From positions 1 through 64,000 of the forward strand of contig NZ_JACIGK010000014.1 in assembly GCF_014197915.1 (NCBI RefSeq): a stretch of 64,000 bases of DNA, in the 5' to 3' direction. How positions within the stretch are numbered: the first letter of the stretch is position 1; each line of letters opens with the position of its first letter. The notes under the pieces were generated by a model. It ran no database searches and was not told the DNA's origin. It saw nothing but the letters and a program-made list of their open reading frames with translations. Made by a program: the position numbers and the translations under genes. Positions 1-64,000 of this stretch are shown here, piece by piece. Source of the stretch: Roseospira visakhapatnamensis (GTDB taxonomy: Bacteria > Pseudomonadota > Alphaproteobacteria > Rhodospirillales > Rhodospirillaceae).

Positions 1-176
1 CCACCGCAACCACCCTGAGCCCGCCCCTCCTCACCTGTCCCTTCAATCACCAGACCCGGTTGCGACACACTCCAACCCCATCCTGAGAACTGCTGGCGTT
101 TGTCCGGCCAGCTTGCCCTCGGGGCCGGGATGGCTAGAGTGGGCGGCTCCGTTCCCTCCCGTCGCGCCCAAGGGTC

Positions 177-2942
177 ATGGCCGAGATCGCCGCTTCCACC
201 GCTGACACGCCCGCCGCCGCCGCGCCGCCTCCCGCGTCGGGCGATGCCGCCGGCGTGACCCCCATGATGGCCCAGTTCCTGGAGATCAAGGCGGCCCATC
301 CCGATTGCCTGCTGTTCTACCGGATGGGCGATTTCTACGAGTTGTTCTTCGACGACGCCGCCGCCGCCGCCGAGATCCTGGATATCGCGCTGACCAAGCG
401 GGGCAAGCACTTGGGCGACGACATCCCCATGTGCGGGGTGCCGGTCCATTCCCACGAAGCCTATCTGTCCAAGCTGATCCGCACCGGCCGCAAGGTGGCC
501 ATCTGCGAGCAGATGGAGGACCCGGCCGAGGCCAGGAAGCGCGGCGCCAAGGCGGTGGTGCGGCGCGACGTGATCCGCGTGGTCACCCCGGGCACCATCA
601 CCGAGGACGGCTTGCTCGACCCGCGCGCTCACAACCACCTGGCCTGCGTGGCCGAGGCGGGCGGCGCCTTGGCCCTGGCCTGGGTGGAAATCTCCACCGG
701 CGCCTTCGCCGTGCGGCCGGTGGACGCGCGGCGCCTGGGCGCGGCCCTGGCGGAGGTGGCGCCGGGGGAAATCCTGCTGGCCGACCGGCTGATCGAGCGT
801 CCGGACCTGTTCGAGCTGTGGGGTGACTGGAAGGCGGTGTTGTCGCCGCTGCCGGCCGCGCGCTTCCAGTCCGTTGCCGGCGAGGCGCGTCTGAAGGCGG
901 CCTTCGGTGTGGCGGCGCTGGATGCCTTCGGGGCCTTCGGCCGCGCCGAACTGGCCGCCGCCGGGGCGCTGGTGGACTACGTGGAGTCTACCCAGAAGGG
1001 CCGGCTGCCGCGCCTGGATCCGCCCCGCCGGCTGGCCGAGGGCGCCCACCTGGAGATCGACGCCGCCACCCGCCGCAACCTGGAACTGACCCGCACCCTG
1101 ACCGGCGAGCGCAAGGGCTCGCTGCTGGCGGTGATCGACCGTACCGTCACCGGCGCCGGGGCGCGGCTGCTGGAACGCTGGCTGTCGGCGCCTCTGACCG
1201 ACCCGGTGGCCATCACCGCGCGGCTGGATGCCGTCGAGGCCCTGGTGGAGGGCGCGGCGGCGCGCGACCGCCTGCGCGCGGGGCTGCGCCAGGTGCCGGA
1301 CGTGGAGCGCGCGTTGTCGCGGCTGGCGCTGGGACGGGGGGGACCGCGGGACCTGGCCATGCTGCGCGACGCGCTCGCGCAGATCCCCGGGCTGCGGACG
1401 GGGCTGGGCGAGGGGCTGGGGGCCAGCCTCGACGGGGGCGGGATGCCGGGGCTGCTGGCGGAGCAGGCGCGCGACCTGGGCGTGCACGACACCCTGGCGG
1501 ACCGCCTGCACCGCGCCCTGACGGCCGAACCGCCCTTTCTCGCTCGCGACGGTGGCTTCATCGCCCCGGGCTATCACCCGGGCCTGGACGAGGCGCGGGC
1601 GTTGCGCGACGAAAGCCGGCGTCTGATCGCCACCCTGCAAGCCCGGCTGGCCGAGGAGACCGGGATCGGCGCCCTCAAGATCCGTCACAACAACGTGATC
1701 GGCTACTACGTGGAGGTGCCGTCCCGCCACGCCGACCGGCTGATGGCGCCGGACAGCGGCTACATCCATCGCCAGACCATGGCCAACGCCGCGCGCTTCA
1801 CCACCGTCGAGCTGTCGGAGCTGGAACGCAGCATGCGGGGGGCCGGCGACCGGGCCCTCGCGCTGGAACTGCACCTGTTCGCCGACCTGGTGGCCGAGGT
1901 GACGGCCCGGGCCGACCCCATCGCGCTCGCGGCGCGGGCGCTGGCGACGCTGGACGTGCTGGCCGGCCTGGCGGATCTGGCGGTGGCGCGGCGGTTCACG
2001 CGGCCCCGGGTGGACGACTCCACCGCCTTCGCCGTCGGCGGCGGACGCCACCCGGTGGTCGAGGCGGCGCTGGAGGCCGGGACGGCCTCGGGGGGCGGGG
2101 GCGCCTTTGTCGGCAACGCCTGCGACCTGGGGCCGGAGCGGCGCCTGTGGCTGGTCACCGGTCCCAACATGGCCGGCAAGTCCACCTTCCTGCGGCAGAA
2201 TGCGCTGATCGTGCTTCTCGCGCAGATGGGCGGCTTCGTGCCCGCCGAGTCGGCCCATGTGGGCATCGTCGATCGCCTGTTCAGCCGCGTCGGCGCCGCC
2301 GACGACCTGGCGCGCGGGCGCTCCACCTTCATGGTGGAGATGGTGGAGACGGCGGTCATCCTCAATCAGGCGACCGACCGCTCGCTGGTGATCCTGGACG
2401 AGATCGGGCGCGGCACCGCCACCTACGACGGCCTGTCCATCGCCTGGGCCACCCTGGAGCATCTGCACGGCGTCAACGGCTGTCGCGCGCTGTTCGCCAC
2501 CCACTACCACGAACTGACGGCGCTCGCCGGGCGGCTGGAGCGGCTGGCCTGCCACACCATGCGGGTGCGCGAGTGGCGGGACGAGATCGTGTTCCTGCAC
2601 GAGGTGGCGCCGGGGGTGGCGGATCGCTCCTACGGGATCCACGTGGCGCGTCTGGCCGGGCTGCCGGAGGCGGTGATCGGTCGCGCGCAGGCGGTGCTGG
2701 AGCGGCTGGAGGCCGGCGGCGAGGCCGGGAGCGTCTCCGCCCAGGCGCTGGCCGACGACCTGCCGCTGTTCGCCGCCGCCAAGGCGCCGGGCCAGACGCC
2801 GCCATCGGACTCCGAGGCGGCGGCGGCGCCCCCTGGCCCCTCCCCCGTCGAGGCTGCGCTGGCGGCGATCGATCCCGACGACCTGACGCCGCGCGCGGCG
2901 CTGGAGGCGCTGTACCGGTTGAAGGGACTGGCGGTGGGATAG
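177..2942 (+). CDS. mutS: DNA mismatch repair protein MutS
   Basis: Mismatch recognition ATPase of methyl-directed DNA repair; it binds mispairs as a dimer and recruits MutL. The 921-residue protein has the N-terminal mismatch-reading motif GDFYELF (Phe53-x-Glu55), the connector, core and clamp regions, and a C-terminal ABC-type ATPase with Walker [11 protein letters not shown] near residue 661, the [12 protein letters not shown] Walker B/D-loop and the FATHYHELT motif. The Walker A carries Ala where many MutS proteins have Gly (GPNMGGKS), a conservative change. An Ala/Pro-rich N-terminal extension of about 28 residues precedes the conserved start, so a later start is possible, but ATG177 is the first ATG of the open frame and has a weak AAGGG nearby. 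It is followed by a separate GNAT gene. Confidence 0.98.
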
Positions 2943-3074
2943 GGTGGGGGCCCGGGGGCGCCCCTTGTCACCGCCGGACGGGTTGGCTACACCGGGCGGA
3001 CCGCCGGGGCGTGCCCGGCGGCGGACACGCGAGATCGCGCCCACCGTCCGCACGGACGCGCACGAGAGGACGCC

Positions 3075-3644
3075 ATGGCCCGCCCGACGCCCCCAGCCCG
3101 GCCCGATGGCCTTGTCGTCGCCGAGGGGTATGTCCCCGGCGCGCTGGCGGCCGTGATCGGGCTGCACATGGACTACTACGGGCCGCGATGGGGCTTCGGG
3201 CTGCCGTTCGAGGCCAAGGTGGCCGGCGAGATGGCGGCCTTCCTGGAACGCCTGGAGCCCGCCCGCGACCTGTTCCTGGTGGCTCGCGACGGGGACGGCC
3301 GGGTGCTCGGGTCGATCTCGGTGGACGGCGCCGTTTCGGGTACCGAGGCCGCCCATCTGCGCTGGTTCATCATCGGCGACGCCTGCCGGGGCACCGGCCT
3401 CGGCCGCCGTCTTCTGGACCAGGCGGTCGCGTTCTGCGACCGGCGGGGCGTGGCGCGGAGCTACCTGACCACCTTCGCCGGTCTGGACGCCGCCCGCCAT
3501 CTTTACGAAAGCGTCGGCTTCACGCTCGTCTCCACGTCCGCCGTGGACCAGTGGGGCGGCGGCGTGCGCGAGCAGCGCTTCGAACGCCCCGGCCCGCTCA
3601 GCGATACCCCAGAACACCGGCCAGGGCGCGGGTCTCCGGGCTGA
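3075..3644 (+). CDS. GNAT family N-acetyltransferase
   Basis: Predicted acyl-CoA N-acyltransferase of 189 residues. The acetyl-CoA loop is visible as RGTGLGRRLLDQAV, preceded by a beta-strand ending RWFIIGDACRG and followed by the SYLTTFAGLDAARHLYESVGF segment typical of GNAT motif B. GAGAGGA lies a few bases upstream of the ATG. The acceptor substrate cannot be read from sequence. The N-terminal half (IGLHMDYYGPRWGFGLPFE) resembles acetyltransferase domains that elsewhere are fused to MarR regulators; here the domain stands alone. The last 15 residues overlap a possible relict minus-strand reading frame, so the C-terminus may be an erosion product. Confidence 0.85.
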   Translation: MARPTPPARPDGLVVAEGYVPGALAAVIGLHMDYYGPRWGFGLPFEAKVAGEMAAFLERLEPARDLFLVARDGDGRVLGSISVDGAVSGTEAAHLRWFIIGDACRGTGLGRRLLDQAVAFCDRRGVARSYLTTFAGLDAARHLYESVGFTLVSTSAVDQWGGGVREQRFERPGPLSDTPEHRPGRGSPG

Positions 3645-3771
3645 AGCCGGCCTCGGGCGTCGGCCCCCAGTCCAGCGGCCCTTCCAGGCGGGCCCGGCGG
3701 CCGGTCGGCCAGGAGGGCGGAGGCGGTGCCGTTCGTCAGCAGCCACGGACGTTCCGGCCCGGCCGCGTTGA
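3598..3771 (-). pseudogene. possible relict C-terminal gene fragment
   Basis: Reading leftwards, one frame ends in a protein-like tail (RLEGPLDWGPTPEAGFSP, then an ETRALAGVLGYR ending) with its stop at 3598-3600. A second frame just upstream gives a plausible continuation (PERPWLLTNGTASALLADRP). The two are separated by a frame change near 3700. This looks like the end of a frameshifted gene on the minus strand lying between the acetyltransferase and moaC. I do not recognise the family, and the signal is short enough to be chance in GC-rich DNA. Confidence 0.2.
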
Positions 3772-3841
3772 CCGGGCGGCGGTGCGTCCCTACCGTGGCC
3801 TGGATCCGCCCGGTCCCTTCCTTGCGACAGGATAGCCCGCC

Positions 3842-4327
3842 ATGGCCCTGACCCACTTCGACGACCAGGGCAACGCCGTGATGGTCGACGTCTCCGACAA
3901 GGCGGAGACGGCGCGTGTCGCCGTCGCCCGGGGGCGCGTGACCGCCGCCCCGGAAACCGTGGCGCTGATCCGCGACCGGGGCCTGGGCAAGGGGGACGTG
4001 CTGTCGGTGGCCCAGTTGGCCGGCATCATGGGGGCCAAGCGCACCGCCGACCTGATCCCGCTGTGCCACCCCCTGGCGTTGACCAAGGTCACGGTGGATC
4101 TGGCGGTGGACGAGGCGGCGGCGGCCGTGGCCATCACCGCCACCTGCCGGGTCACGGGCCGCACCGGGGTGGAGATGGAGGCCCTGACCGCCGTGTCCGT
4201 GGCCGCGCTGACGGTCTACGACATGTGCAAGGCCGTGGACCGGGGCATGCGCATCACCGACATCCACCTGGTCCACAAGGCCGGCGGGCGGTCCGGCCCC
4301 TTCGATGTCGGCGGTGGGGACGAGTGA
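3842..4327 (+). CDS. moaC: cyclic pyranopterin monophosphate synthase MoaC
   Basis: Molybdenum cofactor biosynthesis: converts 3',8-cyclo-7,8-dihydro-GTP (from MoaA) to cyclic pyranopterin monophosphate in the cytoplasm. The 161-residue length is standard for a hexameric MoaC. Family motifs are intact: [44 protein letters not shown] and the terminal VHKAGGRSG. It is not accompanied here by moaA, moaB or moaE, so it is a detached member of the Moco set. The start follows a spacer of about 200 bp after the acetyltransferase gene. Confidence 0.97.
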
Positions 4328-5167
4328 CGCCATCCCTCGGCGGTTTCGCGCGACGGGCGATGTCTCCACGGATGTCATCGTCCGTCTGCTTTTTCCGCGT
4401 CCGTGCACGCTTCGTTCCGGTGCGGTGGTTCGCGCGCGACGGCCGCGGGCGGTCCGTCATGACCGGCGGTAGCGGTTGCTTCGTCACGCACGCTTCATGA
4501 TCCGCGTGACAATTCGTGCGCGCTTTTTTGTGCACAACGGACGGTCCGGGAAGTTGAGTCCATCCCGGACGGTGTCGTTTGAAACGCGGGGTCATATAAC
4601 TTGCGCCGTATCTTTTGACGCCGGGAGATAGCCGGACGACGAGATGACGCCGTGTCAGCCTTGAGTTACAGTACGATGACATAGGGCGATGACGAAACAC
4701 TGACGCGGGACAAGACGGATAGAAGGCCGATCCCCTTGTTTCGGGCTGGTCCATGATGGAGCGCCGTGCGCATCACCCGACCCTCACCCTCGTGTGGTCG
4801 CCGGAGCCAGGGGGATAGACCGGACGGATACCAGGCGCCGGCCGGTCGTCCAGACCCGCGTGACGCGCGGAGGCCGAAAGGGGACCGCCGCTGTCCGGCC
4901 GGCGCGATCCGTGGTTCCAGCCTGGATGCGCGGCCCCGGCGCGACCGATGTCGTGCCGCCTGCATGCCCGGGCCCGCGCCGCACCGAGGCCGGGTCCCCG
5001 AAGGCCCGGCCTGCGAGGCCCGGATCCGGTGACCCTCGGGGCCGCCGCCACGCCCCATCACGCCCCGTGGGCACAGACGGGATGTCCTCCGGCCCGGGTG
5101 TCGATCCGCGCGGCCGGGGACGCGAAAGGCAAGGGATGCATGAGTCGTGTGGCCGAGGATCCGGTCC
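4328..5167. other. 840-bp gap without a convincing gene
   Basis: No frame here on either strand gives a recognisable protein; the open frames are Arg/Pro/Gly-rich GC artefacts that overlap each other. Bases 4500-4720 are less GC-rich than the surroundings, which suits the promoter and leader of the diguanylate cyclase downstream, but I could not place a -35/-10 pair with confidence. Confidence 0.5.
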
Positions 5168-7951
5168 ATGTCTGATCGAAACGGAGCCCGTCATCGAGAC
5201 CATCACGAGCCGTCCGGCCATGCCGGTCCCCCCGTGACGGCCCGGGACGCGGTGTCGGAGACAATCCTGGGGGTCGCCCTGAACGCCGCTGGCGACGCGA
5301 TGGCGATCAAGGACGCGGACCTGCGCTTCCGGTTCGTGAACCAGGCCCTGTGCCGGGCCGTGGGGCGCCCCGCCGAGGCGATCCTCGGCAAGGGAGCCTG
5401 GGATCTGTTCCCGGACGACATGGCCGACCAGGTGACCCGGGACGATCGCGTCGTCCTGGACACCGGCCGGGGTATGACCCGCGATCTGCCGCTGACGGCC
5501 GTCGGTGGTGGCCTGACGTGGGTCAGCATCCGTACCGACCCGATGATGGTGGAGGGTCGTCCGGCCGGCGTGATCACGGTGATGCGCGACATCTCGGCGC
5601 CCGCAGGGACCGAACGGCGCCTGCATGGGAACGACGATCTTATTGATCGCTTCTTCAACCAGGGGACGGTCGCGGTCGCCTATCTGGATCGTGCCTTTGC
5701 GGTGCTGCGGGTCAATGACGCGTTTGCCCGCATCGGGGGCGGTCGTCCGGAGGACTTCGCGGGGCGCGCCTGTGACGCGCGGCTTCCGGGGTTCGACCTG
5801 CGCCCGCTGCTTCAACAGGTGCTGGACACGGGCCAGACCGTCACCGACTGCGCGCATCCGTTGTGGCCCGGCGGCCGGTCCACCGGGGATATCACCTATT
5901 GGGACGTGTCCGTGCAGCCGGTGCGCGACGCGGCCGGGATGATCGACGCCCTGATCCTGACCCTGGGCGAGGTCACCGACCGGGTGCGCCGGGACGAGGA
6001 GATGCGCCGCGCCCGATCCCTGTATCAGGGGCTGTTCGACGCGTCCTCCGCCGTCATGCTGCTGATCGATCCGGATGATGGCCGCATCCTGAAGGCGAAC
6101 GAGGCGGCCATGAACTATTATGGATACGATGCCGCCACCCTGGGCACCATGTCCATCCAGGACATCAACGTGCTGTCGGAGCCGGCGGTGTGGGATCTGT
6201 GCCAGCAGGCGCGACGACGCCGGCGCAGCCTGTTTCAGGCCCGGCACCGTCTTGCCGATGGCACGATCCATGATGTGGAGGTCAATGCGACGCCCCTGGA
6301 TCTCGACGGCCGCGCGATGCTGTTCTGCATCATCCATGACGTCACGGAGCGCACCCGGGTCGAGGCGGCGTTGCGGGCGAGCGAACGGGAAAAGGCCTTG
6401 ATACTCGGAAGCGTGACCGAATCCGTTGTCTTCTACGAGTCCTCGGACCTGCGGATTCACTGGTGCAACCGGGCGTCCGCCGAAAGTGTGGGGGCCGACA
6501 CCGCGACGCTGATCGGGACCTCGTGTTATCATCACTGGTCGGACAGGGACGCCCCCTGCCCGGAGTGTCCGGTTCTGGAAAGCTTCGACACCCAATCCCC
6601 GGCGGAGTGCACGCGAAGCACGCCGGACGGCCGGGTCTGGTCCCTCCAGGCCCATCCCGTCTTCGATGATCGCGGTCACCTGCGGGGGGTGGTGGAGGTC
6701 GGACGGGATGTCACCGAGCAACGGGCCGCCGAGGCGTCGGTGGCGCGGAGCCTGGCCAACCTGCATGCCTTCTTCGATTCGTCGCGCGACTTCCTGACCG
6801 TGTTCGACGAGGACGGGAGCATCGTCGCCGTCAATCGCACCCTGGAGACGCGGCTGGGCTGGAGCGAGCAGGTGCTCGTCGGCCAGCCGGTCTTCACCCT
6901 GCATCCGAGGCCCCTGCGCGCCGACGCGATCCGCTGCACCCGGGATCTGGTGGCTGGCGCCACCAAAAGCAGCACGTTACCGCTTCTGACCCGCGACGGC
7001 GATTACGTCCCCGTGGAAACGACGGTGGTGCACGGCACCTGGGACGACCGGCCCGCCGTCTTCAGCACCAGCCGGGACATCTCCGACCTCGCCCTGTCGC
7101 GACAGATGTTCGAGACCACGTTCCGCGACAACGCCACGTTGATGCTGATCACCGAACCCGACACCGGCCGGGTGGTCGATGCCAACCATGCCTTCCTGGC
7201 CACGCTGGGTCTGTCGGAGGCGGAGGTGATCGGCCAGACCACCGTGGCGCTGGGCTTCGTCAAGGACGCCGAGGCGCGTGGAGAACTGATCAAGGCCATT
7301 CTCGACGCCGGTGAGGGTCAGCCCTGCGAGGTGAGCGTCATCGGCCGCGACGGCCACCTCGTGGTGGGGCAGGTCTCCGGGCGCATGATCTCCAGTGGCA
7401 GCCATCGCTACCTGCTGACCATGATCACCGACGTGACCCGGCAGCGCGCGCTGATGGACGAACTGGAGCACAAGGCCACCCACGATCCCCTGACCGGCGC
7501 CTACAACCGTCAGGTGGCCGATCGGGTGCTGGACCAGGAAATTCGCCGCGCTGAACGCCTGCGGACGCCTTTGTCGCTGATCCTCGTCGACCTGGATCAC
7601 TTCAAGGCCGTCAACGACCACTTCGGTCACCTGACCGGCGATCGGGTCCTGTGCGAGGTGGTGGCCCGCCTGTCCGGCCGCATCCGCGAGACCGACGTGC
7701 TGGCCCGGTGGGGCGGCGAGGAGTTCCTGATCGTGCTGCCGGGCACCGACGCGCCGGGCGCGCGCCAACTGGCCGAGACGCTGCGCGGCGCGGTAGCCCA
7801 CGAGCCGTTTCGCGATGCCGGAACGATCACCCTCAGCCAGGGGGTGGCGGCCTATCTGTCGGGCGAGTCCGTCGCCGACTGGATCGCCCGCGCCGACGCC
7901 GCCCTTTATGCCGCCAAGGCGACCGGCCGCAACCGCGTGTGCGGGGATTAG
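5168..7951 (+). CDS. multi-PAS sensor diguanylate cyclase
   Basis: Cytoplasmic c-di-GMP synthase of about 927 residues. Six consecutive PAS/PAC units can be followed by their starts (ILGVALNAAGDAMAIKD, FFNQGTVAVAYLD, YQGLFDASSAVMLLID, ILGSVTESVVFYE, HAFFDSSRDFLTVFD, FETTFRDNATLMLIT), ending in a GGDEF domain from about residue 765. The active-site motif is GGEEF (near residue 849) and an RETD inhibitory I-site precedes it at the canonical spacing, so product feedback is expected. The fourth PAS contains a CPECP motif that could bind metal or sense redox. No transmembrane segment is seen. ATG5168 is chosen; an in-frame ATG at 5147 would add seven unconserved residues. Confidence 0.93.
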   Translation: MSDRNGARHRDHHEPSGHAGPPVTARDAVSETILGVALNAAGDAMAIKDADLRFRFVNQALCRAVGRPAEAILGKGAWDLFPDDMADQVTRDDRVVLDTGRGMTRDLPLTAVGGGLTWVSIRTDPMMVEGRPAGVITVMRDISAPAGTERRLHGNDDLIDRFFNQGTVAVAYLDRAFAVLRVNDAFARIGGGRPEDFAGRACDARLPGFDLRPLLQQVLDTGQTVTDCAHPLWPGGRSTGDITYWDVSVQPVRDAAGMIDALILTLGEVTDRVRRDEEMRRARSLYQGLFDASSAVMLLIDPDDGRILKANEAAMNYYGYDAATLGTMSIQDINVLSEPAVWDLCQQARRRRRSLFQARHRLADGTIHDVEVNATPLDLDGRAMLFCIIHDVTERTRVEAALRASEREKALILGSVTESVVFYESSDLRIHWCNRASAESVGADTATLIGTSCYHHWSDRDAPCPECPVLESFDTQSPAECTRSTPDGRVWSLQAHPVFDDRGHLRGVVEVGRDVTEQRAAEASVARSLANLHAFFDSSRDFLTVFDEDGSIVAVNRTLETRLGWSEQVLVGQPVFTLHPRPLRADAIRCTRDLVAGATKSSTLPLLTRDGDYVPVETTVVHGTWDDRPAVFSTSRDISDLALSRQMFETTFRDNATLMLITEPDTGRVVDANHAFLATLGLSEAEVIGQTTVALGFVKDAEARGELIKAILDAGEGQPCEVSVIGRDGHLVVGQVSGRMISSGSHRYLLTMITDVTRQRALMDELEHKATHDPLTGAYNRQVADRVLDQEIRRAERLRTPLSLILVDLDHFKAVNDHFGHLTGDRVLCEVVARLSGRIRETDVLARWGGEEFLIVLPGTDAPGARQLAETLRGAVAHEPFRDAGTITLSQGVAAYLSGESVADWIARADAALYAAKATGRNRVCGD

Positions 7952-8070
7952 GGCCCGTTGACAGTAGGGACCCGCGACGCATTTTTTTTGTTGCGAGCGG
8001 TCCGCCGCCAACCCACATCGTCGTCGTCCGGTTGCCCGAACGGGGATCGGACGTCTCCCCGGACCCGGGG

Positions 8071-8181
8071 GGCCGCGTCACGACACCCGTGACGGCCCCG
8101 TCCCGGTGGTCCGGTCCACGCGGGGGCGCGATCCAGCGGATGCGCCCCGATCGACCTGAAGTCGCTTCTCAAGGAGGACTT
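8071..8181 (+). promoter_or_regulatory. ROSE-like RNA thermometer in hsp20 leader
   Basis: The last hairpin (8159-8181) pairs AAGUC with GACUU and CUUC with the ribosome binding site. It contains UCGCU (8162-8166), matching the ROSE consensus UYGCU, facing AGGA (8175-8178) of the Shine-Dalgarno, with the G of UCGCU unpaired in a Watson-Crick sense. Two more stems lie upstream: 8071-8097 (GGCC..GTCAC with GTGAC.GGCC) and 8123-8148 (GGGGCGC with GCGCCCC). This is the architecture of ROSE thermometers that open on heating and control small heat-shock genes in Alphaproteobacteria. A TTGACA at 7958 may be the promoter -35. Confidence 0.75.
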
Positions 8182-8186
8182 TGACC

Positions 8187-8654
8187 ATGCGTACCTTCGA
8201 CCTCAGCCCGCTGCATCGTTTCGCCATCGGCTTCGACAACGTCAGCCGGCTCATGGATGCCGCCAGCCGCCTGGATGACCAGGCCACCGCCTATCCGCCC
8301 TACAACATCGAGAAGGTGTCGGACGACGGCTATCGCATCACCATGGCCGTGGCCGGTTTCGCGCCCGAGGACCTGGACGTCACCTTGCATGACTCCACGC
8401 TGGTGATCTCCGGCCGCATGGAGCGCGAACAGCCCGCCGCCCAGATTCTGCACCGGGGCATCGCCGGCCGGGCCTTCGAGCGCAAGTTCGAACTGGCCGA
8501 CCACATCAAGGTGCAGGGCGCCAGCCTGGAAAACGGCCTGCTGCATGTGAACCTGGAGCGCGTCGTGCCGGAAGAGAAGAAGCCGCGCAAGATCGCCATC
8601 GCCGGAGCGACCGGCGCCAGCGCCCTGGAGCATTCCGAGACCGTGGCCGCCTGA
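8187..8654 (+). CDS. small heat shock protein, Hsp20/IbpA type
   Basis: ATP-independent holdase chaperone of 155 residues that binds unfolding proteins and hands them to DnaK/ClpB. The start MRTFDLSPLHRFAIGFD is the classic IbpA/HspA class signature. The alpha-crystallin domain spans about residues 35-130 (PPYNIEKVSDDGYRITMAVAGF to GASLENGLLHVNLERVVPEE), with the C-terminal IAIAG in place of the usual I-x-I anchor. ATG8187 is preferred over the in-frame TTG8181 because AAGGAGG ends 9 bases before it. Expression is probably heat-controlled by the leader hairpin. A perfect 16-bp palindrome at 8707-8722 follows the gene and may end transcription. Confidence 0.95.
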   Translation: MRTFDLSPLHRFAIGFDNVSRLMDAASRLDDQATAYPPYNIEKVSDDGYRITMAVAGFAPEDLDVTLHDSTLVISGRMEREQPAAQILHRGIAGRAFERKFELADHIKVQGASLENGLLHVNLERVVPEEKKPRKIAIAGATGASALEHSETVAA

Positions 8655-8706
8655 CGCACGCCGGTTTTTGACCGGGTCGGGGCGAGGCCGGCGACCGTCG
8701 GCGCCG

Positions 8707-8722
8707 CCCTGACGCGTCAGGG
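8707..8722 (+). terminator. palindrome downstream of hsp20
   Basis: CCCTGACGCGTCAGGG is a perfect 16-bp palindrome 52 bases after the hsp20 stop. There is no T tract, so it is at best a weak or factor-assisted terminator or an RNA-stabilising end. It abuts the modular repeat that begins at 8727. Confidence 0.35.
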
Positions 8723-8726
8723 CATC

Positions 8727-8951
8727 TGATACCAGTGGCGGATGAGTGTGACTCATCCGCCCCCGGGCGCCTTGCAGGCGCCCGGATGTTCCAGATCTTG
8801 GCACCGCGAAGCGGTGCCAGGGCGGCACCGGCCCGTTCCCCCTCCCGGCCACCCCAAGTATACTGCCCCAAGGAAAAGTGGGGGGTGGCCGGGAGGGGGA
8901 GCGGGCCGGCCACGGACTGCAACGGTCATTCTCAATGACCGTTGGTATGAT
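8727..8951 (+). repeat. modular multi-hairpin repeat, copy 1 (long form)
   Basis: The element begins TGATACCA and ends TGGTATGATA, so its ends are near inverted repeats. Inside are stacked hairpins: GGCGGATGAGT/ACTCATCCGCC (8737-8761), CCGGGCGCC/GGCGCCCGG (about 8763-8785), TGGCACCGC/GCGGTGCCA (about 8799-8820), a very long stem of roughly 25 bp (about 8829-8910), and AACGGTCATT/AATGACCGTT (about 8931-8953). The first and last modules recur, in inverted order relative to the window, at 25621-25709. It occupies nearly all of the gap between hsp20 and the doxX gene. A REP/BIME-like or MITE-like non-autonomous element is the best description. Confidence 0.8.
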
Positions 8952-9046
8952 ACGCGAACCGAGGGGCGGGTCCCGACGGATGGGGACCCGCCCCGTCCGT
9001 GTGGCCGCGCCGACCACGGCCCACGGAGTCGGGTGGGGGCGGGGGC

Positions 9047-9535
9047 CTATCCCCGCCGCGCCAACTGTCGGCCCAGCAGGTGGTCCAGCGACACCGGACC
9101 GGCGCCGCGCAACACCAGCAGCAACGCGGCCGTCGCCCACAGGGCGTGGTCGGGCCAGCTGTTCGGATAGACGAAGATCTGGATGACGACCGTCATCCCC
9201 AGCAGCCCCAGCGCCGACAGGCGGGTCGCCAGCCCCAGCACCAGCAGCACCGGAAACACGTGCTCGGCCAGCGTCGCGGTCTGCGCCGCCAGATCCGGCG
9301 GCAGCAGCGGCACCTTGTATTCCTCCTGGAACAGGAAGTAGGTGGCGGGGGTGATCTCCCACCCGGCCACCTTGCTCTGTCCGGAGCGGAAAAAGACCCC
9401 GGCGAGTCCCACGCGGGCGAACAGGGCCACCACCCACAGGGGCACGCAGGTCAACGGGCCGGTGATCCAGCCCAACGGCCCCCCGGCGCCGCTCGTGGAC
9501 GACGGACGGTCGTTGTGGGTCGTTTCGGTGGTCAT
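9047..9535 (-). CDS. DoxX family membrane protein of the bufferin operon
   Basis: Integral membrane protein of 162 residues with four predicted hydrophobic helices (PLWVVALFARVGLAGVFF, FPVLLVLGLATRLSALGLLG, a helix before SWPDHALWA, and ATAALLLVLRGAG). It has the DoxX features FFRSGQSKVAGW and LGLATRLSALGL. DoxX proteins sit in the inner membrane and often accompany thiol or metal-peptide maturation genes. Its start overlaps the last base of the bufC frame, and it is the final gene of the bufA-bufB-bufC-doxX operon, as in known bufferin loci. Its biochemical role there is not established. Confidence 0.88.
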   Translation of the reverse strand: MTTETTHNDRPSSTSGAGGPLGWITGPLTCVPLWVVALFARVGLAGVFFRSGQSKVAGWEITPATYFLFQEEYKVPLLPPDLAAQTATLAEHVFPVLLVLGLATRLSALGLLGMTVVIQIFVYPNSWPDHALWATAALLLVLRGAGPVSLDHLLGRQLARRG

Positions 9536-10389
9536 CAGGGGCGATCCTCCGAACGGGACGCGGGGGGACGGGGGGCCTCCCCGTCGTGGTCACCGGGGGG
9601 CAGAACCTCGGTCAGCAGCCCAAGCGACAGGACACGGGTCAACGCCCGGGTGAGGTCGAAGGCCACGTCGGTGCGGGTGGCCGCCTGGATGGCCGTTTCC
9701 AGCGTCTGGCCCATGCCCAGGGCAAGCAGCAACGAAAGCGTGCCGTGATCCGCGCGAACCATCAAGAGGGTTTCGTGGGGACGCCCGATTAGCACCGTGG
9801 CGCCCCCGTCGTCCAGCGATACCGTGTCGTCGGCGGGCCAGTCCGGCTGATGCATGGCCCAGATGCGGTCCACGGGCCAGGCCGACACCACGAAGCGAAA
9901 CGCCGGATGCACGGCGCACCGGCACAGGGGCAGCAGGGGCGCGGGCACGCGCGCCAGGGCGTCGGGGGGCAGGGGCGTCGCGTCGGCGGCATCCAGCGCG
10001 CTCAGCCGGGCCTGTTCCAGGCGTGCCACGTCCGGGAGATAGGGCAGGCTGGCGGCGGGCGCGTAGGTGGCCAGGAAATCGGCGAAGCCCTCGCCCCAGT
10101 AGGCCAGGATCGGCGAGGTGGGCGGATGCCCCCGCAGGAAGGCGCGCGCCGCCTGGGCGAAAAACGCCTCGCCCACCAGTGTCTTGACCACGGGCAGGTT
10201 TTCGCCCAACGCCTCGATCAGGGTGATGTGCGTGGTGTTGCGGTGGATGGCGAGCCGCTGCGCCGGGGTCAGGCCGTGGCCGGCAATGCCCGCCGCGGCC
10301 GCGACGGCGGGGTCATCGGACCCCAGCACCACGTCGCGGATCGCGGCCTGCCGGACGGCGAGGGATGGCGCGGCACCCGGCGCGCTCAT
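9535..10389 (-). CDS. bufC: BufC/HvfC-type DUF2063 partner of MNIO enzyme
   Basis: DUF2063 (HvfC-like) protein of 284 residues that partners the DUF692 enzyme in peptide modification. The family N-terminal domain is visible at about residues 8-105 (LAVRQAAIRDVVLG, LAIHRNTTHITLIEALGENLPVVKTLVGEAFF, RGHPPTSPILAYWGEGFADFLATY), followed by a longer C-terminal domain. The start ATG overlaps the bufB stop in a 4-base ATGA arrangement, implying translational coupling. The proposed role is substrate-peptide docking to BufB; this comes from characterised homologues rather than from this sequence. Confidence 0.88.
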   Translation of the reverse strand: MSAPGAAPSLAVRQAAIRDVVLGSDDPAVAAAAGIAGHGLTPAQRLAIHRNTTHITLIEALGENLPVVKTLVGEAFFAQAARAFLRGHPPTSPILAYWGEGFADFLATYAPAASLPYLPDVARLEQARLSALDAADATPLPPDALARVPAPLLPLCRCAVHPAFRFVVSAWPVDRIWAMHQPDWPADDTVSLDDGGATVLIGRPHETLLMVRADHGTLSLLLALGMGQTLETAIQAATRTDVAFDLTRALTRVLSLGLLTEVLPPGDHDGEAPRPPASRSEDRP

Positions 10390-11333
10390 CGACGGGTCTC
10401 CGGCGTGGGCATCGGCTGGGGGTGGTCGGCCGCCGCCTGCAACAGGTCGTCCAGGCGCCCGGCCTCGGCCGCCAGCGCCGCCCAGGGCGGCACGTTGGTG
10501 TCGCGCTCCAGCAGGGTCGGGCGCGGCCCGGTGCGGCGCAGGGTCTCGACGTACAGGGCCAGCACCGCCTCGGGCGCCGGCGAGCCATGATCGTCGATGC
10601 GGATGTCCACGCCGTCGATGCGGCGGACCGCGTGCCCGGCGACATGGATCTCGCCCACCGCGTCCAGCGGCGCGCCGTCCAGGTAGGCCAGCGGATCGAA
10701 ACCCAGATTGCCGGCGCTGACGACGATGTTGTTGACGTCCAGCAGCAGGCCGCACCCGGTGCGTCTGACCAGGGCGGTCAGGAATTCGGGCTCCTCGCGA
10801 TCGTCTCCCGGCCGGCCGGGGTCGAAGGCCAGGTATCGCGACGGGTTCTCCACCAGGATCGGCCGGCCGAGGGCCTCCTGGGTCTGGTCCACGTGTCGCG
10901 TGACCAGGTCCAGCGCCTCGTCGGTGTAGGGCAGCGGCAGCAGGTCGTTGAGAAAGGTGCCGCCGCTGGCGCACCACGCCAGGTGTTCGGAAACCAGGGC
11001 GGGCTGGTAGCGATCCACCACCCGACGCAGCCGTGCCAGATGGGCGCGGTCCAGGCCCTCGGCGCCACCCAGGGACAGACCCACCCCGTGAATCGACAGG
11101 GGATGGTCGCGACGCACGGCCTCCAGCGCATGCCGGCGCGGGCCGCCGGCCTGCATGGCGTTCTCCGCGTGCACCTCCACCCAGGACACCGGACCCGGGT
11201 CCGCCCGCAGGTCGGCCATGTGCGCGGGTTTCAGGCCGACACCGACGGCGCGGGCGGGGAGTGCGTCGGACGGCGGCGTGCCCTCGGGGCGGGCGGCGGC
11301 GACGGCCTGCGCGCGGGCGGGAAGATGGGTCAT
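10386..11333 (-). CDS. bufB: BufB, DUF692/MNIO multinuclear iron oxidase
   Basis: 315-residue DUF692 protein of the multinuclear non-heme iron-dependent oxidative (MNIO) family (MbnB, TglH, ChrH). It has a TIM-barrel with probable metal ligands spread over the motifs EVHAENAM, LSIHGVGLSLGG, VSEHLAWCASGG, LVENPSRYL, LLDVNNIVVSAGNLGFDP, EIHVAGHA and RIDDHGSPAP. MNIOs oxidise cysteines of precursor peptides; in bufferins they make copper-binding thiooxazole-type heterocycles. Its substrate is very probably the 86-residue peptide encoded 101 bases upstream. A strong hairpin separates the two genes. Confidence 0.93.
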   Translation of the reverse strand: MTHLPARAQAVAAARPEGTPPSDALPARAVGVGLKPAHMADLRADPGPVSWVEVHAENAMQAGGPRRHALEAVRRDHPLSIHGVGLSLGGAEGLDRAHLARLRRVVDRYQPALVSEHLAWCASGGTFLNDLLPLPYTDEALDLVTRHVDQTQEALGRPILVENPSRYLAFDPGRPGDDREEPEFLTALVRRTGCGLLLDVNNIVVSAGNLGFDPLAYLDGAPLDAVGEIHVAGHAVRRIDGVDIRIDDHGSPAPEAVLALYVETLRRTGPRPTLLERDTNVPPWAALAAEAGRLDDLLQAAADHPQPMPTPETRR

Positions 11334-11381
11334 GGCGATGACGTCCGGCGGTCGGGGCGTTGTGTCCCGTCAGGCACCGGA

Positions 11382-11413
11382 GGGGCGGGACCCAGGGTCC
11401 GGGTCCACGCCCC
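11382..11413 (-). promoter_or_regulatory. intra-operon hairpin between bufA and bufB
   Basis: GGGGCGGGACCC (11382-11393) pairs with GGGTCC-A-CGCCCC (11401-11413) as a 12-bp stem with a single bulged A and a 7-base loop. Transcription runs leftwards from bufA into bufB, and no T tract follows. It is therefore better read as an mRNA-stabilising or attenuating stem that keeps precursor peptide mRNA more abundant than the enzyme mRNA. That function is inference; the stem itself is direct. Confidence 0.6.
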
Positions 11414-11434
11414 GCCGGGCCGTCCGGTGGCGCG

Positions 11435-11695
11435 TTAGCCGGAGTGGGGTTCGGTGCTGCCGTTCACCAGCTTGTCGCAGGTGCCGGCGAGCACGGCGAC
11501 GAAGGCGTCGCCCTGACCGTCGGTCTTGGAGGTGCCGGCACAGGACGAGCTTGCGGTGGCGCAGTCGTTATGGCCGGCCTTGGCGACGCCGTAGCACTTT
11601 TCCATGTCGGCGGCGGCGGCGCCGGTCGGCGCGGACAGGGCGACGGCGGCGGCCAGGGCGGCGGCGGCGATGGTCAGGGTCTCGGTGCTCTTCAT
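11435..11695 (-). CDS. bufA: bufferin precursor peptide BufA1 (DUF2282)
   Basis: 86-residue exported precursor: Lys/Thr start, hydrophobic core [23 protein letters not shown] (signal peptide, cleavage probably near residue 29), then a small core region with exactly four cysteines (Cys34, Cys45, Cys52, Cys73) in the DUF2282 pattern [14 protein letters not shown]...SSCAGTS...GTC. In characterised bufferins some of these cysteines are converted by BufB to copper-chelating heterocycles and the product acts in the periplasm in copper tolerance. ATG11695 is the start that gives the signal peptide directly. It heads the operon and is divergent from copA. Confidence 0.93.
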
Positions 11696-12088
11696 GGGGC
11701 GTGTCTCCTGGACCGATGGGAATCGTGACGGATAGGGGTTGGGATCCGGACTGGACCTTTCCAGGGTGGCGACGGGGCGCCCCGGTGACGATGACCGGCG
11801 ACGAGGCTTGATGCGCATCCCCGTTGCAACCCACTATGTCTGAGAAAAAGAGTCGGATAAAATGCCGTTCGGCCATGCATTCCATAACCGTCGGGTATGG
11901 TCGGGGGGAGGGGACGACCTGGACTCGGACCCCGTGGGGTGGGAGACCGTGGCCGGCGTGCACGGGGATGTGCTGGACGGGGGCGCCGGATTGCCCCATG
12001 TGTTTATGCAGGATGTGTTCTCAGGCGGGGGCCGGGCGGGGCACGTCCGGCGACGCCCCGAAGGCCCTTGTCATCGCCAGGAGAGGTC
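11696..12088. other. divergent bufA/copA control region
   Basis: 393 bases between the leftward bufA and the rightward copA start. It must hold both promoters. I searched by eye for CueR-type and ECF-type motifs and found none that was convincing. The bases around 11820-11890 are less GC-rich. No regulator gene lies next to this pair. Confidence 0.5.
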
Positions 12089-14332
12089 ATGGATCCCAGG
12101 TCTCCCGATGTGAGTCCACCCGAGGGGGCGCCCACGAGAGTCATTGACCTCGACATCCTCGGCATGACCTGCGCGGCCTGCTCCGGCCGGGTGGAGCGCG
12201 TGCTCGCGCGGCCGTCCGGCGTGCATACGGCGCGCGTCAACCTGGCGACCGCGCGCGCGCGGATCGAACTGGAGGAGGACACGGCCACCCCGGACGACCT
12301 GATCGCTGCGGTGCGCAAGGCCGGGTTCGATGCCCGCGAATGCGTCCCCGAGTCCGGCACCGCCGACCGCCCGGACGCTCCGTGGTGGGGCGACCGCCGC
12401 GACGGCATAGACATGGCGGTGGCCCTCGTGTTCACGCTGCCGTTGCTGGCCGAGATGGTCGCCATGTGGGCCGGCCTGCCGTGGTCCCTGTCCCCCTGGC
12501 TGGCGCTGGCGCTGGCCACGCCGGTGCAGGTGATCGCCGGTCGCCGCTTCGTGGTCGGGGCCTGGAAGAGCCTGCGCGCCGGCGCCGGCACCATGGACGT
12601 TCTGGTCGCCCTGGGGACCTGGGCCGCCTACCTGTTCAGCGCCGGGCGCGTGCTTCAGGGCCAGGCCGACCAGGGGCTCTACTTCGAGGGCGCGGCCGTG
12701 GTCATTACCCTGGTGTTGTTGGGTAAGGTGCTGGAGGGTCGGGCCAGGGGCTCGGCGGCGGCGGCCATCCGTGGCCTGATGAGGCTGCGTCCCGACGTGG
12801 CCCGAGTGGAGCGGGAGGACGGCACGACCGAGGAGATTGCCCTGTCCCGGGTCGGCGTGGGCACGCTGGTGCTGGTGCGCCCCGGGGAACGGATGCCCGT
12901 CGACGGCGAGATCGTCGACGGCGACAGCCAGATCGACGAAAGCCTGGTGACCGGCGAGAGCCTGCCCGTGGCGCGCGGTCCCGGCGACGCGGTCCTGGGC
13001 GGCGCCATCAACGGCGACGGTCTGTTGCGCGTGCGGGCCACCAGTCCGGGCGGAGAGGGCACCTTGACCCGGATCATCCGCCTGGTGGAGGACGCCCAGG
13101 CCAGCAAGGCGCCGGTGCAGCGGCTGGTCGACCGGGTGGCGGCCGTGTTCGTGCCCATCATCGTCGCCGTGTCCGCGCTGACGTTCGCGCTGTGGTGGGG
13201 CCTGGCCGGGGATGCCGAGGCCGGCTTTGTCGCCGCCGTGTCGGTGCTGGTGGTCGCCTGTCCCTGCGCCCTGGGACTGGCGACGCCGACGGCGATCATG
13301 GTAGGCACCGGGCTCGCGGCGCGGCGGGGCGTGCTCATCAAGGATGCCGCCGCGCTGGAGCGGGCGCACCACACCGATACCGTGGTGTTCGACAAGACCG
13401 GCACGCTGACCGAGGGGCGGCCGGCGCTCGACGAGGTGATCGTGCTGGACCCGGATCTCGACGCGGACCGCCTGGTGAGTCTGGTCGCCAGTGCCCAGCA
13501 GGGCAGCGAACACGTGCTGGCCCGGGCGTTGCTGGCGGCCGCCGCCGCGGGCGACCTGCCGCTGCATCCGGTGTCGGAGTTTCAGGCCCGGCCGGGTCGG
13601 GGGCTGGTGGCCATGGTGGACGGCCGCCTGCTGCTGATCGGCTCGCGCCGGCTGATGCTGGAGACCGGACGGGCGCGCGACGGCGATCCCATCGATCGCC
13701 GCGCGGCCGTCCTGGAGCGGAGTGGCCACACCGTGGTCTGGGTGGCCGACCCCGACGGGCCGGTGATGGGGCTTTTGGCTCTGTCCGATCCCGTCAGGGC
13801 CGGCGCCGCCGACGCGGTGGCGCGGCTGAAGGATCTGGGCATGCGGAGCGTGCTGCTGACCGGCGACTCCTGGGCCGTGGCCCGCTCGGTGGCCGTGCGC
13901 CTGGGCATGGAGGACGTGCACGCCGAGGTTCTGCCCGAGGACAAGGCGCGCGTGATCGACGGCCTGCGCGCCGAGGGTCGGGTGGTGGCCATGGTGGGCG
14001 ACGGTCTGAACGACGCGCCGGCCCTGGCCGTCGCCGACGTGGGCGTGGCCATGGGCACGGGCACCGACGTGGCCATGCATACCGCCGGGATCACCCTGAT
14101 GCGCGGCGACCCGACGTTGCTGCCGGTGGCGCTGGGCCTGTCGCGCGCGACCTATGACCGCATTCGGTTGAACCTGCTCTGGGCCTTCGTCTACAACGTG
14201 GCGGCCGTGCCGGCCGCCGCGCTGGGACTGCTGACGCCGGCCATCGCCGGGGCGGCCATGGCGCTGTCGAGCGTCAGCGTGGTCACCAGTTCCTTGCTGC
14301 TTCGGCGGTCTCGTGCGGCCCGCCTCTCCTGA
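12089..14332 (+). CDS. copA: CopA-type Cu(I)-exporting P1B ATPase
   Basis: Inner-membrane Cu(+)-translocating P-type ATPase of 747 residues that exports cytosolic copper to the periplasm. One N-terminal heavy-metal domain carries GMTCAAC (Cys28, Cys31). The actuator has VTGESLP, the transport-site helix has CPC (Cys391-Pro-Cys393), the phosphorylation site is DKTGT (Asp435), and the hinge is GDGLNDAPAL near residue 638. Six or more further membrane helices are evident. ATG12089 is preceded by AGGAGAGG; upstream open frame is unconserved. It is divergent from the copper-linked bufferin operon, so the two probably form one copper-defence locus. Confidence 0.96.
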   Translation: MDPRSPDVSPPEGAPTRVIDLDILGMTCAACSGRVERVLARPSGVHTARVNLATARARIELEEDTATPDDLIAAVRKAGFDARECVPESGTADRPDAPWWGDRRDGIDMAVALVFTLPLLAEMVAMWAGLPWSLSPWLALALATPVQVIAGRRFVVGAWKSLRAGAGTMDVLVALGTWAAYLFSAGRVLQGQADQGLYFEGAAVVITLVLLGKVLEGRARGSAAAAIRGLMRLRPDVARVEREDGTTEEIALSRVGVGTLVLVRPGERMPVDGEIVDGDSQIDESLVTGESLPVARGPGDAVLGGAINGDGLLRVRATSPGGEGTLTRIIRLVEDAQASKAPVQRLVDRVAAVFVPIIVAVSALTFALWWGLAGDAEAGFVAAVSVLVVACPCALGLATPTAIMVGTGLAARRGVLIKDAAALERAHHTDTVVFDKTGTLTEGRPALDEVIVLDPDLDADRLVSLVASAQQGSEHVLARALLAAAAAGDLPLHPVSEFQARPGRGLVAMVDGRLLLIGSRRLMLETGRARDGDPIDRRAAVLERSGHTVVWVADPDGPVMGLLALSDPVRAGAADAVARLKDLGMRSVLLTGDSWAVARSVAVRLGMEDVHAEVLPEDKARVIDGLRAEGRVVAMVGDGLNDAPALAVADVGVAMGTGTDVAMHTAGITLMRGDPTLLPVALGLSRATYDRIRLNLLWAFVYNVAAVPAAALGLLTPAIAGAAMALSSVSVVTSSLLLRRSRAARLS

Positions 14333-14348
14333 TCCGAGGTCCGGGGTC

Positions 14349-14870
14349 ATGTCTCTGCCCGACGCCTGCGCGCCCCTGTTCGCCCACCTGGAGCGGCTGG
14401 GCATCGCCACCACAACGACGACTCACCCGCCCGTGCGGACGGTGGGGGAGGCGCGCGCGACCTACACCCTCCTTCCCGGGGTGCACTGCAAGAACCTGTT
14501 CCTGAAGGATGCCAAGGGGGCCGTGGTCCTGGTGGTCTGCCCCCATGACCGGGTGCTGGACGTCAATCGCCTGCACCGGCGCCTGGGACCGGCGGTGGGC
14601 GCCAAGCGGCTGTCGTTCGGCAAGGCCGACCTGCTTATGGAGGTGCTGGGGGTGGAGCCCGGCTCGGTCACGCCCCTGGCGCTGATCAACGACCGCGACC
14701 GGCGCGTGACCGTGGTTCTGGACGCCGAGATGATGGCCGCCGAGGTGGCCAACTATCATCCGCTGGTGAACACGGCGACGACCGCGATTCGCACCGCCGA
14801 CCTGCGCCGCTTCCTCGACAGCCTTGGGCATGTCGTGCATGTGGTGGATCTGGCCGCGCCGCCCGGTTAG
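14349..14870 (+). CDS. proX: prolyl-tRNA synthetase-associated deacylase (ProX/YbaK fold)
   Basis: 173-residue stand-alone trans-editing domain that hydrolyses mischarged tRNA(Pro). Motifs of the YbaK/ProX fold are present: HPPVRTVGEARATYTLLPGVHCKNLFLKDAKG, with the conserved Lys-Asn-Leu-Phe-Leu, then VNRLHRRLG, GAKRLSFG and EPGSVTPLALIND. It starts 16 bases after copA and may be co-transcribed with it, without a functional link. An ATG inside the copA end (14313) is less likely. Its stop overlaps the convergent larB stop by four bases. Confidence 0.9.
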   Translation: MSLPDACAPLFAHLERLGIATTTTTHPPVRTVGEARATYTLLPGVHCKNLFLKDAKGAVVLVVCPHDRVLDVNRLHRRLGPAVGAKRLSFGKADLLMEVLGVEPGSVTPLALINDRDRRVTVVLDAEMMAAEVANYHPLVNTATTAIRTADLRRFLDSLGHVVHVVDLAAPPG

Positions 14871-15556
14871 GTCTGCGGGGCTGGTGACTCCCGCCCGGCG
14901 TCGGCTGGCAGGGCCAGCGCCCGAAGCGCGGCGCAGGCGGCGCCATAGCCGTTGTCGATGTTGGTTACCAGCAGGCCGGGCGCGCAACTCGCCAGGGCGG
15001 CGTTCAGGGCGGTGTGTCCGCCAGTGGCGATTCCATAGCCCACGGCGGTCGGCACCGCGATCAGCAAACCCGGCAGCAATCCCCCGGCGACGGTGAACAA
15101 CGCCCCCTCCATGCCGGCGACCAGGATCACGACCGGAAAGGCCGCCAACCGCTCCTGGATCTCCAGCAGCCGCCAGAGGCCCGCCACGCCCACGTCGGCG
15201 AACACTGTCGCCGCGCAACCGGCGAAGCGCAGGGTGCGCGCGACCTCGCCGGCAACGGGCAGGTCGGCGGTCCCGCCCGTGACCACGGCGACCGAACCTT
15301 CGTCGCGCACGGCCGGCCAGTCCCCGAGGACCGCCGTGCGCGACAGCGGGTCATGGTCCAGCGCGGTTCGCAGGCCGGACGGCAGCGCCGCCAGCATCGC
15401 GGTGTCCAGGCGGGTGAGCAGGCACCGCCCATGGGCGGTGCGTCCCGCCTCGGCGGCGATGGCGATCTGTTCGGCGGTCTTGCCGGCGCAGAACACCGCC
15501 TCGGGCAGGCCGATCCGCCGCGCCCGGTCGGCGTCGAAGCGCACCGTGGGCGTCAT
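14867..15556 (-). CDS. larB: LarB, nicotinic acid adenine dinucleotide carboxylase/hydrolase
   Basis: First enzyme of nickel-pincer nucleotide cofactor synthesis: carboxylates the pyridinium ring of NaAD and releases AMP, giving pyridinium-3,5-biscarboxylic acid mononucleotide. The 229-residue protein has the PurE-like C-terminal region with VAVVTGGTADLPVAGEV, ADVGVAGLWRL, VVILVAGMEGALFTVAGGL, IAVPTAVGYG and LVTNIDNGYGAA. The N-terminus (DADRARRIGLPEAVFCAGK) carries the conserved E-x-V-F/Y-C segment. Its ATG overlaps the larE stop. It is the last gene of the TRAP-glxK-larACEB operon. Confidence 0.95.
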   Translation of the reverse strand: MTPTVRFDADRARRIGLPEAVFCAGKTAEQIAIAAEAGRTAHGRCLLTRLDTAMLAALPSGLRTALDHDPLSRTAVLGDWPAVRDEGSVAVVTGGTADLPVAGEVARTLRFAGCAATVFADVGVAGLWRLLEIQERLAAFPVVILVAGMEGALFTVAGGLLPGLLIAVPTAVGYGIATGGHTALNAALASCAPGLLVTNIDNGYGAACAALRALALPADAGRESPAPQT

Positions 15557-16374
15557 TCGGCCGCCATCTGCCGTGTCAGGACGGCGCCGCCCATGATGTA
15601 GGGGGCCAGCGCCACCGGCCGGCCGGGCGCGCGCATCCTCACGGCCGCGATCAGCGCCCGGCGGGCATCGGCGTCGAGGGCATCCAGGGTCGCGGTGTCG
15701 AGTTCCACCACCAAACCCGTCCGCCGGACCCGGCAGCGCACGGTGCGCGGTGTGAGTCGCGCGCGCACCATCCGCTCGATGGTGTGTGCCAGGGCCAGGT
15801 CGGCGGCGTCTACCCGCAAGCCGATCTCGACGCGGCTGGACAGGCAGGGCGCCGCCGGCAGCGTCGCCACCGCCCCCAGCCCCAGGGCCGCCGCCAGCGC
15901 GCGCACGGCGGCCTTGTCCAGTCCGGCCTCGACGAAGGGATGGCGCACGCCGCGTTCGCCGGCGGCCCGCAGGCCGGGGCGCACGTCGCACAGGTCGTCG
16001 CGGTTGGTGCCCGACAGGATGACCCGGCCCGGCGCGACCCGGGCCACGGCGTCGTACAGGTGGCTCTTGCAGTGATAGCAGCGGTCCAGGCCGTTGGCGC
16101 GATAGCGGGGATCGGCGAACTCGCCGGCATCCACGACCCGCAGCGGCCAACCCCGCGCCGAGGCCAGCAGGCGGGTGCGGGCGGTCGCCTCGGCGGGCAC
16201 GGCGGGCGAGGTGGCGTGGACGCACAACAGGTCGGCCCCCAGCGCGCCGACGGCCGCCGCCAGCGTCAGGCTGTCCACGCCGCCGCTGACCGCCACGGCA
16301 TAGGGGGATTCCTCGGCCAGCGCGACGGCGAGCCCCGCCGGAACGGTGGGGACGAGGGACCTGGGGTGCGTCAT
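15553..16374 (-). CDS. larE: LarE, sulfur transferase for nickel-pincer cofactor
   Basis: ATP-dependent PP-loop enzyme of 273 residues that thiolates the biscarboxylate intermediate to the dithio acid. The PP-loop SGGVDSLTLA (residues 30-39) activates the carboxylate by AMP. Three cysteines stand out: Cys99 and Cys102 in RCYHCK and Cys177 in APCLSSR, the position of the sulfur-donor cysteine. LarE proteins with only the last Cys sacrifice it; proteins with all three are reported to bind an iron-sulfur cluster and act catalytically, so this one is probably the cluster type. Four-base overlaps with both neighbours. Confidence 0.95.
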   Translation of the reverse strand: MTHPRSLVPTVPAGLAVALAEESPYAVAVSGGVDSLTLAAAVGALGADLLCVHATSPAVPAEATARTRLLASARGWPLRVVDAGEFADPRYRANGLDRCYHCKSHLYDAVARVAPGRVILSGTNRDDLCDVRPGLRAAGERGVRHPFVEAGLDKAAVRALAAALGLGAVATLPAAPCLSSRVEIGLRVDAADLALAHTIERMVRARLTPRTVRCRVRRTGLVVELDTATLDALDADARRALIAAVRMRAPGRPVALAPYIMGGAVLTRQMAAE

Positions 16375-17696
16375 TCCGGGTCCTCCGGCAGGGCGAGGGC
16401 GTCCACGACGGCCGCGTGGCGGTGTCGGGCGCGAGGGGCCGCCCCCGGGATCGCGGTTTGCGCGTCGGCCTCCAGCTTGGCCGTGCGGCGGCCGCCCGGG
16501 CGCGTGGCCACCTTGACCGGTCCGGCCGGGGTCTGGCACAGCCGGCGCGGCAGAATACTCCGCGACACACTCTGGTGGCGCACGCCAAGGGTGGTGGTTT
16601 CCTCCAGGCAGGCGGCGGCGACCGCGTCGGCCCGCTCCGGCCGGCACAGAACCTGGACCTGCGTGGCCATGCGGCCCTTCTTGGCGAACACGGGGGCTTG
16701 CAGGACATCCAGCACGCCCGCGGCGCCGCGCAGGTGCGCCAGCCCGGCGGCCAGATCCTCGGGGGTCTGGTCGTCCACCTCGAAGGTCAGCACCGCCACC
16801 CTGTCGGTGCCCAAACCCCCGGCGCCCAGGCCCTCGGCCGAGGACGCGGCGACGGCCTCCAGCACCAGAACGCGCAGGACGTTGCTACGCCCCGGCAGGC
16901 GGCGGGTGCCGAAGCCCATGCCGACGGCGGCGATGGCATGGGGGTCTGCCGGGCGCGCCAGCGCCGGCTTCAGGTGGCGCAGCAGGGCGGCCCCCGTGGG
17001 CGTCACGCGCTCGCCGCCGATGCCGTCATCGATCACCGGCAGCCCCGCCAGCAGCAGCGCCGTGGCCGGCGCCGGGACCGGTAGCGATCCATGGGCGGTC
17101 TCCACCAGTCCGCACCCCAGCGGCAGGGGCGCGGTGGACCAGGTGGCCGGACCGATGGCCTCGATCAGCGCCGCCGCGCCGACCACGTCGGCCACGGAGT
17201 CCCAGTCCGCCACCTCGTGGAAGGTCACGTCGTCGGGCGCCTTGCCGTGCACGCGCCCCTCGGCCGCCGCCAGATCGCCGAAGATCGCCAGCGCCCGGTC
17301 TCGGACGCCCGGTGCCAGCGGCGCGGCGGCCAGGCGCGCGCGCAGGTCGCGCCACCGTCCGGTGGCGTGGTCGTGCGCGGGGGCGTCGTGATGATGATGA
17401 TGGTGGTGGTCATGGCCATGGTGGTGATGGTGATCATGATCGTGACCGTGACCGTGGGCATGCCCATGGTGATGCGCGTCATGCGGCCCGCGCACCTGGA
17501 ATCGCCGCCCGGTCAGGCATCCGTCGTCGTGCGGCTCGATCCGCAGGGACCAGCCCTCCGGCAGGCCGCAGGCGGCCACGGCCCCGCGCACCGCCGCCTC
17601 GTGCCGGGGAAAGGCATCCAGCAACGCGGCGATCAGCATGTCGCCGGCCACGCCCCCCACGGGATCGACGTGGATATGCACCGTGCCCGGCCTCAT
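16371..17696 (-). CDS. larC: LarC, nickel insertion protein (single fused ORF)
   Basis: Cyclometallase of 441 residues that inserts Ni into the dithiolated pincer nucleotide using CTP. The LarC1 part begins TVHIHVDPVGGVAGDMLIAALLDAF and contains TFHEVADWDSVADVVGAA; the LarC2 part has VAVLTFEVDDQTPEDLAAGL and the ending FAKKGRMATQVQVL...SVSRSILPRR. It is one continuous frame, unlike lactobacilli where larC1 and larC2 are joined by frameshifting. A His-rich insert at residues 72-110 holds 24 histidines and probably stores or delivers nickel. The start overlaps the larA stop. Confidence 0.96.
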   Translation of the reverse strand: MRPGTVHIHVDPVGGVAGDMLIAALLDAFPRHEAAVRGAVAACGLPEGWSLRIEPHDDGCLTGRRFQVRGPHDAHHHGHAHGHGHDHDHHHHHGHDHHHHHHHDAPAHDHATGRWRDLRARLAAAPLAPGVRDRALAIFGDLAAAEGRVHGKAPDDVTFHEVADWDSVADVVGAAALIEAIGPATWSTAPLPLGCGLVETAHGSLPVPAPATALLLAGLPVIDDGIGGERVTPTGAALLRHLKPALARPADPHAIAAVGMGFGTRRLPGRSNVLRVLVLEAVAASSAEGLGAGGLGTDRVAVLTFEVDDQTPEDLAAGLAHLRGAAGVLDVLQAPVFAKKGRMATQVQVLCRPERADAVAAACLEETTTLGVRHQSVSRSILPRRLCQTPAGPVKVATRPGGRRTAKLEADAQTAIPGAAPRARHRHAAVVDALALPEDPE

Positions 17697-18979
17697 GCGG
17701 CGTCCTCCGCCAGCACCGGGATGACGTAGGGCCCCTCGGGCACCACCGCGACGGCACGATCGCCGCTTCGGGCCACGCTGGCGCGCACGGCGGCGGCCAG
17801 GTCGGGGGCGCGCGCCACCCCCGTCAGGGCGAGGCCGTCCCTCAACGCCGGCGCGTGCAGGTGAATCCTGCCCCGGCGCATGGTGCGGGTCTGCATCTGC
17901 GTCTGCCATTCGTCGATGTCCGCGAAGTCCTTACGGGCGATGTCCTCCAGAAAGCCGTCGACCCCCTTGGACAGCAGCCGCCGCTGGGCCTCCACATAGG
18001 CCGGCGAGCCCATGCCCTCGCTGCACTCCGAGGCGATGATCAGGTCGCCGCCGTTCTCGAGGATATCCAGCGGCCCGACCATGCCCTTGACGGTCTGGTA
18101 GTAGGTCTTGTCCAGCGGATAGCCCGCCGCCGAGGTCACCACGGTGCGGAAGCGCCGGGGCACCGGCACGGTGGCATAGTCGCGCACGAAATCCACCGCC
18201 GCCAGGTGGCTTGCGACGATCTCGCCATAGGTGACGGCGCAGGGCCGGCGCCGGTCGTCGATGACCACGTTGAGCGCCAGGGCGCCGCCCACCTTCTCGA
18301 CGATGGCCAGTTGCTCCCGGTGCAGGGGGTTCCCGTCGAGCACGCAGTTGACGGCGCGGGGATGCGACATGAAGCGGTGGTTGTGGAAGGTGGTGATGGT
18401 GTCCTTGTGGGCCACGCCCGGGGCGATCACCTTGCGCCCCCCCGACCAGCCGGCCATGAAGTGCGGTTCCACCAGCCCGGTGGCGATGCGGATGTCGGCC
18501 TCGACGAAACGGCGGTCCAGGCGCACCGGCGTGCCGGTGGCGGTCGGCCCCAGGTCGACGTGGGCGTCGTCGTCCAGGGCATCGTGGTTTTCCACCCGCA
18601 CGGTGTCCAGGACCCAGCGGTCGCCCACCACCTCGACCCGCTCCTCGCCCAGGTTGGGGCGATGCAGCCCGGTGGCGATCAACACCGTGATGCCCTCGGC
18701 CGGAACGCCCGCGTCCAGCAGCGTCCGCACCAGCGGCGGCAGCAGCAGGCCGTTGGGCACCGGCCGGGTCACGTCGCAAATCAGGATACAGGCGGTCTTC
18801 GCGCCGACGGCGCTGTCCGCCAGGGGGGGCGCGCCGATGGGCCGGGCCAGGGCCTCGGTCACCGCGCCGGCCGGATCGGACAGCGTGGGCATGGCCGCCT
18901 TCTCGATCACCGTCACGTCCCAGGCGTCGGGCAGGTCCAGCGGCAGGGTTCCCTTGCCGTACAGCAGGTCGACACGCAT
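17693..18979 (-). CDS. larA: LarA-family nickel-dependent 2-hydroxyacid racemase/epimerase
   Basis: 428-residue enzyme that uses the nickel-pincer cofactor to racemise or epimerise an alpha-hydroxyacid by hydride transfer. Positions matching known LarA catalytic residues are present: His106 (ATGLHRPN), His173 and Lys183 (EPHFMAGWSGGRK, Lys being the covalent cofactor anchor) and His199 or His201 (TTFHNHRFM, nickel ligand). The DVTRPVPN motif is also intact. The LarA superfamily includes lactate, malate and longer hydroxyacid racemases. Its placement directly behind a glycerate 2-kinase and a TRAP carboxylate transporter makes glycerate a serious candidate substrate alongside lactate. A good GGAGGG precedes the ATG. 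Confidence 0.92.
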   Translation of the reverse strand: MRVDLLYGKGTLPLDLPDAWDVTVIEKAAMPTLSDPAGAVTEALARPIGAPPLADSAVGAKTACILICDVTRPVPNGLLLPPLVRTLLDAGVPAEGITVLIATGLHRPNLGEERVEVVGDRWVLDTVRVENHDALDDDAHVDLGPTATGTPVRLDRRFVEADIRIATGLVEPHFMAGWSGGRKVIAPGVAHKDTITTFHNHRFMSHPRAVNCVLDGNPLHREQLAIVEKVGGALALNVVIDDRRRPCAVTYGEIVASHLAAVDFVRDYATVPVPRRFRTVVTSAAGYPLDKTYYQTVKGMVGPLDILENGGDLIIASECSEGMGSPAYVEAQRRLLSKGVDGFLEDIARKDFADIDEWQTQMQTRTMRRGRIHLHAPALRDGLALTGVARAPDLAAAVRASVARSGDRAVAVVPEGPYVIPVLAEDAA

Positions 18980-19005
18980 AAGAAACCCTCCGATGACGGA
19001 CGCGC

Positions 19006-20154
19006 TCAGCCGATGCCGGCGCGCGGCGCGATGGCCAGGGCGCGCAGGAGCTGGTCCACCGTGTTCGCCATGAGCGGGCCGGCCTGGGCCATGGCGTCGT
19101 CCAGCGTGGTCGGACCGGCGACGATAGGGAACACGGCGTCGATGCCGGCGGCGTGCACGGCCGACAGGTCCTCGGCCCGGCTGCCCGCCAGACAGAGGCA
19201 GGGGATGCCCCGCGCCCGCGCCCGCCGGGCGGCGGCGGCCGGGGCCTTGGCGTGGGCGGTGGAGCCATCGACGCGGCCCTCGGCGGTCAGCACCAGACCG
19301 GCCCCCTCCAGCGCGGCGTCGAACCCGACCAGATCCAGGACAAGCTCCGCCCCGGGCTTCAGCGTCGCCCCCAGGAAGCACCGCAGGCCCGCGCCCAGGC
19401 CACCGGCCGCGCCGGCGCCTGGTTCGTCGCGCACGTCCACCCCCAGGTCGCGGGCGACGACATCCGCCAGATGGGCGAGGCCGGCGTCGAGCGTCTTGAC
19501 CGTGGCCGCGTCGGCGCCCTTTTGCGGTCCGTAGATCGCCGACGCCCCCGTGGGTCCCAGCAGGGGGTTGTCCACGTCGCAGACCACCTCGATCCGCAGG
19601 TCCCGCAGGCGCGGGTCGAGTTCCGAGACATCCACCGCGTGGATGCTCGACAGGCTGGCGCCCACCGGCGCGACCGGGTGACCGGCGGCGTCCAGGAAGC
19701 GAACCCCGAGGGCGCTGGCCATGCCGATACCGCCCTCGTTGGTCGCGCTGCCGCCGATGCCGACCACCAGATGGGCGATGTCGTGGTCCAGCGCGGCGGC
19801 GATCAGCGCCCCGGTGCCTCGCGTCGAGGTGCGCATGGGGTCGCGCCGGTCCGGCGGCACCAGGGCGAGACCGCTGGCGGCGGCCATCTCCACCACCGCC
19901 AGCCGGCGGTCGGGCACCAGGCAGTAGGCGGCCTGGACCGGATCGCCCAGCGGGCCGGGCACGGTCACGGTCTCCAGGCGCCCCCCCATGGCCTCGCGCG
20001 CCACCTCCGCCAGCCCGTCGCCGCCGTCGGCGATGGGCAGGGCGACGGTCTCGGCCGTGGGCATCGCCCGGCGCACGCCCTCGGCCATGGCCGCCGCCGC
20101 CTGCGCGGCGCTCAGGCTTTCCTTGAGGGCGTTGGGAGCCAGGATCACTTTCAT
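19006..20154 (-). CDS. glxK: glycerate 2-kinase (GlxK/GarK family)
   Basis: 382-residue cytoplasmic kinase that phosphorylates D-glycerate to 2-phosphoglycerate, feeding lower glycolysis. Family features: start MKVILAPNALKESLSAAQAA, IADGGDGLAEV, EMAAASGLALV, the glycine-rich GIGGSATNEGGIGMA, GPQKGA and GAAGGLGAGL. Length matches GlxK/GarK. ATG20154 is chosen because the conserved N-terminus begins there; an upstream ATG would add six unconserved residues. It lies 26 bases upstream of larA on the same strand and 40 bases after dctM, so it sits in the middle of the transport-racemase operon. Confidence 0.94.
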   Translation of the reverse strand: MKVILAPNALKESLSAAQAAAAMAEGVRRAMPTAETVALPIADGGDGLAEVAREAMGGRLETVTVPGPLGDPVQAAYCLVPDRRLAVVEMAAASGLALVPPDRRDPMRTSTRGTGALIAAALDHDIAHLVVGIGGSATNEGGIGMASALGVRFLDAAGHPVAPVGASLSSIHAVDVSELDPRLRDLRIEVVCDVDNPLLGPTGASAIYGPQKGADAATVKTLDAGLAHLADVVARDLGVDVRDEPGAGAAGGLGAGLRCFLGATLKPGAELVLDLVGFDAALEGAGLVLTAEGRVDGSTAHAKAPAAAARRARARGIPCLCLAGSRAEDLSAVHAAGIDAVFPIVAGPTTLDDAMAQAGPLMANTVDQLLRALAIAPRAGIG

Positions 20155-20194
20155 GAGACCACCTTCATCCATGATGTCCGCGTTGTCGCGCGCC

Positions 20195-21772
20195 TCACCC
20201 GCCGCCGCCGTAGGCCAGGTCGGGCAGCCACAGCACCAGGCGCGGGAACATGACGCACAGGGTCAGAACCACCACCTGAAGGCCCAGGAACGGCAGGGTG
20301 GACTTCAGGATGGTGGCGGTGGGGATATCCTCCGGGGTCACCCCGCGCAGGAAGAAGATGGCGTAGCCGAACGGCGGCGACAGGAAGCTCATCTGCATGT
20401 TGACCAGATAGATGACGCCGAACCACAGCGCCACCGACGCCGCCGGCACCCCGGGCAGGCCGAACACGCCGTTGAACTCCAACGCGGTGATGATCGGCAG
20501 GAAGATGGGCACCGCCAGCAGCAGAATGCCGACCCAGTCGAGGAACATGCCCAGCACCACCAGGATCACCATCATGATGACCAGGATGGTGTAGGGGCCA
20601 AGGCCGGTGCCGAGGATCAGGTCGGACACGAATTGCTGGCCGCCCTGAAGCACGTAGAAGCCGACGAAGATGGTGGCGCCGAACATGATCCACAGGACCA
20701 TGGCCACCGACTTCATGGTGCTGACACAGGCGCCGCTGATGCCGGCCAGGGTCAGGCGGCGGTGGATGGCGGCGACGAGGATGGCGCCGAGGCTACCCAC
20801 GCCGGCGGCCTCCACGGGCGTGGCCAGGCCGGTGAAGATGACGCCCAGCACGGTGGCGATCAGCAGGATGGGGGCCAGCATCTTGCGCAGCAGCCGCAGC
20901 TTCTCGCTCCAGGAGACCCGCTCGCTCTCGGGCAGGGCCGGCCCCAGGTCGGGGTTCAGCCAGCAACGGATGGTGACATACAGCACGTAGAAGCCGGACA
21001 ACAGCAGGCCGGGCATGACCGAGCCGGCGTACAACTCGCCCACGGACTCCTGGGCCACCACGGCATAGATGATGGCCAGGATGGAGGGCGGGATCAGGAT
21101 GCCCAGGGTGCCGCCGGCCATGATCGAGCCCAGCGCGATCTTGTGGTCGTAGGCGCGCTTCAGCATGGCCGGCAGGGCGATCAGGCCCATGGTCACCACG
21201 GCGGCGGCGATGATGCCGACCATGGCGGCCAGGATGGTGGAGGCGACGATGGCCGCCGCCGCCAGCCCGCCGTGGATGCCGCCCAGCCACTTGTAGATGA
21301 CGTCGAACAGCTCGTCGATCAGGCCGGCGCGCTCCAGCATCGAGGCCATGAAGATGAACAGCGGGATGGCCGAGAGCTGGTAGTTGGTCATCATCGGGAA
21401 GATGCGGGCCGGGATGATGTTCAGCATGTACTGGTCGCCGACCAGGTAGATGAACACCACGGCCAGGCTGCCGGTGACGAAGGCCAGCGGCATGCCGATC
21501 ATCAGGAACAGCAGCAGCGAGCCGAACATCAGCACCGACAGGACGGAGATGTCGACGCCCTGGAGGCTGGATTGCAGGGTCCACAGGAAGGGTTCGTCCT
21601 GGTACGGGTCCAGGAAGGCGATGTTGATCAGTTCGACCACCACCGGCACCGCCAGGATCAGCGTGCCGAGGACCACCAGCCAGGCGAACCGGCGCGAGGA
21701 CGTGGGCCGGGAGGGGACGGCCGTCGACCGGCGCGCGCCGCCGGGCGCGCTGGGGGCCATCGCGTCAGTCAT
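20195..21772 (-). CDS. dctM: TRAP transporter large permease (DctM)
   Basis: Inner-membrane carboxylate translocation subunit of 525 residues with about twelve or more helices. It is longer than the usual DctM of about 430 residues. DctM signatures include SLLLFLMIGMPLAFVTGSLAV, NYQLSAIPLFIFMASMLERAGL, IPPSILAIIYAVVAQESVGELYAGSVMPGLLL and TPVEAAGVGSLGA. It works with the small subunit and the periplasmic binding protein encoded upstream. Its start overlaps the dctQ stop by 8 bases. Confidence 0.95.
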   Translation of the reverse strand: MTDAMAPSAPGGARRSTAVPSRPTSSRRFAWLVVLGTLILAVPVVVELINIAFLDPYQDEPFLWTLQSSLQGVDISVLSVLMFGSLLLFLMIGMPLAFVTGSLAVVFIYLVGDQYMLNIIPARIFPMMTNYQLSAIPLFIFMASMLERAGLIDELFDVIYKWLGGIHGGLAAAAIVASTILAAMVGIIAAAVVTMGLIALPAMLKRAYDHKIALGSIMAGGTLGILIPPSILAIIYAVVAQESVGELYAGSVMPGLLLSGFYVLYVTIRCWLNPDLGPALPESERVSWSEKLRLLRKMLAPILLIATVLGVIFTGLATPVEAAGVGSLGAILVAAIHRRLTLAGISGACVSTMKSVAMVLWIMFGATIFVGFYVLQGGQQFVSDLILGTGLGPYTILVIMMVILVVLGMFLDWVGILLLAVPIFLPIITALEFNGVFGLPGVPAASVALWFGVIYLVNMQMSFLSPPFGYAIFFLRGVTPEDIPTATILKSTLPFLGLQVVVLTLCVMFPRLVLWLPDLAYGGGG

Positions 21773-22466
21773 GGCGGGTCTCCGGCAGGGGCTCGACGTG
21801 GAACAGCTTCTGCACGTCCTTGACGATCTGGGCGGCGCCCTGGATCAGCAGCAGGATCGCGCCGATCACCATCATCAGCTTGACGGGGGCGTAGTCGACC
21901 CGCCATTCGCTGGACGACATGTCGTTGCCATAGCCCTGACCGAAGAAGAACATCTGCTGGTCAACGGACTGCGCGAAGAAGGTCCAGGCGGTGAGCAGGA
22001 AGACCACCATGTAGAACACGAACAGGACCGAGGTCACGACATCGATCGCCGCCTGTGTCTGCGGTTTGAGATTGACGTAGATCACGTCCACCCGCACGTG
22101 GGCATGGCGCAGCAGCCCATAGGCGCCGGCCATCACGTACATCATGCCGAAGATCAGGAACGAGGCCTCGTGCGCCCAGTTGGTGGGGGCGTTGAAGAAG
22201 TAGCGCGCCGTCACCTCGAACACGTAGTAGACGACCGCGATCACGGTCCAGTAGCTGACGAAGACCCCGGAGGCGTGAGAGATGGCGTCGGCGATCCGGG
22301 TGAAGCGGGTGCCGGGGGGTGTCCAGTGGCCGGTGGCGGCGGCCGGCATGACCGTGCCGTGGTCACGCCCGGGAAACAGGGCGACCGCCGCCATGAACAC
22401 CAGCGGGAAGGCCACCAGCAGGCCCCAGTAGAGCCAATGCGGCAACACAAAGCCGGATTGCACCAT
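21765..22466 (-). CDS. dctQ: TRAP transporter small permease (DctQ)
   Basis: Small membrane subunit of 233 residues with an extra N-terminal helix (GFVLPHWLYWGLLVAFPLVFMAAVALF) and the DctQ core YWTVIAVVYYVFEVTARYFFNAPTNWAHEAS, AYGLLRHAHVRVDVIY and a last helix near VKLMMVIGAILLLIQGA. The E-x-x-x-R-Y-F-F-N-x-P-x-x-W motif is diagnostic. ATG22466 is chosen because GGAGG lies 7 bases ahead; an upstream ATG at 22523 would prepend 19 unconserved residues. Confidence 0.93.
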   Translation of the reverse strand: MVQSGFVLPHWLYWGLLVAFPLVFMAAVALFPGRDHGTVMPAAATGHWTPPGTRFTRIADAISHASGVFVSYWTVIAVVYYVFEVTARYFFNAPTNWAHEASFLIFGMMYVMAGAYGLLRHAHVRVDVIYVNLKPQTQAAIDVVTSVLFVFYMVVFLLTAWTFFAQSVDQQMFFFGQGYGNDMSSSEWRVDYAPVKLMMVIGAILLLIQGAAQIVKDVQKLFHVEPLPETRHD

Positions 22467-22565
22467 GATCGCCTCCGCGATCCGAGGATGAAAAAAAGCG
22501 CCGCCGGTCCAGAGAGGGAACACGAAGGGAGAGGGGCTCCGGCCGGCGGCGGTGCGAGGGGAACA

Positions 22566-23717
22566 TCAGAGCTTCAGCTCATGCCCCTCGATGTCGGAGG
22601 GATCGATCAGGGCGACCGTCGGGTCCTGCATCAGTTGCAGGTGCTTTTCGAAGATGCGCGCGGCCATCGGGTCGGCGTTGGCCCACTTGAACCACAGCGG
22701 AATGGACGCCGTGCGGAACGCCTTGGCGTCGTCCTCGGACAGGCGGGTCACGGTGGTGCCGGCCTCGGCGTACTTGGGCCAGGCGGCGGCGTTGGCCTCC
22801 TGGATGGCGGTGTAGTGGGTGCGGGAGTAGGCGTTGACCATGTCGGTGATCAGCCCCTGCATCCGCGGGCTGAGGGAATCCCAGACGCGGCGGCTGAAGG
22901 CCACGTCCATCGGGTCGGCCGCCTGGTGCATGCAGGGCGAGGAACTCGGCCCCATGACGATGTAGTTGGTGACCTGCTGGAAGCCGAGGTCGTAGTTCAC
23001 GGCCGGGCCGACATAGTCGGCGGCGTCGATGGTGCCCTTTTCCAGCGCCGGATAGACCTCGGAGCCGGGCAACAGGGTGGTGCGCGCGCCGATGGCGGCG
23101 AAGCACTCGGCGATGATGCCGCCGGGCATGCGGATCTTCAGTCCCTCGAAGTCGGCCAGCGAGTTGATCGGCTTCTTGGAGTGAATCAGGTTCATATCGT
23201 GATGGACGAGGCCGACCCACTCCAGGCCCTGCTGGTGGTACAGCTCGCGCGCGATGTCGGCGACGCCGTACGAATGGAACAGCATGTCCCAGTGGTGCGG
23301 GTGGGGCGGACCCATCGGGAAGCCGGTCAGGAACACGGCGGCCGGGAGGCGGCTGACCCAGTAGGTATAGAACAGGTTCATGGCGTCGAGGACGCCGTTG
23401 CGCACCGCGTCGAACAGCTGGAAGTCGCCCGAGACGGCGCCGGCCGGGAACGGCTGGAACGCCAGTTCGCCGCCGGAGACCTCCTGGACGCTGGCGCACC
23501 AGGTCTCGAAGATCTTGTAGCCCGTGGTGCCGGGCTGCCAGGACGTCTGGATGCGGATGGTGCGGGTCTGGCCCGCGGCGGTCGCCAGGCTGGGCATGGC
23601 CAGCGCGCCAGCCGCCGCCGCGCCGCCGACAGCGGCGGACGACAGGAAACGACGGCGCGATGCGGTGCGATCGTCGGCCGGGCGGGCGGGGGTCGAATGA
23701 CGAGTATCGCCGGACAT
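22566..23717 (-). CDS. dctP: TRAP transporter solute-binding protein (DctP), Tat-exported
   Basis: Periplasmic binding protein of 383 residues. The N-terminus has a twin-arginine signal (SRRRFLSSAAVGGAAAAGALA), so it is exported folded. The mature part follows the DctP pattern: TIRIQTSWQPGTTGYKIFETW, PFPAGAVSGDFQLFDAVRNGVLDA, GLKIRMPGGIIAECFAAIGA, ALEKGTIDAADYVGPAVN. It resembles the TakP/lactate-type branch (inference), compatible with a small 2-hydroxy- or 2-oxo-carboxylate ligand. It heads the operon dctP-dctQ-dctM-glxK-larA-larC-larE-larB, with a good Shine-Dalgarno. Confidence 0.95.
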   Translation of the reverse strand: MSGDTRHSTPARPADDRTASRRRFLSSAAVGGAAAAGALAMPSLATAAGQTRTIRIQTSWQPGTTGYKIFETWCASVQEVSGGELAFQPFPAGAVSGDFQLFDAVRNGVLDAMNLFYTYWVSRLPAAVFLTGFPMGPPHPHHWDMLFHSYGVADIARELYHQQGLEWVGLVHHDMNLIHSKKPINSLADFEGLKIRMPGGIIAECFAAIGARTTLLPGSEVYPALEKGTIDAADYVGPAVNYDLGFQQVTNYIVMGPSSSPCMHQAADPMDVAFSRRVWDSLSPRMQGLITDMVNAYSRTHYTAIQEANAAAWPKYAEAGTTVTRLSEDDAKAFRTASIPLWFKWANADPMAARIFEKHLQLMQDPTVALIDPSDIEGHELKL

Positions 23718-23820
23718 GAGGCTTCCTCCGTTGCTGCCCTGCCCGGCCGGGCGGTTGGCCGCCGGTCAGGACGGATCGACGATGCTAGGCCCGCCGGCGA
23801 GGACGTGACAACCGCACGAC

Positions 23821-23831
23821 CTGTATGACAA
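23821..23831 (-). promoter_or_regulatory. candidate GntR/FadR operator upstream of dctP
   Basis: On the minus strand the sequence TTGTCATACAG fits the FadR-subfamily operator pattern T-N-GT-N3-AC-N-A except the last base. It is about 104 bases upstream of the dctP start and downstream of the gntR gene, a sensible place for control of the operon by that regulator. A separate inverted repeat AAGGACA/TGTCCTT (23920-23947) lies between gntR and this site. Confidence 0.4.
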
Positions 23832-23978
23832 GCAGACACTGCGTCCGCGGTCCGGCCCGTTCGCCCTCCCGCCCGACACCACCAGAACGATGATCTCACC
23901 CTTGGCGCGTATCTCGGCGAAGGACAGGTTGTTAGAAAGTTGTCCTTAAGTATGAGACCTTCCGCCTCGCGAGTCCGG

Positions 23979-24674
23979 TCAGCCGGCGCCCCCGGATCCG
24001 AAGATGCGGTGACGGGCATTCATCAGGTGGGCGCGCATGCCGGCGCGCGCCGTGGCCGCGTCGCCGGCCTCGATCGCCTCAAGAATGCGGCCGTGTTCCT
24101 CGACGCAGTGGGTCAAGTGGTCCTCGGCGAAGGCGGGCGCCAGGTTGCGGCTGAGGTTGATGCCGAACAGCACATGCACCTGGATGGCGCGCAGCATGCC
24201 GCCGAAGAACTGGTTGCGGGCGGCGGCGGCGACCGCCTGATGGAAGGCGATGTCCTCCTCGCCGCCCGTGGCCTCCAGGGCGACCGCGTCGCGATAGGCG
24301 CGGTGGGCGTGCCGCACGGTGGGCAGCGTGGTGGAGTCGCGACGCTCGGCGGCCAGGAAGGCGGCCTCGCCCTCCATGGAAATGCGGAACTCGAAACAGC
24401 GGTTGAGATCGGCGATCGACGACACGGCCCCGAACGACGGATCCGGCACGCCCCCGGCCCGCTGCACGAAACTGCCGGCGCCCCGGCGCGAGGTGACGTA
24501 GCCCTTCTCGCGCAGCCGGAACAGCACCTCCCGCACCACCGTGCGGGACACGGCGTAGGAGGTGCACAAGGTCGCCTCGCTGGGCAGGCGCTGGCCGACC
24601 TCGTACTGACCGGAAACGATCCGGCCGACCATCTCGTCATAGATCTGATCGCTGAGGGTGGCGCGCCTCGACAT
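23979..24674 (-). CDS. GntR family regulator, FadR/FCD subfamily
   Basis: 231-residue transcription factor. The winged-helix domain (LSDQIYDEMVGRIVSGQYEVGQRLPSEATLCTSYAVSRTVVREVLFRLREKGYV) is followed by an all-helical FCD ligand domain with the usual metal ligands in DIAFHQAVAAAARN, EEHGRILEAI and MRAHL. FCD regulators typically sense organic acids such as lactate, gluconate or glycolate, which suits the adjacent hydroxyacid transport and racemase operon. ATG24674 gives the standard length. It is transcribed in the same direction as dctP, 261 bases upstream. Confidence 0.93.
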   Translation of the reverse strand: MSRRATLSDQIYDEMVGRIVSGQYEVGQRLPSEATLCTSYAVSRTVVREVLFRLREKGYVTSRRGAGSFVQRAGGVPDPSFGAVSSIADLNRCFEFRISMEGEAAFLAAERRDSTTLPTVRHAHRAYRDAVALEATGGEEDIAFHQAVAAAARNQFFGGMLRAIQVHVLFGINLSRNLAPAFAEDHLTHCVEEHGRILEAIEAGDAATARAGMRAHLMNARHRIFGSGGAG

Positions 24675-24775
24675 CGCGGTGGGGCCTCGAAATCCGACCG
24701 AGAGGTCAGAGTGCCACGGCGCGTGGCGCGCGGCCAGACGCAAGGCGCGGCCGGGGCTTGTGTCGCCGGGCCGGC

Positions 24776-25546
24776 TCAGTCCGGCAGGTGCAGCGCGATC
24801 CCCCGGTCCGACAGGGCCGCGCGCTCGGGCGCGGCGAGGCCGGTGTCCGTGACGACGGCCTGCACGTCGTCGAGGGCCGCGAAATAGGCCGGCTTCACCT
24901 TGCCGAACTTCGACGAGTCCGCGATGACGATGGTGCGCAGGGCGCGTTCCATGGCCAGTTGCTTGATGCCGACCTCGTGGAAGTTCGAGCAACTGATGCC
25001 GTTGGTGACATGCACGCCGCCGGCGGACAGGAACGCCTTGTTGATGCCGATCCGGCGCAACGTGTCCAGCGCCTCCCGACTCGCGAAGGATGCCGACGAG
25101 GGATAGTACAGGCCACCCAGCAAGATTACCTTCAGGTTGGGTCTCTTGCACACGATCTCGGCCACGTTCACGGCATAGCACACCACCGTCAGGGACATCG
25201 ACGACGGCAGGGCATGGGCCAGGTGCGGCATGGTGGTGCCGCAGTCGATGAACACCGTGTCCTCGTTGTCGATCAGCGACGCGGCGACCTGGCACGCCGC
25301 CCGTTTCGCCACGGTGTTGGTCTCGGACTCCTTGTCGAAGAAGTAGCCCCGGCCGCCGGCCGTGTCCGAGGCGCTGATGATATGCCCGCCGAGGTAGGAG
25401 AACCGGCCGCCGCTGGCCGCGATGTCGCGGCGAACCGTCATCTCGGAGACCTGGAGCAGGCAGGCCGCTTTCTTGAGGTGGAGGGACCCCGCCGTATCCA
25501 GGGTCGCGGCCAGGGTCTCCAGCCGATGCTGCCGCCGAGTCCTCAT
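24776..25546 (-). CDS. deoR: DeoR family transcriptional repressor
   Basis: 256-residue sugar-phosphate-responsive repressor. N-terminal helix-turn-helix (RLETLAATLDTAGSLHLKKAACLLQVSEMTVRRDI) and the DeoR C-terminal sensor domain with DTVFIDCGTTMPHLAHAL, LGGLYYPSSASFASREAL, KAFLSAGGVHVTNGISCSNFHEV and IVIADSSKFGKVKPAYFA. It is divergent from the deoC operon, and a DeoR-like 16-bp palindrome lies just before deoC, so it very probably represses that operon until a deoxyribose phosphate is present. ATG25546 is used; upstream codons are unconserved. Confidence 0.9.
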   Translation of the reverse strand: MRTRRQHRLETLAATLDTAGSLHLKKAACLLQVSEMTVRRDIAASGGRFSYLGGHIISASDTAGGRGYFFDKESETNTVAKRAACQVAASLIDNEDTVFIDCGTTMPHLAHALPSSMSLTVVCYAVNVAEIVCKRPNLKVILLGGLYYPSSASFASREALDTLRRIGINKAFLSAGGVHVTNGISCSNFHEVGIKQLAMERALRTIVIADSSKFGKVKPAYFAALDDVQAVVTDTGLAAPERAALSDRGIALHLPD

Positions 25547-25620
25547 CCGTCGTCCGTTCGCGTTCGTTGTCCGTGAACCAGATCCCACCGGCGAGACCCG
25601 TCGGTCGGAGCGAATGGCGC

Positions 25621-25709
25621 ATCATACCAACGGTCATTGAGACTGACCGTTGCAGTCCGTGGCCGGTGCCGCTCGGCGGATGAGTCACACTCATCCGCCG
25701 TTGGTATCA
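25621..25709 (-). repeat. modular hairpin repeat, copy 2 (short form)
   Basis: Second copy of the element at 8727-8951, in opposite orientation. It keeps the two end modules (AACGGTCA-type stem with GCAGTCCGTGGCCGG beside it, and the GGCGGATGAGT/ACTCATCCGCC stem) and the TGATACCA / TGGTATGAT ends, but lacks the internal long-stem modules, giving 89 bp instead of about 225. Compensating differences fall in the loops and one stem position. It lies in the 440-bp gap between deoR and deoC; the rest of that gap, up to the operator, shows no gene. Confidence 0.8.
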
Positions 25710-25936
25710 CAGCACCAGGGCGGCGCGGCCGGGATGAGTCCCGCGCGCCGGTGACTGGCGTGACCCGCGCCAAGAATGGGCAGCCAAACATGGGCCCGTC
25801 AACGCTTGGGCGAATACCTCAGTCCGGCTTTACCCTTTTCCCGTCCCGCGCGGGGACGTGACGATGCTTTCAAGGCACCTTTGATGATTTCATGTTGACA
25901 CAAAACGGACATATATGCAAGGATCATGTCATAAAA

Positions 25937-25952
25937 TGTTACAAAGTTAACA
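25937..25952 (+). promoter_or_regulatory. DeoR-type operator upstream of deoC
   Basis: TGTTACAAAGTTAACA has the length, spacing and outer arms (TGTTA...TAACA) of the classic enterobacterial DeoR operator TGTTAGAATTCTAACA. It ends 34 bases before the deoC start codon in an AT-rich stretch (25880-25955) that must contain the promoter; a TTGACA at 25895 has no good -10 partner at standard spacing. Confidence 0.65.
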
Positions 25953-25986
25953 AATGCGGTCGCCGTGCCGAAGGAGTGTTCCGCTG

Positions 25987-26661
25987 ATGCCGTCCGACGC
26001 CGTCGCCCTGAAGCCCGCCGACCTCGCCGCTTTCATCGACCACACGATCCTGGCCCCCGATGCCCAGGCCGCCGCCGTGGCGCGACTCTGCGACGAGGCA
26101 CGCGCCCACGGGTTCCGCTCCGTCTGCGTCAATCCGCTCCACGTGCCGGCGGTCGCCGCCGCCCTGGCCGGCAGCGCCGTGCTCACCTGTTCGGTGATCG
26201 GGTTCCCGTTCGGCGCGACTCCGACCGACATGAAGGAGGCCGAGGCCCGCTGGGTGGTCGCGCACGGCGCCCAGGAAGTGGACATGGTCCTGTCGATCGG
26301 ACAGATGAAGGATGGCGATCATGCCGCCGTCCTGGACGACATTCGCCGCGTCAAGGCCGCCTGTGGGGCGGCGGTGCTCAAGGTGATTCTGGAAAACGGC
26401 CTGCTGTCGGACGCCGAGAAGGTCGCCGCCTGCCTGCTGTCGCGGGAGGCGGGGGCCGACTTCGTCAAGACCTCCACCGGGTTCCTGGGGGGTGGCGCGA
26501 CGGCGGAGGATGTTGCCTTGATGCGGCGCACGGTCGGCGACAGCATGGGTGTCAAGGCCTCGGGCGGCGTGCGCACTTACGCCGACGCCGTGCGGATGAT
26601 TCAGGCCGGCGCCTCGCGGATCGGCGCCAGCGCGAGTATCGCCATCGTCACGAACACGTGA
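25987..26661 (+). CDS. deoC: deoxyribose-phosphate aldolase
   Basis: Class I aldolase of 224 residues that cleaves 2-deoxy-D-ribose 5-phosphate to acetaldehyde and glyceraldehyde 3-phosphate. The Schiff-base lysine lies in GADFVKTSTGF and the proton-relay lysine in MGVKASGGVRT. Other DeoC motifs are FIDHTILAPDA, SVCVNPLHVP, VIGFPFGATPTDMKEAEA and EVDMVLSIGQMKDGD. GAAGGAG precedes ATG25987. It is first in the operon with the sugar ABC transporter and a PfkB kinase, and defines the pathway as 2-deoxyribose degradation. Confidence 0.96.
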   Translation: MPSDAVALKPADLAAFIDHTILAPDAQAAAVARLCDEARAHGFRSVCVNPLHVPAVAAALAGSAVLTCSVIGFPFGATPTDMKEAEARWVVAHGAQEVDMVLSIGQMKDGDHAAVLDDIRRVKAACGAAVLKVILENGLLSDAEKVAACLLSREAGADFVKTSTGFLGGGATAEDVALMRRTVGDSMGVKASGGVRTYADAVRMIQAGASRIGASASIAIVTNT

Positions 26662-26772
26662 GATGGCGTGCGGGCGGCGTCTCGCGCGGAGAGGCCGCCC
26701 GGGTGGTCCGCGATGTCGGCCGCCGGGTGGCGGGGACACGGTGACCCGAAGACCCCCAAAGGGAGGAGCATC

Positions 26773-27822
26773 ATGAAATCGCTGTTTTCCTCGGTTGTTC
26801 TCGCCGCCACGCTGGCGGTGGGCCCCGCGTTCGCGAGTGACGGTCCTGTCGATACCTCGAATGTCCGTGACGACATCGCCGCCGACGCGACCGAGAAGGC
26901 CTATTCCATCGCCACCGTCGTCAAGGTCGACGGCATCGCCTGGTTCGACCGCATGCGGGACGGCGTCAAGCAGTTCGGCGCCGAGACCGGCCATGACACC
27001 TGGATGGTGGGGCCGAGCCAGGCCGACGCCGCCGCGCAGGTGCAGCTTGTCGAGAACCTGATCGCCCAGGGCGTGGACGCCATCACCATCGTGCCGTTCT
27101 CGGTCGAGGCGCTGGAGCCCGTGCTCAAGAAGGCCCGGGATCGCGGCATCGTCGTCATCGCGCACGAGGCATCGAACATCCAGAACGCCGACTTCATCCT
27201 GGAAGCCTTCGACAACCACGCCTACGGCGCCAAGCTGATGGAGGTCCTGGGCGGCTACATGGGCGGTGAGGGCAGCTACGTCGCCACCGTCGGCAGCCTG
27301 ACGTCGAAGTCGCAGAACGAATGGATCGACGGCGCCATCGCCTACCAGGAAGAGAACTTCCCGAACATGTCGCTGGTCACCGAGCGGTTGGAGACCTACG
27401 ACGACGCCAACACCGACTACAACAAGCTCAAGGAAGTGCTGACCACCTATCCCGACCTCAAGGGCATCGTCGGCGGTCCCATGCCGACCTCGGCGGGCGC
27501 CGGCCGCCTGATCGCCGAGCGGGGCCTGAAGGACAAGCTGTTCTTCTCCGGGACCGGCCTGGTCTCGGTCGCCGGCGAATACCTGGAGAACGGCGACATC
27601 CAGTACATCCAGTTCTGGGATCCGGCGGTCGCCGGCTACGCCATGAACATCCTCGCCGTCATGGCGCTGGAAGGGAAGGGCGCCGAGATCGCCGCCGGCC
27701 TGGACCTGGGCCTGCCCGGCTACACCGACCTGATCACGCCCGTCGAGGACAACCCGACCCTGCTGTATGGCGCGGGCTGGGTCGGCGTGACCAAGGACAA
27801 CATGGGCGAGTACAACTTCTAG
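26773..27822 (+). CDS. sugar ABC transporter periplasmic binding protein
   Basis: 349-residue periplasmic protein with a Sec signal peptide (MKSLFSSVVLAATLAVGPAFA) and the two-lobed sugar-binding fold of the RbsB/LsrB/RhaS group (Peripla_BP_4): QADAAAQVQLVENLIAQGVDAITIVPFSVEAL, GIVVIAHEAS, SQNEWIDGAIAYQEENFP and KGIVGGPMPTSAGAG. It resembles LsrB overall, but the positions I recall as the autoinducer-2-contacting aspartates appear replaced (HEAS and SQNEW segments), so AI-2 is not the likely ligand. Gene context points to 2-deoxy-D-ribose or a related deoxynucleoside sugar. GGGAGGAG precedes the start. Confidence 0.9.
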   Translation: MKSLFSSVVLAATLAVGPAFASDGPVDTSNVRDDIAADATEKAYSIATVVKVDGIAWFDRMRDGVKQFGAETGHDTWMVGPSQADAAAQVQLVENLIAQGVDAITIVPFSVEALEPVLKKARDRGIVVIAHEASNIQNADFILEAFDNHAYGAKLMEVLGGYMGGEGSYVATVGSLTSKSQNEWIDGAIAYQEENFPNMSLVTERLETYDDANTDYNKLKEVLTTYPDLKGIVGGPMPTSAGAGRLIAERGLKDKLFFSGTGLVSVAGEYLENGDIQYIQFWDPAVAGYAMNILAVMALEGKGAEIAAGLDLGLPGYTDLITPVEDNPTLLYGAGWVGVTKDNMGEYNF

Positions 27823-27908
27823 GACCTTGTGTGATCGGGGGCGCCGGATGCGGCGCCCCCGTCGCCTGTCACCCCCCGTTCCGTCCTGACCGATGGATTG
27901 GCCTGATC

Positions 27909-29411
27909 ATGTCAGAAGCGTTCATAGAGCTGCGCAACATCGGGAAGCGGTTCTCCGGGGTGCATGCCTTGGACGACGTCTCCCTGACCATCAACAAGGG
28001 CGAGATTCACTGCCTCGCCGGCGAGAACGGGTCGGGAAAGTCGACCCTGATCAAGGTGATCGCCGGGGTCTACCAGCCGGACGCGGGCGAGATCCTCATC
28101 GATGGCAAGACGGTGCGTCACCTGACGCCCATCGAGTCCGTGCGCCACGCGATCCAGGTGATCTATCAGGACTTCTCCCTGTTCGGGAACCTGACGGTCG
28201 CCGAGAACCTGGCCCTGAACACGGCCTTGCGGGCCAAGCGCAAGACCGTCAACTGGCGCGCCGTGCATGCCCTGGCGCGCGAGGCCCTGGATCGGCTGGG
28301 CGTCGAGATCGACCTCACCGCCGAACTGGAGACGCTGCCCACGTCCGGCAAGCAGCTTGTGGCCATCGCCCGCGCGCTGATGTCGGACGCCCGCCTGATC
28401 ATCATGGACGAGCCGACCACGGCGCTGACCGGCAAGGAGGTCGAGACGCTGTTCCGCATCGTCCGCGACATCCAGGCGCGGGGCATCGCGGTGCTGTTCG
28501 TCAGCCACAAGATGCGCGAGATGCTGGACATCAGCGAACGCCTGACGGTCATCCGCAATGGCCGCAAGGTGGTCGAGGGACCGACGTCCGATTTCGACGA
28601 GGGCGCCGTGATCCGCCACATGACCGGGCAGGACATCGTCGCCGAGCCCTACCGCTGGTCACCGCCGGACGGCGCGGCGCCGGCGCCGCGCCTGGAGGTT
28701 CGGGGCCTGAGCCGCCCGGGGCACTACGACGACCTGTCCATGACCATCGGGCCGGGCGAGATCGTCGGCCTGTCGGGCCTGCTGGGATCCGGCCGGACCG
28801 AACTGGCGCTGGCGCTGTTCGGCATGCAGCCGCCGGCCGCCGGCACGATCCTCATCGATGGCCGGCCGGTGACGCTCGGCAGCGTGCGGGACGCCATCGA
28901 CGCGGGCGTCGCCTACGTGCCGGAGGACCGGCTGAGCGAGGGCCTGTTCCTGACCCAGTCCATCAAGCGCAACATCCTGGTCACCTCCCTGGACGCCATG
29001 TCCCGCTGGACCGTTCTCGATCTGGCCCAGGGCGACCGCATGGCCCGCGAGACGGTCGCCGCCATGCAGATCGCCACGCCGACGCCGGAAAAGATCGCGG
29101 GCGAGCTGTCGGGGGGCAACCAGCAGCGCGTGGTGTTGGGGCGGTGGTTGCTGACCAACGCCAAGGTGCTGATCCTCAACGGGCCGACGGTGGGCGTCGA
29201 TGTCGGGTCGAAGGCCGAGATTCACCAGAAAATCCGCGAGCTGGCGCTGTCGCGTGGCCTGGGGGTTCTGATGATCTCCGATGACGTGCTGGAGCTGGCG
29301 CAGAACTGCAACCGTGTTGTCCTGATGCACCGGGGCCGCTTCGTCGACGAGTGGGACGGGGACGCCGCCAGCGAGCGTGTCATCAGCGAGACGCTCAAGA
29401 CGTTGACGTGA
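27909..29411 (+). CDS. sugar ABC transporter ATPase (tandem NBD, RbsA type)
   Basis: 500-residue double nucleotide-binding subunit. NBD1 has Walker A GENGSGKST and Walker B IIMDEPTTAL with a degenerate signature LPTSGKQLVAIARAL. NBD2 has a degenerate Walker A (LLGSGRTEL), a good signature LSGGNQQRVVLGRWLL, but Walker B reads LILNGPTVGVD in place of LILDEPTRGID. Both acidic residues are therefore lost in NBD2, and hydrolysis probably occurs at one composite site only. It starts 86 bases after the binding protein gene and powers the two permeases that follow. Confidence 0.93.
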   Translation: MSEAFIELRNIGKRFSGVHALDDVSLTINKGEIHCLAGENGSGKSTLIKVIAGVYQPDAGEILIDGKTVRHLTPIESVRHAIQVIYQDFSLFGNLTVAENLALNTALRAKRKTVNWRAVHALAREALDRLGVEIDLTAELETLPTSGKQLVAIARALMSDARLIIMDEPTTALTGKEVETLFRIVRDIQARGIAVLFVSHKMREMLDISERLTVIRNGRKVVEGPTSDFDEGAVIRHMTGQDIVAEPYRWSPPDGAAPAPRLEVRGLSRPGHYDDLSMTIGPGEIVGLSGLLGSGRTELALALFGMQPPAAGTILIDGRPVTLGSVRDAIDAGVAYVPEDRLSEGLFLTQSIKRNILVTSLDAMSRWTVLDLAQGDRMARETVAAMQIATPTPEKIAGELSGGNQQRVVLGRWLLTNAKVLILNGPTVGVDVGSKAEIHQKIRELALSRGLGVLMISDDVLELAQNCNRVVLMHRGRFVDEWDGDAASERVISETLKTLT

Positions 29412-29421
29412 GGACCCCGCG

Positions 29422-30399
29422 ATGGCCCTGTTTCGCAAATCGGAAGTGATTATCGCGGTGATTCTCTTGATCGCGATGATCGTGATCGGGTTGATCAACC
29501 CCGCGTTCTGGCAACTCGACAACCTGTTCAGCCTGCTGCGCAGCAACGTGATCATCGGCATCATGGCCCTGGGCGTGCTGCTGGTCATGATCTCCGGCGG
29601 CATCGACGTGTCGTTCCCCGCCTTCGCGGTGGCGGCGATGTACCTGACCGTCAAGGGCATGATCTTCTTCGGGCATGACGGCGTCATCCTGCCGTTCGCC
29701 GCCGCCGCCACCATGGGGGTGCTGTTCGGCTGCCTGAACGCCTTTTTCGTCTACACGTTCCGGATGATCCCGCTGATCGTGACGCTGGGCACGGGCAGCA
29801 TGGTGCGCGGCTTCCTGCTGGGCGTGGTCGGCACCAGCATGATCAACATCAACAAGATGCCCGATGCGCTGATCGACTTCGGCAAGCTGGAGATCATCAG
29901 CCTGACCAAGGCCGACGGCACCACCTTCGGCTTGACCGCCATGATCCTGATCTACGTCGGGCTGGCGATCGCGCTGCACTTGGTGCTGCGCCACACCATG
30001 ATCGGACGCAGCGTCTATGCCCTGGGCGGCGCGCCGGAGGCGGCGGCCCGCGTGGGCTTCGATACCCGCAAGACGATCTTCTTCGTCTACTGCGTCGCCG
30101 GCATGCTGGCCGGGTTCGCCGGGCTGCTGCACAGCGGCATGATCTGGCTGGCCAATCCGCGCGACTTCGTGGGCCTGGAACTGGACGTGATCGCCGCCGT
30201 GGTCCTGGGGGGCGCCAGCATCTTCGGCGGACGGGGCAGCGTGGTGGGCACGATGCTGGGTGTCTTCATGCTGGTGATGGTCAAGAACAGTCTCATCATC
30301 ATGCACGTGGACACGACGTGGCAGCGGGTCGTTGTCGGGATCGTCATCGTCATCGCCACGGCGGCCACCGCCTGGCGCGACCGCAAGCGCCGCGTGTGA
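29422..30399 (+). CDS. sugar ABC transporter permease 1
   Basis: 325-residue RbsC-family inner membrane permease with about eight to ten helices. It contains IGIMALGVLLVMISGGIDVSFPAFAVAAMY, IPLIVTLGTGSMVRGFLLG, MIGRSVYALGGAPEAAARVGFDT and the family end ASIFGGRGSVVGTMLGVFMLVMVKN. It probably pairs with the second permease downstream as a heterodimer. It is 10 bases from the ATPase gene in the same operon. Confidence 0.93.
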   Translation: MALFRKSEVIIAVILLIAMIVIGLINPAFWQLDNLFSLLRSNVIIGIMALGVLLVMISGGIDVSFPAFAVAAMYLTVKGMIFFGHDGVILPFAAAATMGVLFGCLNAFFVYTFRMIPLIVTLGTGSMVRGFLLGVVGTSMININKMPDALIDFGKLEIISLTKADGTTFGLTAMILIYVGLAIALHLVLRHTMIGRSVYALGGAPEAAARVGFDTRKTIFFVYCVAGMLAGFAGLLHSGMIWLANPRDFVGLELDVIAAVVLGGASIFGGRGSVVGTMLGVFMLVMVKNSLIIMHVDTTWQRVVVGIVIVIATAATAWRDRKRRV

Positions 30400-30411
30400 C
30401 GGGAGAGTGCC

Positions 30412-31401
30412 ATGAGGTTCGCCGTGGATTTTCGCAGCCTGATCAACCGGGACAACAACATCGCCCAGTTGATCGTCATGACGGTGGTGATCTTCATCGT
30501 CATGGCGGCGCTCAGCCCGGACAAGTTCCTGCGATACTACAACTTCGAGTCCATCACCTACATCTTCCCCGAACTCGGCCTGCTGTCGATCGCCATGATG
30601 ATCGCCATGCTGACCGGCGGAATCGACCTGTCGGTGGTGGGCATCGCCAACCTGTCGGGCATCATGGCCGGGGTCTTCTTCCACGCGGTCCTGAAGGACG
30701 CGGGGGTCGAGGGCGGCGTCATGGTCGTCGGCCTGGGGGTGGTCCTGGCGTTGTCCGTCGGGGCGGTCGCCGGCGCCCTGAACGGGTTCCTGATCACCCG
30801 CTTCCGAATAACCCCGATCCTGGCCACCCTGGGCACCGGACAGGTGTTCGTGGGGCTGGCGCTGGTGCTGACGGGCGGACCGGCGATCGTCGGCTTCCCG
30901 GAGACCTGGGCCTTCATCGGCAACGGCAAGATCCTGGGCGTGGCGGTTCCGTTCGTCCTGTTCCTGCTGATCGCCGGGCTCATGACCTTCGTGCTGAGCC
31001 GCACCACCCTGGGCGTCAACCTGATGCTGATCGGCTCCAACCCCCGGGCCGCCGTGTTCGCGGGCATCCAGAAGAGCCGCATGATCTTCTACAGCTATAT
31101 GATGACCGGGGTCCTGGCCAGCGCCGCCGGAATCATCCTGTCGGGGCGCACCAACGCGGCGAAGTCGGACTACGGCACGTCGTATCTGCTACAGGCCGTG
31201 CTGATCGCCGTGCTGGGCGGCACCAACCCGGCGGGCGGCCGGGGCACGGTCATCGGCGTCGGCATCGCCGTCGTCGCCCTGATGCTGCTGTCGAGCGGCT
31301 TCCAGATCCTGCGCTTCAGCAATCACCTGATCGACTTCATCTGGGGCGCGTTCCTGCTTCTCGTGATCGCGCTGAACGCTTACAAGAACCGTGCCCGCTA
31401 G
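30412..31401 (+). CDS. sugar ABC transporter permease 2
   Basis: 329-residue paralogue of the preceding permease with the same landmarks: LLSIAMMIAMLTGGIDLSVVGIANLSGIMAG, RITPILATLGTGQVFVGLAL, TLGVNLMLIGSNPRAAVFAGI and GGTNPAGGRGTVIGVGIAVVALMLLSSG. Two different permeases with one double ATPase is the arrangement of Lsr-like and several rhizobial pentose systems. It starts 12 bases after permease 1 and has a GGGAG ribosome-binding site. Confidence 0.93.
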   Translation: MRFAVDFRSLINRDNNIAQLIVMTVVIFIVMAALSPDKFLRYYNFESITYIFPELGLLSIAMMIAMLTGGIDLSVVGIANLSGIMAGVFFHAVLKDAGVEGGVMVVGLGVVLALSVGAVAGALNGFLITRFRITPILATLGTGQVFVGLALVLTGGPAIVGFPETWAFIGNGKILGVAVPFVLFLLIAGLMTFVLSRTTLGVNLMLIGSNPRAAVFAGIQKSRMIFYSYMMTGVLASAAGIILSGRTNAAKSDYGTSYLLQAVLIAVLGGTNPAGGRGTVIGVGIAVVALMLLSSGFQILRFSNHLIDFIWGAFLLLVIALNAYKNRAR

Positions 31402-31453
31402 CGCCGGGCGCCCGGGCAAGACCCGCGCCCGCGCGGCGCGGAAGGAGCGAGCC

Positions 31454-32536
31454 ATGACCCCCGTTGCCATCGCCCTTGAGAAACACGCGTTCCGTCCGCG
31501 GGAGCGGACGGTGGCCACCTTCGCCGGCATGACGGCCTCGACCTTCGTCTATGACAGCGGCATCGAGGCGGTGCGCCTGACCACCCCGCGCGGCCACCTG
31601 GTGATCCTGCCGTTCTTCGGTCAGATGATCTGGGACGCGGTGTTCGACGGCGTCGACCTGACCATGGACAACATGTTCTCCATGCCCCGGCCGGCCGACG
31701 TGATCGTCGGCACCTACGGGTGCTTCGCCTTCCACTCCGGCCTGCTGCGCAACGGCTGCCCGTCTCCCGAGGACGACCACCCCCTGCACGGCGAGATGCC
31801 CTGCGCGCCCCTGGACGCGGCCGGCCTGGCCTGCGGCGAGGACGCCGAGGGGCCGTACATGGCGGTGACCGGGCACCGGGAATACGTGATGGGCTTCGGC
31901 GCCCACTACATGGCCCGCCCGCGCGTGGTCCTGCGCCCCGGGAGCACCCTGTTCGACATCATGATGTCCGTGGAGAACCTGTCGGGCGATCCCATGGACC
32001 TGATGTACATGTGTCATGTGAACTTCGCCTTCTGCGAGGGGGCGCGGATCATCCAGCCGGCGCCCTTCGACGCGCGTCACACGGTGGTGCGCACCGCCGT
32101 GCCGGGCCATGTGCGGACCACGCCCGAGTACCTGTCGTTCATCGATCGCCTGGCCCGGGACCCCGGCGCCATGGAGGTCCTGGACGAGCCCGCGCGCTAC
32201 ACCCCGGAACAGGTGTTCTACATCCGCGACCCGGGCACCGGCGCCGACGGCCGCACGGCCCTGATGATGCGCCGCCGCGAGGGCGACGCCTTCCACATCG
32301 CCTACGACACCGCCACCTTCCCGCACACCGTGCGCTGGGTCCTGGTCAACCGGGATCAGAAGGTCTGTGCCTTCGCGCTGCCCTCCACCTGTGAGCCCGA
32401 GGGCTATCTGGCGGAGCGCGAGAAGGGGTATGTGCGGACGCTGCCCGCCGGCGGAACCGCCGCCTTCGCGGTGCGGCTGGGCTATCTGGATGCCCAGGCC
32501 GCCGAGGCCGCCGCGACCCACATCCGCGCCCTGTGA
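31454..32536 (+). CDS. DUF4432 aldose-epimerase-like protein (DeoX-like)
   Basis: 360-residue cytoplasmic galactose-mutarotase-fold protein (DUF4432): VRLTTPRGHLVILPFFGQMIWDAVFDG, FAFHSGLLRNGCPSPEDDHPLHGEMPC, YMCHVNFAF and PHTVRWVLVNRDQKVCAFALPSTCEPEGY. The conserved HGEMP and CHVNF segments suggest sugar binding with general acid/base groups. DUF4432 genes accompany deoxyribokinase genes in enterobacterial deoxyribose operons (DeoX), so a mutarotase role on deoxyribose is likely but not proven. AAGGAG precedes ATG31454. Confidence 0.85.
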   Translation: MTPVAIALEKHAFRPRERTVATFAGMTASTFVYDSGIEAVRLTTPRGHLVILPFFGQMIWDAVFDGVDLTMDNMFSMPRPADVIVGTYGCFAFHSGLLRNGCPSPEDDHPLHGEMPCAPLDAAGLACGEDAEGPYMAVTGHREYVMGFGAHYMARPRVVLRPGSTLFDIMMSVENLSGDPMDLMYMCHVNFAFCEGARIIQPAPFDARHTVVRTAVPGHVRTTPEYLSFIDRLARDPGAMEVLDEPARYTPEQVFYIRDPGTGADGRTALMMRRREGDAFHIAYDTATFPHTVRWVLVNRDQKVCAFALPSTCEPEGYLAEREKGYVRTLPAGGTAAFAVRLGYLDAQAAEAAATHIRAL

Positions 32537-32583
32537 CCGGCGCCGCGCGGTCAAGACCAACACGGACTTCGAGGGACCCCGCC

Positions 32584-33543
32584 ATGCCCGGAAAAATCGC
32601 CGTCGTCGGCAGCAACATGGTCGATCTGATCACCTACGTCACCCGCATGCCCGACAAGGGCGAGACCATCGAGGCCCCGACTTTCCGCATCGGCTGTGGC
32701 GGCAAGGGCGCCAATCAGGCCGTGGCGGCGGCCCGGCTGGGTGCCGACGTCATGATGGTCACCAAGGTCGGCGACGACATCTTCGCCGACAACACCCTGC
32801 GCAACTTCGCCGACGCGGGCATCGACACCCGCCATGTGGCGACGGTGCCCGGCATGCCCAGCGGCGTCGCGCCGATCTTCGTGGAGCCATCGGGCGAGAA
32901 CAGCATCCTCATCATCAAGGGCGCCAACGCGGACCTGAAGCCCGCCGACGTGAACCGGGCGGCCGAGGATCTGAAGCGCTGCGCCCTGATCGTCCTGCAA
33001 CTGGAAGTGCCGCTGGAGACGGTCTATCACACCATCGCCTTCGGCGCCCGGCACGGCATCCCGACCCTGCTGAACACGGCGCCCGCGCAACCCGATCTGG
33101 CCCTGGATCGCATCACCGAGGCCACCTATCTGGTGCCGAACGAGAGCGAACTGGCGCTGTTGACCGGCCTGCCGGTGACCACCGCCGACGAGGCCGAGGC
33201 CGCCGCGCGCGTGCTCATCGCCAAGGGGATCCAGACGGTCATCGTGACGCTGGGGGCCAAGGGGGCCTTGCTGGTCACCGGATCGGAGGTCCGGCTGATC
33301 GACGCGGTGGCGGTCACGCCGGTGGACACCACCGGCGCGGGCGATGCCTTCATCGGTAGTTTCGCGCGCTATCTGGTGGAGTCCGGCGATCTTGATCAGG
33401 CGCTGCGGATGGCGGTGCGCTATGCCGCCGATTCCATCACCCGGCCGGGAACCCAGACGTCGTACGCCACGGCGGAGGCGTTCGCCGACACCCTGGCGCG
33501 GATGGACGGCCCGGCCTCCCGGGAGGGCGGTCCCCGTCCATGA
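32584..33543 (+). CDS. PfkB family kinase, probable deoxyribokinase/ribokinase
   Basis: 319-residue ribokinase-family enzyme. The N-terminal substrate motif GCGGKGANQAVAAARLGA, the anion-hole/catalytic motif DTTGAGDAFIGSFA and the mid motif NTAPAQPDL are canonical. In this operon it should phosphorylate 2-deoxy-D-ribose at O5 to supply DeoC; ribose specificity cannot be excluded from sequence alone. It is the last gene of the operon and ends 14 bases before the convergent histidine kinase gene. Confidence 0.9.
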   Translation: MPGKIAVVGSNMVDLITYVTRMPDKGETIEAPTFRIGCGGKGANQAVAAARLGADVMMVTKVGDDIFADNTLRNFADAGIDTRHVATVPGMPSGVAPIFVEPSGENSILIIKGANADLKPADVNRAAEDLKRCALIVLQLEVPLETVYHTIAFGARHGIPTLLNTAPAQPDLALDRITEATYLVPNESELALLTGLPVTTADEAEAAARVLIAKGIQTVIVTLGAKGALLVTGSEVRLIDAVAVTPVDTTGAGDAFIGSFARYLVESGDLDQALRMAVRYAADSITRPGTQTSYATAEAFADTLARMDGPASREGGPRP

Positions 33544-33556
33544 TGTCCGCGCACGA

Positions 33557-35521
33557 CTACGACGTGCCGGCGCCCGGGCCGTTGAGGAGGGCGGCGCGGA
33601 CCTTGCGGGCGAGATCCGCGCGCCGGAACGGCTTGCTGATCAGGTCGTGTTCGGTGCCGATCTGGCCTTCGCGCAGGATCGCCCCCTCGGCATAGCCGGA
33701 CATGAACAGGATGGGCAGGCGGGGCCAGCGGTCCCGCGCCGCCTGGGCCAGTTGCGGCCCCGACATGCCGCCGGGCATGACGATGTCGGTGAGCAGCAGG
33801 TCGATGGCGCGGTTCCTGGCGAGCATCAGCAGGGCCGCGGGGCCGCTCTCGGCCACCATGACGGTGTAGCCCAGATCCTCCAGCATTTCCGCCGCGACCA
33901 TGCGCAGGTCTTCCCGATCGTCGACGACCAGGACGGTCGCCGGGAAGGGCGCCCCGTCATCGTCCGGCTCGTCGGCCGTGGCGGCCGCGTCGCCGACGGT
34001 GCCCTTGCTGCGGGGCAGGAACAGCTTGACCACCGTGCCGCGTCCACCCTCGCTGTAGACCTTGATGTGGCCGCCGGACTGCTTGGCGAAGCCGAACACC
34101 ATGCTGAGGCCGAGCCCCGTGCCCTTGCCGACCTCCTTGGTGGTGAAGAACGGCTCGAACACACGATCGATGATCTCGGCCGGGATGCCCGTTCCGGTGT
34201 CGGACACGGCGACCAGCACGTAATCGCCCGGCACGACGTCGTGGTCGCGCGCGGCATACTCCGCGTCCAGATGCACGTTCATGGTTTCGATCGTCAGGTG
34301 GCCGCCCTGGGGCATGGCGTCGCGCGCGTTGAGCGCGAGGTTCAGGATGGCCGACTCCAACTGGCTGCCGTCGGTGCGGATGCTCCACAGGCTGTTCGCC
34401 TGTTTCAGGCGCAGTTCGACGGCCTCGCCCAGGGTGCGCCGCAGCAGGCCGACGAGGCCCTCCAGCAGGGCGCGGGCATCGATGTCCTTGACCTCGAGGA
34501 TCTGACGCCGCGAGAACGCCAGCATCTGCCGGGTCAGATCGGCGCCGCGCAACGCGGCGTGATAGGCGGCCTGGGCGCGCCGGAACGCGCGATCGTCCTT
34601 GCGCACCGACCGCAGCAGCAGCTCCAGATTGCCGGTGATCACCCCCAGCAGATTGTTGAAGTCGTGCGCCAGGCCGCCGGTGAGTTGGCCGACCGCCTCC
34701 ATCTTCTGCGCCTGTAACAGGCGTTGCTCCAGGTCCTTGCGCTGGGACAGGTCGAGGACCTGCATGACGAAGTGGACCGGGCTCCCATCCCAGGACCGGA
34801 CCAGGGACACCGAGACATGCACCCACACCACTTGGCCGCCCTTGCGGACAAAACGCTTTTCCAGCGCATAGGACACGGCGTCCCCCGCCAGGATGCCCGC
34901 GATGTGCGCGCCGTCGGCGTCGCAATCCTCGGGGTGGGTGAACGTCTGGACATCGCCGGCCAGCACCTCGGGCTCGGTGTAGCCCAACAGGTCGCAGAGC
35001 GCGTGATTGACCCGCATGAACCGGCCGTCGGGCGCCACCAGGGCCATGCCATAGGGCGCCGTCAGGAAGGCGGACCGGAAACGATCCTCGCTCTGGCGCA
35101 GCGCCTCTTCCGTCTGGCGGTGCAAGCGGTCCTGCGCGACCCGCTCCATGGCTCGCCTGAGGGCGCGGGTCAGCCCGTCCGGTGTCAGGCCGTCCTTCAC
35201 CAGGTAGTCCTGCGCGCCTTCCTGCATGGTTCTGACCGCCAGTTCGCGGTCGTCCCGGCCGGTCAGCACCAGGATCGGCACGTCGCCCGCCGCGTCCAGG
35301 ATGCGGCGCAGGGTGTCGATGCCCATGCCGTCGGGCAGGCCCAGGTCCAGGAGCACCGCCCCGGGCGGCACGTCGCTCCTGAGTTCGATGATGGCGTCGG
35401 CGAGGCGCGGCGCATGGTCGACGACGTGATCGAAGTCGGCCTCGTCCAGGTATTCCCGGATCAGGTCGACGTCGCCGGGATTGTCCTCGACGACCAGGAT
35501 GCGTTTGGTGAGATCAGTCAT
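33557..35521 (-). CDS. hybrid histidine kinase REC-PAS-HisKA-HATPase-REC
   Basis: Cytoplasmic signalling protein of about 654 residues without membrane helices. An N-terminal receiver (RILVVEDNPGDVDLIREYL, phospho-Asp in VLLDLGLPDG) is followed by a PAS domain (about residues 150-275), a HisKA domain with GGLAHDFNNLLGVITGN, an HATPase with N box ALNARDAMPQGG and G boxes DTGTGIP and GKGTGLGLSM, and a C-terminal receiver (phospho-Asp in LLLTDIVMPGG). The N-terminal receiver suggests input from another kinase, most simply the upstream two genes with which it overlaps by 8 bases. Confidence 0.93.
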   Translation of the reverse strand: MTDLTKRILVVEDNPGDVDLIREYLDEADFDHVVDHAPRLADAIIELRSDVPPGAVLLDLGLPDGMGIDTLRRILDAAGDVPILVLTGRDDRELAVRTMQEGAQDYLVKDGLTPDGLTRALRRAMERVAQDRLHRQTEEALRQSEDRFRSAFLTAPYGMALVAPDGRFMRVNHALCDLLGYTEPEVLAGDVQTFTHPEDCDADGAHIAGILAGDAVSYALEKRFVRKGGQVVWVHVSVSLVRSWDGSPVHFVMQVLDLSQRKDLEQRLLQAQKMEAVGQLTGGLAHDFNNLLGVITGNLELLLRSVRKDDRAFRRAQAAYHAALRGADLTRQMLAFSRRQILEVKDIDARALLEGLVGLLRRTLGEAVELRLKQANSLWSIRTDGSQLESAILNLALNARDAMPQGGHLTIETMNVHLDAEYAARDHDVVPGDYVLVAVSDTGTGIPAEIIDRVFEPFFTTKEVGKGTGLGLSMVFGFAKQSGGHIKVYSEGGRGTVVKLFLPRSKGTVGDAAATADEPDDDGAPFPATVLVVDDREDLRMVAAEMLEDLGYTVMVAESGPAALLMLARNRAIDLLLTDIVMPGGMSGPQLAQAARDRWPRLPILFMSGYAEGAILREGQIGTEHDLISKPFRRADLARKVRAALLNGPGAGTS

Positions 35522-35948
35522 TCCGTGACGGCAGTTTGACAATGGACAGCCAGAACCCCTCGATCGACTGGACGATCTCGGCGAACTGCTCCAGGTCGAC
35601 GGGCTTGGTGACGTAGGCGTTGGCGTGCAGTTCGTAGGTTCGGATGATGTCGGCCTCGGCTTTCGAGGCGCTGAGGACGACGACGGGAATCTTCATCAAC
35701 GCCGGATCCTGCTTGATCTCGGCGAGAACCTGGCGGCCATCCATTTTCGGCAGGTTGAGGTCGAGCAGCATCAAGTCCGGGACCGGGGCATCCGCGAACC
35801 GGCCACGCCGCTTCAGAAAGTCCATGGCCTCGATGCCATCGGCGACGACGTGCAGGCGGTTCAGGATCCGCGCGTCCTCGAAGTACTCGCGAGTCAGGTC
35901 CGCGTCGGCGGGATTGTCCTCTACCAAAAGAATATCGATAGCTTTCAT
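35514..35948 (-). CDS. Rcp1-type single-domain response regulator
   Basis: 144-residue stand-alone receiver with no output domain, of the Rcp1/CheY-like class that partners phytochrome-type kinases. It has the acidic pair in LLVEDNPADADL, the phospho-acceptor Asp63 in LMLLDLNLP, Ser/Thr switch in VVVLSASKAE and Lys in YVTKPVDLEQF. Its start overlaps the stop of the kinase gene upstream (ATGA), so kinase and regulator are translationally coupled. Confidence 0.93.
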   Translation of the reverse strand: MKAIDILLVEDNPADADLTREYFEDARILNRLHVVADGIEAMDFLKRRGRFADAPVPDLMLLDLNLPKMDGRQVLAEIKQDPALMKIPVVVLSASKAEADIIRTYELHANAYVTKPVDLEQFAEIVQSIEGFWLSIVKLPSRND

Positions 35949-37369
35949 GAGTTTTGTTCCCTGTTCTGCGAACCGCCGCCCAGTGTAAAGAAAAAGGTGC
36001 TCCCTTGGCCTGGTTGGGACTCGACCCAGATGCTTCCCCCGTGACGCTCGATCACTTTCTTGACGATGGCCAGACCTATCCCGTTGCCATCGCTCTCCGA
36101 GCGTGGGTGCAACCTTTGAAATATCATAAATATGCGATCCACGAACTCGGGTTCAATGCCAATGCCGTTGTCGCGAACCGAAAACGTCCAAAGGTCATCG
36201 TGCCGCTCGGCGGCGATGTCGATCTTGGGCGCGTCCTCCCGGCGGTAGCGAATGGCGTTGGCGATCAGGTTCTGGAAAACCTGGACCAGTTGGCGGCCAT
36301 CGGCGGACACGGTCGGCAAGGGGCCGCGCGTGACCCGTGCCCCGGACTCGTCGATCGCTTGCCGCAGGTTTTCCATGGCCTCGGTGACGACCGCCCCGCA
36401 GTCCGTGGGTTCGAACGGCCGGCCACGCGTGCCGACTCGGGAGAAGGCCAGCAGGTCGTTGAGCAAGTCCTGCATCCGCTTGGCCCCGGCCACGGCATAA
36501 CCGATGTACTTGTCGGCCCGCGCGTCGAGCTGGCCGCCGTAGCGTTTGGAAAGCAGCGCCGTGTAGCTCGCCACCATGCGCAGCGGTTCCTGAAGGTCAT
36601 GGGACGCCACGTAGGCGAACTGCGCCAGTTCCTTGTGGGACCGTTCCAGTTCGGCGGCCATGCCGTCGAAGGCGGTGGCGACCTCGCTAATCTCGTCGGT
36701 GCCGTCCAGGCGGATGCGATAGTCCAGTCGACCAGCCTCCAGCGCCAGAATCCCTTTCTGCAACACGCGCATTTGCCCCAGGACTCGCCTGGATATCAAG
36801 AGCCATATAGACAAAAAAAGAATCACCGCGCCAGTTATAAAGGAAAATGTTGTTATTAAATATATTTTTTCTATTTTTTCTGTTTTATTTGTTAAGTCTT
36901 GGTCCATTGCGGCAGACGTCTCGACAATGGTTTGTGAAAGCCTCCGAATTTCCGCGATCTGCCGTTTGCGCCACATGGTTTCGATTTGCACGTGGGGCAC
37001 TGTGGTGCCGTCTTCTCCGATGGCTTGCGAGAGTTGGGCGAACGTGTGTCCCACCTGCTCCACATCGTCCCGCACCTGCCGTGGCTCGGGCCGCTCCCGT
37101 CGAATGGCCTCCGGCAGCGAGTCCAGCAGGGCGAGCAGGGACTCATGTCTCGTCCGCCATTGACGACGCGGGCGCTCGTCCTCCGTTTCAAGATACTCGC
37201 TGGCCAGGGCGTTCAGTTCAAAGACCGCCGTGACGATCTCGCCCGCGATGCGACTGCCGACGCGAGCCTGGGCGACCTGATCGGCCGCCCAGGACAAGGC
37301 GAGCAGGGCTGCCGAGCCCGACACGACCAGGACGACGGTGCTGACGACGAGAAGGGTGCGGATGCGCAT
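35945..37369 (-). CDS. membrane sensor histidine kinase, phytochrome-like HisKA
   Basis: 474-residue inner-membrane kinase. The first helix is at about residues 5-27 (LLVVSTVVLVVSGSAALLALSWAA), a periplasmic sensor of about 140 residues follows, and the second helix is at about 170-195 (LITTFSFITGAVILFLSIWLLI). A HAMP linker (ALEAGRLDYRIRLDGTDEISEVATAFDGMAAEL) leads to a HisKA with YVASHDLQEPLRMVASYTALL, the H-D-L-Q-E-P-L-R form typical of kinases paired with Rcp-type receivers. The HATPase ends in GNGIGLAIVKKVIERHGG. The receiver gene follows directly. Confidence 0.92.
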   Translation of the reverse strand: MRIRTLLVVSTVVLVVSGSAALLALSWAADQVAQARVGSRIAGEIVTAVFELNALASEYLETEDERPRRQWRTRHESLLALLDSLPEAIRRERPEPRQVRDDVEQVGHTFAQLSQAIGEDGTTVPHVQIETMWRKRQIAEIRRLSQTIVETSAAMDQDLTNKTEKIEKIYLITTFSFITGAVILFLSIWLLISRRVLGQMRVLQKGILALEAGRLDYRIRLDGTDEISEVATAFDGMAAELERSHKELAQFAYVASHDLQEPLRMVASYTALLSKRYGGQLDARADKYIGYAVAGAKRMQDLLNDLLAFSRVGTRGRPFEPTDCGAVVTEAMENLRQAIDESGARVTRGPLPTVSADGRQLVQVFQNLIANAIRYRREDAPKIDIAAERHDDLWTFSVRDNGIGIEPEFVDRIFMIFQRLHPRSESDGNGIGLAIVKKVIERHGGSIWVESQPGQGSTFFFTLGGGSQNREQNS

Positions 37370-37535
37370 GCAACGGCTCGTGAGTAGTGTCGCCTGAGGG
37401 GCGGGGCGGAGTGGTCGGCGCGGCTAGCATCGGGTTCGGGGGGGCGGGGCCATGCCATGCCTGGGAGATGCCCGCTCCGCCAGGGGCGTCGGGTCGCGGT
37501 GCGCCTGTCGATAACGAAGTTTCCGACAGATCCTA

Positions 37536-38558
37536 TCATTGGATGAGCGTGATGGCATCTGGATAGACCGCCGACAGCGCATCGCTGTCGATCATGTCCA
37601 GGTAGCGCGGTACCTCTGCCGGCGACATCAGGCTGTTTTCGACCATCCAGTCTCCCTGGTCCTCGAGCGCGGTCAACACATCCTGGCTGAGAGACAGGCG
37701 AATCCGCCAGCCATCCCATGTGGCCGCGATGTATGCCGGGTCGCGGTTCATGTGGTCCTTGAACAGGCGCTTCAACTCGTCCGGATTGTCCCGGATGTAA
37801 GACTGGGCGCGCGCCAGGGCCCGCATGAAGCGCGTGGCCTCCTCCCGATGGCCGGTCAACCAGGGCTCGGTGGTGACGAGCAGCATGTAGTAGGGGGTCT
37901 CGAAGCTTTCGGTCAGCGTGACCATCTCGTCCCCAAGGCGTTGGCGGACGGCGTGGACGTGAGGCTGCCAGGTGACCGCCGCATCGATCGTGCCGGCCGC
38001 CAGGGCCTTGATGATGGCCGCGGGGGTCAGGTTGACCGTGTTGATGGCGTCCGCCGGCAGACGATGGAACAGCAGGAAGCGCGCCAGGAAGAACTCACCC
38101 GAGGTGCCAGCCGTGACGCCGACCCGGCGTCCCCGAAGGTCGTCCGGCTGGGTGATGCCGTGATCGCGGCGCGCTACGACGTGCGTGGTGTACGCCTGAA
38201 CCAGCGACGCCAGGAGTCTCAGATCGGCATGATGGCGGCTGTTCCGCGCGAAAACGAAATCCGTGAAGGTGGCGAGATCGACGGTGCCCGAGAACAGGTT
38301 CTCCGCCGCGATCCGTCCGTACGGCTGGGGCATGATGGTGACGTCAAGGCTGGCGTCGGAGAAGTAGCCCCGCTGCTCCGCCACCAAGATCAGAGAGGCC
38401 GTCTCACCCTGGGTGGCGCCGATGGTCAGCGGGGCCAAGGTGGGGGGAGGTGTCACGCCGGCGTCGAACACCCCGCGTGCGAGGATGACCGCGACTCCGA
38501 TCGCGATCGCCACGACCGCGCCCGCCAGACCGAGACTCCGAGCGTTCAGAGAAACCAT
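37536..38558 (-). CDS. orphan NMT1/SsuA-type solute-binding protein
   Basis: 340-residue NMT1-like (SsuA/TauA/ThiY fold) binding protein with an N-terminal hydrophobic helix (GLAGAVVAIAIGVAVILARGVF) that could be an uncleaved anchor. Binding-fold motifs: TLAPLTIGATQGETASLILVAEQRGYF, DLATFTDFVFARNS, GRRVGVTAGTSGEFFLARFL and IKALAAGTIDAAVTWQPHVHAV. No ABC permease or ATPase lies nearby; instead the next gene downstream, 166 bases away on the same strand, is a membrane histidine kinase. A sensory periplasmic ligand-binding partner is more likely than classical transport, but this is inference. Confidence 0.85.
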   Translation of the reverse strand: MVSLNARSLGLAGAVVAIAIGVAVILARGVFDAGVTPPPTLAPLTIGATQGETASLILVAEQRGYFSDASLDVTIMPQPYGRIAAENLFSGTVDLATFTDFVFARNSRHHADLRLLASLVQAYTTHVVARRDHGITQPDDLRGRRVGVTAGTSGEFFLARFLLFHRLPADAINTVNLTPAAIIKALAAGTIDAAVTWQPHVHAVRQRLGDEMVTLTESFETPYYMLLVTTEPWLTGHREEATRFMRALARAQSYIRDNPDELKRLFKDHMNRDPAYIAATWDGWRIRLSLSQDVLTALEDQGDWMVENSLMSPAEVPRYLDMIDSDALSAVYPDAITLIQ

Positions 38559-38809
38559 GGTTCACCTGGCACGCCGTGGACGATCCGCGTTCGAGGAGTG
38601 GCGACGATGACCTGTCGCGACATCCACGGCGCGCGCTCCATCCATGATGGTCGCGGGAGACCGAAGTCCGGTGACACAGGGTATCCCCCCATAAGACGTC
38701 ACGATGGGGTTGTACACAGTTAGAGTGTGCCCCTGTTCGGTCTAACATACGGTTAATGGCCTTGGGGCCCCCCGGCCGCGATGGCGCCCTGGGGCGACGG
38801 CGTCCAACG

Positions 38810-38995
38810 ACCCGGTTGCGGCTCAAGGACATCGCCGTCTCGCTGGACGATGTCGGCGCCGGCTATTCGTCGATGGTCGAGATCCACACAGATGCCGCTG
38901 TCGGAGCTGAAGCTGGATCAGTCGCTTGTCACGGACCTGGAGACGGATGCCGACGCCCGCATCGTGGCCGAGGCGACGTCGATCGCGCCGGGGGG
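38810..38995 (+). pseudogene. frameshifted EAL-domain remnant
   Basis: One frame reads LRLKDIAVSLDDVGAGYSSM and, after a one-base shift near 38890, another reads PLSELKLDQSLVTDLETDADARIVAEATSIA. Together they reproduce the c-di-GMP phosphodiesterase EAL-domain stretch that normally reads DDFGTGYSSL...ELKIDRSFV...A. The N-terminal EAL motif region and the C-terminal part are missing, so it is a decayed fragment. The rest of the 763-bp gap (38559-39321) around it shows no gene and presumably includes the promoter of the kinase downstream. Confidence 0.7.
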
Positions 38996-39321
38996 AGACG
39001 GTCGTCTGTCGCCAGGCGCGACCTCGGTGTTCTGTGCTCGCTTTTCTGGCGCCAAGCCCCGGGCAATACTTTTTATGCTCCCATAACATCTTCCAACCGG
39101 CTAAGGTTGGCTGTGCGAGTGTTGCGACGGTCGTGTCGCCGCGCGGGTCGGACGGTTCGCGCCCGCGGGGAGGCGTCCGCGACCGTCTTATGCCCCTGGT
39201 TCCGGCGACCACATGATGATGGTGTCCCCTGGGCGCGGGCCGCGCTCCGTAATGTGCCAACCGGAAACAAGGGGACAAGCCTATTCCGCGATAGGGCCGT
39301 ATATGCCGGAAGGACCTTGCC

Positions 39322-42200
39322 ATGGCTGTAAAATCTAAAAATACAGTCTTCGGCCTCTCGTCAAACCGTTTCATATTCCTGTCCGCCGTCGGGGGGATGG
39401 CAGGGCTCGCGATCATTACCTGGGCCACATTATGCTGGCTGATGTACACCAATGCCGTTGAGAAGCGGGAACAGGAACTTCGTATCGCTGTTTCTTTTGT
39501 TGAGGAGCATCTGGAACGCTCCCTCGACGGTCCCGCGCTTATCCTGAAGCAAGTGTCCGAGTTGGTGATCGAGAGTGGCGGAATTGACGTCGCCCTCATG
39601 CGGCCGGCCGACTGGAGACAAATAGAGACGATGGATGTCTCGCTGCCGCAGGTCTATATATTCGTGGTCGCCGATTCCGATGGAGTGATTCGCTACAACT
39701 CCACGGGACTCAAGAACATGAACCTGGATATATCGGATCGTCCGTATTTCGCGGCCCACAAGATCAGGGGCGAGCAATTCCATATTGGCGCGGCCATCCG
39801 TTCCCGCATCGACAATGTAGAACTGTTCACGATCAGCCGGTCCATCATCGACAACACCGGGCGCTTCCTGGGGGTCGCTGTCATGGGCTTGCGCAGCGAT
39901 TACTTTAGAGACTTCTTCCTGCGGGAATCCACGAGTGATCTGGAGTCCATAGCCCTTATTTCGCGTAGTGGCGACGTCCTGGTCAAAAGCGGGGTCGACT
40001 CCTCGGTGGGCATGAATCTATCGAAGAGCATCGCCTTTCGGGACAATTATGGAACTCAACAGCGGAAGATCATGAGGGGATCCGTCTTCGGGAGCGAGGA
40101 CGGGGTTTTCGCTCTGCGCATGAGCGAGGAATACGCCATTCTGATATCGGCATCGATCCCCATGAGCGTGATCCAGGAGGAGGTCTTTCCCTCTCTTATT
40201 GTCGCCACCGCCATTCTGGTGATTCTGCTCGGCGTCATTGGTGGGTTTGGATACGTTGTCTTTCGTGGGCTCTCCAGAGAAGAAAAACTGAAGCAAGAGT
40301 ATCAGAAGCTTTCCTATTTCCGGGAAACCATCCTGGAAAACGCGCGGTTACCCATCATTGTCTGCGACACCAACGGCGATGTTGTCTTCTTCAACCGGGC
40401 CGCCGAGGTTTCCCTTGGATACACCTCGGATGAGGCTGTCGACACCCTCAACCTGTCCGAGATCGCCGATCCGATCACGCCTGTTTTCTGCGAGGACGAC
40501 AAGCACGGCGACGACGCCGACGCGAACACCCCGTGCCGGACCCTCGACCTGGACGACCTGAGCAGCCGTCAGGGCGACATCGACAGCATCTACAGACGCA
40601 AGGACGGCTCCATTATCCCGGTGGCCCTGTCGGTGTCGAAGCTGCGCACGGATGCGGACGTCAGCGTCGGCTATGTGGTCATCGCGCGGGACCAGTCGGC
40701 CCAGAAGAGCGCCGAACGCGCCCTGCGCTTCAGCGAACAGAGGCAGCGCGCCATCCTGGACAACATCGTCGACGGCATTTTCACGATCAACATCAACGGC
40801 ATCGTGTCGTCGATGAACCCGGCGGCGGAGCGGATCTTCGGGTACGAAGGGCAGGAGATCCTGGGGCGCAACATCAGCGTCCTCATGGACGACGCCCATC
40901 GCGGCCGCCACGACGGCTACGTCCGCCGCTACATGCAGATGGGCGACCCGCGCATCATCGGCCGGGGCCGGGAGGTGCCCGGGCGGCGCAAGGACGGCAG
41001 CGTGTTTCCGCTGGATCTGGCCGTGTCGCGTGTGGACTTCGCCGGGCGCACCATGTTCGTGGGGGTCGTCCGCGATCTTAGCGAGACCAAGAAGGTCGAG
41101 CGCCTGAAGTCCGAGTTCGTGTCGATCGTCAGCCACGAACTGCGGACGCCGCTGACGGCGATGCGCGGCGCCCTGAACATCGTCAACAGCGAGGTCCTCG
41201 GCCCCCTGGACGCCGAGATCAAGGAACTGACGCAGATCGCCGAGCAGAGCACGGAGCGCCTGATCCGCCTCATCAACGATATCCTGGACGTGGAGAAAAT
41301 CGGCTCCGGCAAGCTGACCCTCAAGTACGAGGCGGTCTCCATCCGGCAATCCATGGACCGATCCTTGCAGGATATTGAGTCCTACGCCGAACAGTACGGC
41401 GTTTCGGTCGTGACCGAGATGACCGAGGATTACACGGTCTGGGCCGATTTTGATCGGCTGCAACAGATCATCCTCAATCTGCTGTCCAATGCCGTGAAGT
41501 TCTCGCCGAAAGGGGAGACCGTCCGGCTCGTGGCCGAGTGCTCCGCGGACGGGTGGGTGCGCCTGCTGGTGGTGGACAAGGGGCCGGGCATCGCGGTGGA
41601 GTTCCACGACCAGATTTTCGAGAAGTTCGCGCAGGCCGACGCCTCGGACAAACGGGCCAAGGGGGGCACCGGCCTCGGGTTGAGCATCACCAAGGGGCTC
41701 GCCGAACAGATGGGCGGCAGCGTCGGCTTCGAAAGCCAGCCGGGCGAGGGCACGACCTTCTATGTGGATCTGCCCATCATGCGCAAAAGCGAGGAACCGT
41801 CCGCCGACCGGCGGAGCCTCCACATCCTGCATCTGGAGGATGATGAGGGCGTCCGCCTGATCATTTCGCACATGCTGTCGGAGCGGGCCCGGATCACCGG
41901 CGCCGAGAGCGTGGCGGCGGGGATCAGTCTGGCCGAGAAGCACGCCTTTGACCTCGCCATCCTCGACATGGGGCTTCCGGACGGGAACGGGCTGGAGGTC
42001 GTGGACTACCTGAAGAACGACCAGGGCGACCGGCCGGCGCTGATCATCCTGTCCGGTCATGAGGAGCTTCCCCCCGACGCGCCCTCGGTCGCGGCGGTTC
42101 TCGTCAAGACGCGGGAAAGCGAGCGAGCCACCGTTGACAAGATCTGCGCGATCATTGACCGGTTGTTCCCGGTCGTTCCCGCCGAGGAAGGAAGCGCCGC

Positions 42201-42216
<16 letters not shown>
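39322..42216 (+). CDS. membrane hybrid histidine kinase with FixL-like PAS
   Basis: 964 residues: helix at about 16-40, periplasmic double-Cache-like sensor (about 45-285, with RPYFAAHKIRGEQFHIGAAI), second helix near 290-312, PAS1 (about 330-455), PAS2 (about 470-590), HisKA with His605 (IVSHELRTPL), HATPase (GTGLGLSITKGLAEQMGG) and a C-terminal receiver with Asp882 (AILDMGLPDG). PAS2 resembles the FixL heme PAS: His530 in GRHDGYVRRY and the DPRIIGRGREVPGRRKDGS segment align with FixL's heme-ligand region, so O2 or redox sensing is possible. The first kilobase is less GC-rich than its neighbours. Confidence 0.92.
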
Positions 42217-42589
<373 letters not shown>

Positions 42590-42593
<4 letters not shown>

Positions 42594-42934
42594 TCGACGA
42601 CGCGGACGATGTCGATGTCTTTGCCGAGATTCGGCGTGCCTTCGTGGATCGCCTGGTGACCGACGGGCGCGTGATCGAGGAGACGCGGACGCGGATCCGC
42701 CAGCCGGCGGGCGTCCCGCGGCAGGTGTATACGGACCTCGCGTTTCTCAGTCACCGCCTGACGGGGCTTGGGACCACTCTGGGGCACGACGAGATCACCA
42801 ACCGCGCCCGCGTGGTGGAACGGATGGCGGAATCCGCCCGGCAGGCCCCACCCGAGGACACCACGGCGCTCGACGATGCCATCGACGCGCTGCTGCGGAG
42901 CATGCGCGCCGTGACCGAGGCAGCGGGCCGTTGA
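42590..42934 (+). CDS. Hpt-like histidine phosphotransfer protein
   Basis: 114-residue all-helical protein. The segment LAFLSHRLTGLGTTLGHDEITNRARVVE matches the Hpt core (A-H-x-L-x-G-x-x-x-x-x-G), placing the phospho-His at His55. With the hybrid kinase (receiver at its end) and the free receiver just upstream, the set supplies all parts of a His-Asp-His-Asp relay. The call rests mainly on this motif and on context. Confidence 0.75.
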
Positions 42935-42958
42935 CGCACCGCCGCTGGGGCGTGCGCC

Positions 42959-43294
42959 TCATGCGTCTCGCACCTGGGCAAGGGCGCTGGTCCGGTCGGG
43001 CGCGATGGCGAACAGCATGTCCATCCGGAGCAGCGTGAACACCATCTCCACCGCCGGGGTCAGACCGAAGACGGCGACGCCGCCCCCGGTCTCCATGCTC
43101 TGGGTCACCCCCACCAGGGCGCCGATGCCCGTGGAGTCCATGAAGCCCACCGCCGAGAGGTCGAAGACGACCCGGGGCCGGGTCTTCACCGCGTCGGTCG
43201 CGTCCTGAAGGAAGGCCATGGCCGACTCCGCGTCCAGGCGGGTCTCGTGCACCGTCACGACAAGCACGGTGTCGTCCTGCTCCACCTGGATCAT
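42959..43294 (-). CDS. STAS-domain anti-sigma factor antagonist
   Basis: 111-residue RsbV/SpoIIAA-like STAS protein. VVFDLSAVGFMDSTGIGALVGV contains the regulatory Ser54 in the D-S-T-G motif. When unphosphorylated it would bind an anti-sigma kinase. The neighbouring gene encodes an RsbU-type phosphatase that could dephosphorylate it, but no RsbW-type kinase or sigma factor gene is nearby. GGGAGG precedes ATG43294. Confidence 0.9.
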   Translation of the reverse strand: MIQVEQDDTVLVVTVHETRLDAESAMAFLQDATDAVKTRPRVVFDLSAVGFMDSTGIGALVGVTQSMETGGGVAVFGLTPAVEMVFTLLRMDMLFAIAPDRTSALAQVRDA

Positions 43295-43379
43295 CGGTTG
43301 CCTCCCTGGTGGGTCCGGCCTGGGGCCTGACGCCTGGTGTACGCGGGGTGGGGGCCCGGGGTTTGGTTCGCCTCCCGCG

Positions 43380-44582
43380 TCATCCAGCGACGCCGATCCC
43401 GTTCCGTGTTTCCAGCAGAATGAGGGACACATCATCGTCGAAGGAGTCCGAACCCCGCCACTCGGCCAGCCGCCGGCGGATTTCCGCCGGAACCCGTGGC
43501 AGCGGCAGGTCGCGCAGGTTGTGCAACAGGGCCTGGAAGCGATCCATGCCGAACAGTTCACCGGTGGGGCTGGCGCACTCGATCACGCCGTCGGAGTAGA
43601 AGGCCACGCGCTGGATCGGCGTCAGGTCCACGACCGTCTCCTCGAAGTGCGTGCGTGCCATCAGCCCCACGGGGAACCCCCCGCCCCCGAGGACGGTGGG
43701 CGACGCGCCATTGCGCGGGATCGCCACCGGATGGGGATGCCCCGCCTGACACAGCCGCATGGTCCCGGCGGCGTCCACGGTCGCCACCAGAAGCGTGAAA
43801 TAGTCGAGGTTCGGCGGACTGACCTGGAACTCGGCGTTCAGGTCCGACACCAGGTCCCGAGGGCCGCGCATGCCGCCGTCCTTGGCGCGGAAGCGGTCCG
43901 CCGTGATCACACGCGACAAGGTGAACGACATCATCGCCGCCCGCGCGCCATGCCCCGCGACGTCAACGGCATAGAGCGCGAGGTTGCCGTCTCCCAGATC
44001 GAAGTAGTTGTATATATCTCCGGAGACGGACGACGATGGAATGAGCGCCGTCGCGATATGATACCGTCCCATGTCCATGGTCTTCTTCGGGAGCAGGCTT
44101 TCCTGCATTTTCCCGGCGGCCTGAACATCCCTTTTGAGTCGGTCGTACGCGACTTCGAGCTTCTTGTTGACGCGCCTCAATAGGTCGTTGTTCTTTCTCA
44201 GTTCGGCCTGAAGAGTCAGAATGCGGTCGGCGGCCCGCAGTTTGGCGGCGATCAACTCCGGATCAAACGGTTTGACAAGGAAGTCGTCGGCGCCGGCGTC
44301 CATGGCCTCCAGGTAGTCTTCCCGGGTTTCCTTGGCGGTCAGCAGAAGAACAAACATATGCTGAGTCTCGGGTGACGCGCGAATGGCGCGGCACAGCTGG
44401 ACTCCTGACATGTGGGGCATCATCCAGTCGCTGATCACCAAGTCGATCGATGGCGTCTCCTGAATCGTACTGAGAGCCTGATCCCCATTCTCGGCCACCC
44501 AGACGTCGTGCCCCAGTTTCTTGACACGAAGTTGCACGATTTTTCTGATGATTTCGTCGTCATCGACGATCAGGATTTTCAT
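43380..44582 (-). CDS. response regulator with RsbU/SpoIIE PP2C phosphatase domain
   Basis: 400 residues: receiver (1-125; phospho-Asp52 in LVISDWMMPHMSG), a coiled-coil linker (about 125-175, LRAADRILTLQAELRKNNDLLRRVNKKLEVAYDRLKRDV), and a PP2C-like Ser/Thr phosphatase (about 180-395) with SSSVSGDIYNYFDLGDGNLALYAVDVAGHGARAAMM and a terminal FDDDVSLILLE motif. It probably dephosphorylates the STAS protein encoded 85 bases downstream when its receiver is phosphorylated. ATG44582 is used; an in-frame GTG at 44597 is an alternative. Confidence 0.92.
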   Translation of the reverse strand: MKILIVDDDEIIRKIVQLRVKKLGHDVWVAENGDQALSTIQETPSIDLVISDWMMPHMSGVQLCRAIRASPETQHMFVLLLTAKETREDYLEAMDAGADDFLVKPFDPELIAAKLRAADRILTLQAELRKNNDLLRRVNKKLEVAYDRLKRDVQAAGKMQESLLPKKTMDMGRYHIATALIPSSSVSGDIYNYFDLGDGNLALYAVDVAGHGARAAMMSFTLSRVITADRFRAKDGGMRGPRDLVSDLNAEFQVSPPNLDYFTLLVATVDAAGTMRLCQAGHPHPVAIPRNGASPTVLGGGGFPVGLMARTHFEETVVDLTPIQRVAFYSDGVIECASPTGELFGMDRFQALLHNLRDLPLPRVPAEIRRRLAEWRGSDSFDDDVSLILLETRNGIGVAG

Positions 44583-44853
44583 CGCCTTCCCTATCACCAG
44601 GCTTGTCCCCCGGGATCCGGCATCCCCACGCGGGGGGGCGGCGTCCGCCTTGTCCGCGCATGCTATACCGAAAACGACGTCTTGCGGGAAGCCGCCGTCG
44701 TTCGCCCGTTCCCCGGCAAGGGATTCTCCCCCGGCACGCGCCCCGCGCCGACATCCAGTCCGTGAGCCGTGGGCGCCGCGTGGATCGCCCGAGGCCGGGC
44801 ATTGTCCCCAGTGTTCACGCGGGACATATCCGTTCGCGTTTATCGCGTGTCCC

Positions 44854-44882
44854 TTGACAACCCAGGCTCCGCCTTCCTACCC
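44854..44882 (+). promoter_or_regulatory. candidate promoter of the btuB riboswitch transcript
   Basis: TTGACA at 44854-44859 is followed after 17 bases by CTACCC, a poor -10. Its position immediately before the riboswitch aptamer is right for the btu transcript. The stretch from 44583 to here otherwise holds no gene. Confidence 0.35.
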
Positions 44883-44889
44883 TGCGTCC

Positions 44890-45090
44890 GTCAGCGGTTC
44901 CTCGGACGGCATCATGCCGGAGGATGAAAAGGGAACGACGGAAGAGGCCGACTCCAGCAGGACCTCAAGCCGTGGCTGTCCCCGCAACTGTGAGCGACGA
45001 GACTCGTGCCGACAGACCACTCGGGCCCCCTGGGGCGCGGGGAAGGTGGCACGGATCCGAGACCCGCGAGCCAGGAGACCTGCCGCTGAC
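44890..45090 (+). ncRNA. cobalamin (B12) riboswitch
   Basis: All the conserved blocks are present in order: AAAAGGGAA (44927-44935), the CCCCGCAACTGT block (44980-44991), GGGAAGG (45040-45046) and the B12 box AGCCAGGAGACCTGCC (45069-45084). The terminal P1 partner lies in the region before 44927. Binding of adenosylcobalamin should repress the downstream uptake genes. A stem CAAGCC/GGCTTG (45133-45176) between the aptamer and btuB may belong to the expression platform. Bases 45180-45388 show no gene. Confidence 0.95.
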
Positions 45091-45388
45091 AGCGTCACTC
45101 TACCCACGGTCGGGGTGTGCCGGGGGTGCGGGCAAGCCGTTGCGGTGACGCGCCGTCTGGACGTCGCCGTGGCTTGATCCGTGACAGGCGCCTTGTCGCA
45201 CCTTCTCATGCACGCAAGCCGAGTTACAGAACGATTCTGGTCGCGTTGATGCGCGGCCGGTCGGGTCGTTCGTCATGGGGACGTCCGTCGTCAACCCAAT
45301 GGGGGGCGGCGTGGCGCGGAAGGGGGGTGGTGCCGGAAGGCGCCCCGCGTGCGTCCATGGGCCGCCTCGGCGATGGAGTGTGTGCCCC

Positions 45389-47341
45389 ATGTCCGTGTTC
45401 TCCCTGTCACCCCCGCCCCACCGCGGTCTCGCGCTGGCCCTGGCTCTGGCCCTGTCGCTGGCCGCCCCGGGCGCCGTCCTGGCCGCCGAGGCCACCGCGC
45501 CGGACGCCGAGACGGGAACCGAAACCGAATCCGAATCCGAAAGCCTGCCCGCCACCGACATGACCGTGTCCGCGCCGCGTCCGCAGGGCGTGCCCCAGGC
45601 GCGGGTCGCCGGGGCGGAGACCACCGTCACCGCCCAGGACATCGAGGACCAGCAGATCCGCCGCCTGGAGGATGCGCTGGACCTGGTTCCCGGCCTGACG
45701 CTCAGCGGCCAACGGGGCCTGGGGCAGCCGCAGAGCATCGGCCTTCGTGGGCTGGGACCGCGCAACACCCGCGTGTTCATCGACGGCATCGAGGTCAGCG
45801 ACCCCAGCAGCGCCCAGTCTAAGTACGAGATCAGCGACCACAACCTGTCCGATGTCGAGCGTGTCGAGGTCCTGCGCGGCGCCCGGCCCGGCCGCTTCGG
45901 CGCGGACACGGCGGGCGGTGTCGTCAACATCATCACCAGGCGCCCCACCGAACCCTTCGGCGGCGAGGCCAGCGTCGAGTACGGCAGCTACAACACCACG
46001 CGCCTGCGCGGCTTGGTGCATGGCCTCCAGGGACCGGTCGATTTCCGGCTGTCCGCCGCCGGCACCACCAGCGACGGGTTCTCCGACTTCAGCGACGAAC
46101 GGGGCGGCCGGCCGGAGGATCCGTTCTGGTCCTGGACCGTTGGGGGAACCCTGGGCCTGGCGCTGACCGACGATCTGCGCGTGGACGTCACGGGGCGTTA
46201 CCTGCGCGAGGAGTTGAACTACGACGCCAACGACCGCGACACCTCGTGGAACCGCGACGAGTCCGAGCGCTTCATCCGGGGGCAAGTGACCCTGGAAACC
46301 CTGAACGACACCCTGGTGCATACGCTTGGCCTGTCCGATACCTGGACCACCCGGCAGTACTGGGGCGAGGGCACCAAGGGCGATACCTTCGACGGCGGCA
46401 AGACACGCCTTGACTACGTGGCGGCCTGGGCGGCCAGCGACCGGATCTCGCTGGAGGCCGGCGGCGACGTCATCAACGAAAGCATGGAGCAGCACACCCC
46501 CGGCTTCGCCCCGCTGACGCCCGACATGGACGCCGACCTGTGGCGCGGCGGCGCTTTCCTGACCCTGGGCGTCACGCCGGTGGACAATCTGGATCTGGCC
46601 GGCAGCGTGCGCGTGGACACGCACGAGACCTTCGGCGACGAGGTGACCTATCGCCTGTCCGGCGCCTACACCATCGATCCGACCGGAACCACGCTGCGTG
46701 GCAGTTATGCGACCGCCTGGCAGACCCCCTCTCTTTACGAGCAATACGACCCCTGCGCGGGCAACGCCGATCTGGACCCGGAAAGCAGCTGGGGGTGGGA
46801 CGTCGGCGTCGATCAGCGGCTGTGGGACGAGCGCCTCGTCGGCAGCGTGACCTACTTCGAGACCACCACCAAGGACGAGATCGACTGGGTGTGGTCCCCG
46901 CCCACCAATTCCCTGTGCCTGGGGGGCGGCTACCAGAACATCAACAAGACCTTCGCCCAGGGCGTCGAGATGGCGCTGACCGTGCGCCCGCACGACGACG
47001 TGGACGTGGTGGTGTCCTACACGTGGCAGAACGCCATCGACGACCAGACCGGCAAGCGTCTCGACAAGCGTCCGGTCAACCAGGGCACCGCCTCGGTCAC
47101 CTGGCGGTTCCTGCCCGCCGCCCTGGCCAACGTCGGCCTGCGGTACCGTGACCGCACCACCGACTTCGGCGGCGAGAGCGACGCGTTCTGGACCGCCGAT
47201 CTGCGGCTTGCCTACGACGTCACCGAGCGCGTCACCCTGCACGGCCGCGTCGAGAACCTGTTCGACGCCGACTATGAGGAGATTCCCGGATACGGCACGC
47301 CGGGCCAGTCGTTCCATGGCGGCGTCACGGTGCGGTTCTGA
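45389..47341 (+). CDS. btuB: TonB-dependent vitamin B12 receptor BtuB
   Basis: Outer-membrane cobalamin receptor of 650 residues. Signal peptide (GLALALALALSLAAPGAVLA), TonB box region near ATDMTVSAP, plug domain (QQIRRLEDALDLVPGLTLSGQRG, IGLRGLGPRNTRVFIDGIEVSDP, VERVEVLRGARPGRFGADTAGGVVNI) and a barrel ending in Phe (GVTVRF), as needed for BAM insertion. The B12 riboswitch upstream and the BtuF/BtuC/BtuD-type genes downstream identify the ligand as a corrinoid. ATG45389 has GGAG 10 bases before it. Confidence 0.93.
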   Translation: MSVFSLSPPPHRGLALALALALSLAAPGAVLAAEATAPDAETGTETESESESLPATDMTVSAPRPQGVPQARVAGAETTVTAQDIEDQQIRRLEDALDLVPGLTLSGQRGLGQPQSIGLRGLGPRNTRVFIDGIEVSDPSSAQSKYEISDHNLSDVERVEVLRGARPGRFGADTAGGVVNIITRRPTEPFGGEASVEYGSYNTTRLRGLVHGLQGPVDFRLSAAGTTSDGFSDFSDERGGRPEDPFWSWTVGGTLGLALTDDLRVDVTGRYLREELNYDANDRDTSWNRDESERFIRGQVTLETLNDTLVHTLGLSDTWTTRQYWGEGTKGDTFDGGKTRLDYVAAWAASDRISLEAGGDVINESMEQHTPGFAPLTPDMDADLWRGGAFLTLGVTPVDNLDLAGSVRVDTHETFGDEVTYRLSGAYTIDPTGTTLRGSYATAWQTPSLYEQYDPCAGNADLDPESSWGWDVGVDQRLWDERLVGSVTYFETTTKDEIDWVWSPPTNSLCLGGGYQNINKTFAQGVEMALTVRPHDDVDVVVSYTWQNAIDDQTGKRLDKRPVNQGTASVTWRFLPAALANVGLRYRDRTTDFGGESDAFWTADLRLAYDVTERVTLHGRVENLFDADYEEIPGYGTPGQSFHGGVTVRF

Positions 47342-47400
47342 CGGCGCCGCGCCGGATGCCGACGCTCCCTTCATATCATTCGGAAAAGGAGGCCGTGCCC

Positions 47401-47994
47401 ATGATGGACCAGACCGCCGCGCCCGCACCCTCGTATATCGTGGATGAACTGGGCGCGGGCCGGGTGGAAATCTTCCCCCTGCCCACCGACGAAGCCGCGC
47501 TGGACACGCTGTTGCGGGACGTGTTCGAGACCTGGTGGGACCAGATCGTGTTCGGCACCCTGATCCAGGGCGCCGCCTACGAGATCCAGGTGCAGGCCCC
47601 GCCCAAGCGGATCAACCGGCTCGACGGCTACCTGACCGTCGAGTTCGACACCTGGCACTTTCACATCTGCATCGGCGAGAACAAGGGGCTGCCGCACCTG
47701 CCCACCAACCCGGATCTGGCCGCCATCCGGCGCCCCGGCCGGGCCGAGCTGGCGCGCATGATCCGTCCGGACGGCACGCCGCGAAGCTGGCAACTGCGCC
47801 TGTTCAACGGCAAGGGCGAGAACCAGCTCACGGTGTTTCTGCCGCATCCGTTCCTGGAGCGGGGCGAGGTGGTGACCGACACGCCCGACTGGTCGCGCCT
47901 GGAGATGTGGGACGCCATTCGCAAGCGGTACCTGGGGCTCGATCCCGATCCCCTGGACCGGACCGCCCACGGCAGCCCATGCGCGGGCGGATGA
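47401..47994 (+). CDS. unrecognised protein in B12 uptake operon
   Basis: 197-residue soluble protein without signal peptide or membrane helix. It is rich in aromatic and acidic residues in the middle (DVFETWWDQIVFG, EFDTWHFHICIGENKGLPH) and ends with EMWDAIRKRYLGLDPDPLD. The W-H-F-H-I-C-I-G motif could bind metal or a corrinoid, but this is speculation. I do not recognise the family with confidence. It has a perfect AAGGAGG 8 bases ahead of ATG47401 and overlaps the btuF-like start, so it is clearly a real gene of the riboswitch-controlled operon. Confidence 0.85.
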   Translation: MMDQTAAPAPSYIVDELGAGRVEIFPLPTDEAALDTLLRDVFETWWDQIVFGTLIQGAAYEIQVQAPPKRINRLDGYLTVEFDTWHFHICIGENKGLPHLPTNPDLAAIRRPGRAELARMIRPDGTPRSWQLRLFNGKGENQLTVFLPHPFLERGEVVTDTPDWSRLEMWDAIRKRYLGLDPDPLDRTAHGSPCAGG

Positions 47995-48896
47995 TCACGC
48001 GCCGTCGCCGGCCCATCCACGCGACCATGCTGGCGGGCGGACTGGTGGCCGGGTTGGTGACCCCCTGGACCGCCGCCGTGGCGGGGGCGGGGGTGGGGGC
48101 GGCGGACGGACGTCCGTTGCCGCGCGTGGCCTCCGCCACCCTGTGCGGGGACCAGTACGTCCTCGCCCTGGCCGACCCGGAGCAGATCGTCGCGCTGTCG
48201 CCGCACGCCACCAAGCCCTGGCTGTCCCTGCTGGCCGACCAGGCGGCGACCTATCCGCGCCTGCGCCCCAGCGCCGAGGGCTACCTTCACGCAGGCGTGG
48301 ACATGGTGATCACCAACGCCTGGACGGACCACGCGACGGCCGCGCTGCTGGAGCGCTTCGGCGTGACCGTGGCGCGCATTCCCCTGGAGGACGACATCGA
48401 CCGGATCGCCGCCCTGACCCGTGACATCGGCCGCGCCCTCGGCCACCCGGCGCGCGGCGACGCCCTGGCCGACACCCTGCTGGCGCGCATCGCGGCCGCG
48501 CGGGCCGCCGCGCCCGGGCGCGATCGCGTGGCGCTCTATCTGCGGCCGGGGGGCGGGACGGCGGCCGAGGGCGCCTATGTCGCCACCCTGATGGACGCCG
48601 TCGGGCTGCGCAACCAGGCCACCGAGGCCGGCCTGTCCGGCTGGTCGTCGTGGTCGCTGGAGCAGGTCATCGCCGATCCGCCGGACCTGCTGGTGACCAG
48701 CTTTTTCGACAGCCCGCACGCTGGCATGGGCCAGGCATTCGGCGATCATCCGGCGTTCACGACGCGGGCCGCGACCATCGACCGGATCGAGGTCCCCGGC
48801 GCGGCCTGGGTCTGCGGCGGCTGGATCCTGGCCGAGGCCGTCGAGGCCCTGACCGAGGGGCTTGAGGCGCTGAACGCCCGCGAGGCCCATCCATGA
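47991..48896 (+). CDS. btuF: BtuF-like cobalamin ABC binding protein
   Basis: About 301-residue periplasmic binding protein of the cluster A/BtuF class. Signal-like N-terminus (ITRRRRPIHATMLAGGLVAGLVTPWTAAVAG), then RVASATLCGDQYVLALADPEQIVALSPHATKP, YLHAGVDMVITNAWTD, GVTVARIPLEDDIDRIAALTRDIG and SWSLEQVIADPPDLLV. It should deliver the corrinoid taken up by BtuB to BtuCD. ATG47991 overlaps the upstream stop as ATGA; ATG47979 is a possible alternative. Confidence 0.88.
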   Translation: MITRRRRPIHATMLAGGLVAGLVTPWTAAVAGAGVGAADGRPLPRVASATLCGDQYVLALADPEQIVALSPHATKPWLSLLADQAATYPRLRPSAEGYLHAGVDMVITNAWTDHATAALLERFGVTVARIPLEDDIDRIAALTRDIGRALGHPARGDALADTLLARIAAARAAAPGRDRVALYLRPGGGTAAEGAYVATLMDAVGLRNQATEAGLSGWSSWSLEQVIADPPDLLVTSFFDSPHAGMGQAFGDHPAFTTRAATIDRIEVPGAAWVCGGWILAEAVEALTEGLEALNAREAHP

Positions 48897-49888
48897 CCCG
48901 CCCCTTTGTCGTCCTGCCGCTGATCCTGGCCGGCCTGGCGCTGGCCGGCGCCTTGTCGGGCCTGATGATCGGCTATGTCCCGTACGGCCCGGGCGCGGTG
49001 GTGTCCGGGCTCTTGGGGATCGGTGACCCGGTGGTGACCGCGATCGTGCGCGAGGTGCGCCTGCCGCGCACCCTGCTGGCGCTGGAGGTGGGCGCCGCGC
49101 TGGGGATCGCCGGGGCGGCCCTTCAGGGACTGCTGCGCAACCCACTGGCCGAGCCGGGCCTGATCGGCGTGTCGTCCAGCGCCGCGCTGGGGGCGGTGGT
49201 CGCCTTTCACTTCGGCCTCATGGCCTGGGCGGACTGGGCCCTGCCGGCGACGGCCATCGCTGGTGCGGCCGTGACGACGTTGATCCTGCTGCTGATCGGG
49301 CGGCGCCTGCCCGGGACGCTGCCCTTGATCCTCACCGGCATCGCCGTGTCCAGCCTGGCCGGAGCCCTCACCTCCCTGGCGCTCAACCTGGCGCCCAACC
49401 CCTTCGCCCTGAACGAGATGGTGCTGTGGCTGATGGGGTCGCTGAAGGACCGGTCCATGGACCATGTGGTCCTGGCGCTGCCCTTCCTGCTGGTCGGCGG
49501 CGGCATCCTGTTGGCCATGGCGCGCGGGCTGGACGCCCTCACCCTGGGCGAGGAGACGGCGCAGAGCCTGGGCGTGCACCTGCTTCGTCAGCGCGTCGGC
49601 GTGGTTACCGGCATCGCCTTGGTGGTGGGGGCGGCGGTGTCGGTGTCCGGCGCCATCGGCTTCGTCGGGCTGGTGGTGCCGCACATGCTGCGGCCGTTCG
49701 TCGGCCATCAGCCGAGCCGCCTGCTGCTGCCGAGCGCGCTGGCCGGGGCGGCGCTGGTGGTGGTGGCCGACACCGTGGCGCGGGTGCTGCCCACCAACCA
49801 GGAGGTCATGGTCGGGGTGGTCACGGCGCTGCTGGGCGCGCCGTTCTTCCTGGGCCTGGTGCTGCGATCGCGGAGGATGACACCATGA
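48893..49888 (+). CDS. btuC: BtuC-like FecCD permease
   Basis: 331-residue inner-membrane permease of the FecCD/BtuC family with about ten helices: VREVRLPRTLLALEVGAALGIAGAALQGLLRNPLAEPGLIGVSSSAALGA, LILTGIAVSSLAGALTSLAL, LWLMGSLKDRSMDHV and GAIGFVGLVVPHMLRPFVGHQPSRLLLPSAL are diagnostic. Translationally coupled to its neighbours by ATGA overlaps on both sides. Confidence 0.95.
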   Translation: MTRPFVVLPLILAGLALAGALSGLMIGYVPYGPGAVVSGLLGIGDPVVTAIVREVRLPRTLLALEVGAALGIAGAALQGLLRNPLAEPGLIGVSSSAALGAVVAFHFGLMAWADWALPATAIAGAAVTTLILLLIGRRLPGTLPLILTGIAVSSLAGALTSLALNLAPNPFALNEMVLWLMGSLKDRSMDHVVLALPFLLVGGGILLAMARGLDALTLGEETAQSLGVHLLRQRVGVVTGIALVVGAAVSVSGAIGFVGLVVPHMLRPFVGHQPSRLLLPSALAGAALVVVADTVARVLPTNQEVMVGVVTALLGAPFFLGLVLRSRRMTP

Positions 49889-50709
49889 GCGGACTGGAGA
49901 TCACCTCCCTGAGCGTCCGGATCGGCGCGCGCCGCCTGGTGGACGCGGCCAGCCTGGAGGCGCGCCGGGGCATGATCACCGGCGTGATCGGTCCCAACGG
50001 CGCCGGCAAATCGACTCTCCTGCGCGCGGTCGCGGGGGTGGTGCCGCACACCGGCACCCTCCGCCTGGACGGCGTGCCCCTGCCGCGCCCGGGGGGCCGC
50101 GCCCGCGCCCGCCTGATCGGCTACCTGCCCCAGGATCACGGCGTGCACTGGCCGGTGTCGGTGCGCCGCATGGTGGAACTGGGGCGGCTGCCGCATCTCG
50201 GTCCCTGGCGGTCGTTGTCGGGGGCGGACACCGAGATCGTCGAGGCCGCCCTGGCCCGCACCGATAGCGCCGGCCTGGCCGACGCGGCGGTGCCCACCCT
50301 GTCCGGCGGCGAGCGCGCGCGGGCCATGCTGGCCCGGGTCCTGGCCACCCGAACGCCCGTCCTGCTCGCCGACGAGCCCGCCGCCGCGCTGGATCCCGCC
50401 CATCAGGTGGGGGTGATGACCGTGCTGCGGGAGGAGGCGGACACCAACCAGCGGGTTATCGTGGTGGTGCTCCACGACCTGTCGCTGGCCGCGCGCGTCT
50501 GTGACCGGCTGGTGCTGATGGAGGCCGGGCGGGTGATTCGCGCCGGGGCGGCGGAGACCGTCCTGGGGGCCACCGACCTGGAGCGGGTGTATGGCGTCGC
50601 CTTCAGCCGGGGGCATGTCGACGCCATGCCGGTGGTGACGCCGGTGATCCGTCCGCCGTCCGGCGGTGGTGGTGGCGGCTGGATCGACCGCGATGCGGGC
50701 GGCGCCTGA
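49885..50709 (+). CDS. btuD: BtuD-like ABC ATPase
   Basis: 274-residue ATPase of the iron-chelate/B12 ABC class: Walker A GPNGAGKST, Q-loop LPQDHGVHWPVSV, signature LSGGERARAMLARVLA, Walker B VLLADEPAAALDP and switch histidine VLHDLSLAAR. It energises BtuC. The C-terminal GGGGGGWIDRD tail is unconserved. It overlaps the start of the tonB gene. Confidence 0.95.
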   Translation: MSGLEITSLSVRIGARRLVDAASLEARRGMITGVIGPNGAGKSTLLRAVAGVVPHTGTLRLDGVPLPRPGGRARARLIGYLPQDHGVHWPVSVRRMVELGRLPHLGPWRSLSGADTEIVEAALARTDSAGLADAAVPTLSGGERARAMLARVLATRTPVLLADEPAAALDPAHQVGVMTVLREEADTNQRVIVVVLHDLSLAARVCDRLVLMEAGRVIRAGAAETVLGATDLERVYGVAFSRGHVDAMPVVTPVIRPPSGGGGGGWIDRDAGGA

Positions 50710-51511
50710 GTCGCGCCCGGGCTCGCCGGCACCCGTCGCGCGCGGGCTTGGCCATGCGATCCCGCTGCTGGCCTCCGTCGCCCTGCACGGCGTCCTGGTC
50801 CTGGCCCTGGCGGTCGCCCAGGACACCGTGCCGCCTCAGCCGCTGGACGTCAGCCCGACCGTGATCGCCGTCATGCTGGCGCCCGCCGGAGTCCAGGCGG
50901 ACGCGGCCCCGCCGGCGTCCCGCGCGGGGCGTGATGTCAAGACGGCCGAGGCGGTTCCCGAGTCGCTCCCTGAGCCTGAGCCGGTGACCGCGCGGGTCCC
51001 CGAACCGGAACCTGACGCGGTCGCCTCCTCGGTGGTTGCCGTGATGCCGCCGGCGGTCAAGCCGCGTGCGCCTGCGCGCCCGGTCCGCCCCCGTCCGGTT
51101 CGACCGGCACGCGTCGCCACCCCCGACCCGGCGCATCCCGTGAGGACGGCGGCATCCCCTGGCGGGCGCACCCATGGGGCCATCGGCGATGCGGTGGCGG
51201 GCGCCCGGGGCGGGAGCGGGAGCGGGTCGACTCGGGCGCCCGGTTATGTGCTTGGCAGCGCGCGCAACCCGGCGCCGCCCTACCCGGAGCAGGCCCGTCG
51301 ACGGGGTCACGAGGGCACCGTGCTCCTGACCGCGCGGGTCAGTGCCGAGGGCCGGGTGCTCGGTGTCTCGGTCGCGCGGTCCAGCGGACATGGCAGCCTC
51401 GACCGTGCGGCGCGCCGGGCGGTGCGGGGCTGGCGCTTCCAGCCGGCGACCCGCGCCGGGGTGCCGGTGTCGGGAACGGCACGGGTGACGATCCGCTTCG
51501 TGCTGCGCTGA
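50693..51511 (+). CDS. tonB: TonB-like energy transducer
   Basis: 272-residue inner-membrane-anchored periplasmic protein: one N-terminal helix (AIPLLASVALHGVLVLALAVA, with the S-x-x-x-H anchor), a long Pro/Glu/Val/Ala- and Arg-rich spacer (residues about 60-170), and a TonB C-terminal domain (NPAPPYPEQARRRGHEGTVLLTARVSAEGRV...RRAVRGWRFQPATRAGVPVSGTARVTIRF). It probably energises the co-transcribed BtuB. No exbB/exbD genes are present here, so it must share a motor encoded elsewhere. Confidence 0.93.
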   Translation: MRAAPESRPGSPAPVARGLGHAIPLLASVALHGVLVLALAVAQDTVPPQPLDVSPTVIAVMLAPAGVQADAAPPASRAGRDVKTAEAVPESLPEPEPVTARVPEPEPDAVASSVVAVMPPAVKPRAPARPVRPRPVRPARVATPDPAHPVRTAASPGGRTHGAIGDAVAGARGGSGSGSTRAPGYVLGSARNPAPPYPEQARRRGHEGTVLLTARVSAEGRVLGVSVARSSGHGSLDRAARRAVRGWRFQPATRAGVPVSGTARVTIRFVLR

Positions 51512-52145
51512 GGCCGGCGGCGGCGCTCCGCCTCCCCCGTGGTGTTGGCCCGGCCCCGGTGATCGCCTGCCCGAGTCGCGGTCGAGTCGGGGGCGCGTGG
51601 CCTCGAGTCCGGCGCCTCGATCTGGGTCGCGGGGCCCATAACGTCGCCTTGGTCCCCTGACGGTGCGCGGATGGCCCCGGCGATCGACCACTGGCCACGC
51701 CTGTCCGGCGGGCGCCGCATGCGGGCGCGATGGCAGGGACGACCTGCGGTACTCATAGATATCCATTTGTGCGGTGTTAAACCTTTTGATTGAATCGAGC
51801 GGCGCTATATCCAATGGGAGCAATATAACTAATCTGCTCGATAAAGGCGCAAACTCCGAGCCGTCCAGGGCGGGTCGAGGGCGGCAGAGTGTCCTTAATC
51901 AAGGTGTGGAGGCTCGCGCCAGGCGCGGTTTCAGGTCCGTTCACGTGCGTTTCAGGACACCGGCGCCATGCGCCTCACGCGGGGGTATGGGGGCGGTCGG
52001 CTCCCTTCGATATACGGGATGCACACTTTTACGCGTGTGCATGCACGGCGTCGACCGGGGCCGAAATGACCTCATTCGATGCTCCGAACGTCCGGCGTTG
52101 GCGCATTTTGGGCGCTCTCTTGGATTTAGAAGCGACATAGTTTCT

Positions 52146-52161
52146 AGTTGCACGCGCAACT
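52146..52161. promoter_or_regulatory. inverted repeat in PKS leader
   Basis: AGTTGC-ACGC-GCAACT, two perfect 6-base arms around 4 bases. The size suits a dimeric winged-helix regulator such as the MarR protein encoded at the other end of the cluster, but no matching site was found before that gene. Confidence 0.35.
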
Positions 52162-52207
52162 CCCTTATGGTAATTCGTTGTCGTAACGGAAAAGAGTTGT
52201 CATTAAT

Positions 52208-52223
52208 CGGTAATCGATTACCG
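52208..52223. promoter_or_regulatory. perfect 16-bp palindrome in PKS leader
   Basis: CGGTAATCGATTACCG is a perfect palindrome in the AT-rich core upstream of the polyketide genes, about 500 bases before the first of them. A regulator operator is the simplest reading; the regulator is unknown. Confidence 0.4.
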
Positions 52224-52266
52224 GATTGATGAAAAAATTTCCAATTTCCGCAAAAAGGCAAAAAAA

Positions 52267-52407
52267 ATGGAGCAAACAGAGATGCGTTCTCCAGTTAGTG
52301 TGACTCATGATATTTCAGAAAAACTAAAAAATAAAATGCATTTTAATAATATGCAAATTGATTTCTTGAATCAGGTCCGGAAATATTTCTTGTTGACAGC
52401 GACATAG
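52267..52407 (+). CDS. short AT-rich open frame, 46 codons
   Basis: ATG52267 opens a 46-codon frame beginning MEQTEMRSPVSVTHDISEKL and ending in FLLTAT, with an A/G-rich stretch upstream as possible ribosome-binding site. It is predicted mostly helical and charged. At about 33% GC a frame of this length is not significant by itself, and I recognise no family. Confidence 0.25.
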   Translation: MEQTEMRSPVSVTHDISEKLKNKMHFNNMQIDFLNQVRKYFLLTAT

Positions 52408-52716
52408 ATCTTTAATTGTTTAATATGTATCGCACGCTATAGGGTTTAGGTGTGGTCCCGGTGTCGCGGGGCGTCGCGACGGTCCCGGGAACACGCGGTC
52501 CCTCGGAAAGTGACGGGTCCGGTCCGTCCATCAACCGAGAGGGTTCCACGATCCGGCGCGGCCGCAGGTGGTCCGGCGCGATCGTTGCCACCGGACGCGG
52601 TCCATGCGTCCGGCCCCTGTCAAGGTCCCGCTGCCCAGACGCGGGGCGTGCCCGCCCGACCGCGCCGCGCGGTGTCCGACCTGGGTTCGAGGACCACACT
52701 CGTCAAAGAGGCAGCC

Positions 52717-53646
52717 ATGAAGACAGACCATTCCATCGAAGTCGCGTGCCCCGCCGATCCGGCGTTCCGTGTCGGTCTTGAGGTGGCCCACTGGCCGGAG
52801 ATCTTCCCGCCCTGCCTCGCCGCCAAGGTTCTGGAAGAGACCGAGGACCGCCAGAAGATCGCCCTGACGGCCCGCGCCAACGACACGATCTTCAGCTGGG
52901 AATCGGAACGGGCCATCGACCGCGAGCGCCGTCAGATCTCCTTCTCGCAGAGCAAGCCCTCGCCGCTGGTGCGGTTCATGAACGGGACCTGGCGCTTCGA
53001 GCCCAAGGATGCCGGCTGCGTCATCACCCTCACGCACGATTTCGAGGTCGCCGACCGGGTCTCCGGTGTCGTGGACGGGGTGAGCACGCGCGAGGACGCG
53101 GCCAAGTTCATGCTGGACTCCATCGAGACCAACAGCCGCAAGGAGCTGTCGGCGGTCGCCGAGCGCCTGGAGCGTGAGCGGTGGCGTCACGTCTTCGAGG
53201 AGTCCCTGGTCATCCGCCAGCCGATCGCGCTGATCTCCCGCCTGCTGCGCGATGCCGCGAGCTGGCCCTGGCTGCTGCCCCACTGCACCGATGTGCAGGT
53301 GATCTACGACGACGGGCGCTATCAGGAGTTCGTCATGGTCGTCCAGGTCGGCGATGTCGAAGAGCGGATCCGCAGCGTGCGCGTGCTGGCCCCCGACCGC
53401 ATCGAGTACTTCCAGCCCGCCCCGCCGCCCGCGCTGCGCGAACACCGGGGCCGCTGGACCCTGACCGAGGGTCCGGACGGCGTGGAGGTCGTGTCCTGGC
53501 ACGACGTGGTGCTCAACCCCGCCTTCTGGGCCGACAAGAAAGAGCGCGAGGCCGCCAAGCAGCACGTCGAGGCGGCCATCAACCGCAACAGCCTCGGCAC
53601 CATGCAGGCGATCGTCGCCAAACTGGAGGGATCGAACCATGCGTAA
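52717..53646 (+). CDS. type II PKS di-domain aromatase/cyclase
   Basis: 309-residue protein of two tandem START/SRPBCC-fold halves (about 1-150 and 155-305), the arrangement of Act/Gris di-domain aromatase-cyclases. Half one: HSIEVACPADPAFRVGLEVAHWPEIFPPCLAAKVLE...RQISFSQSKPSPLVRFMNGTWRFEP. Half two: VIRQPIALISRLLRDAASWPWLLPHCTDVQVIYDDG...FQPAPPPALREHRGRWTLTE. It would fold and aromatise the first ring of the ACP-bound poly-beta-keto chain after C9 reduction. First gene of the cluster; the stop overlaps the ketoreductase start. Confidence 0.9.
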   Translation: MKTDHSIEVACPADPAFRVGLEVAHWPEIFPPCLAAKVLEETEDRQKIALTARANDTIFSWESERAIDRERRQISFSQSKPSPLVRFMNGTWRFEPKDAGCVITLTHDFEVADRVSGVVDGVSTREDAAKFMLDSIETNSRKELSAVAERLERERWRHVFEESLVIRQPIALISRLLRDAASWPWLLPHCTDVQVIYDDGRYQEFVMVVQVGDVEERIRSVRVLAPDRIEYFQPAPPPALREHRGRWTLTEGPDGVEVVSWHDVVLNPAFWADKKEREAAKQHVEAAINRNSLGTMQAIVAKLEGSNHA

Positions 53647-54409
53647 CGCGCTCATCACGGGGGGAACCCGGGGCATCGGCAAGGCGATCGCCGCCCGGCT
53701 GGTGGCCGATGGCCTGAACTGCGTGCTGGTGGGGCGGGATCAGGCCACGCTCGACGCCGCCGTCGACGACCTGTCGTCGCCGGCCGTGACGGTCGTGGGC
53801 ATCGCCTGCGACGTGACCCAGCCCGAGCAGGTCACGGCGATGATCGAGAGCGCGCGCGCCGCGCTCGGCTCCATCGACGTGCTGGTGAACTGCGCCGGGC
53901 GCAGCGGCGGCGGGGTCACGAAGGACCTGGCCGACGAACTCTGGCGCGATGTCATCAACACCAACCTCAACTCGGTGTTCTACGTCACCAAGGAGGTGCT
54001 GCGCTCGCAGGCCATGGGCGCCGGCGGCGCGGTCATCAACATCGCCAGCACCGGCGGCAAGCAGGGGGTCATCCATGGCGCTCCGTACAGCGCCTCCAAG
54101 CATGGCGTGGTCGGCTTCACCAAGGCCCTGGGCCTGGAACTGGCCCGCGACGGCTCGGACATCACGGTCAACGCCGTCTGCCCGGGCTTCGTGGAGACCG
54201 AGATGGCCGCGCAGGTCCGCAGGAACTACGCGAAAATCTGGGAGGTCACGCCCGAGGTCGCCAAGTCGCGCATCGAGGCGCGGGTGCCGATCGGCCGGTA
54301 CATCGAGCCGATCGAGGTGGCCGCCATGGTCTCGTACCTGGCGTCCACCCAGGCCCGCGGCGTCACCGCCCAGGCCATGAACGTCTGCGGCGGGCTGGGC
54401 AACTACTGA
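53639..54409 (+). CDS. polyketide ketoreductase, ActIII type
   Basis: 256-residue SDR highly reminiscent of actinorhodin KR: NADPH motif TGGTRGIG, catalytic Ser137 (NIASTGGKQGV), Tyr150 and Lys154 (APYSASKHGVVGFTKALGLELA), PGFVETEMAAQVRRNYAKIWEVTPEVA and the ending TAQAMNVCGGLGNY. The residues that read PGG in ActKR, near the active site and linked to stereocontrol, are SGG here (89-91). It should reduce the C9 ketone of the nascent chain on ACP. Follows the aromatase with an 8-base overlap. Confidence 0.95.
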   Translation: MRNALITGGTRGIGKAIAARLVADGLNCVLVGRDQATLDAAVDDLSSPAVTVVGIACDVTQPEQVTAMIESARAALGSIDVLVNCAGRSGGGVTKDLADELWRDVINTNLNSVFYVTKEVLRSQAMGAGGAVINIASTGGKQGVIHGAPYSASKHGVVGFTKALGLELARDGSDITVNAVCPGFVETEMAAQVRRNYAKIWEVTPEVAKSRIEARVPIGRYIEPIEVAAMVSYLASTQARGVTAQAMNVCGGLGNY

Positions 54410-54460
54410 CCCGCGCCCCCTTTCCTCGGCATCGCCGGCCCGTATCGGGAGTTTGCAGGC

Positions 54461-55759
54461 ATGGACAAGAAGAGAGTCGCCGTCACGGGGCTCGGCGTGA
54501 TCGCGCCCAACGGCACGAATGTGGATGAATTCTGGAAAAACATGAGGGTCGGAAAGAGCGGCATCGCCCGGATCGAGACCTTCGACGTGGACGCGTTCCA
54601 GTCCCGGATCGCCGGAATCGTCCAGGACTTCTCGCCCGACGACTACGACATCGACGACGACCAGAAGCACGGCCTTGACCGGTTCGCCCTGTTCGCCCTC
54701 GCCGCCGCCGAGGAAGCCATGCGCAACGCGGGCCTGCGGGAGGGGGACTACGACCCCGACCGGCTCGCCGTCAGCATCGCCACGGCCATCGCCGGCACCA
54801 AGTACATGGAGGAGGAGTTCCTTCGCCTCACCCAGGGCGGGTCCGCGCCGCTGGATGCCGCGCTGGCCAGCCCGGACCTGCTGCCCAACACGTGCTTTCA
54901 CATCGCCTCGTCGGAGATCGCCCGCAAGTACGGGGCCCGTGGCCCGGTGCATACGCTGGCGACCGGATGCACGGCCGGCCTGGATGCGGTCGGCGAGGCC
55001 ATGGAGATGATCCGCGCCGGCGAGGCGGACATCGTCATCGCCGGGGCCGCCGAGGCGCCGCTCACGCCGATCGCCCTGGGGGCCTTCGACATCATCGGCG
55101 CGCTTCCCGACGACCGCAACCACAGGCCCGACACCGCGTCGCGGCCCTATGACGTGTCGCGATCCGGGTTCGTGCTGGCGGAGGGCTGCGGCATCCTCGT
55201 GCTGGAGGACCTCGACCACGCGCGGCGGCGCGGCGCGCCCATCCTGGCCGAGTTGCGGGGCTTCGGCTCCACCTGCAACGCCTACCACATGACCGATCTC
55301 CAGCCCGAGGGAATCGACCTGCACCGGGCCATGGTGCTGGCACTGGCCGACGCCGGGCTCGACCCCGGGCGCATCGACTACGTCAACGCGCATGGCAGCT
55401 CGACGCCCCAGAACGACGTCAACGAAACCAATGCCGTCAAGCGCACGCTGGGCGCGCGCGCCCACGAAATCCCGGTGTGCTCGCTGAAGTCCATCGTCGG
55501 GCACGCCCTGGCGGGCGCCAACACGGTGGAGCTGGTCTCGCTGGTGCAGACCATCCTGCATCAGGAGACACCGCCCACCGCCAACCTGGTGACCCCGGAT
55601 CCGGCCTGCGACCTGGACTACGTCGCCGACGGCCCGCGCAAGACCCGCATCGATTTCGCCATGAAGGACGCCAGCGGGTTTTCCGGCATCCACAGCGCGT
55701 TGATCGTCGCCCGCTACGATCCGACCGCGTCTCACTCCGAGGAGGCTCGACTGGCATGA
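54461..55759 (+). CDS. type II PKS ketosynthase alpha (KS-alpha)
   Basis: 432-residue catalytic condensing enzyme. The Cys-His-His triad is intact: Cys170 in LATGCTAGLDAVGEAMEMIRAGE, His311 in NAHGSSTPQND and His348 in KSIVGHALAGAN with Lys343. The TGCTAGLDA context and the PYDVSRSGFVLAEGCGILVLEDL segment are those of aromatic type II PKS rather than FabF. It pairs with the chain-length factor encoded next, whose start overlaps this stop (ATGA). It performs repeated malonyl-ACP condensations; a malonyl-CoA:ACP transacylase is not encoded here and is presumably borrowed from fatty acid synthesis. Confidence 0.95.
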   Translation: MDKKRVAVTGLGVIAPNGTNVDEFWKNMRVGKSGIARIETFDVDAFQSRIAGIVQDFSPDDYDIDDDQKHGLDRFALFALAAAEEAMRNAGLREGDYDPDRLAVSIATAIAGTKYMEEEFLRLTQGGSAPLDAALASPDLLPNTCFHIASSEIARKYGARGPVHTLATGCTAGLDAVGEAMEMIRAGEADIVIAGAAEAPLTPIALGAFDIIGALPDDRNHRPDTASRPYDVSRSGFVLAEGCGILVLEDLDHARRRGAPILAELRGFGSTCNAYHMTDLQPEGIDLHRAMVLALADAGLDPGRIDYVNAHGSSTPQNDVNETNAVKRTLGARAHEIPVCSLKSIVGHALAGANTVELVSLVQTILHQETPPTANLVTPDPACDLDYVADGPRKTRIDFAMKDASGFSGIHSALIVARYDPTASHSEEARLA

Positions 55760-56919
55760 CCCGAGACGTCGTCATCACCGGCATGGGCGTGGTCCTGCCG
55801 AAGACCCGGTCCCTCGACGCGCTGTGGCACCACGTCGGCACTCCCGGCCCCCATGTCGAGCGCCTGTCGTCGCGCATCGCCGGCAGCCGGATCGACGAGA
55901 GCGCCATCGCCGAGGCCCTGCCGCCGCGGCTGTCGAGGAAGCTCGACGCGTTCACCCGGTATGCCCTGATCGCCACGCAGTCGGCGATCGAGGACGCGGC
56001 GCTGGCCCTGGACGGCATCGACCGCGAGCGCTGCGGTGCCTTCGTCGGCAACTGCTTCGGCGGCTGGCGGTTCACGGAACGTGAACTGCGCCATCTGCAT
56101 GGGATCGGTCCGCGCGCCGTGAGCCCGTTTCAGGCGACGAGCTGGTTCCCGGCCGCGCCGCAAGGCCAGATCACCATCGTGCACGGCCTCAAGGGGTTCA
56201 GCAAAACCTACATGGCCGACCGCATGAGCAGCCTGGTGAGTGTCGCCTCCGCCGCCAGCCTCATCCGGCGGGGGCAACTCGACGTGGCCATCGCCGGGGG
56301 CGCGGAAAGCACCAACACGGACTTCGTCCGCGCGGCCCTGGAACGGATCGCCGCCGCCAACGGCGAGCCCGATCCCGCCGAAAGCGGCTTCCAGGTTTCG
56401 GAGGGCGCCGTCTTCCTGGTGCTGGAGGACGCCGGCCATGCCCGGGCGCGGGGCGCTCGCGTCTATGCCGGCCTGCGGTCCTTCGCCATGCGCAACGCGC
56501 CCAGCCGCCCCGACCAGTACGCCGTCGATCCGCGAGTGCTGGAGGGCACCATGCGGCGGGTGCTGGGCAACCTGAAGGCCGACATCGTGCTGCCGGACGC
56601 CAGCGGCCTCGCCCGCGTGGACGCCTGCGAGCAGGCGGCCCTGGACACGGTCTGCCCGGGGGTCCCGGCGTTGCGGCCCAAGGGGGCGTATGGCCATGCC
56701 TTCGGCGCCGAGGGGGCGCTCGACGTCGTGTTCGCCAGCCTCATGCTGCACCGCCAGCAACGCCTTCCCACGGTGCCGTCCGGGGACGACGGCGCCGACC
56801 TTTCCTCCGCCCGGAGCGGGACCGCTCGGGATGCCCGTCAGGCGATCGAGCGGATCCTTATCAACGCCTGCGCCATGGGCGGCGGCGCCGGCAGTCTCTT
56901 GCTCACGAAGGAGAGCTGA
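55756..56919 (+). CDS. chain-length factor (KS-beta), atypical
   Basis: 387-residue non-catalytic ketosynthase partner. Where KS-alpha has the active-site Cys, canonical chain-length factors have Gln in V-A-D-Q-A-G-G-L-D; here the segment is TYMADRMSSLVSVASAASLIRRGQ, with Arg156 in the Gln position. The second-His region is also lost (LPDASGLARVDACEQ), while YGHAFGAEGALDVV is kept. It is shorter than many CLFs. It should form the heterodimer with KS-alpha that sets chain length. The unusual position may mean a divergent product or priming mode. GGAGG lies 10 bases before the ATG. Confidence 0.88.
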   Translation: MTRDVVITGMGVVLPKTRSLDALWHHVGTPGPHVERLSSRIAGSRIDESAIAEALPPRLSRKLDAFTRYALIATQSAIEDAALALDGIDRERCGAFVGNCFGGWRFTERELRHLHGIGPRAVSPFQATSWFPAAPQGQITIVHGLKGFSKTYMADRMSSLVSVASAASLIRRGQLDVAIAGGAESTNTDFVRAALERIAAANGEPDPAESGFQVSEGAVFLVLEDAGHARARGARVYAGLRSFAMRNAPSRPDQYAVDPRVLEGTMRRVLGNLKADIVLPDASGLARVDACEQAALDTVCPGVPALRPKGAYGHAFGAEGALDVVFASLMLHRQQRLPTVPSGDDGADLSSARSGTARDARQAIERILINACAMGGGAGSLLLTKES

Positions 56920-56920
56920 C

Positions 56921-57187
56921 ATGACCACCTCGCAGGAGCGCATCGAAACCGTCGTGATCGACGCCATCGCCACGTCCCTGAGTGCCGATCCCGCGACGAT
57001 CAACGCCGACACCCAGTTGGAGGATGACCTGGGCGTCGATTCCACGGAACTGATCGGGATTATCGTGGAGATTGAGAAGGCTCTCAGCATCAGCCTGAAG
57101 GGCCTTGACTACGCCAAGTTGAAGACACCAGCCGATCTGGTGGCCGTGATCACCAAGGTGGTCCGCGTCGAGGAGCCGGTGGCCTAA
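56921..57187 (+). CDS. polyketide acyl carrier protein
   Basis: 88-residue four-helix ACP. The 4'-phosphopantetheine attachment Ser41 is in LEDDLGVDSTELIGIIVEIEKAL, with a strongly acidic helix [11 protein letters not shown] precedes the start, one base after the CLF stop codon. It completes the minimal PKS KS-CLF-ACP and is presumably modified by the transferase encoded at 60797. Confidence 0.93.
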   Translation: MTTSQERIETVVIDAIATSLSADPATINADTQLEDDLGVDSTELIGIIVEIEKALSISLKGLDYAKLKTPADLVAVITKVVRVEEPVA

Positions 57188-57196
57188 AGCCGCGAC

Positions 57197-57233
57197 CCGG
57201 ACGGAGGGGGCGCGGTCGTGTCCCTCCGTCCGG
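57197..57233 (+). terminator. strong hairpin after the ACP gene
   Basis: CCGGACGGAGGG (57197-57208) pairs perfectly with CCCTCCGTCCGG (57222-57233) around a 13-base loop, just after the ACP stop. A run of eight T occurs only later, at 57280-57287, after a weaker CGGT/ACCG pairing. Together they probably attenuate or end transcription between the minimal PKS genes and the ABM genes, or stabilise the 3' end of the abundant ACP message. The remaining bases to 57402 hold no gene. Confidence 0.5.
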
Positions 57234-57402
57234 CTGGCCGCCCGGCCGGCCCTCCGGTCGACGGGCCGTCATGCCACCGTTTTTTTTGGGCCGCGATACG
57301 AGCCTTCGGGCGCGAGTCCGGACGGTCTCGCCCCGGGCTCTCGTCACGGGAGTCCGTCGGGGGGCCGTCCGCCGACGGCGCGGGTCCGTGTGGGAGGCGA
57401 CC

Positions 57403-58002
57403 ATGATCACCACCTTTGCATTCCATGAGACTCCCCCGGACGGCCTGTCGCGCCACCCGCGCGTCCGGCGCGTCGGTGGACGCGGCGCGGTGCTGACCTT
57501 TCCGCTGGCCCGCGACGACGCCGAGACCTTCGACCGTCAGGGTTATGGCGGGTCGCGGTACGGGGCGGTCGTGATGGAGACCCTGCGCGAGGGCGTGGAC
57601 CCGATCGCGGCGCCGGAACGGGCGGGCGCCAGCTTGACCCTCGACACCGCCTGTGTGATGCGGGTCAGGGGGACCGGGGGCGGCCCGGCCACCGGCGTGG
57701 TCCTGTTCACCCTGTGCGACCTCGCCGAAACCGACGCGCCCGCCTTCCTCGCGCAGTTCACGGCGGCGAGCGCCTTCATGGCCCGCCGGCCGGGCTTCCG
57801 GAGCGCGCGTCTCTATCGCGAGCGGTCCTCCCGGGCCCGCGCCGCCTTCGTCAACGTCGCCGCCTGGACGACCGTCGCCGCCTTCGTCGACGCGTTCTCC
57901 AGCGACGCGTTCAAACGCATCATCGTCGGCGGCTTCGAGACGCGCAGTCGGATCCTGGTCGCGCCTCTTCCGTCCGCCCCGGTTCTGGAGGCCGCGCAAT
58001 GA
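57403..58002 (+). CDS. double ABM-fold protein 1 of 4
   Basis: 199-residue protein. The C-terminal half (about 100-195) is an antibiotic biosynthesis monooxygenase-type dimeric alpha/beta-barrel domain: VVLFTLCDLAETDAPAFLAQFTAASAFMARRPGFRSARLYRERSSRARAAFVNVAAWTTVAAFVDAF. The N-terminal half is a degenerate copy. ABM enzymes in aromatic polyketide pathways oxidise anthrones to quinones without cofactor (ActVA-Orf6, ElmH), and the same fold includes TcmI-like cyclases. GGGAGG precedes the start. First of four tandem paralogues, coupled to the next by ATGA. Confidence 0.82.
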   Translation: MITTFAFHETPPDGLSRHPRVRRVGGRGAVLTFPLARDDAETFDRQGYGGSRYGAVVMETLREGVDPIAAPERAGASLTLDTACVMRVRGTGGGPATGVVLFTLCDLAETDAPAFLAQFTAASAFMARRPGFRSARLYRERSSRARAAFVNVAAWTTVAAFVDAFSSDAFKRIIVGGFETRSRILVAPLPSAPVLEAAQ

Positions 58003-58667
58003 TCGTCCGCATCGATCTTCTCGACACCCCCGATCCCGGCCCCGTGGCGCGGGTCTGGTCGACGGCGCTGCGGGAGGCGGCGCCGATGCCGGGCTTCGGC
58101 GGCGCCCGGCTGTACCGGGTCTACCGGCGCCTGAACCGCGAGGGCTATGCCCTGGTCAGCATGGCCCGCTGGGACAGCCTGGCCGCGTATCACGAGTCCG
58201 ATCTGGCCTCGGCGCGCCCGCCCTTCGGCGCCTGGACCCGGCCCGGGATCCATCTCTACGCGCCGGTGGACGCCAGCGCCGCCAATCCCCGTCCCGTCGA
58301 GGACGGTCACCTCATCATCACCAATCCCTACCGGATCGACCGGCAGTCGGCGGGCGAGAACGCGCGGATGTGGAGCGCGACCAAGACGATGATGGAAAGC
58401 CGCGAGGGCTTTCTCGATGCCGAGTTGTTCCAGACCTTCCACCCGGAGACCGACGAATACTACTTCGTCAGCCGGGCCCGCTGGGAGACCGAGGCGTTCT
58501 TCATGAAGCAGTTCGCCGGCAAGGACTATAAGGCACTGGTCGCCCCCTTCGAAGGCACCTTCCAGATCTGCTTCTCGCATGTCGAGGACGCGGTAACGGC
58601 CGGGATGCCCGTCGCGGCCCTTCGGCAGCCTTCCCCTTCCATCGCAACCGAACAGGTGACGTCATGA
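57999..58667 (+). CDS. double ABM-fold protein 2 of 4
   Basis: 222 residues in two ABM-like halves: residues 1-95 (MIVRIDLLDTPDPGPVARVWSTALREAAPMPGFGGARLYRVYRRLNREGYALVSMARWDSLAAYHES) and about 105-205 (HLIITNPYRIDRQSAGENARMWSATKTMMESREGFLDAELFQTFHPETDEYYFVSRARWETEAFF). Each half shows the GF-x-x-(A)-x-L-(Y/F)-(R/Q) strand and the W-(E/D)-(S/T) motif of ABM domains. Overlaps genes 1 and 3 by four bases, so the four are co-translated in fixed order. Confidence 0.82.
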   Translation: MIVRIDLLDTPDPGPVARVWSTALREAAPMPGFGGARLYRVYRRLNREGYALVSMARWDSLAAYHESDLASARPPFGAWTRPGIHLYAPVDASAANPRPVEDGHLIITNPYRIDRQSAGENARMWSATKTMMESREGFLDAELFQTFHPETDEYYFVSRARWETEAFFMKQFAGKDYKALVAPFEGTFQICFSHVEDAVTAGMPVAALRQPSPSIATEQVTS

Positions 58668-59317
58668 TCATGGTCATCGATTTCCTGGAGGCATCGGATC
58701 TGCAACGCGCCAGGGAGACCTGGTGGGCGGTGAGCGGGGTCCTCTCTCGATGCGCCGGGTTCCAGGACGGCCAGTTGCTGGAGACCTTCGACACCGTCCA
58801 GCCCCGGGTCGGCTATCCCCTGGCCAGCGCGACCCGCTGGGACAGCGCGGCGGACTGGGACCAGGCCCGCGCCGCCGCCAGGAGCGACCCCAAGGTGCTT
58901 GCGATCCTCGGCGCCTCCGGCACCCGCTTCACCAGCCTGAAGGCCGACCTCGTCGACGGGCGTGCCTTCACGTTCCGGGGCGAGTCCCCGCACATGGTGC
59001 TGTTCGACATCGTCTACCTGGCGCCCGGCCAGGCCGAGGACTACGCCGCCATGTGGCACGAGGCGAACGCCTACATGGGCGCGCGTCCCGGCTTCGTGAA
59101 CGCCAGCCTGCACCGCAGCCGCGCGGCCGATGACGCGATCGCCTTCGTCAACATCGCCGAGTGGGAGACGACGGACCTGTTCTTCGACGCGGTGCACACC
59201 GCGCGCTTCGCCGAGATCGTTGAGTCCTTCAAGGAGGACTTCTCGCTGCTGCTGACGCGGCGCGTGCTGCATCGCGGACCGAACGCCACCTCGCTGCTGA
59301 CGGGAGACGCGGCATGA
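58664..59317 (+). CDS. double ABM-fold protein 3 of 4
   Basis: 217 residues, again two ABM halves: 1-95 (MIMVIDFLEASDLQRARETWWAVSGVLSRCAGFQDGQLLETF...ATRWDSAADWDQA) and about 105-205 (HMVLFDIVYLAPGQAEDYAAMWHEANAYMGARPGFVNASLHRSRAADDAIAFVNIAEWETTDLFFDA). The second half is the most canonical ABM sequence of the set. No cofactor motif is seen, consistent with cofactor-free oxygenases. ATGA overlaps link it to genes 2 and 4. Confidence 0.83.
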   Translation: MIMVIDFLEASDLQRARETWWAVSGVLSRCAGFQDGQLLETFDTVQPRVGYPLASATRWDSAADWDQARAAARSDPKVLAILGASGTRFTSLKADLVDGRAFTFRGESPHMVLFDIVYLAPGQAEDYAAMWHEANAYMGARPGFVNASLHRSRAADDAIAFVNIAEWETTDLFFDAVHTARFAEIVESFKEDFSLLLTRRVLHRGPNATSLLTGDAA

Positions 59318-59970
59318 TGCACATGGCTGAAATCGTCTCGGGCGAGCCGGACCGCGAGGCCTGGGCCTCCTGGCTGGATGAGACCCGTGTTCTGCGGGAC
59401 CGGCACGGTCTGGTCGATGCGGAGCTTTTCGAACGCGTCGAGGACATCCGCGACGCCACCTACGCCTACATCTCCGTGCGCGGCTGGACGCACGAGGAGG
59501 ACTTCCAGGAAGCCATGGCCCTCGGGGCGCTGGACCACGGTTTTTCCGGCCGGGCCGTCGAGAGGATCGTGATCCGGATGCGGACCCAGCTCGGCGACCT
59601 TGCCCCGACCGGACCGGGGCATGTCTGGCTGGTCAATCCCTTCGAGATCGCGGGCGCCGAGATCGAGGGCGCGCTCGCCATGTGGGACCGGGCCAAGGAC
59701 CACATGCTTGCCCACCCCGGCTTCATGAACGCGCGCCTGTTCCGGGCCCGCTCGCCGGCCGCCAAGCACGGCCTGCTCAACGTCTCGCAATGGCGGGATG
59801 CGGCGTCGTTCAAGCAGGCGCTGGCGGACCGGGCCTATGACCGGCATCGCGAGCGGTCCCTGTCCTACAAGCTGCATCCATCGCTGTGCCGGCGTGTCTT
59901 CGACCTCGGCGAGGCATCGGCGGCGCCCGTTCCGGTGCCGTCCGTGCCGGCGGAGTCGGTGGTCGCCTGA
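59314..59970 (+). CDS. double ABM-fold protein 4 of 4
   Basis: 218 residues: N-half (EAWASWLDETRVLRDRHGLVDAELFERVEDIRDATYAYISVRGWTHEEDFQEAM) and C-half (HVWLVNPFEIAGAEIEGALAMWDRAKDHMLAHPGFMNARLFRARSPAAKHGLLNVSQWRDAASFKQAL). It shares with protein 2 the start of the second half (L-x-N-P-(Y/F)-x-I), suggesting 2 and 4 are closer to each other. Last of the four overlapping genes; a 93-base gap follows. Confidence 0.82.
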   Translation: MMHMAEIVSGEPDREAWASWLDETRVLRDRHGLVDAELFERVEDIRDATYAYISVRGWTHEEDFQEAMALGALDHGFSGRAVERIVIRMRTQLGDLAPTGPGHVWLVNPFEIAGAEIEGALAMWDRAKDHMLAHPGFMNARLFRARSPAAKHGLLNVSQWRDAASFKQALADRAYDRHRERSLSYKLHPSLCRRVFDLGEASAAPVPVPSVPAESVVA

Positions 59971-60063
59971 TCCCCGCGCCGGGACGCGCGTGCCGTCGGC
60001 GGCCGTCCGGCCCGCGTCCCGGCTCGGCCCTTGCCCGTTCATACAATCCGAGAGGAAAGCACC

Positions 60064-60786
60064 ATGTCGCGACACGTTGCCGTCGTCACCGGCGCCAGCC
60101 GAGGCATCGGGCGCGAGGTTGCCCGGCATTTCGCGAGCCGGGGATACGACCTTGTTCTGGTGGCCCGGGACGAGTCCAGGCTCGCGGCGGCCGCCGAGAC
60201 CCTGCGCGCGGACCACGGGATCGCCGTTGAGTCCGTGGCCGTCGATGTCTGTGCCCTTGCCGACGCCGCGCGCGCGGTGCTCGACGCCGTCGACCGCGGG
60301 GGCCGCCTGGACGTGCTGGTGAACGCGGCGGGGATCTTCCGCTTCGGGACCAGCGTCGCGAGTGTCGACGACCTGGACGCCATGCTGCGGACCAACGTGC
60401 TGGCCATCCACAATCTGTGCGCGGCCTGTCTCGATCATCTGAGGCAGGCCGAGGACGGGCGCATCTTCAACATCTCGTCGATCGCCGGCGTCGAGCCGTT
60501 CGCGCCGGTCGGCGGCTATGCGGCCAGCAAGCACGCCCTGGTGGGATACGGGCGGTCGCTCGCGCGCGAGCAGCTTCCCAACGGCGTCAAGGTCACCACC
60601 CTGTGTCCGGATGTGGTGGACACGGACATGGGGGCCGGGTCCGGCCTGCCGCCCGAGGACATGATCGCGCCGGCCGACATCAGCCGGGCGATCGACTTCG
60701 TGATGTCCCTGTCCCCGGCGGCGGTGGTCGAGCATCTCACCATCGGCTGCAAGCCGGCGACAGAGGGACCCCGGGCGCAGGGGTGA
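60064..60786 (+). CDS. SDR oxidoreductase of the PKS cluster
   Basis: 240-residue short-chain dehydrogenase/reductase: cofactor motif TGASRGIG, NAAG, catalytic Ser139 (NISSIAGVEPF), Tyr152 and Lys156 (GGYAASKHALVG), and LCPDVVDTDMGAG. It is not an ActIII-type KR and is more divergent from the first reductase, so it probably acts as a tailoring reductase on a later intermediate. GAGAGGAAAG precedes ATG60064. Specific substrate unknown. Confidence 0.88.
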   Translation: MSRHVAVVTGASRGIGREVARHFASRGYDLVLVARDESRLAAAAETLRADHGIAVESVAVDVCALADAARAVLDAVDRGGRLDVLVNAAGIFRFGTSVASVDDLDAMLRTNVLAIHNLCAACLDHLRQAEDGRIFNISSIAGVEPFAPVGGYAASKHALVGYGRSLAREQLPNGVKVTTLCPDVVDTDMGAGSGLPPEDMIAPADISRAIDFVMSLSPAAVVEHLTIGCKPATEGPRAQG

Positions 60787-60796
60787 GCGCCGCTCC

Positions 60797-61543
60797 ATGA
60801 GGCAACGTGCCGGGGTGCGCGCCACCTCCTGGACGCCGGTGCGCCTGCGCGACCTGGCCGCCGCGCATGCCGCCGGCGGCGGCATCAGCGTGTTCATGCT
60901 GCATGACCGCCAGCGCGGGGACTGGCGCCCGCGCAGCCGGGAGGCGGCGCATGCCGTCCTGCGGGCCGCGACCGGCGACCCGGCCCTGTGCATCGAGAAG
61001 GATCGATTCGGAAAGCCGTTCGTCCCGGGACGCCCGCTGCATGTGAGCATCAGCCACAGCGGGCCGGCGTTGGTGATCGCCCTGGGGGCGGTCGATCTTG
61101 GGGTCGACGTCGAGATCCTGCGCCATCCTACGCGCTGGCGCGACCTCTATGCATGGATTGTCGCGCCCGACGAGCGTCTCGCGGACCCGAGTCCGCGCGA
61201 CTTCCTGCGCTGCTGGACCGCCAAGGAGGCCCTCGTCAAGCTGCTGGGGCGGGGCCTGGCCGAGGGCCTGGACTCCCTGTCCCTGCCCGCCGACCCGCCC
61301 CGGCCGGACGGGGGCGCGGGGGCGCGGGCGTCGTCCTTTCGACGGGTCGTGGCGCATGGTCGGACCTGCTGGGTCCGTCATCTGGCGCCTTGGCGGGAGA
61401 CGACGCTTGCCCTGGCGGTGGCATGTCCACACTTCACGCGTACTTTTATGATTATTGACTATCCTTGCCTTTCGTCACTACACTGTATCGGTGAGGCAGA
61501 ATTTTATAAAACGCAAAAAGAAAGTTTGCCCACGGCTCTTTAA
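60797..61543 (+). CDS. 4'-phosphopantetheinyl transferase, Sfp type
   Basis: 248-residue enzyme that converts apo-ACP to holo-ACP using CoA. Motifs: FGKPFVPGRPLHVSISHSG, magnesium-binding Asp104 and Glu106 in LGVDVEIL, and Glu144 in FLRCWTAKEALVKLLG. Its presence in the cluster implies dedicated activation of the ACP at 56921. The last 35 residues (after LALAVACP) come from AT-rich sequence and look like run-on translation into the spacer rather than conserved protein. It starts 10 bases after the SDR stop. Confidence 0.92.
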   Translation: MRQRAGVRATSWTPVRLRDLAAAHAAGGGISVFMLHDRQRGDWRPRSREAAHAVLRAATGDPALCIEKDRFGKPFVPGRPLHVSISHSGPALVIALGAVDLGVDVEILRHPTRWRDLYAWIVAPDERLADPSPRDFLRCWTAKEALVKLLGRGLAEGLDSLSLPADPPRPDGGAGARASSFRRVVAHGRTCWVRHLAPWRETTLALAVACPHFTRTFMIIDYPCLSSLHCIGEAEFYKTQKESLPTAL

Positions 61544-61564
61544 AACCATAGAGCGTAGAGTCAC

Positions 61565-62101
61565 GTGCAAGAGATTAAAACAGGCGATGACTTGATCTTG
61601 ACCGGTATCATTCTTGAGATTTTCCGGTTGCGGAGAAAGTTGCTCGACAAGGGCGATGAACTCGTCCGGCCCTTGCGCCTGACGAGCACCGACTGGCAGC
61701 TCCTGGGCGCGGTCGCGCTCGCCGGTCAACCCATGACGACGCCCATGATCGCGGAAACGATGGGGCTCACGCGCCAGGGGACGCAAAAGCGCCTCAACAA
61801 GATGGTGGGCGAGGGCTATTTCCAGCAACGGCCCAATCCGCGTCACGAGCGCTCGCCGCTCTATGTCCTGACCGAGCGTGGATCCCTGGCGTTCGAAAAG
61901 GCGATGGCCCTGCATGCGCGTTGGGCCAGGACCTTGGTCGAGGATCTCAACGCGCGTCATCTGGATCACGCGCTAGAGGTGCTCAAGGCGCTGGACCACC
62001 GACTCGATCGCGTCACGATCCCCGGGAGCGGCGCCTGGAGCCGATCGGCGGAGGGCGAGCGCGACCTGTCGTGGGGGCCGCGCGGCGACGCGCGCCGCTG
62101 A
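61565..62101 (+). CDS. MarR family transcriptional regulator
   Basis: 178-residue winged-helix regulator: LRLTSTDWQLLGAVALAGQPMTTPMIAETMGLTRQGTQKRLNKMVGEGYFQQRPNPRHERSPLYVLTERG. Start is GTG61565; the sequence before it is AT-rich with weak ribosome-binding potential (TAGAG). It lies 21 bases after the transferase gene, so it probably belongs to the polyketide operon and may control it. The C-terminal 25 residues are Arg/Gly-rich and unconserved. Confidence 0.88.
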   Translation: MQEIKTGDDLILTGIILEIFRLRRKLLDKGDELVRPLRLTSTDWQLLGAVALAGQPMTTPMIAETMGLTRQGTQKRLNKMVGEGYFQQRPNPRHERSPLYVLTERGSLAFEKAMALHARWARTLVEDLNARHLDHALEVLKALDHRLDRVTIPGSGAWSRSAEGERDLSWGPRGDARR

Positions 62102-62209
62102 TCGCCGAAAAACCACCAGAGCGGGCGTTCTCATGGGCGACGCCGCATATCGCGCCATGGTTGGAACGGGCGTGTCACCCGGTTGGGGTGTCGCGCCGCC
62201 GTTCCGCGC

Positions 62210-62247
62210 TTGAAGGACGTGATCGGGCCTGTTATATAGCGTGCTAT
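62210..62247 (+). promoter_or_regulatory. promoter with overlapping inverted repeat
   Basis: TTGAAG (62210-62215) and TATATA (62233-62238) are 17 bases apart, a good sigma-70 promoter for this genome. The inverted repeat ATAGC-GT-GCTAT (62236-62247) overlaps the -10 and could be an operator. It serves the membrane-protein gene at 62276. Confidence 0.6.
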
Positions 62248-62275
62248 CTTGATGGCTTCGGACGGAGACGCAACC

Positions 62276-62734
62276 ATGCCCAAAGCCCTTCATCCCATCG
62301 CCGGCGCGCTGGCGCTGCTGACGATTCTGACGTTCTGGACCGCCACCGTGCTGTCCGAACTGCTGGGTCCGGCGACGGCCGTGGTCACCGTCAAGACCCT
62401 GATTCCCTGGGGGCTGATCCTGCTGATCCCCGCCCTCATGGTGGCCGGCGGCTCCGGCTTCGCCTTGTCGAAGGGCGAGAGCGCCCAGAGCATCCAGGGT
62501 GCCGTCGACGCCAAGCGCAAGCGGATGCCGTTCATTGCCGCGATCGGTCTTCTGGTCCTGGTTCCGGCATGTCTGGTCCTGGCCGTCAAGGCGCGGGCCG
62601 GGGCGTTCGATGTCACCTTCTACGCGGTGCAGGCGATCGAACTGGTCGCCGGGGCCGTCAACATCGCCTTGCTGGGCCTGAACATGCGCGACGGCTTGCG
62701 CATGACCGGCCGCCTGCGTCCGCGCTCCGCCTGA
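62276..62734 (+). CDS. small four-helix membrane protein
   Basis: 152-residue inner-membrane protein with four predicted helices: IAGALALLTILTFWTATVLSELLG, TLIPWGLILLIPALMVAGGSGFAL, FIAAIGLLVLVPACLVLAVKA and YAVQAIELVAGAVNIALLGLNM, with a basic cytoplasmic loop (DAKRKRMPF). It resembles uncharacterised membrane proteins of about this size; the function is unknown to me. ATG62276 is chosen, with GGAG 9 bases before it. It is followed 30 bases later by a lipoprotein gene. Confidence 0.85.
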   Translation: MPKALHPIAGALALLTILTFWTATVLSELLGPATAVVTVKTLIPWGLILLIPALMVAGGSGFALSKGESAQSIQGAVDAKRKRMPFIAAIGLLVLVPACLVLAVKARAGAFDVTFYAVQAIELVAGAVNIALLGLNMRDGLRMTGRLRPRSA

Positions 62735-62764
62735 GCCGGCCACCGTGAGGAGAGGAGGGGTCCC

Positions 62765-63181
62765 ATGTCGTCCATCGTGAAAGCACCGCTTCTGGTCGTT
62801 CTGCTGGGCATGCCCATGACGGGGATGCTTGCCGGCTGCGGCGCGCCCCACCTGGAGACCGTCCAGGACGCGAAACGAGACCTCGTCGGCCAGGACGCGG
62901 CGGTACTGTCGCGCTGCATCGGCGAGCCCATGGCCGTCCGCCCGGTCGAGGGCGCGGCGCGGGCCACCCACGTCTATTCCTCCGCCCAGGCCCGGGGCGC
63001 GGACGGCCTGTTGCTGGCGACGCCGGGACCGGACGCGGTCGACCACAGATCGGCCTGCGTGTTCGATATCACCGTCCAGGATCAGCAGATCGTCGCGGTG
63101 CGCAGTGACAACCGCGCCGGCTGGGGCTTCGGCAGCATCAAGACCTGCTCGGCCGTCGTGAAGCGGTGTCTGAAGGATTGA
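62765..63181 (+). CDS. small lipoprotein
   Basis: 138-residue predicted lipoprotein: signal MSSIVKAPLLVVLLGMPMTGML and lipobox LAGC (Cys25). The mature part has the pattern LVGQDAAVLSRCIGEP...YSSAQARG...CVFDITVQDQQIVAVRSDN...GSIKTCSAVVKRCL, similar to small outer-membrane assembly-type lipoproteins in layout, but the family is not recognised. Three extra cysteines near the C-terminal half may form a disulfide. GAGGAGAGGAGG precedes the ATG. Confidence 0.87.
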   Translation: MSSIVKAPLLVVLLGMPMTGMLAGCGAPHLETVQDAKRDLVGQDAAVLSRCIGEPMAVRPVEGAARATHVYSSAQARGADGLLLATPGPDAVDHRSACVFDITVQDQQIVAVRSDNRAGWGFGSIKTCSAVVKRCLKD

Positions 63182-63188
63182 GCCTGTC

Positions 63189-63866
63189 TCACGTGCCGGC
63201 GGGGTGCGGGGACGGATGATCCTCGGCGTCCCGTCGGCGCAGGCCGTGCAGGAACACGTCGGCCGCGAACCGCAGGGACGCTTCCAGGGCGTCCGGGTCG
63301 ACCTCCGTGGTCAGGTGGAAGAGCGCCCGCTCATGCACATAGCCCCGCACCAGCCCGAAGAAGCCCTCGGCCGCCCGGCGGCTGTCGACGTCGCGAAAGA
63401 CGCCGTCGTCCACCTGCGCCTGGATGTAGGCGGTCAGCAGGCGGGCCGCCGGCTCGTGCCCGGACTCGTAGAAGACCCGCCCGAGGTCGGGAAACCGTCC
63501 GGCCTCGGCGACCACGACGCGGTAGAGGCTGAGGCCCTCCGGCGAGAGCAGCACGTCCCAGAACGTGCGGCCCAGCGCGATCAGGGTCTCGCGCGGGTCC
63601 CGGTCGCCGAGGTCGGCCTGACGCAACGGCGTCAGGATGACGTCGCAGTACTCGTGGATGATCGCGCCGAACAGGGCTTCCTTGCTGGGGAAATGCGCAT
63701 AGAGGGTGCGTTTGGAGACGCCGGACTCCTCCACGATGCGGTCGACGCCGGCCAGGCCGAAGCCGTCGCGCATGAAGGTTCGGGCGGCGGCGTCGAGGAT
63801 CGCCCGCCGTTTGTCGGCCCGCAACTGGCTGGGGCGTGGGGCCTGGCGGGAGGCTCGGTCTGACAT
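63189..63866 (-). CDS. TetR family transcriptional regulator
   Basis: 225-residue repressor. N-terminal helix-turn-helix: RAILDAAARTFMRDGFGLAGVDRIVEESGVSKRTLYAHFPSKEALFGAII. The C-terminal ligand domain (about 85-205) includes FWDVLLSPEGLSLYRVVVAEAGRFPDLGRVFYESG, typical of AcrR-like regulators of efflux or lipid genes. It converges with the lipoprotein gene, 7 bases between stops. Its likely target is the palindrome 60 bases upstream and whatever gene lies to the right of the window. Confidence 0.92.
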   Translation of the reverse strand: MSDRASRQAPRPSQLRADKRRAILDAAARTFMRDGFGLAGVDRIVEESGVSKRTLYAHFPSKEALFGAIIHEYCDVILTPLRQADLGDRDPRETLIALGRTFWDVLLSPEGLSLYRVVVAEAGRFPDLGRVFYESGHEPAARLLTAYIQAQVDDGVFRDVDSRRAAEGFFGLVRGYVHERALFHLTTEVDPDALEASLRFAADVFLHGLRRRDAEDHPSPHPAGT

Positions 63867-63925
63867 GGGGCGCGATCCTCAACGTCTGAATTGATGTTGA
63901 CAGCGTAGTCGGTCGTGTCCATCGT

Positions 63926-63948
63926 GTAAACGAAACAGTTTTGTTTAC
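63926..63948. promoter_or_regulatory. TetR operator palindrome
   Basis: GTAAACGAAAC, one central base, then GTTTTGTTTAC: 11-base arms matching at 10 of 11 positions. This is the form of many TetR-family operators. It lies between the leftward tetR gene and the right edge of the window, so it probably controls tetR itself and a divergent gene that is not in view. Confidence 0.7.
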
Positions 63949-64000
63949 TCTAAGGGGGCCGCGATGGGGCGCCTCGACGGGACACCGAAGGCCGGGCGGC

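Follow-up and report, generated by a model that had tools for sequence, protein, structure and literature searches.

An ABM-type arrangement of a type II aromatic polyketide synthase cluster in Roseospira visakhapatnamensis and other Gram-negative lineages

The locus at 52717-61543 of the window (the whole stretch of 64,000 bp from R. visakhapatnamensis that was analyzed) raises the question of whether a Gram-negative genome encodes an intact type II aromatic polyketide synthase (PKS) cluster and, if so, what kind of product it might form. According to the ORF and translation check, the region contains 11 genes, all in frame and on the plus strand, with Pfam matches to Polyketide_cyc, adh_short, the N and C parts of ketoacyl-synt, PP-binding, ABM, and ACPS (Table 1). 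All the gene types named in an earlier sequence-only reading were thus found at their places by coordinates and Pfam. Its description of the genes as mostly coupled by overlaps was slightly too strong, since five of the ten junctions overlap (by 4 bases between the KS-alpha and CLF genes) and the other five have gaps of 1, 10, 51, 215, and 93 bases. The term "complete" needs a caveat, because there is no MCAT gene among the 11 cluster genes and the homologue search of the window detected neither an ant-type cyclase nor an ant-type ligase.

Table 1. Features of the R. visakhapatnamensis locus and its flanks (window positions).
Feature	Position	Strand	Evidence
AT-rich stretch (G+C 0.358) within the 1.2-kb region 5' of the operon	52140..52460	.	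Base composition
Didomain aromatase/cyclase (SRPBCC x2)	52717..53646	+	Pfam Polyketide_cyc, two stretches
ActIII-type ketoreductase (KR)	53639..54409	+	PDB matches
Ketosynthase alpha (KS-alpha)	54461..55759	+	PDB matches, active-site residues
Chain-length factor (CLF)	55756..56919	+	Best PDB match 6smo_C, motif tables
Acyl carrier protein (ACP)	56921..57187	+	Pfam PP-binding 3.7e-10; motif GVDST in translation
ABM1, ABM-type, N-half degenerate	57403..58002	+	Pfam ABM 1.3e-5; motif FVNVAAW
ABM2, didomain ABM-type, Ser replacing motif Asn	57999..58667	+	Pfam ABM 1.3e-4; motif FVSRARW
ABM3, didomain ABM-type	58664..59317	+	Pfam ABM 2.7e-6; predicted structure; Foldseek
ABM4, didomain ABM-type	59314..59970	+	Pfam ABM 1.2e-4; motif LLNVSQW
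Second SDR	60064..60786	+	Pfam adh_short; tree clade
4'-Phosphopantetheinyl transferase (PPTase)	60797..61543	+	Pfam ACPS 2.9e-9
MarR-type regulator	61565..62101	+	Pfam MarR_2 9.1e-10
Small hydrophobic, membrane-like protein	62276..62734	+	Homologues in the other three ABM-type lineages
Small protein, lipoprotein-like by sequence	62765..63181	+	Homologue comparison
TetR-type regulator	63189..63866	-	Pfam TetR_C_7 2.5e-27

The identical 11-gene order was found in a Rhodospira MAG, on plasmids of Azospirillum brasilense, a laboratory species that lives with plants, and in an Enterobacterales MAG; the Rhodospira contig stops inside the aromatase gene, the first of the cluster, and the comparison there was made without genes upstream. 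Together with the database scores, this order makes a chance arrangement implausible, and the ABM-type cluster is conserved across two proteobacterial classes. The locus on plasmid p3 of A. brasilense Sp7 (AMK58_RS25500-25560, with AMK58_RS25510 as the KS-alpha gene) shares the 11-gene order, MarR-type homologues, the small hydrophobic protein, and an RND pump with the window; unlike in the window, the RND genes lie directly behind the PPTase gene and the regulators upstream. A literature search found no paper on the Sp7 p3 cluster.

The locus combines a discrete KS-alpha with a Cys-His-His set, an adjacent CLF without the Cys, an ACP, and an aromatase/cyclase, as is characteristic of type II PKSs. 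The catalytic set of KS-alpha was indeed intact, as had been read from the sequence: Cys170, His311, and His348 are kept, plus Lys343, and the motifs TGCTAGLDA and HGSST are present. The best PDB match of KS-alpha was Photorhabdus AntD (6smo_B, 388 bits), followed by FabF (1j3n, 340 bits) and the act KS (335 bits), and its identity to the Streptomyces plasmid sequences listed was 42.8-45.0%. The best match of the CLF was likewise a Photorhabdus protein, AntE. With these as the nearest solved relatives, the assignment to type II aromatic PKSs of Gram-negative bacteria stood, and so did the choice of Photorhabdus for comparison. At the Cys position, the CLF has Arg, in contrast to Asp in AntE and Gln in all five Streptomyces CLFs; the replacement of Gln by Arg bears on the starter step and was counted against the explanation preferred below. 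Since the CLF segment GGWRFTEREL matches neither AntE nor the Streptomyces plasmid CLFs, an approximately octaketide chain length of the KS-CLF product would be an estimate by analogy only.

Among the reductive and cyclizing enzymes, the KR matched ActIII (1x7g, 290.9 bits) and the keto reductase 3sju (266.5 bits), the next match scoring 142 bits, and the aromatase/cyclase was closest to BexL (4xrw, 4.4e-30, residues 3-296). In act-type pathways, the pairing of an ActIII-type KR and a didomain aromatase is indicative of chains reduced at C9. The aromatase of the window scored 136-241 bits against the ant proteins vs. 105-119 bits against those of Streptomyces and Pseudonocardia, while the aromatase tree, unrooted and with long branches, did not decide between ant and actinobacterial neighbors. 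The second SDR is kept in the four ABM-type lineages and forms one clade of four sequences (100/97).

The KR's closeness to ActIII had suggested an ancestral acquisition from a donor resembling actinomycetes, a reading for which the trees gave no support. In the KR tree of 20 sequences rooted on two FabG-like ones, 11 proteobacterial KRs, including the Photorhabdus type, formed one clade (98/97; 87/75 for the proteobacterial group in a larger tree of 36 sequences), and the KS and CLF proteins also grouped with Gram-negative relatives. A recent actinomycete donor is thus not supported, though the AU tests still allowed an actinobacterial link as such (p = 0.14 for KS, 0.24 for CLF, and 0.166 for KR).

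The ABM assignment was based on a structure model for ABM3 and on sequence for ABM1, ABM2, and ABM4, with ABM2 (22.5 bits) and ABM4 (22.6 bits) slightly below the curated Pfam cut-off of 23.1. The ABM3 model (pLDDT 91.0) consists of two similar ferredoxin-like halves; its top Foldseek match was the anthrone monooxygenase PenE (9kdp), and the anthrone oxidase-like 5f9p was fifth, both with long chains aligned over most of ABM3 at 11-19% identity. The fold is non-specific, since sulfur oxygenase reductases, chlorite dismutases, and a bacterial chalcone isomerase matched as well. Lysozyme matches obtained with the N-terminal half of the ABM profile, at E values of about 0.03 to 0.4, were taken as chance. 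In an alignment of 15 ABM proteins, which left out ABM4 of the Rhodospira MAG, the Trp of the SnoaB-type motif was present in all 15 and the Asn in 11, with Ser in all four ABM2 proteins. The Asn-x-x-x-Trp motif sits in the C-half of ABM1, ABM3, and ABM4 (11/11), and none of the 15 N-halves carries the Asn; hence, not all four ABM proteins need be oxygenases. The later oxidation to a quinone predicted by the sequence-only reading is supported by the modeled fold and the SnoaB-type motif. The cluster has the ABM fold in common with the anthrone oxygenases SnoaB (3kg0), PenE, and 5f9p, and the SnoaB motif recurs in ABM1, ABM3, and ABM4; it differs from them in having four divergent paralogues. 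With actinorhodin and other actinomycete systems, the cluster has in common KS-CLF-ACP, the ActIII-type KR, the didomain aromatase, and an ABM oxygenase of the ActVA-Orf6 class, but its ABM proteins are didomain and fourfold and its CLF lacks the Streptomyces Gln.

The conserved region reaches past 61543, with the MarR gene (starting 21 bases behind the PPTase gene) and the small membrane-like protein, followed by an RND adaptor and pump just beyond the window. MarR homologues were detected in the Rhodospira MAG and A. brasilense loci, and none was found in the Enterobacterales MAG locus. The small hydrophobic protein had no Pfam match. It was considered as the counterpart of an Azospirillum DUF2269 protein and rejected as such, its homologue being the neighboring hypothetical protein (11002-11439 of the Azospirillum locus); the Zooshikella and Enterobacterales genes likewise taken for DUF2269 had no such Pfam match. 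The lipoprotein-like protein had a homologue in the Rhodospira MAG only, among the cluster sources compared. The TetR gene is divergent from the RND operon, which starts at contig position 64009, and this arrangement is repeated in the Rhodospira MAG. Upstream, the AT-rich stretch is a candidate promoter or regulatory region; the operator search revealed no inverted repeat of at least 10 bases in 51512-52716. Flanking-gene searches in seven genomes did not reveal an unoccupied site. The TonB-like gene upstream had matches elsewhere in five of them (in the Rhodospira MAG, on a contig that does not carry the cluster), and the gene that follows the RND pump had a match in the Rhodospira MAG only.

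We consider it fairly probable that the locus is a type II aromatic PKS cluster of the ABM type that looks functional and belongs to a Gram-negative lineage other than that of Photorhabdus ant. Its parts and their conserved order are read directly from the sequence, and the pathway we infer would run as follows. The in-cluster PPTase would activate the ACP, and an MCAT from primary metabolism would load malonate; KS-CLF would assemble roughly eight acetate units into a chain, in which the ActIII-type KR would reduce C9 and the didomain aromatase/cyclase would close and aromatize the first ring. Later ring closure may fall to the four ABM proteins in place of the ant second-ring cyclase, and they may also oxygenate an anthrone-like intermediate to a quinone without a cofactor. 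The second SDR may perform a further reduction, and the RND pump would export the product under MarR/TetR control. No AntI-type lyase was found, so that the chain is probably not shortened and the product would retain full length, unlike AQ-256.

That the locus might instead be a specialized FabF-like fatty acid or aryl-polyene system appears extremely improbable and was rejected on gene content, namely, the CLF without Cys, the didomain aromatase/cyclase, the ActIII-type KR, and the KS-alpha motifs. A grouping of KS-alpha with FabF, named in the sequence-only reading as contrary to its claim, was partly answered: the free tree, which contained no aryl-polyene ketosynthase references (nor did the CLF tree), placed the KS-alpha clade outside FabF, and KS-alpha scored below the cut-offs of the FabF equivalog TIGR03150 (432.5 vs. 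493.75) and PRK09116 (256 vs. 470). However, the AU test with the KS clade constrained together with FabF did not reject that grouping (p = 0.315), and the score against the broad NCBI FabF subfamily NF005589 (429.5 bits) exceeded its cut-off of 387.

The other two alternatives concern the product. In the Photorhabdus ant (AQ-256) system, according to passages of PMC6638757 and PMC12186476, AntDEF with AntB gives octaketide shunts, the act KR served to complement a cluster without AntA, and AntI shortens the chain, the oxidation to AQ-256 being termed spontaneous. For SEK4/SEK4b, products indicative of an octaketide chain, PMC6638757 gives [M+H]+ 319.08. The window could encode a near functional equivalent forming an AQ-256-like pigment, the ligase, cyclase, and lyase being encoded at other sites of the genome; besides the KS/CLF likeness, the common clade of its KR with ant-type KRs speaks for this. 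It is quite improbable, since the two types fall into well-supported separate groups in the KS tree (100/98 and 100/100), and the homologue search of cluster loci found the cyclase (AntC), ligase (AntG), and hydrolase/lyase (AntI) in none of the four ABM-type sources. The ant-type loci contained them in 6/6, 5/6, and 6/6 cases, respectively, with Zooshikella, the source of the queries, among the six. Four ABM proteins and the second SDR stand in place of the PF04199 cyclase, AMP-ligase, and hydrolase. A whole-genome search, made with the cyclase query and without a positive control, also gave no match. The missing cyclase also favors the view that the ABM block consists mainly of ring cyclases rather than oxygenases and that a longer chain gives a larger, pentangular-like polycycle, as does the absence of the SnoaB Asn from ABM2. 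In the same direction, PMC4383371 argues that D/E ring cyclization in pentangular pathways may involve ABM proteins and notes that the cyclase TcmI and ActVA-Orf6 have a common fold. This view is rather unlikely in light of the anthrone oxidases among the nearest folds of ABM3, the Asn/Trp motif kept in the other three paralogues, and the C9-reduced chains suggested by the KR and aromatase.

Type II PKS pathways of Gram-negative bacteria are described in parts of PMC12186476 and PMC13213394 as rare or largely unexplored; they are already known and catalogued, and what is new here is the ABM-type arrangement. Within the preferred reading of an ABM-type aromatic PKS, it is possible, if doubtful, that the four didomain ABM proteins constitute a cofactor-free module replacing the second-ring cyclase and oxidases, with a separate step for each paralogue, and lead to a new full-length, highly oxidized polycyclic quinone skeleton common to purple bacteria, azospirilla, and an Enterobacterales lineage. 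The plasmid copy in A. brasilense means that the product can be sought directly there, and the compact, intact-looking cluster would allow one to see if proteins of the ABM fold are able to stand in for dedicated cyclases.

The type II polyketide synthase (PKS) operon, re-read from the sequence, contains 11 genes, all on the + strand. The sequence-only reading had described them as lying on one strand and mostly coupled by overlaps; the single strand held, and overlaps were found at five of the ten junctions, with gaps of 1 and 10 bases at two others and of 51, 215, and 93 bases at the remaining three. Its gene roster was recovered using Pfam, NCBIfam, and PDB sequence searches, which assigned KS-alpha, chain-length factor (CLF), ACP, ketoreductase (KR), didomain aromatase/cyclase, SDR, and PPTase, together with four ABM-type proteins (ABM1-4), two of which score slightly under the Pfam cut-off. 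The aromatase/cyclase is a didomain SRPBCC protein with BexL as the top PDB match, and the KR is of the ActIII type (291 bits to ActIII, 266 to 3sju, and 142 to the next match). The G+C of the cluster is 0.696 vs 0.690 for the window, so the composition carries no sign of recent import.

Location of the PKS operon, its surroundings, and related loci (C14, contig NZ_JACIGK010000014.1; G005, genome of the same genus)
Feature	Location	Observation
Window	C14 1-64000	Part of a 4.49-Mb genome
Genes that look like a heme or iron uptake operon	C14 45275-51511	Directly upstream; translations resemble TonB receptor, heme-utilisation protein, binding protein, permease, ATPase, TonB
AT-rich island	C14 52140-52460	Upstream of operon; G+C 0.358 (window 0.690)
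Type II PKS operon	C14 52717-61543	
Small hydrophobic protein	C14 62276-62734	No Pfam match; present in 4/4 ABM-type lineages
RND adaptor and pump	C14 64009-68306	After cluster; likewise in Azospirillum
Match to gene downstream of RND pump (L127)	G005:C721:807-2321	One internal TGA
Zooshikella harenae locus	L024:5975-15365	KS closest to ABM type, yet ant-type cyclase, ligase, and hydrolase

The gene order aromatase/cyclase, KR, KS, CLF, ACP, ABM1-4, SDR, PPTase is common to the window, the Rhodospira MAG (its contig stops within the aromatase gene), Azospirillum brasilense Sp7 p3 and MTCC4038 p4, and an Enterobacterales MAG. The Zooshikella and window proteins were used as queries against 14 sources, MTCC4038 being left out. 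In six loci resembling the Photorhabdus anthraquinone (ant) cluster (L024, L063, L065, L093, L095, and L097), a PF04199 cyclase (6/6), an AMP-ligase (5/6), and a hydrolase (6/6) were found; without L024, which supplied queries, the counts are 5/5, 4/5, and 5/5. None of the three matched at E ≤ 1e-3 in the four ABM-type lineages (window, Rhodospira MAG, A. brasilense plasmid, and Enterobacterales MAG), and no ABM matches occurred in the six ant-type loci. The cyclase also had no match in the whole genome of the window, in a search run without a positive control. It follows from position and the papers' descriptions that the three proteins correspond to AntC, AntG, and AntI, the label AntC for the PF04199 cyclase being presumed. 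The Zooshikella harenae locus is intermediate between the two arrangements. A Gram-positive KS-CLF locus from Paenibacillus piscarius has a PF04199 cyclase match nearby, and its CLF bears the SKTVIADR motif found in many non-actinobacterial CLFs.

The closest PDB match of KS-alpha was 6smo_B (388 bits), followed by Thermus FabF (340) and the actinorhodin KS (335); 6smo, which we take to be AntD/AntE, falls among the Photorhabdus rows of the KS tree. In the alignment of 41 KS rows, the window KS-alpha retains C170, H311, K343, and H348. Among 32 aligned CLF rows, Arg occupies the Cys position in all four ABM-type rows, the window's included, and in Zooshikella, whereas Gln is found in Streptomyces (5/5) and Asp in Photorhabdus (4/4). 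This Arg is not confined to the ABM-type group with Zooshikella: Omnitrophota (several rows), Paenibacillus, a Gammaproteobacteria MAG, and one row each of Planctomycetales and Dehalococcoidia share it, and the remaining rows carry Lys, Ser, Asp, Gly, Thr, Ile, or Val.

In 198 genomes of relatives (own included), a second high-identity CLF match among those listed was observed only in G005 (82%), the others reaching 27-33%. ABM3 was found in two of six genomes of the genus, own included, and at E ≤ 1e-15 in 1/385 class and 1/398 phylum genomes drawn, in overlapping samples and both times in the window's own genome. Among 72,556 plasmid records, KS-alpha had two matches above 60% identity, both in A. 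brasilense (67.7%), and ABM2 matched only the same two plasmids. A contig scan (203 pattern matches, 117 relatives, 80 kept) yielded Rhodospira sp. PL23b_bin.47 (the G005 contig, 85%), the Enterobacterales MAG (58%), and Zooshikella harenae (56%), as well as loci of Photorhabdus (five), Pseudomonas, Oxalobacteraceae, Cellvibrionaceae, and many candidate-phylum MAGs. Of these 80 kept loci, many of them short, two (L022 and L023) had ABM matches at E ≤ 1e-4. Many of L026-L062 and L066-L092 are Omnitrophota, Nitrospirota, and Dehalococcoidia MAGs with a KS and KS-like partner, often an ACP, and weak SRPBCC and SDR matches close by; at the Cys site, the 12 aligned partners, one Planctomycetales among them, show Arg, Lys, Ser, Ile, or Val.

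The ABM3 model, predicted from an 11-row alignment (mean pLDDT 91.0), has two halves with similar secondary structure. Its top Foldseek match was PenE (9kdp; E 2.2e-10, TM by query 0.68, 19% identity), and the fifth was the anthrone oxidase-like protein 5f9p (TM 0.74, 12% identity). Since sulfur oxygenase reductases, chlorite dismutases, and bacterial chalcone isomerase match too, the fold alone cannot name the reaction. A profile of 15 ABM rows best matched the short ABM protein 2ril (4.8e-17), then SnoaB (4.4e-11). The C-half Trp is conserved in 15/15 rows of an alignment without ABM4 of the Rhodospira MAG; Asn stands four residues ahead of it in 11 (every ABM1, ABM3, and ABM4 row), Ser in the four ABM2 rows, and no N-half has the motif Asn. 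In SnoaB entries, this position is Asn in 3kg0 and Ala in 3kg1.

The 41-row KS tree joined the window, Rhodospira MAG, Azospirillum, and Enterobacterales sequences (100/98), then Zooshikella (100/97), within a 14-row group (91/92) including the ant type, a Gammaproteobacteria MAG, and one Paenibacillus; six actinobacterial rows were separate (100/100). In the 34-row CLF tree, the same four rows grouped at 98/99, Zooshikella joined only at 81/56, and all five sat within a 12-row proteobacterial group (93/92). Eleven proteobacterial KRs grouped at 98/97 in a tree of 20 rows with FabG-like sequences as the root, where actinobacterial rows lay beside them without a resolved position, and at 87/75 in the 36-row tree. 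The unrooted, long-branched aromatase tree (16 rows) placed the five rows together (90/96), with ant and actinobacterial groups to either side. Forcing the window group with actinobacteria was not rejected in AU tests (KS p 0.14, CLF 0.24, KR 0.166), nor was forcing its KS with FabF (p 0.315). The close relationships are thus firm, but not the deep origin.

According to PMC6638757 and PMC12186476, AntDEF with AntB make octaketide shunts, absence of AntG causes a 13-fold drop, act KR was employed in a cluster without AntA, AntI shortens the chain, and oxidation is spontaneous. A chain similar to that of ant, with C9 reduction and first-ring aromatisation, is predicted by analogy for the window cluster. 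The ant cluster has a lyase, whereas none was seen in the window cluster, which has candidate oxygenases or cyclases; ABM proteins may function in cyclisation (PMC4383371). The ACP motif GVDST has Thr after Ser, which is expected to hinder activation by Sfp (PMC11744666), so ACP activation may require the cluster's own PPTase.

Non-actinobacterial type II PKSs from 14 phyla, including alphaproteobacteria and Omnitrophica, with Nitrospirae and Chloroflexi also among the hosts, have been catalogued (PMC10132072), and Azospirillum and any word starting with Rhodosp are absent from its main text. Judged by title and abstract start, none of the papers listed on polyketides of Azospirillum, Rhodospira, Rhodospirillaceae, or Alphaproteobacteria concerned this cluster, in a search reaching little of the subscription literature. 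The catalogue and this result together indicate that the cluster is a variant of already catalogued non-actinobacterial type II PKSs, new in itself.
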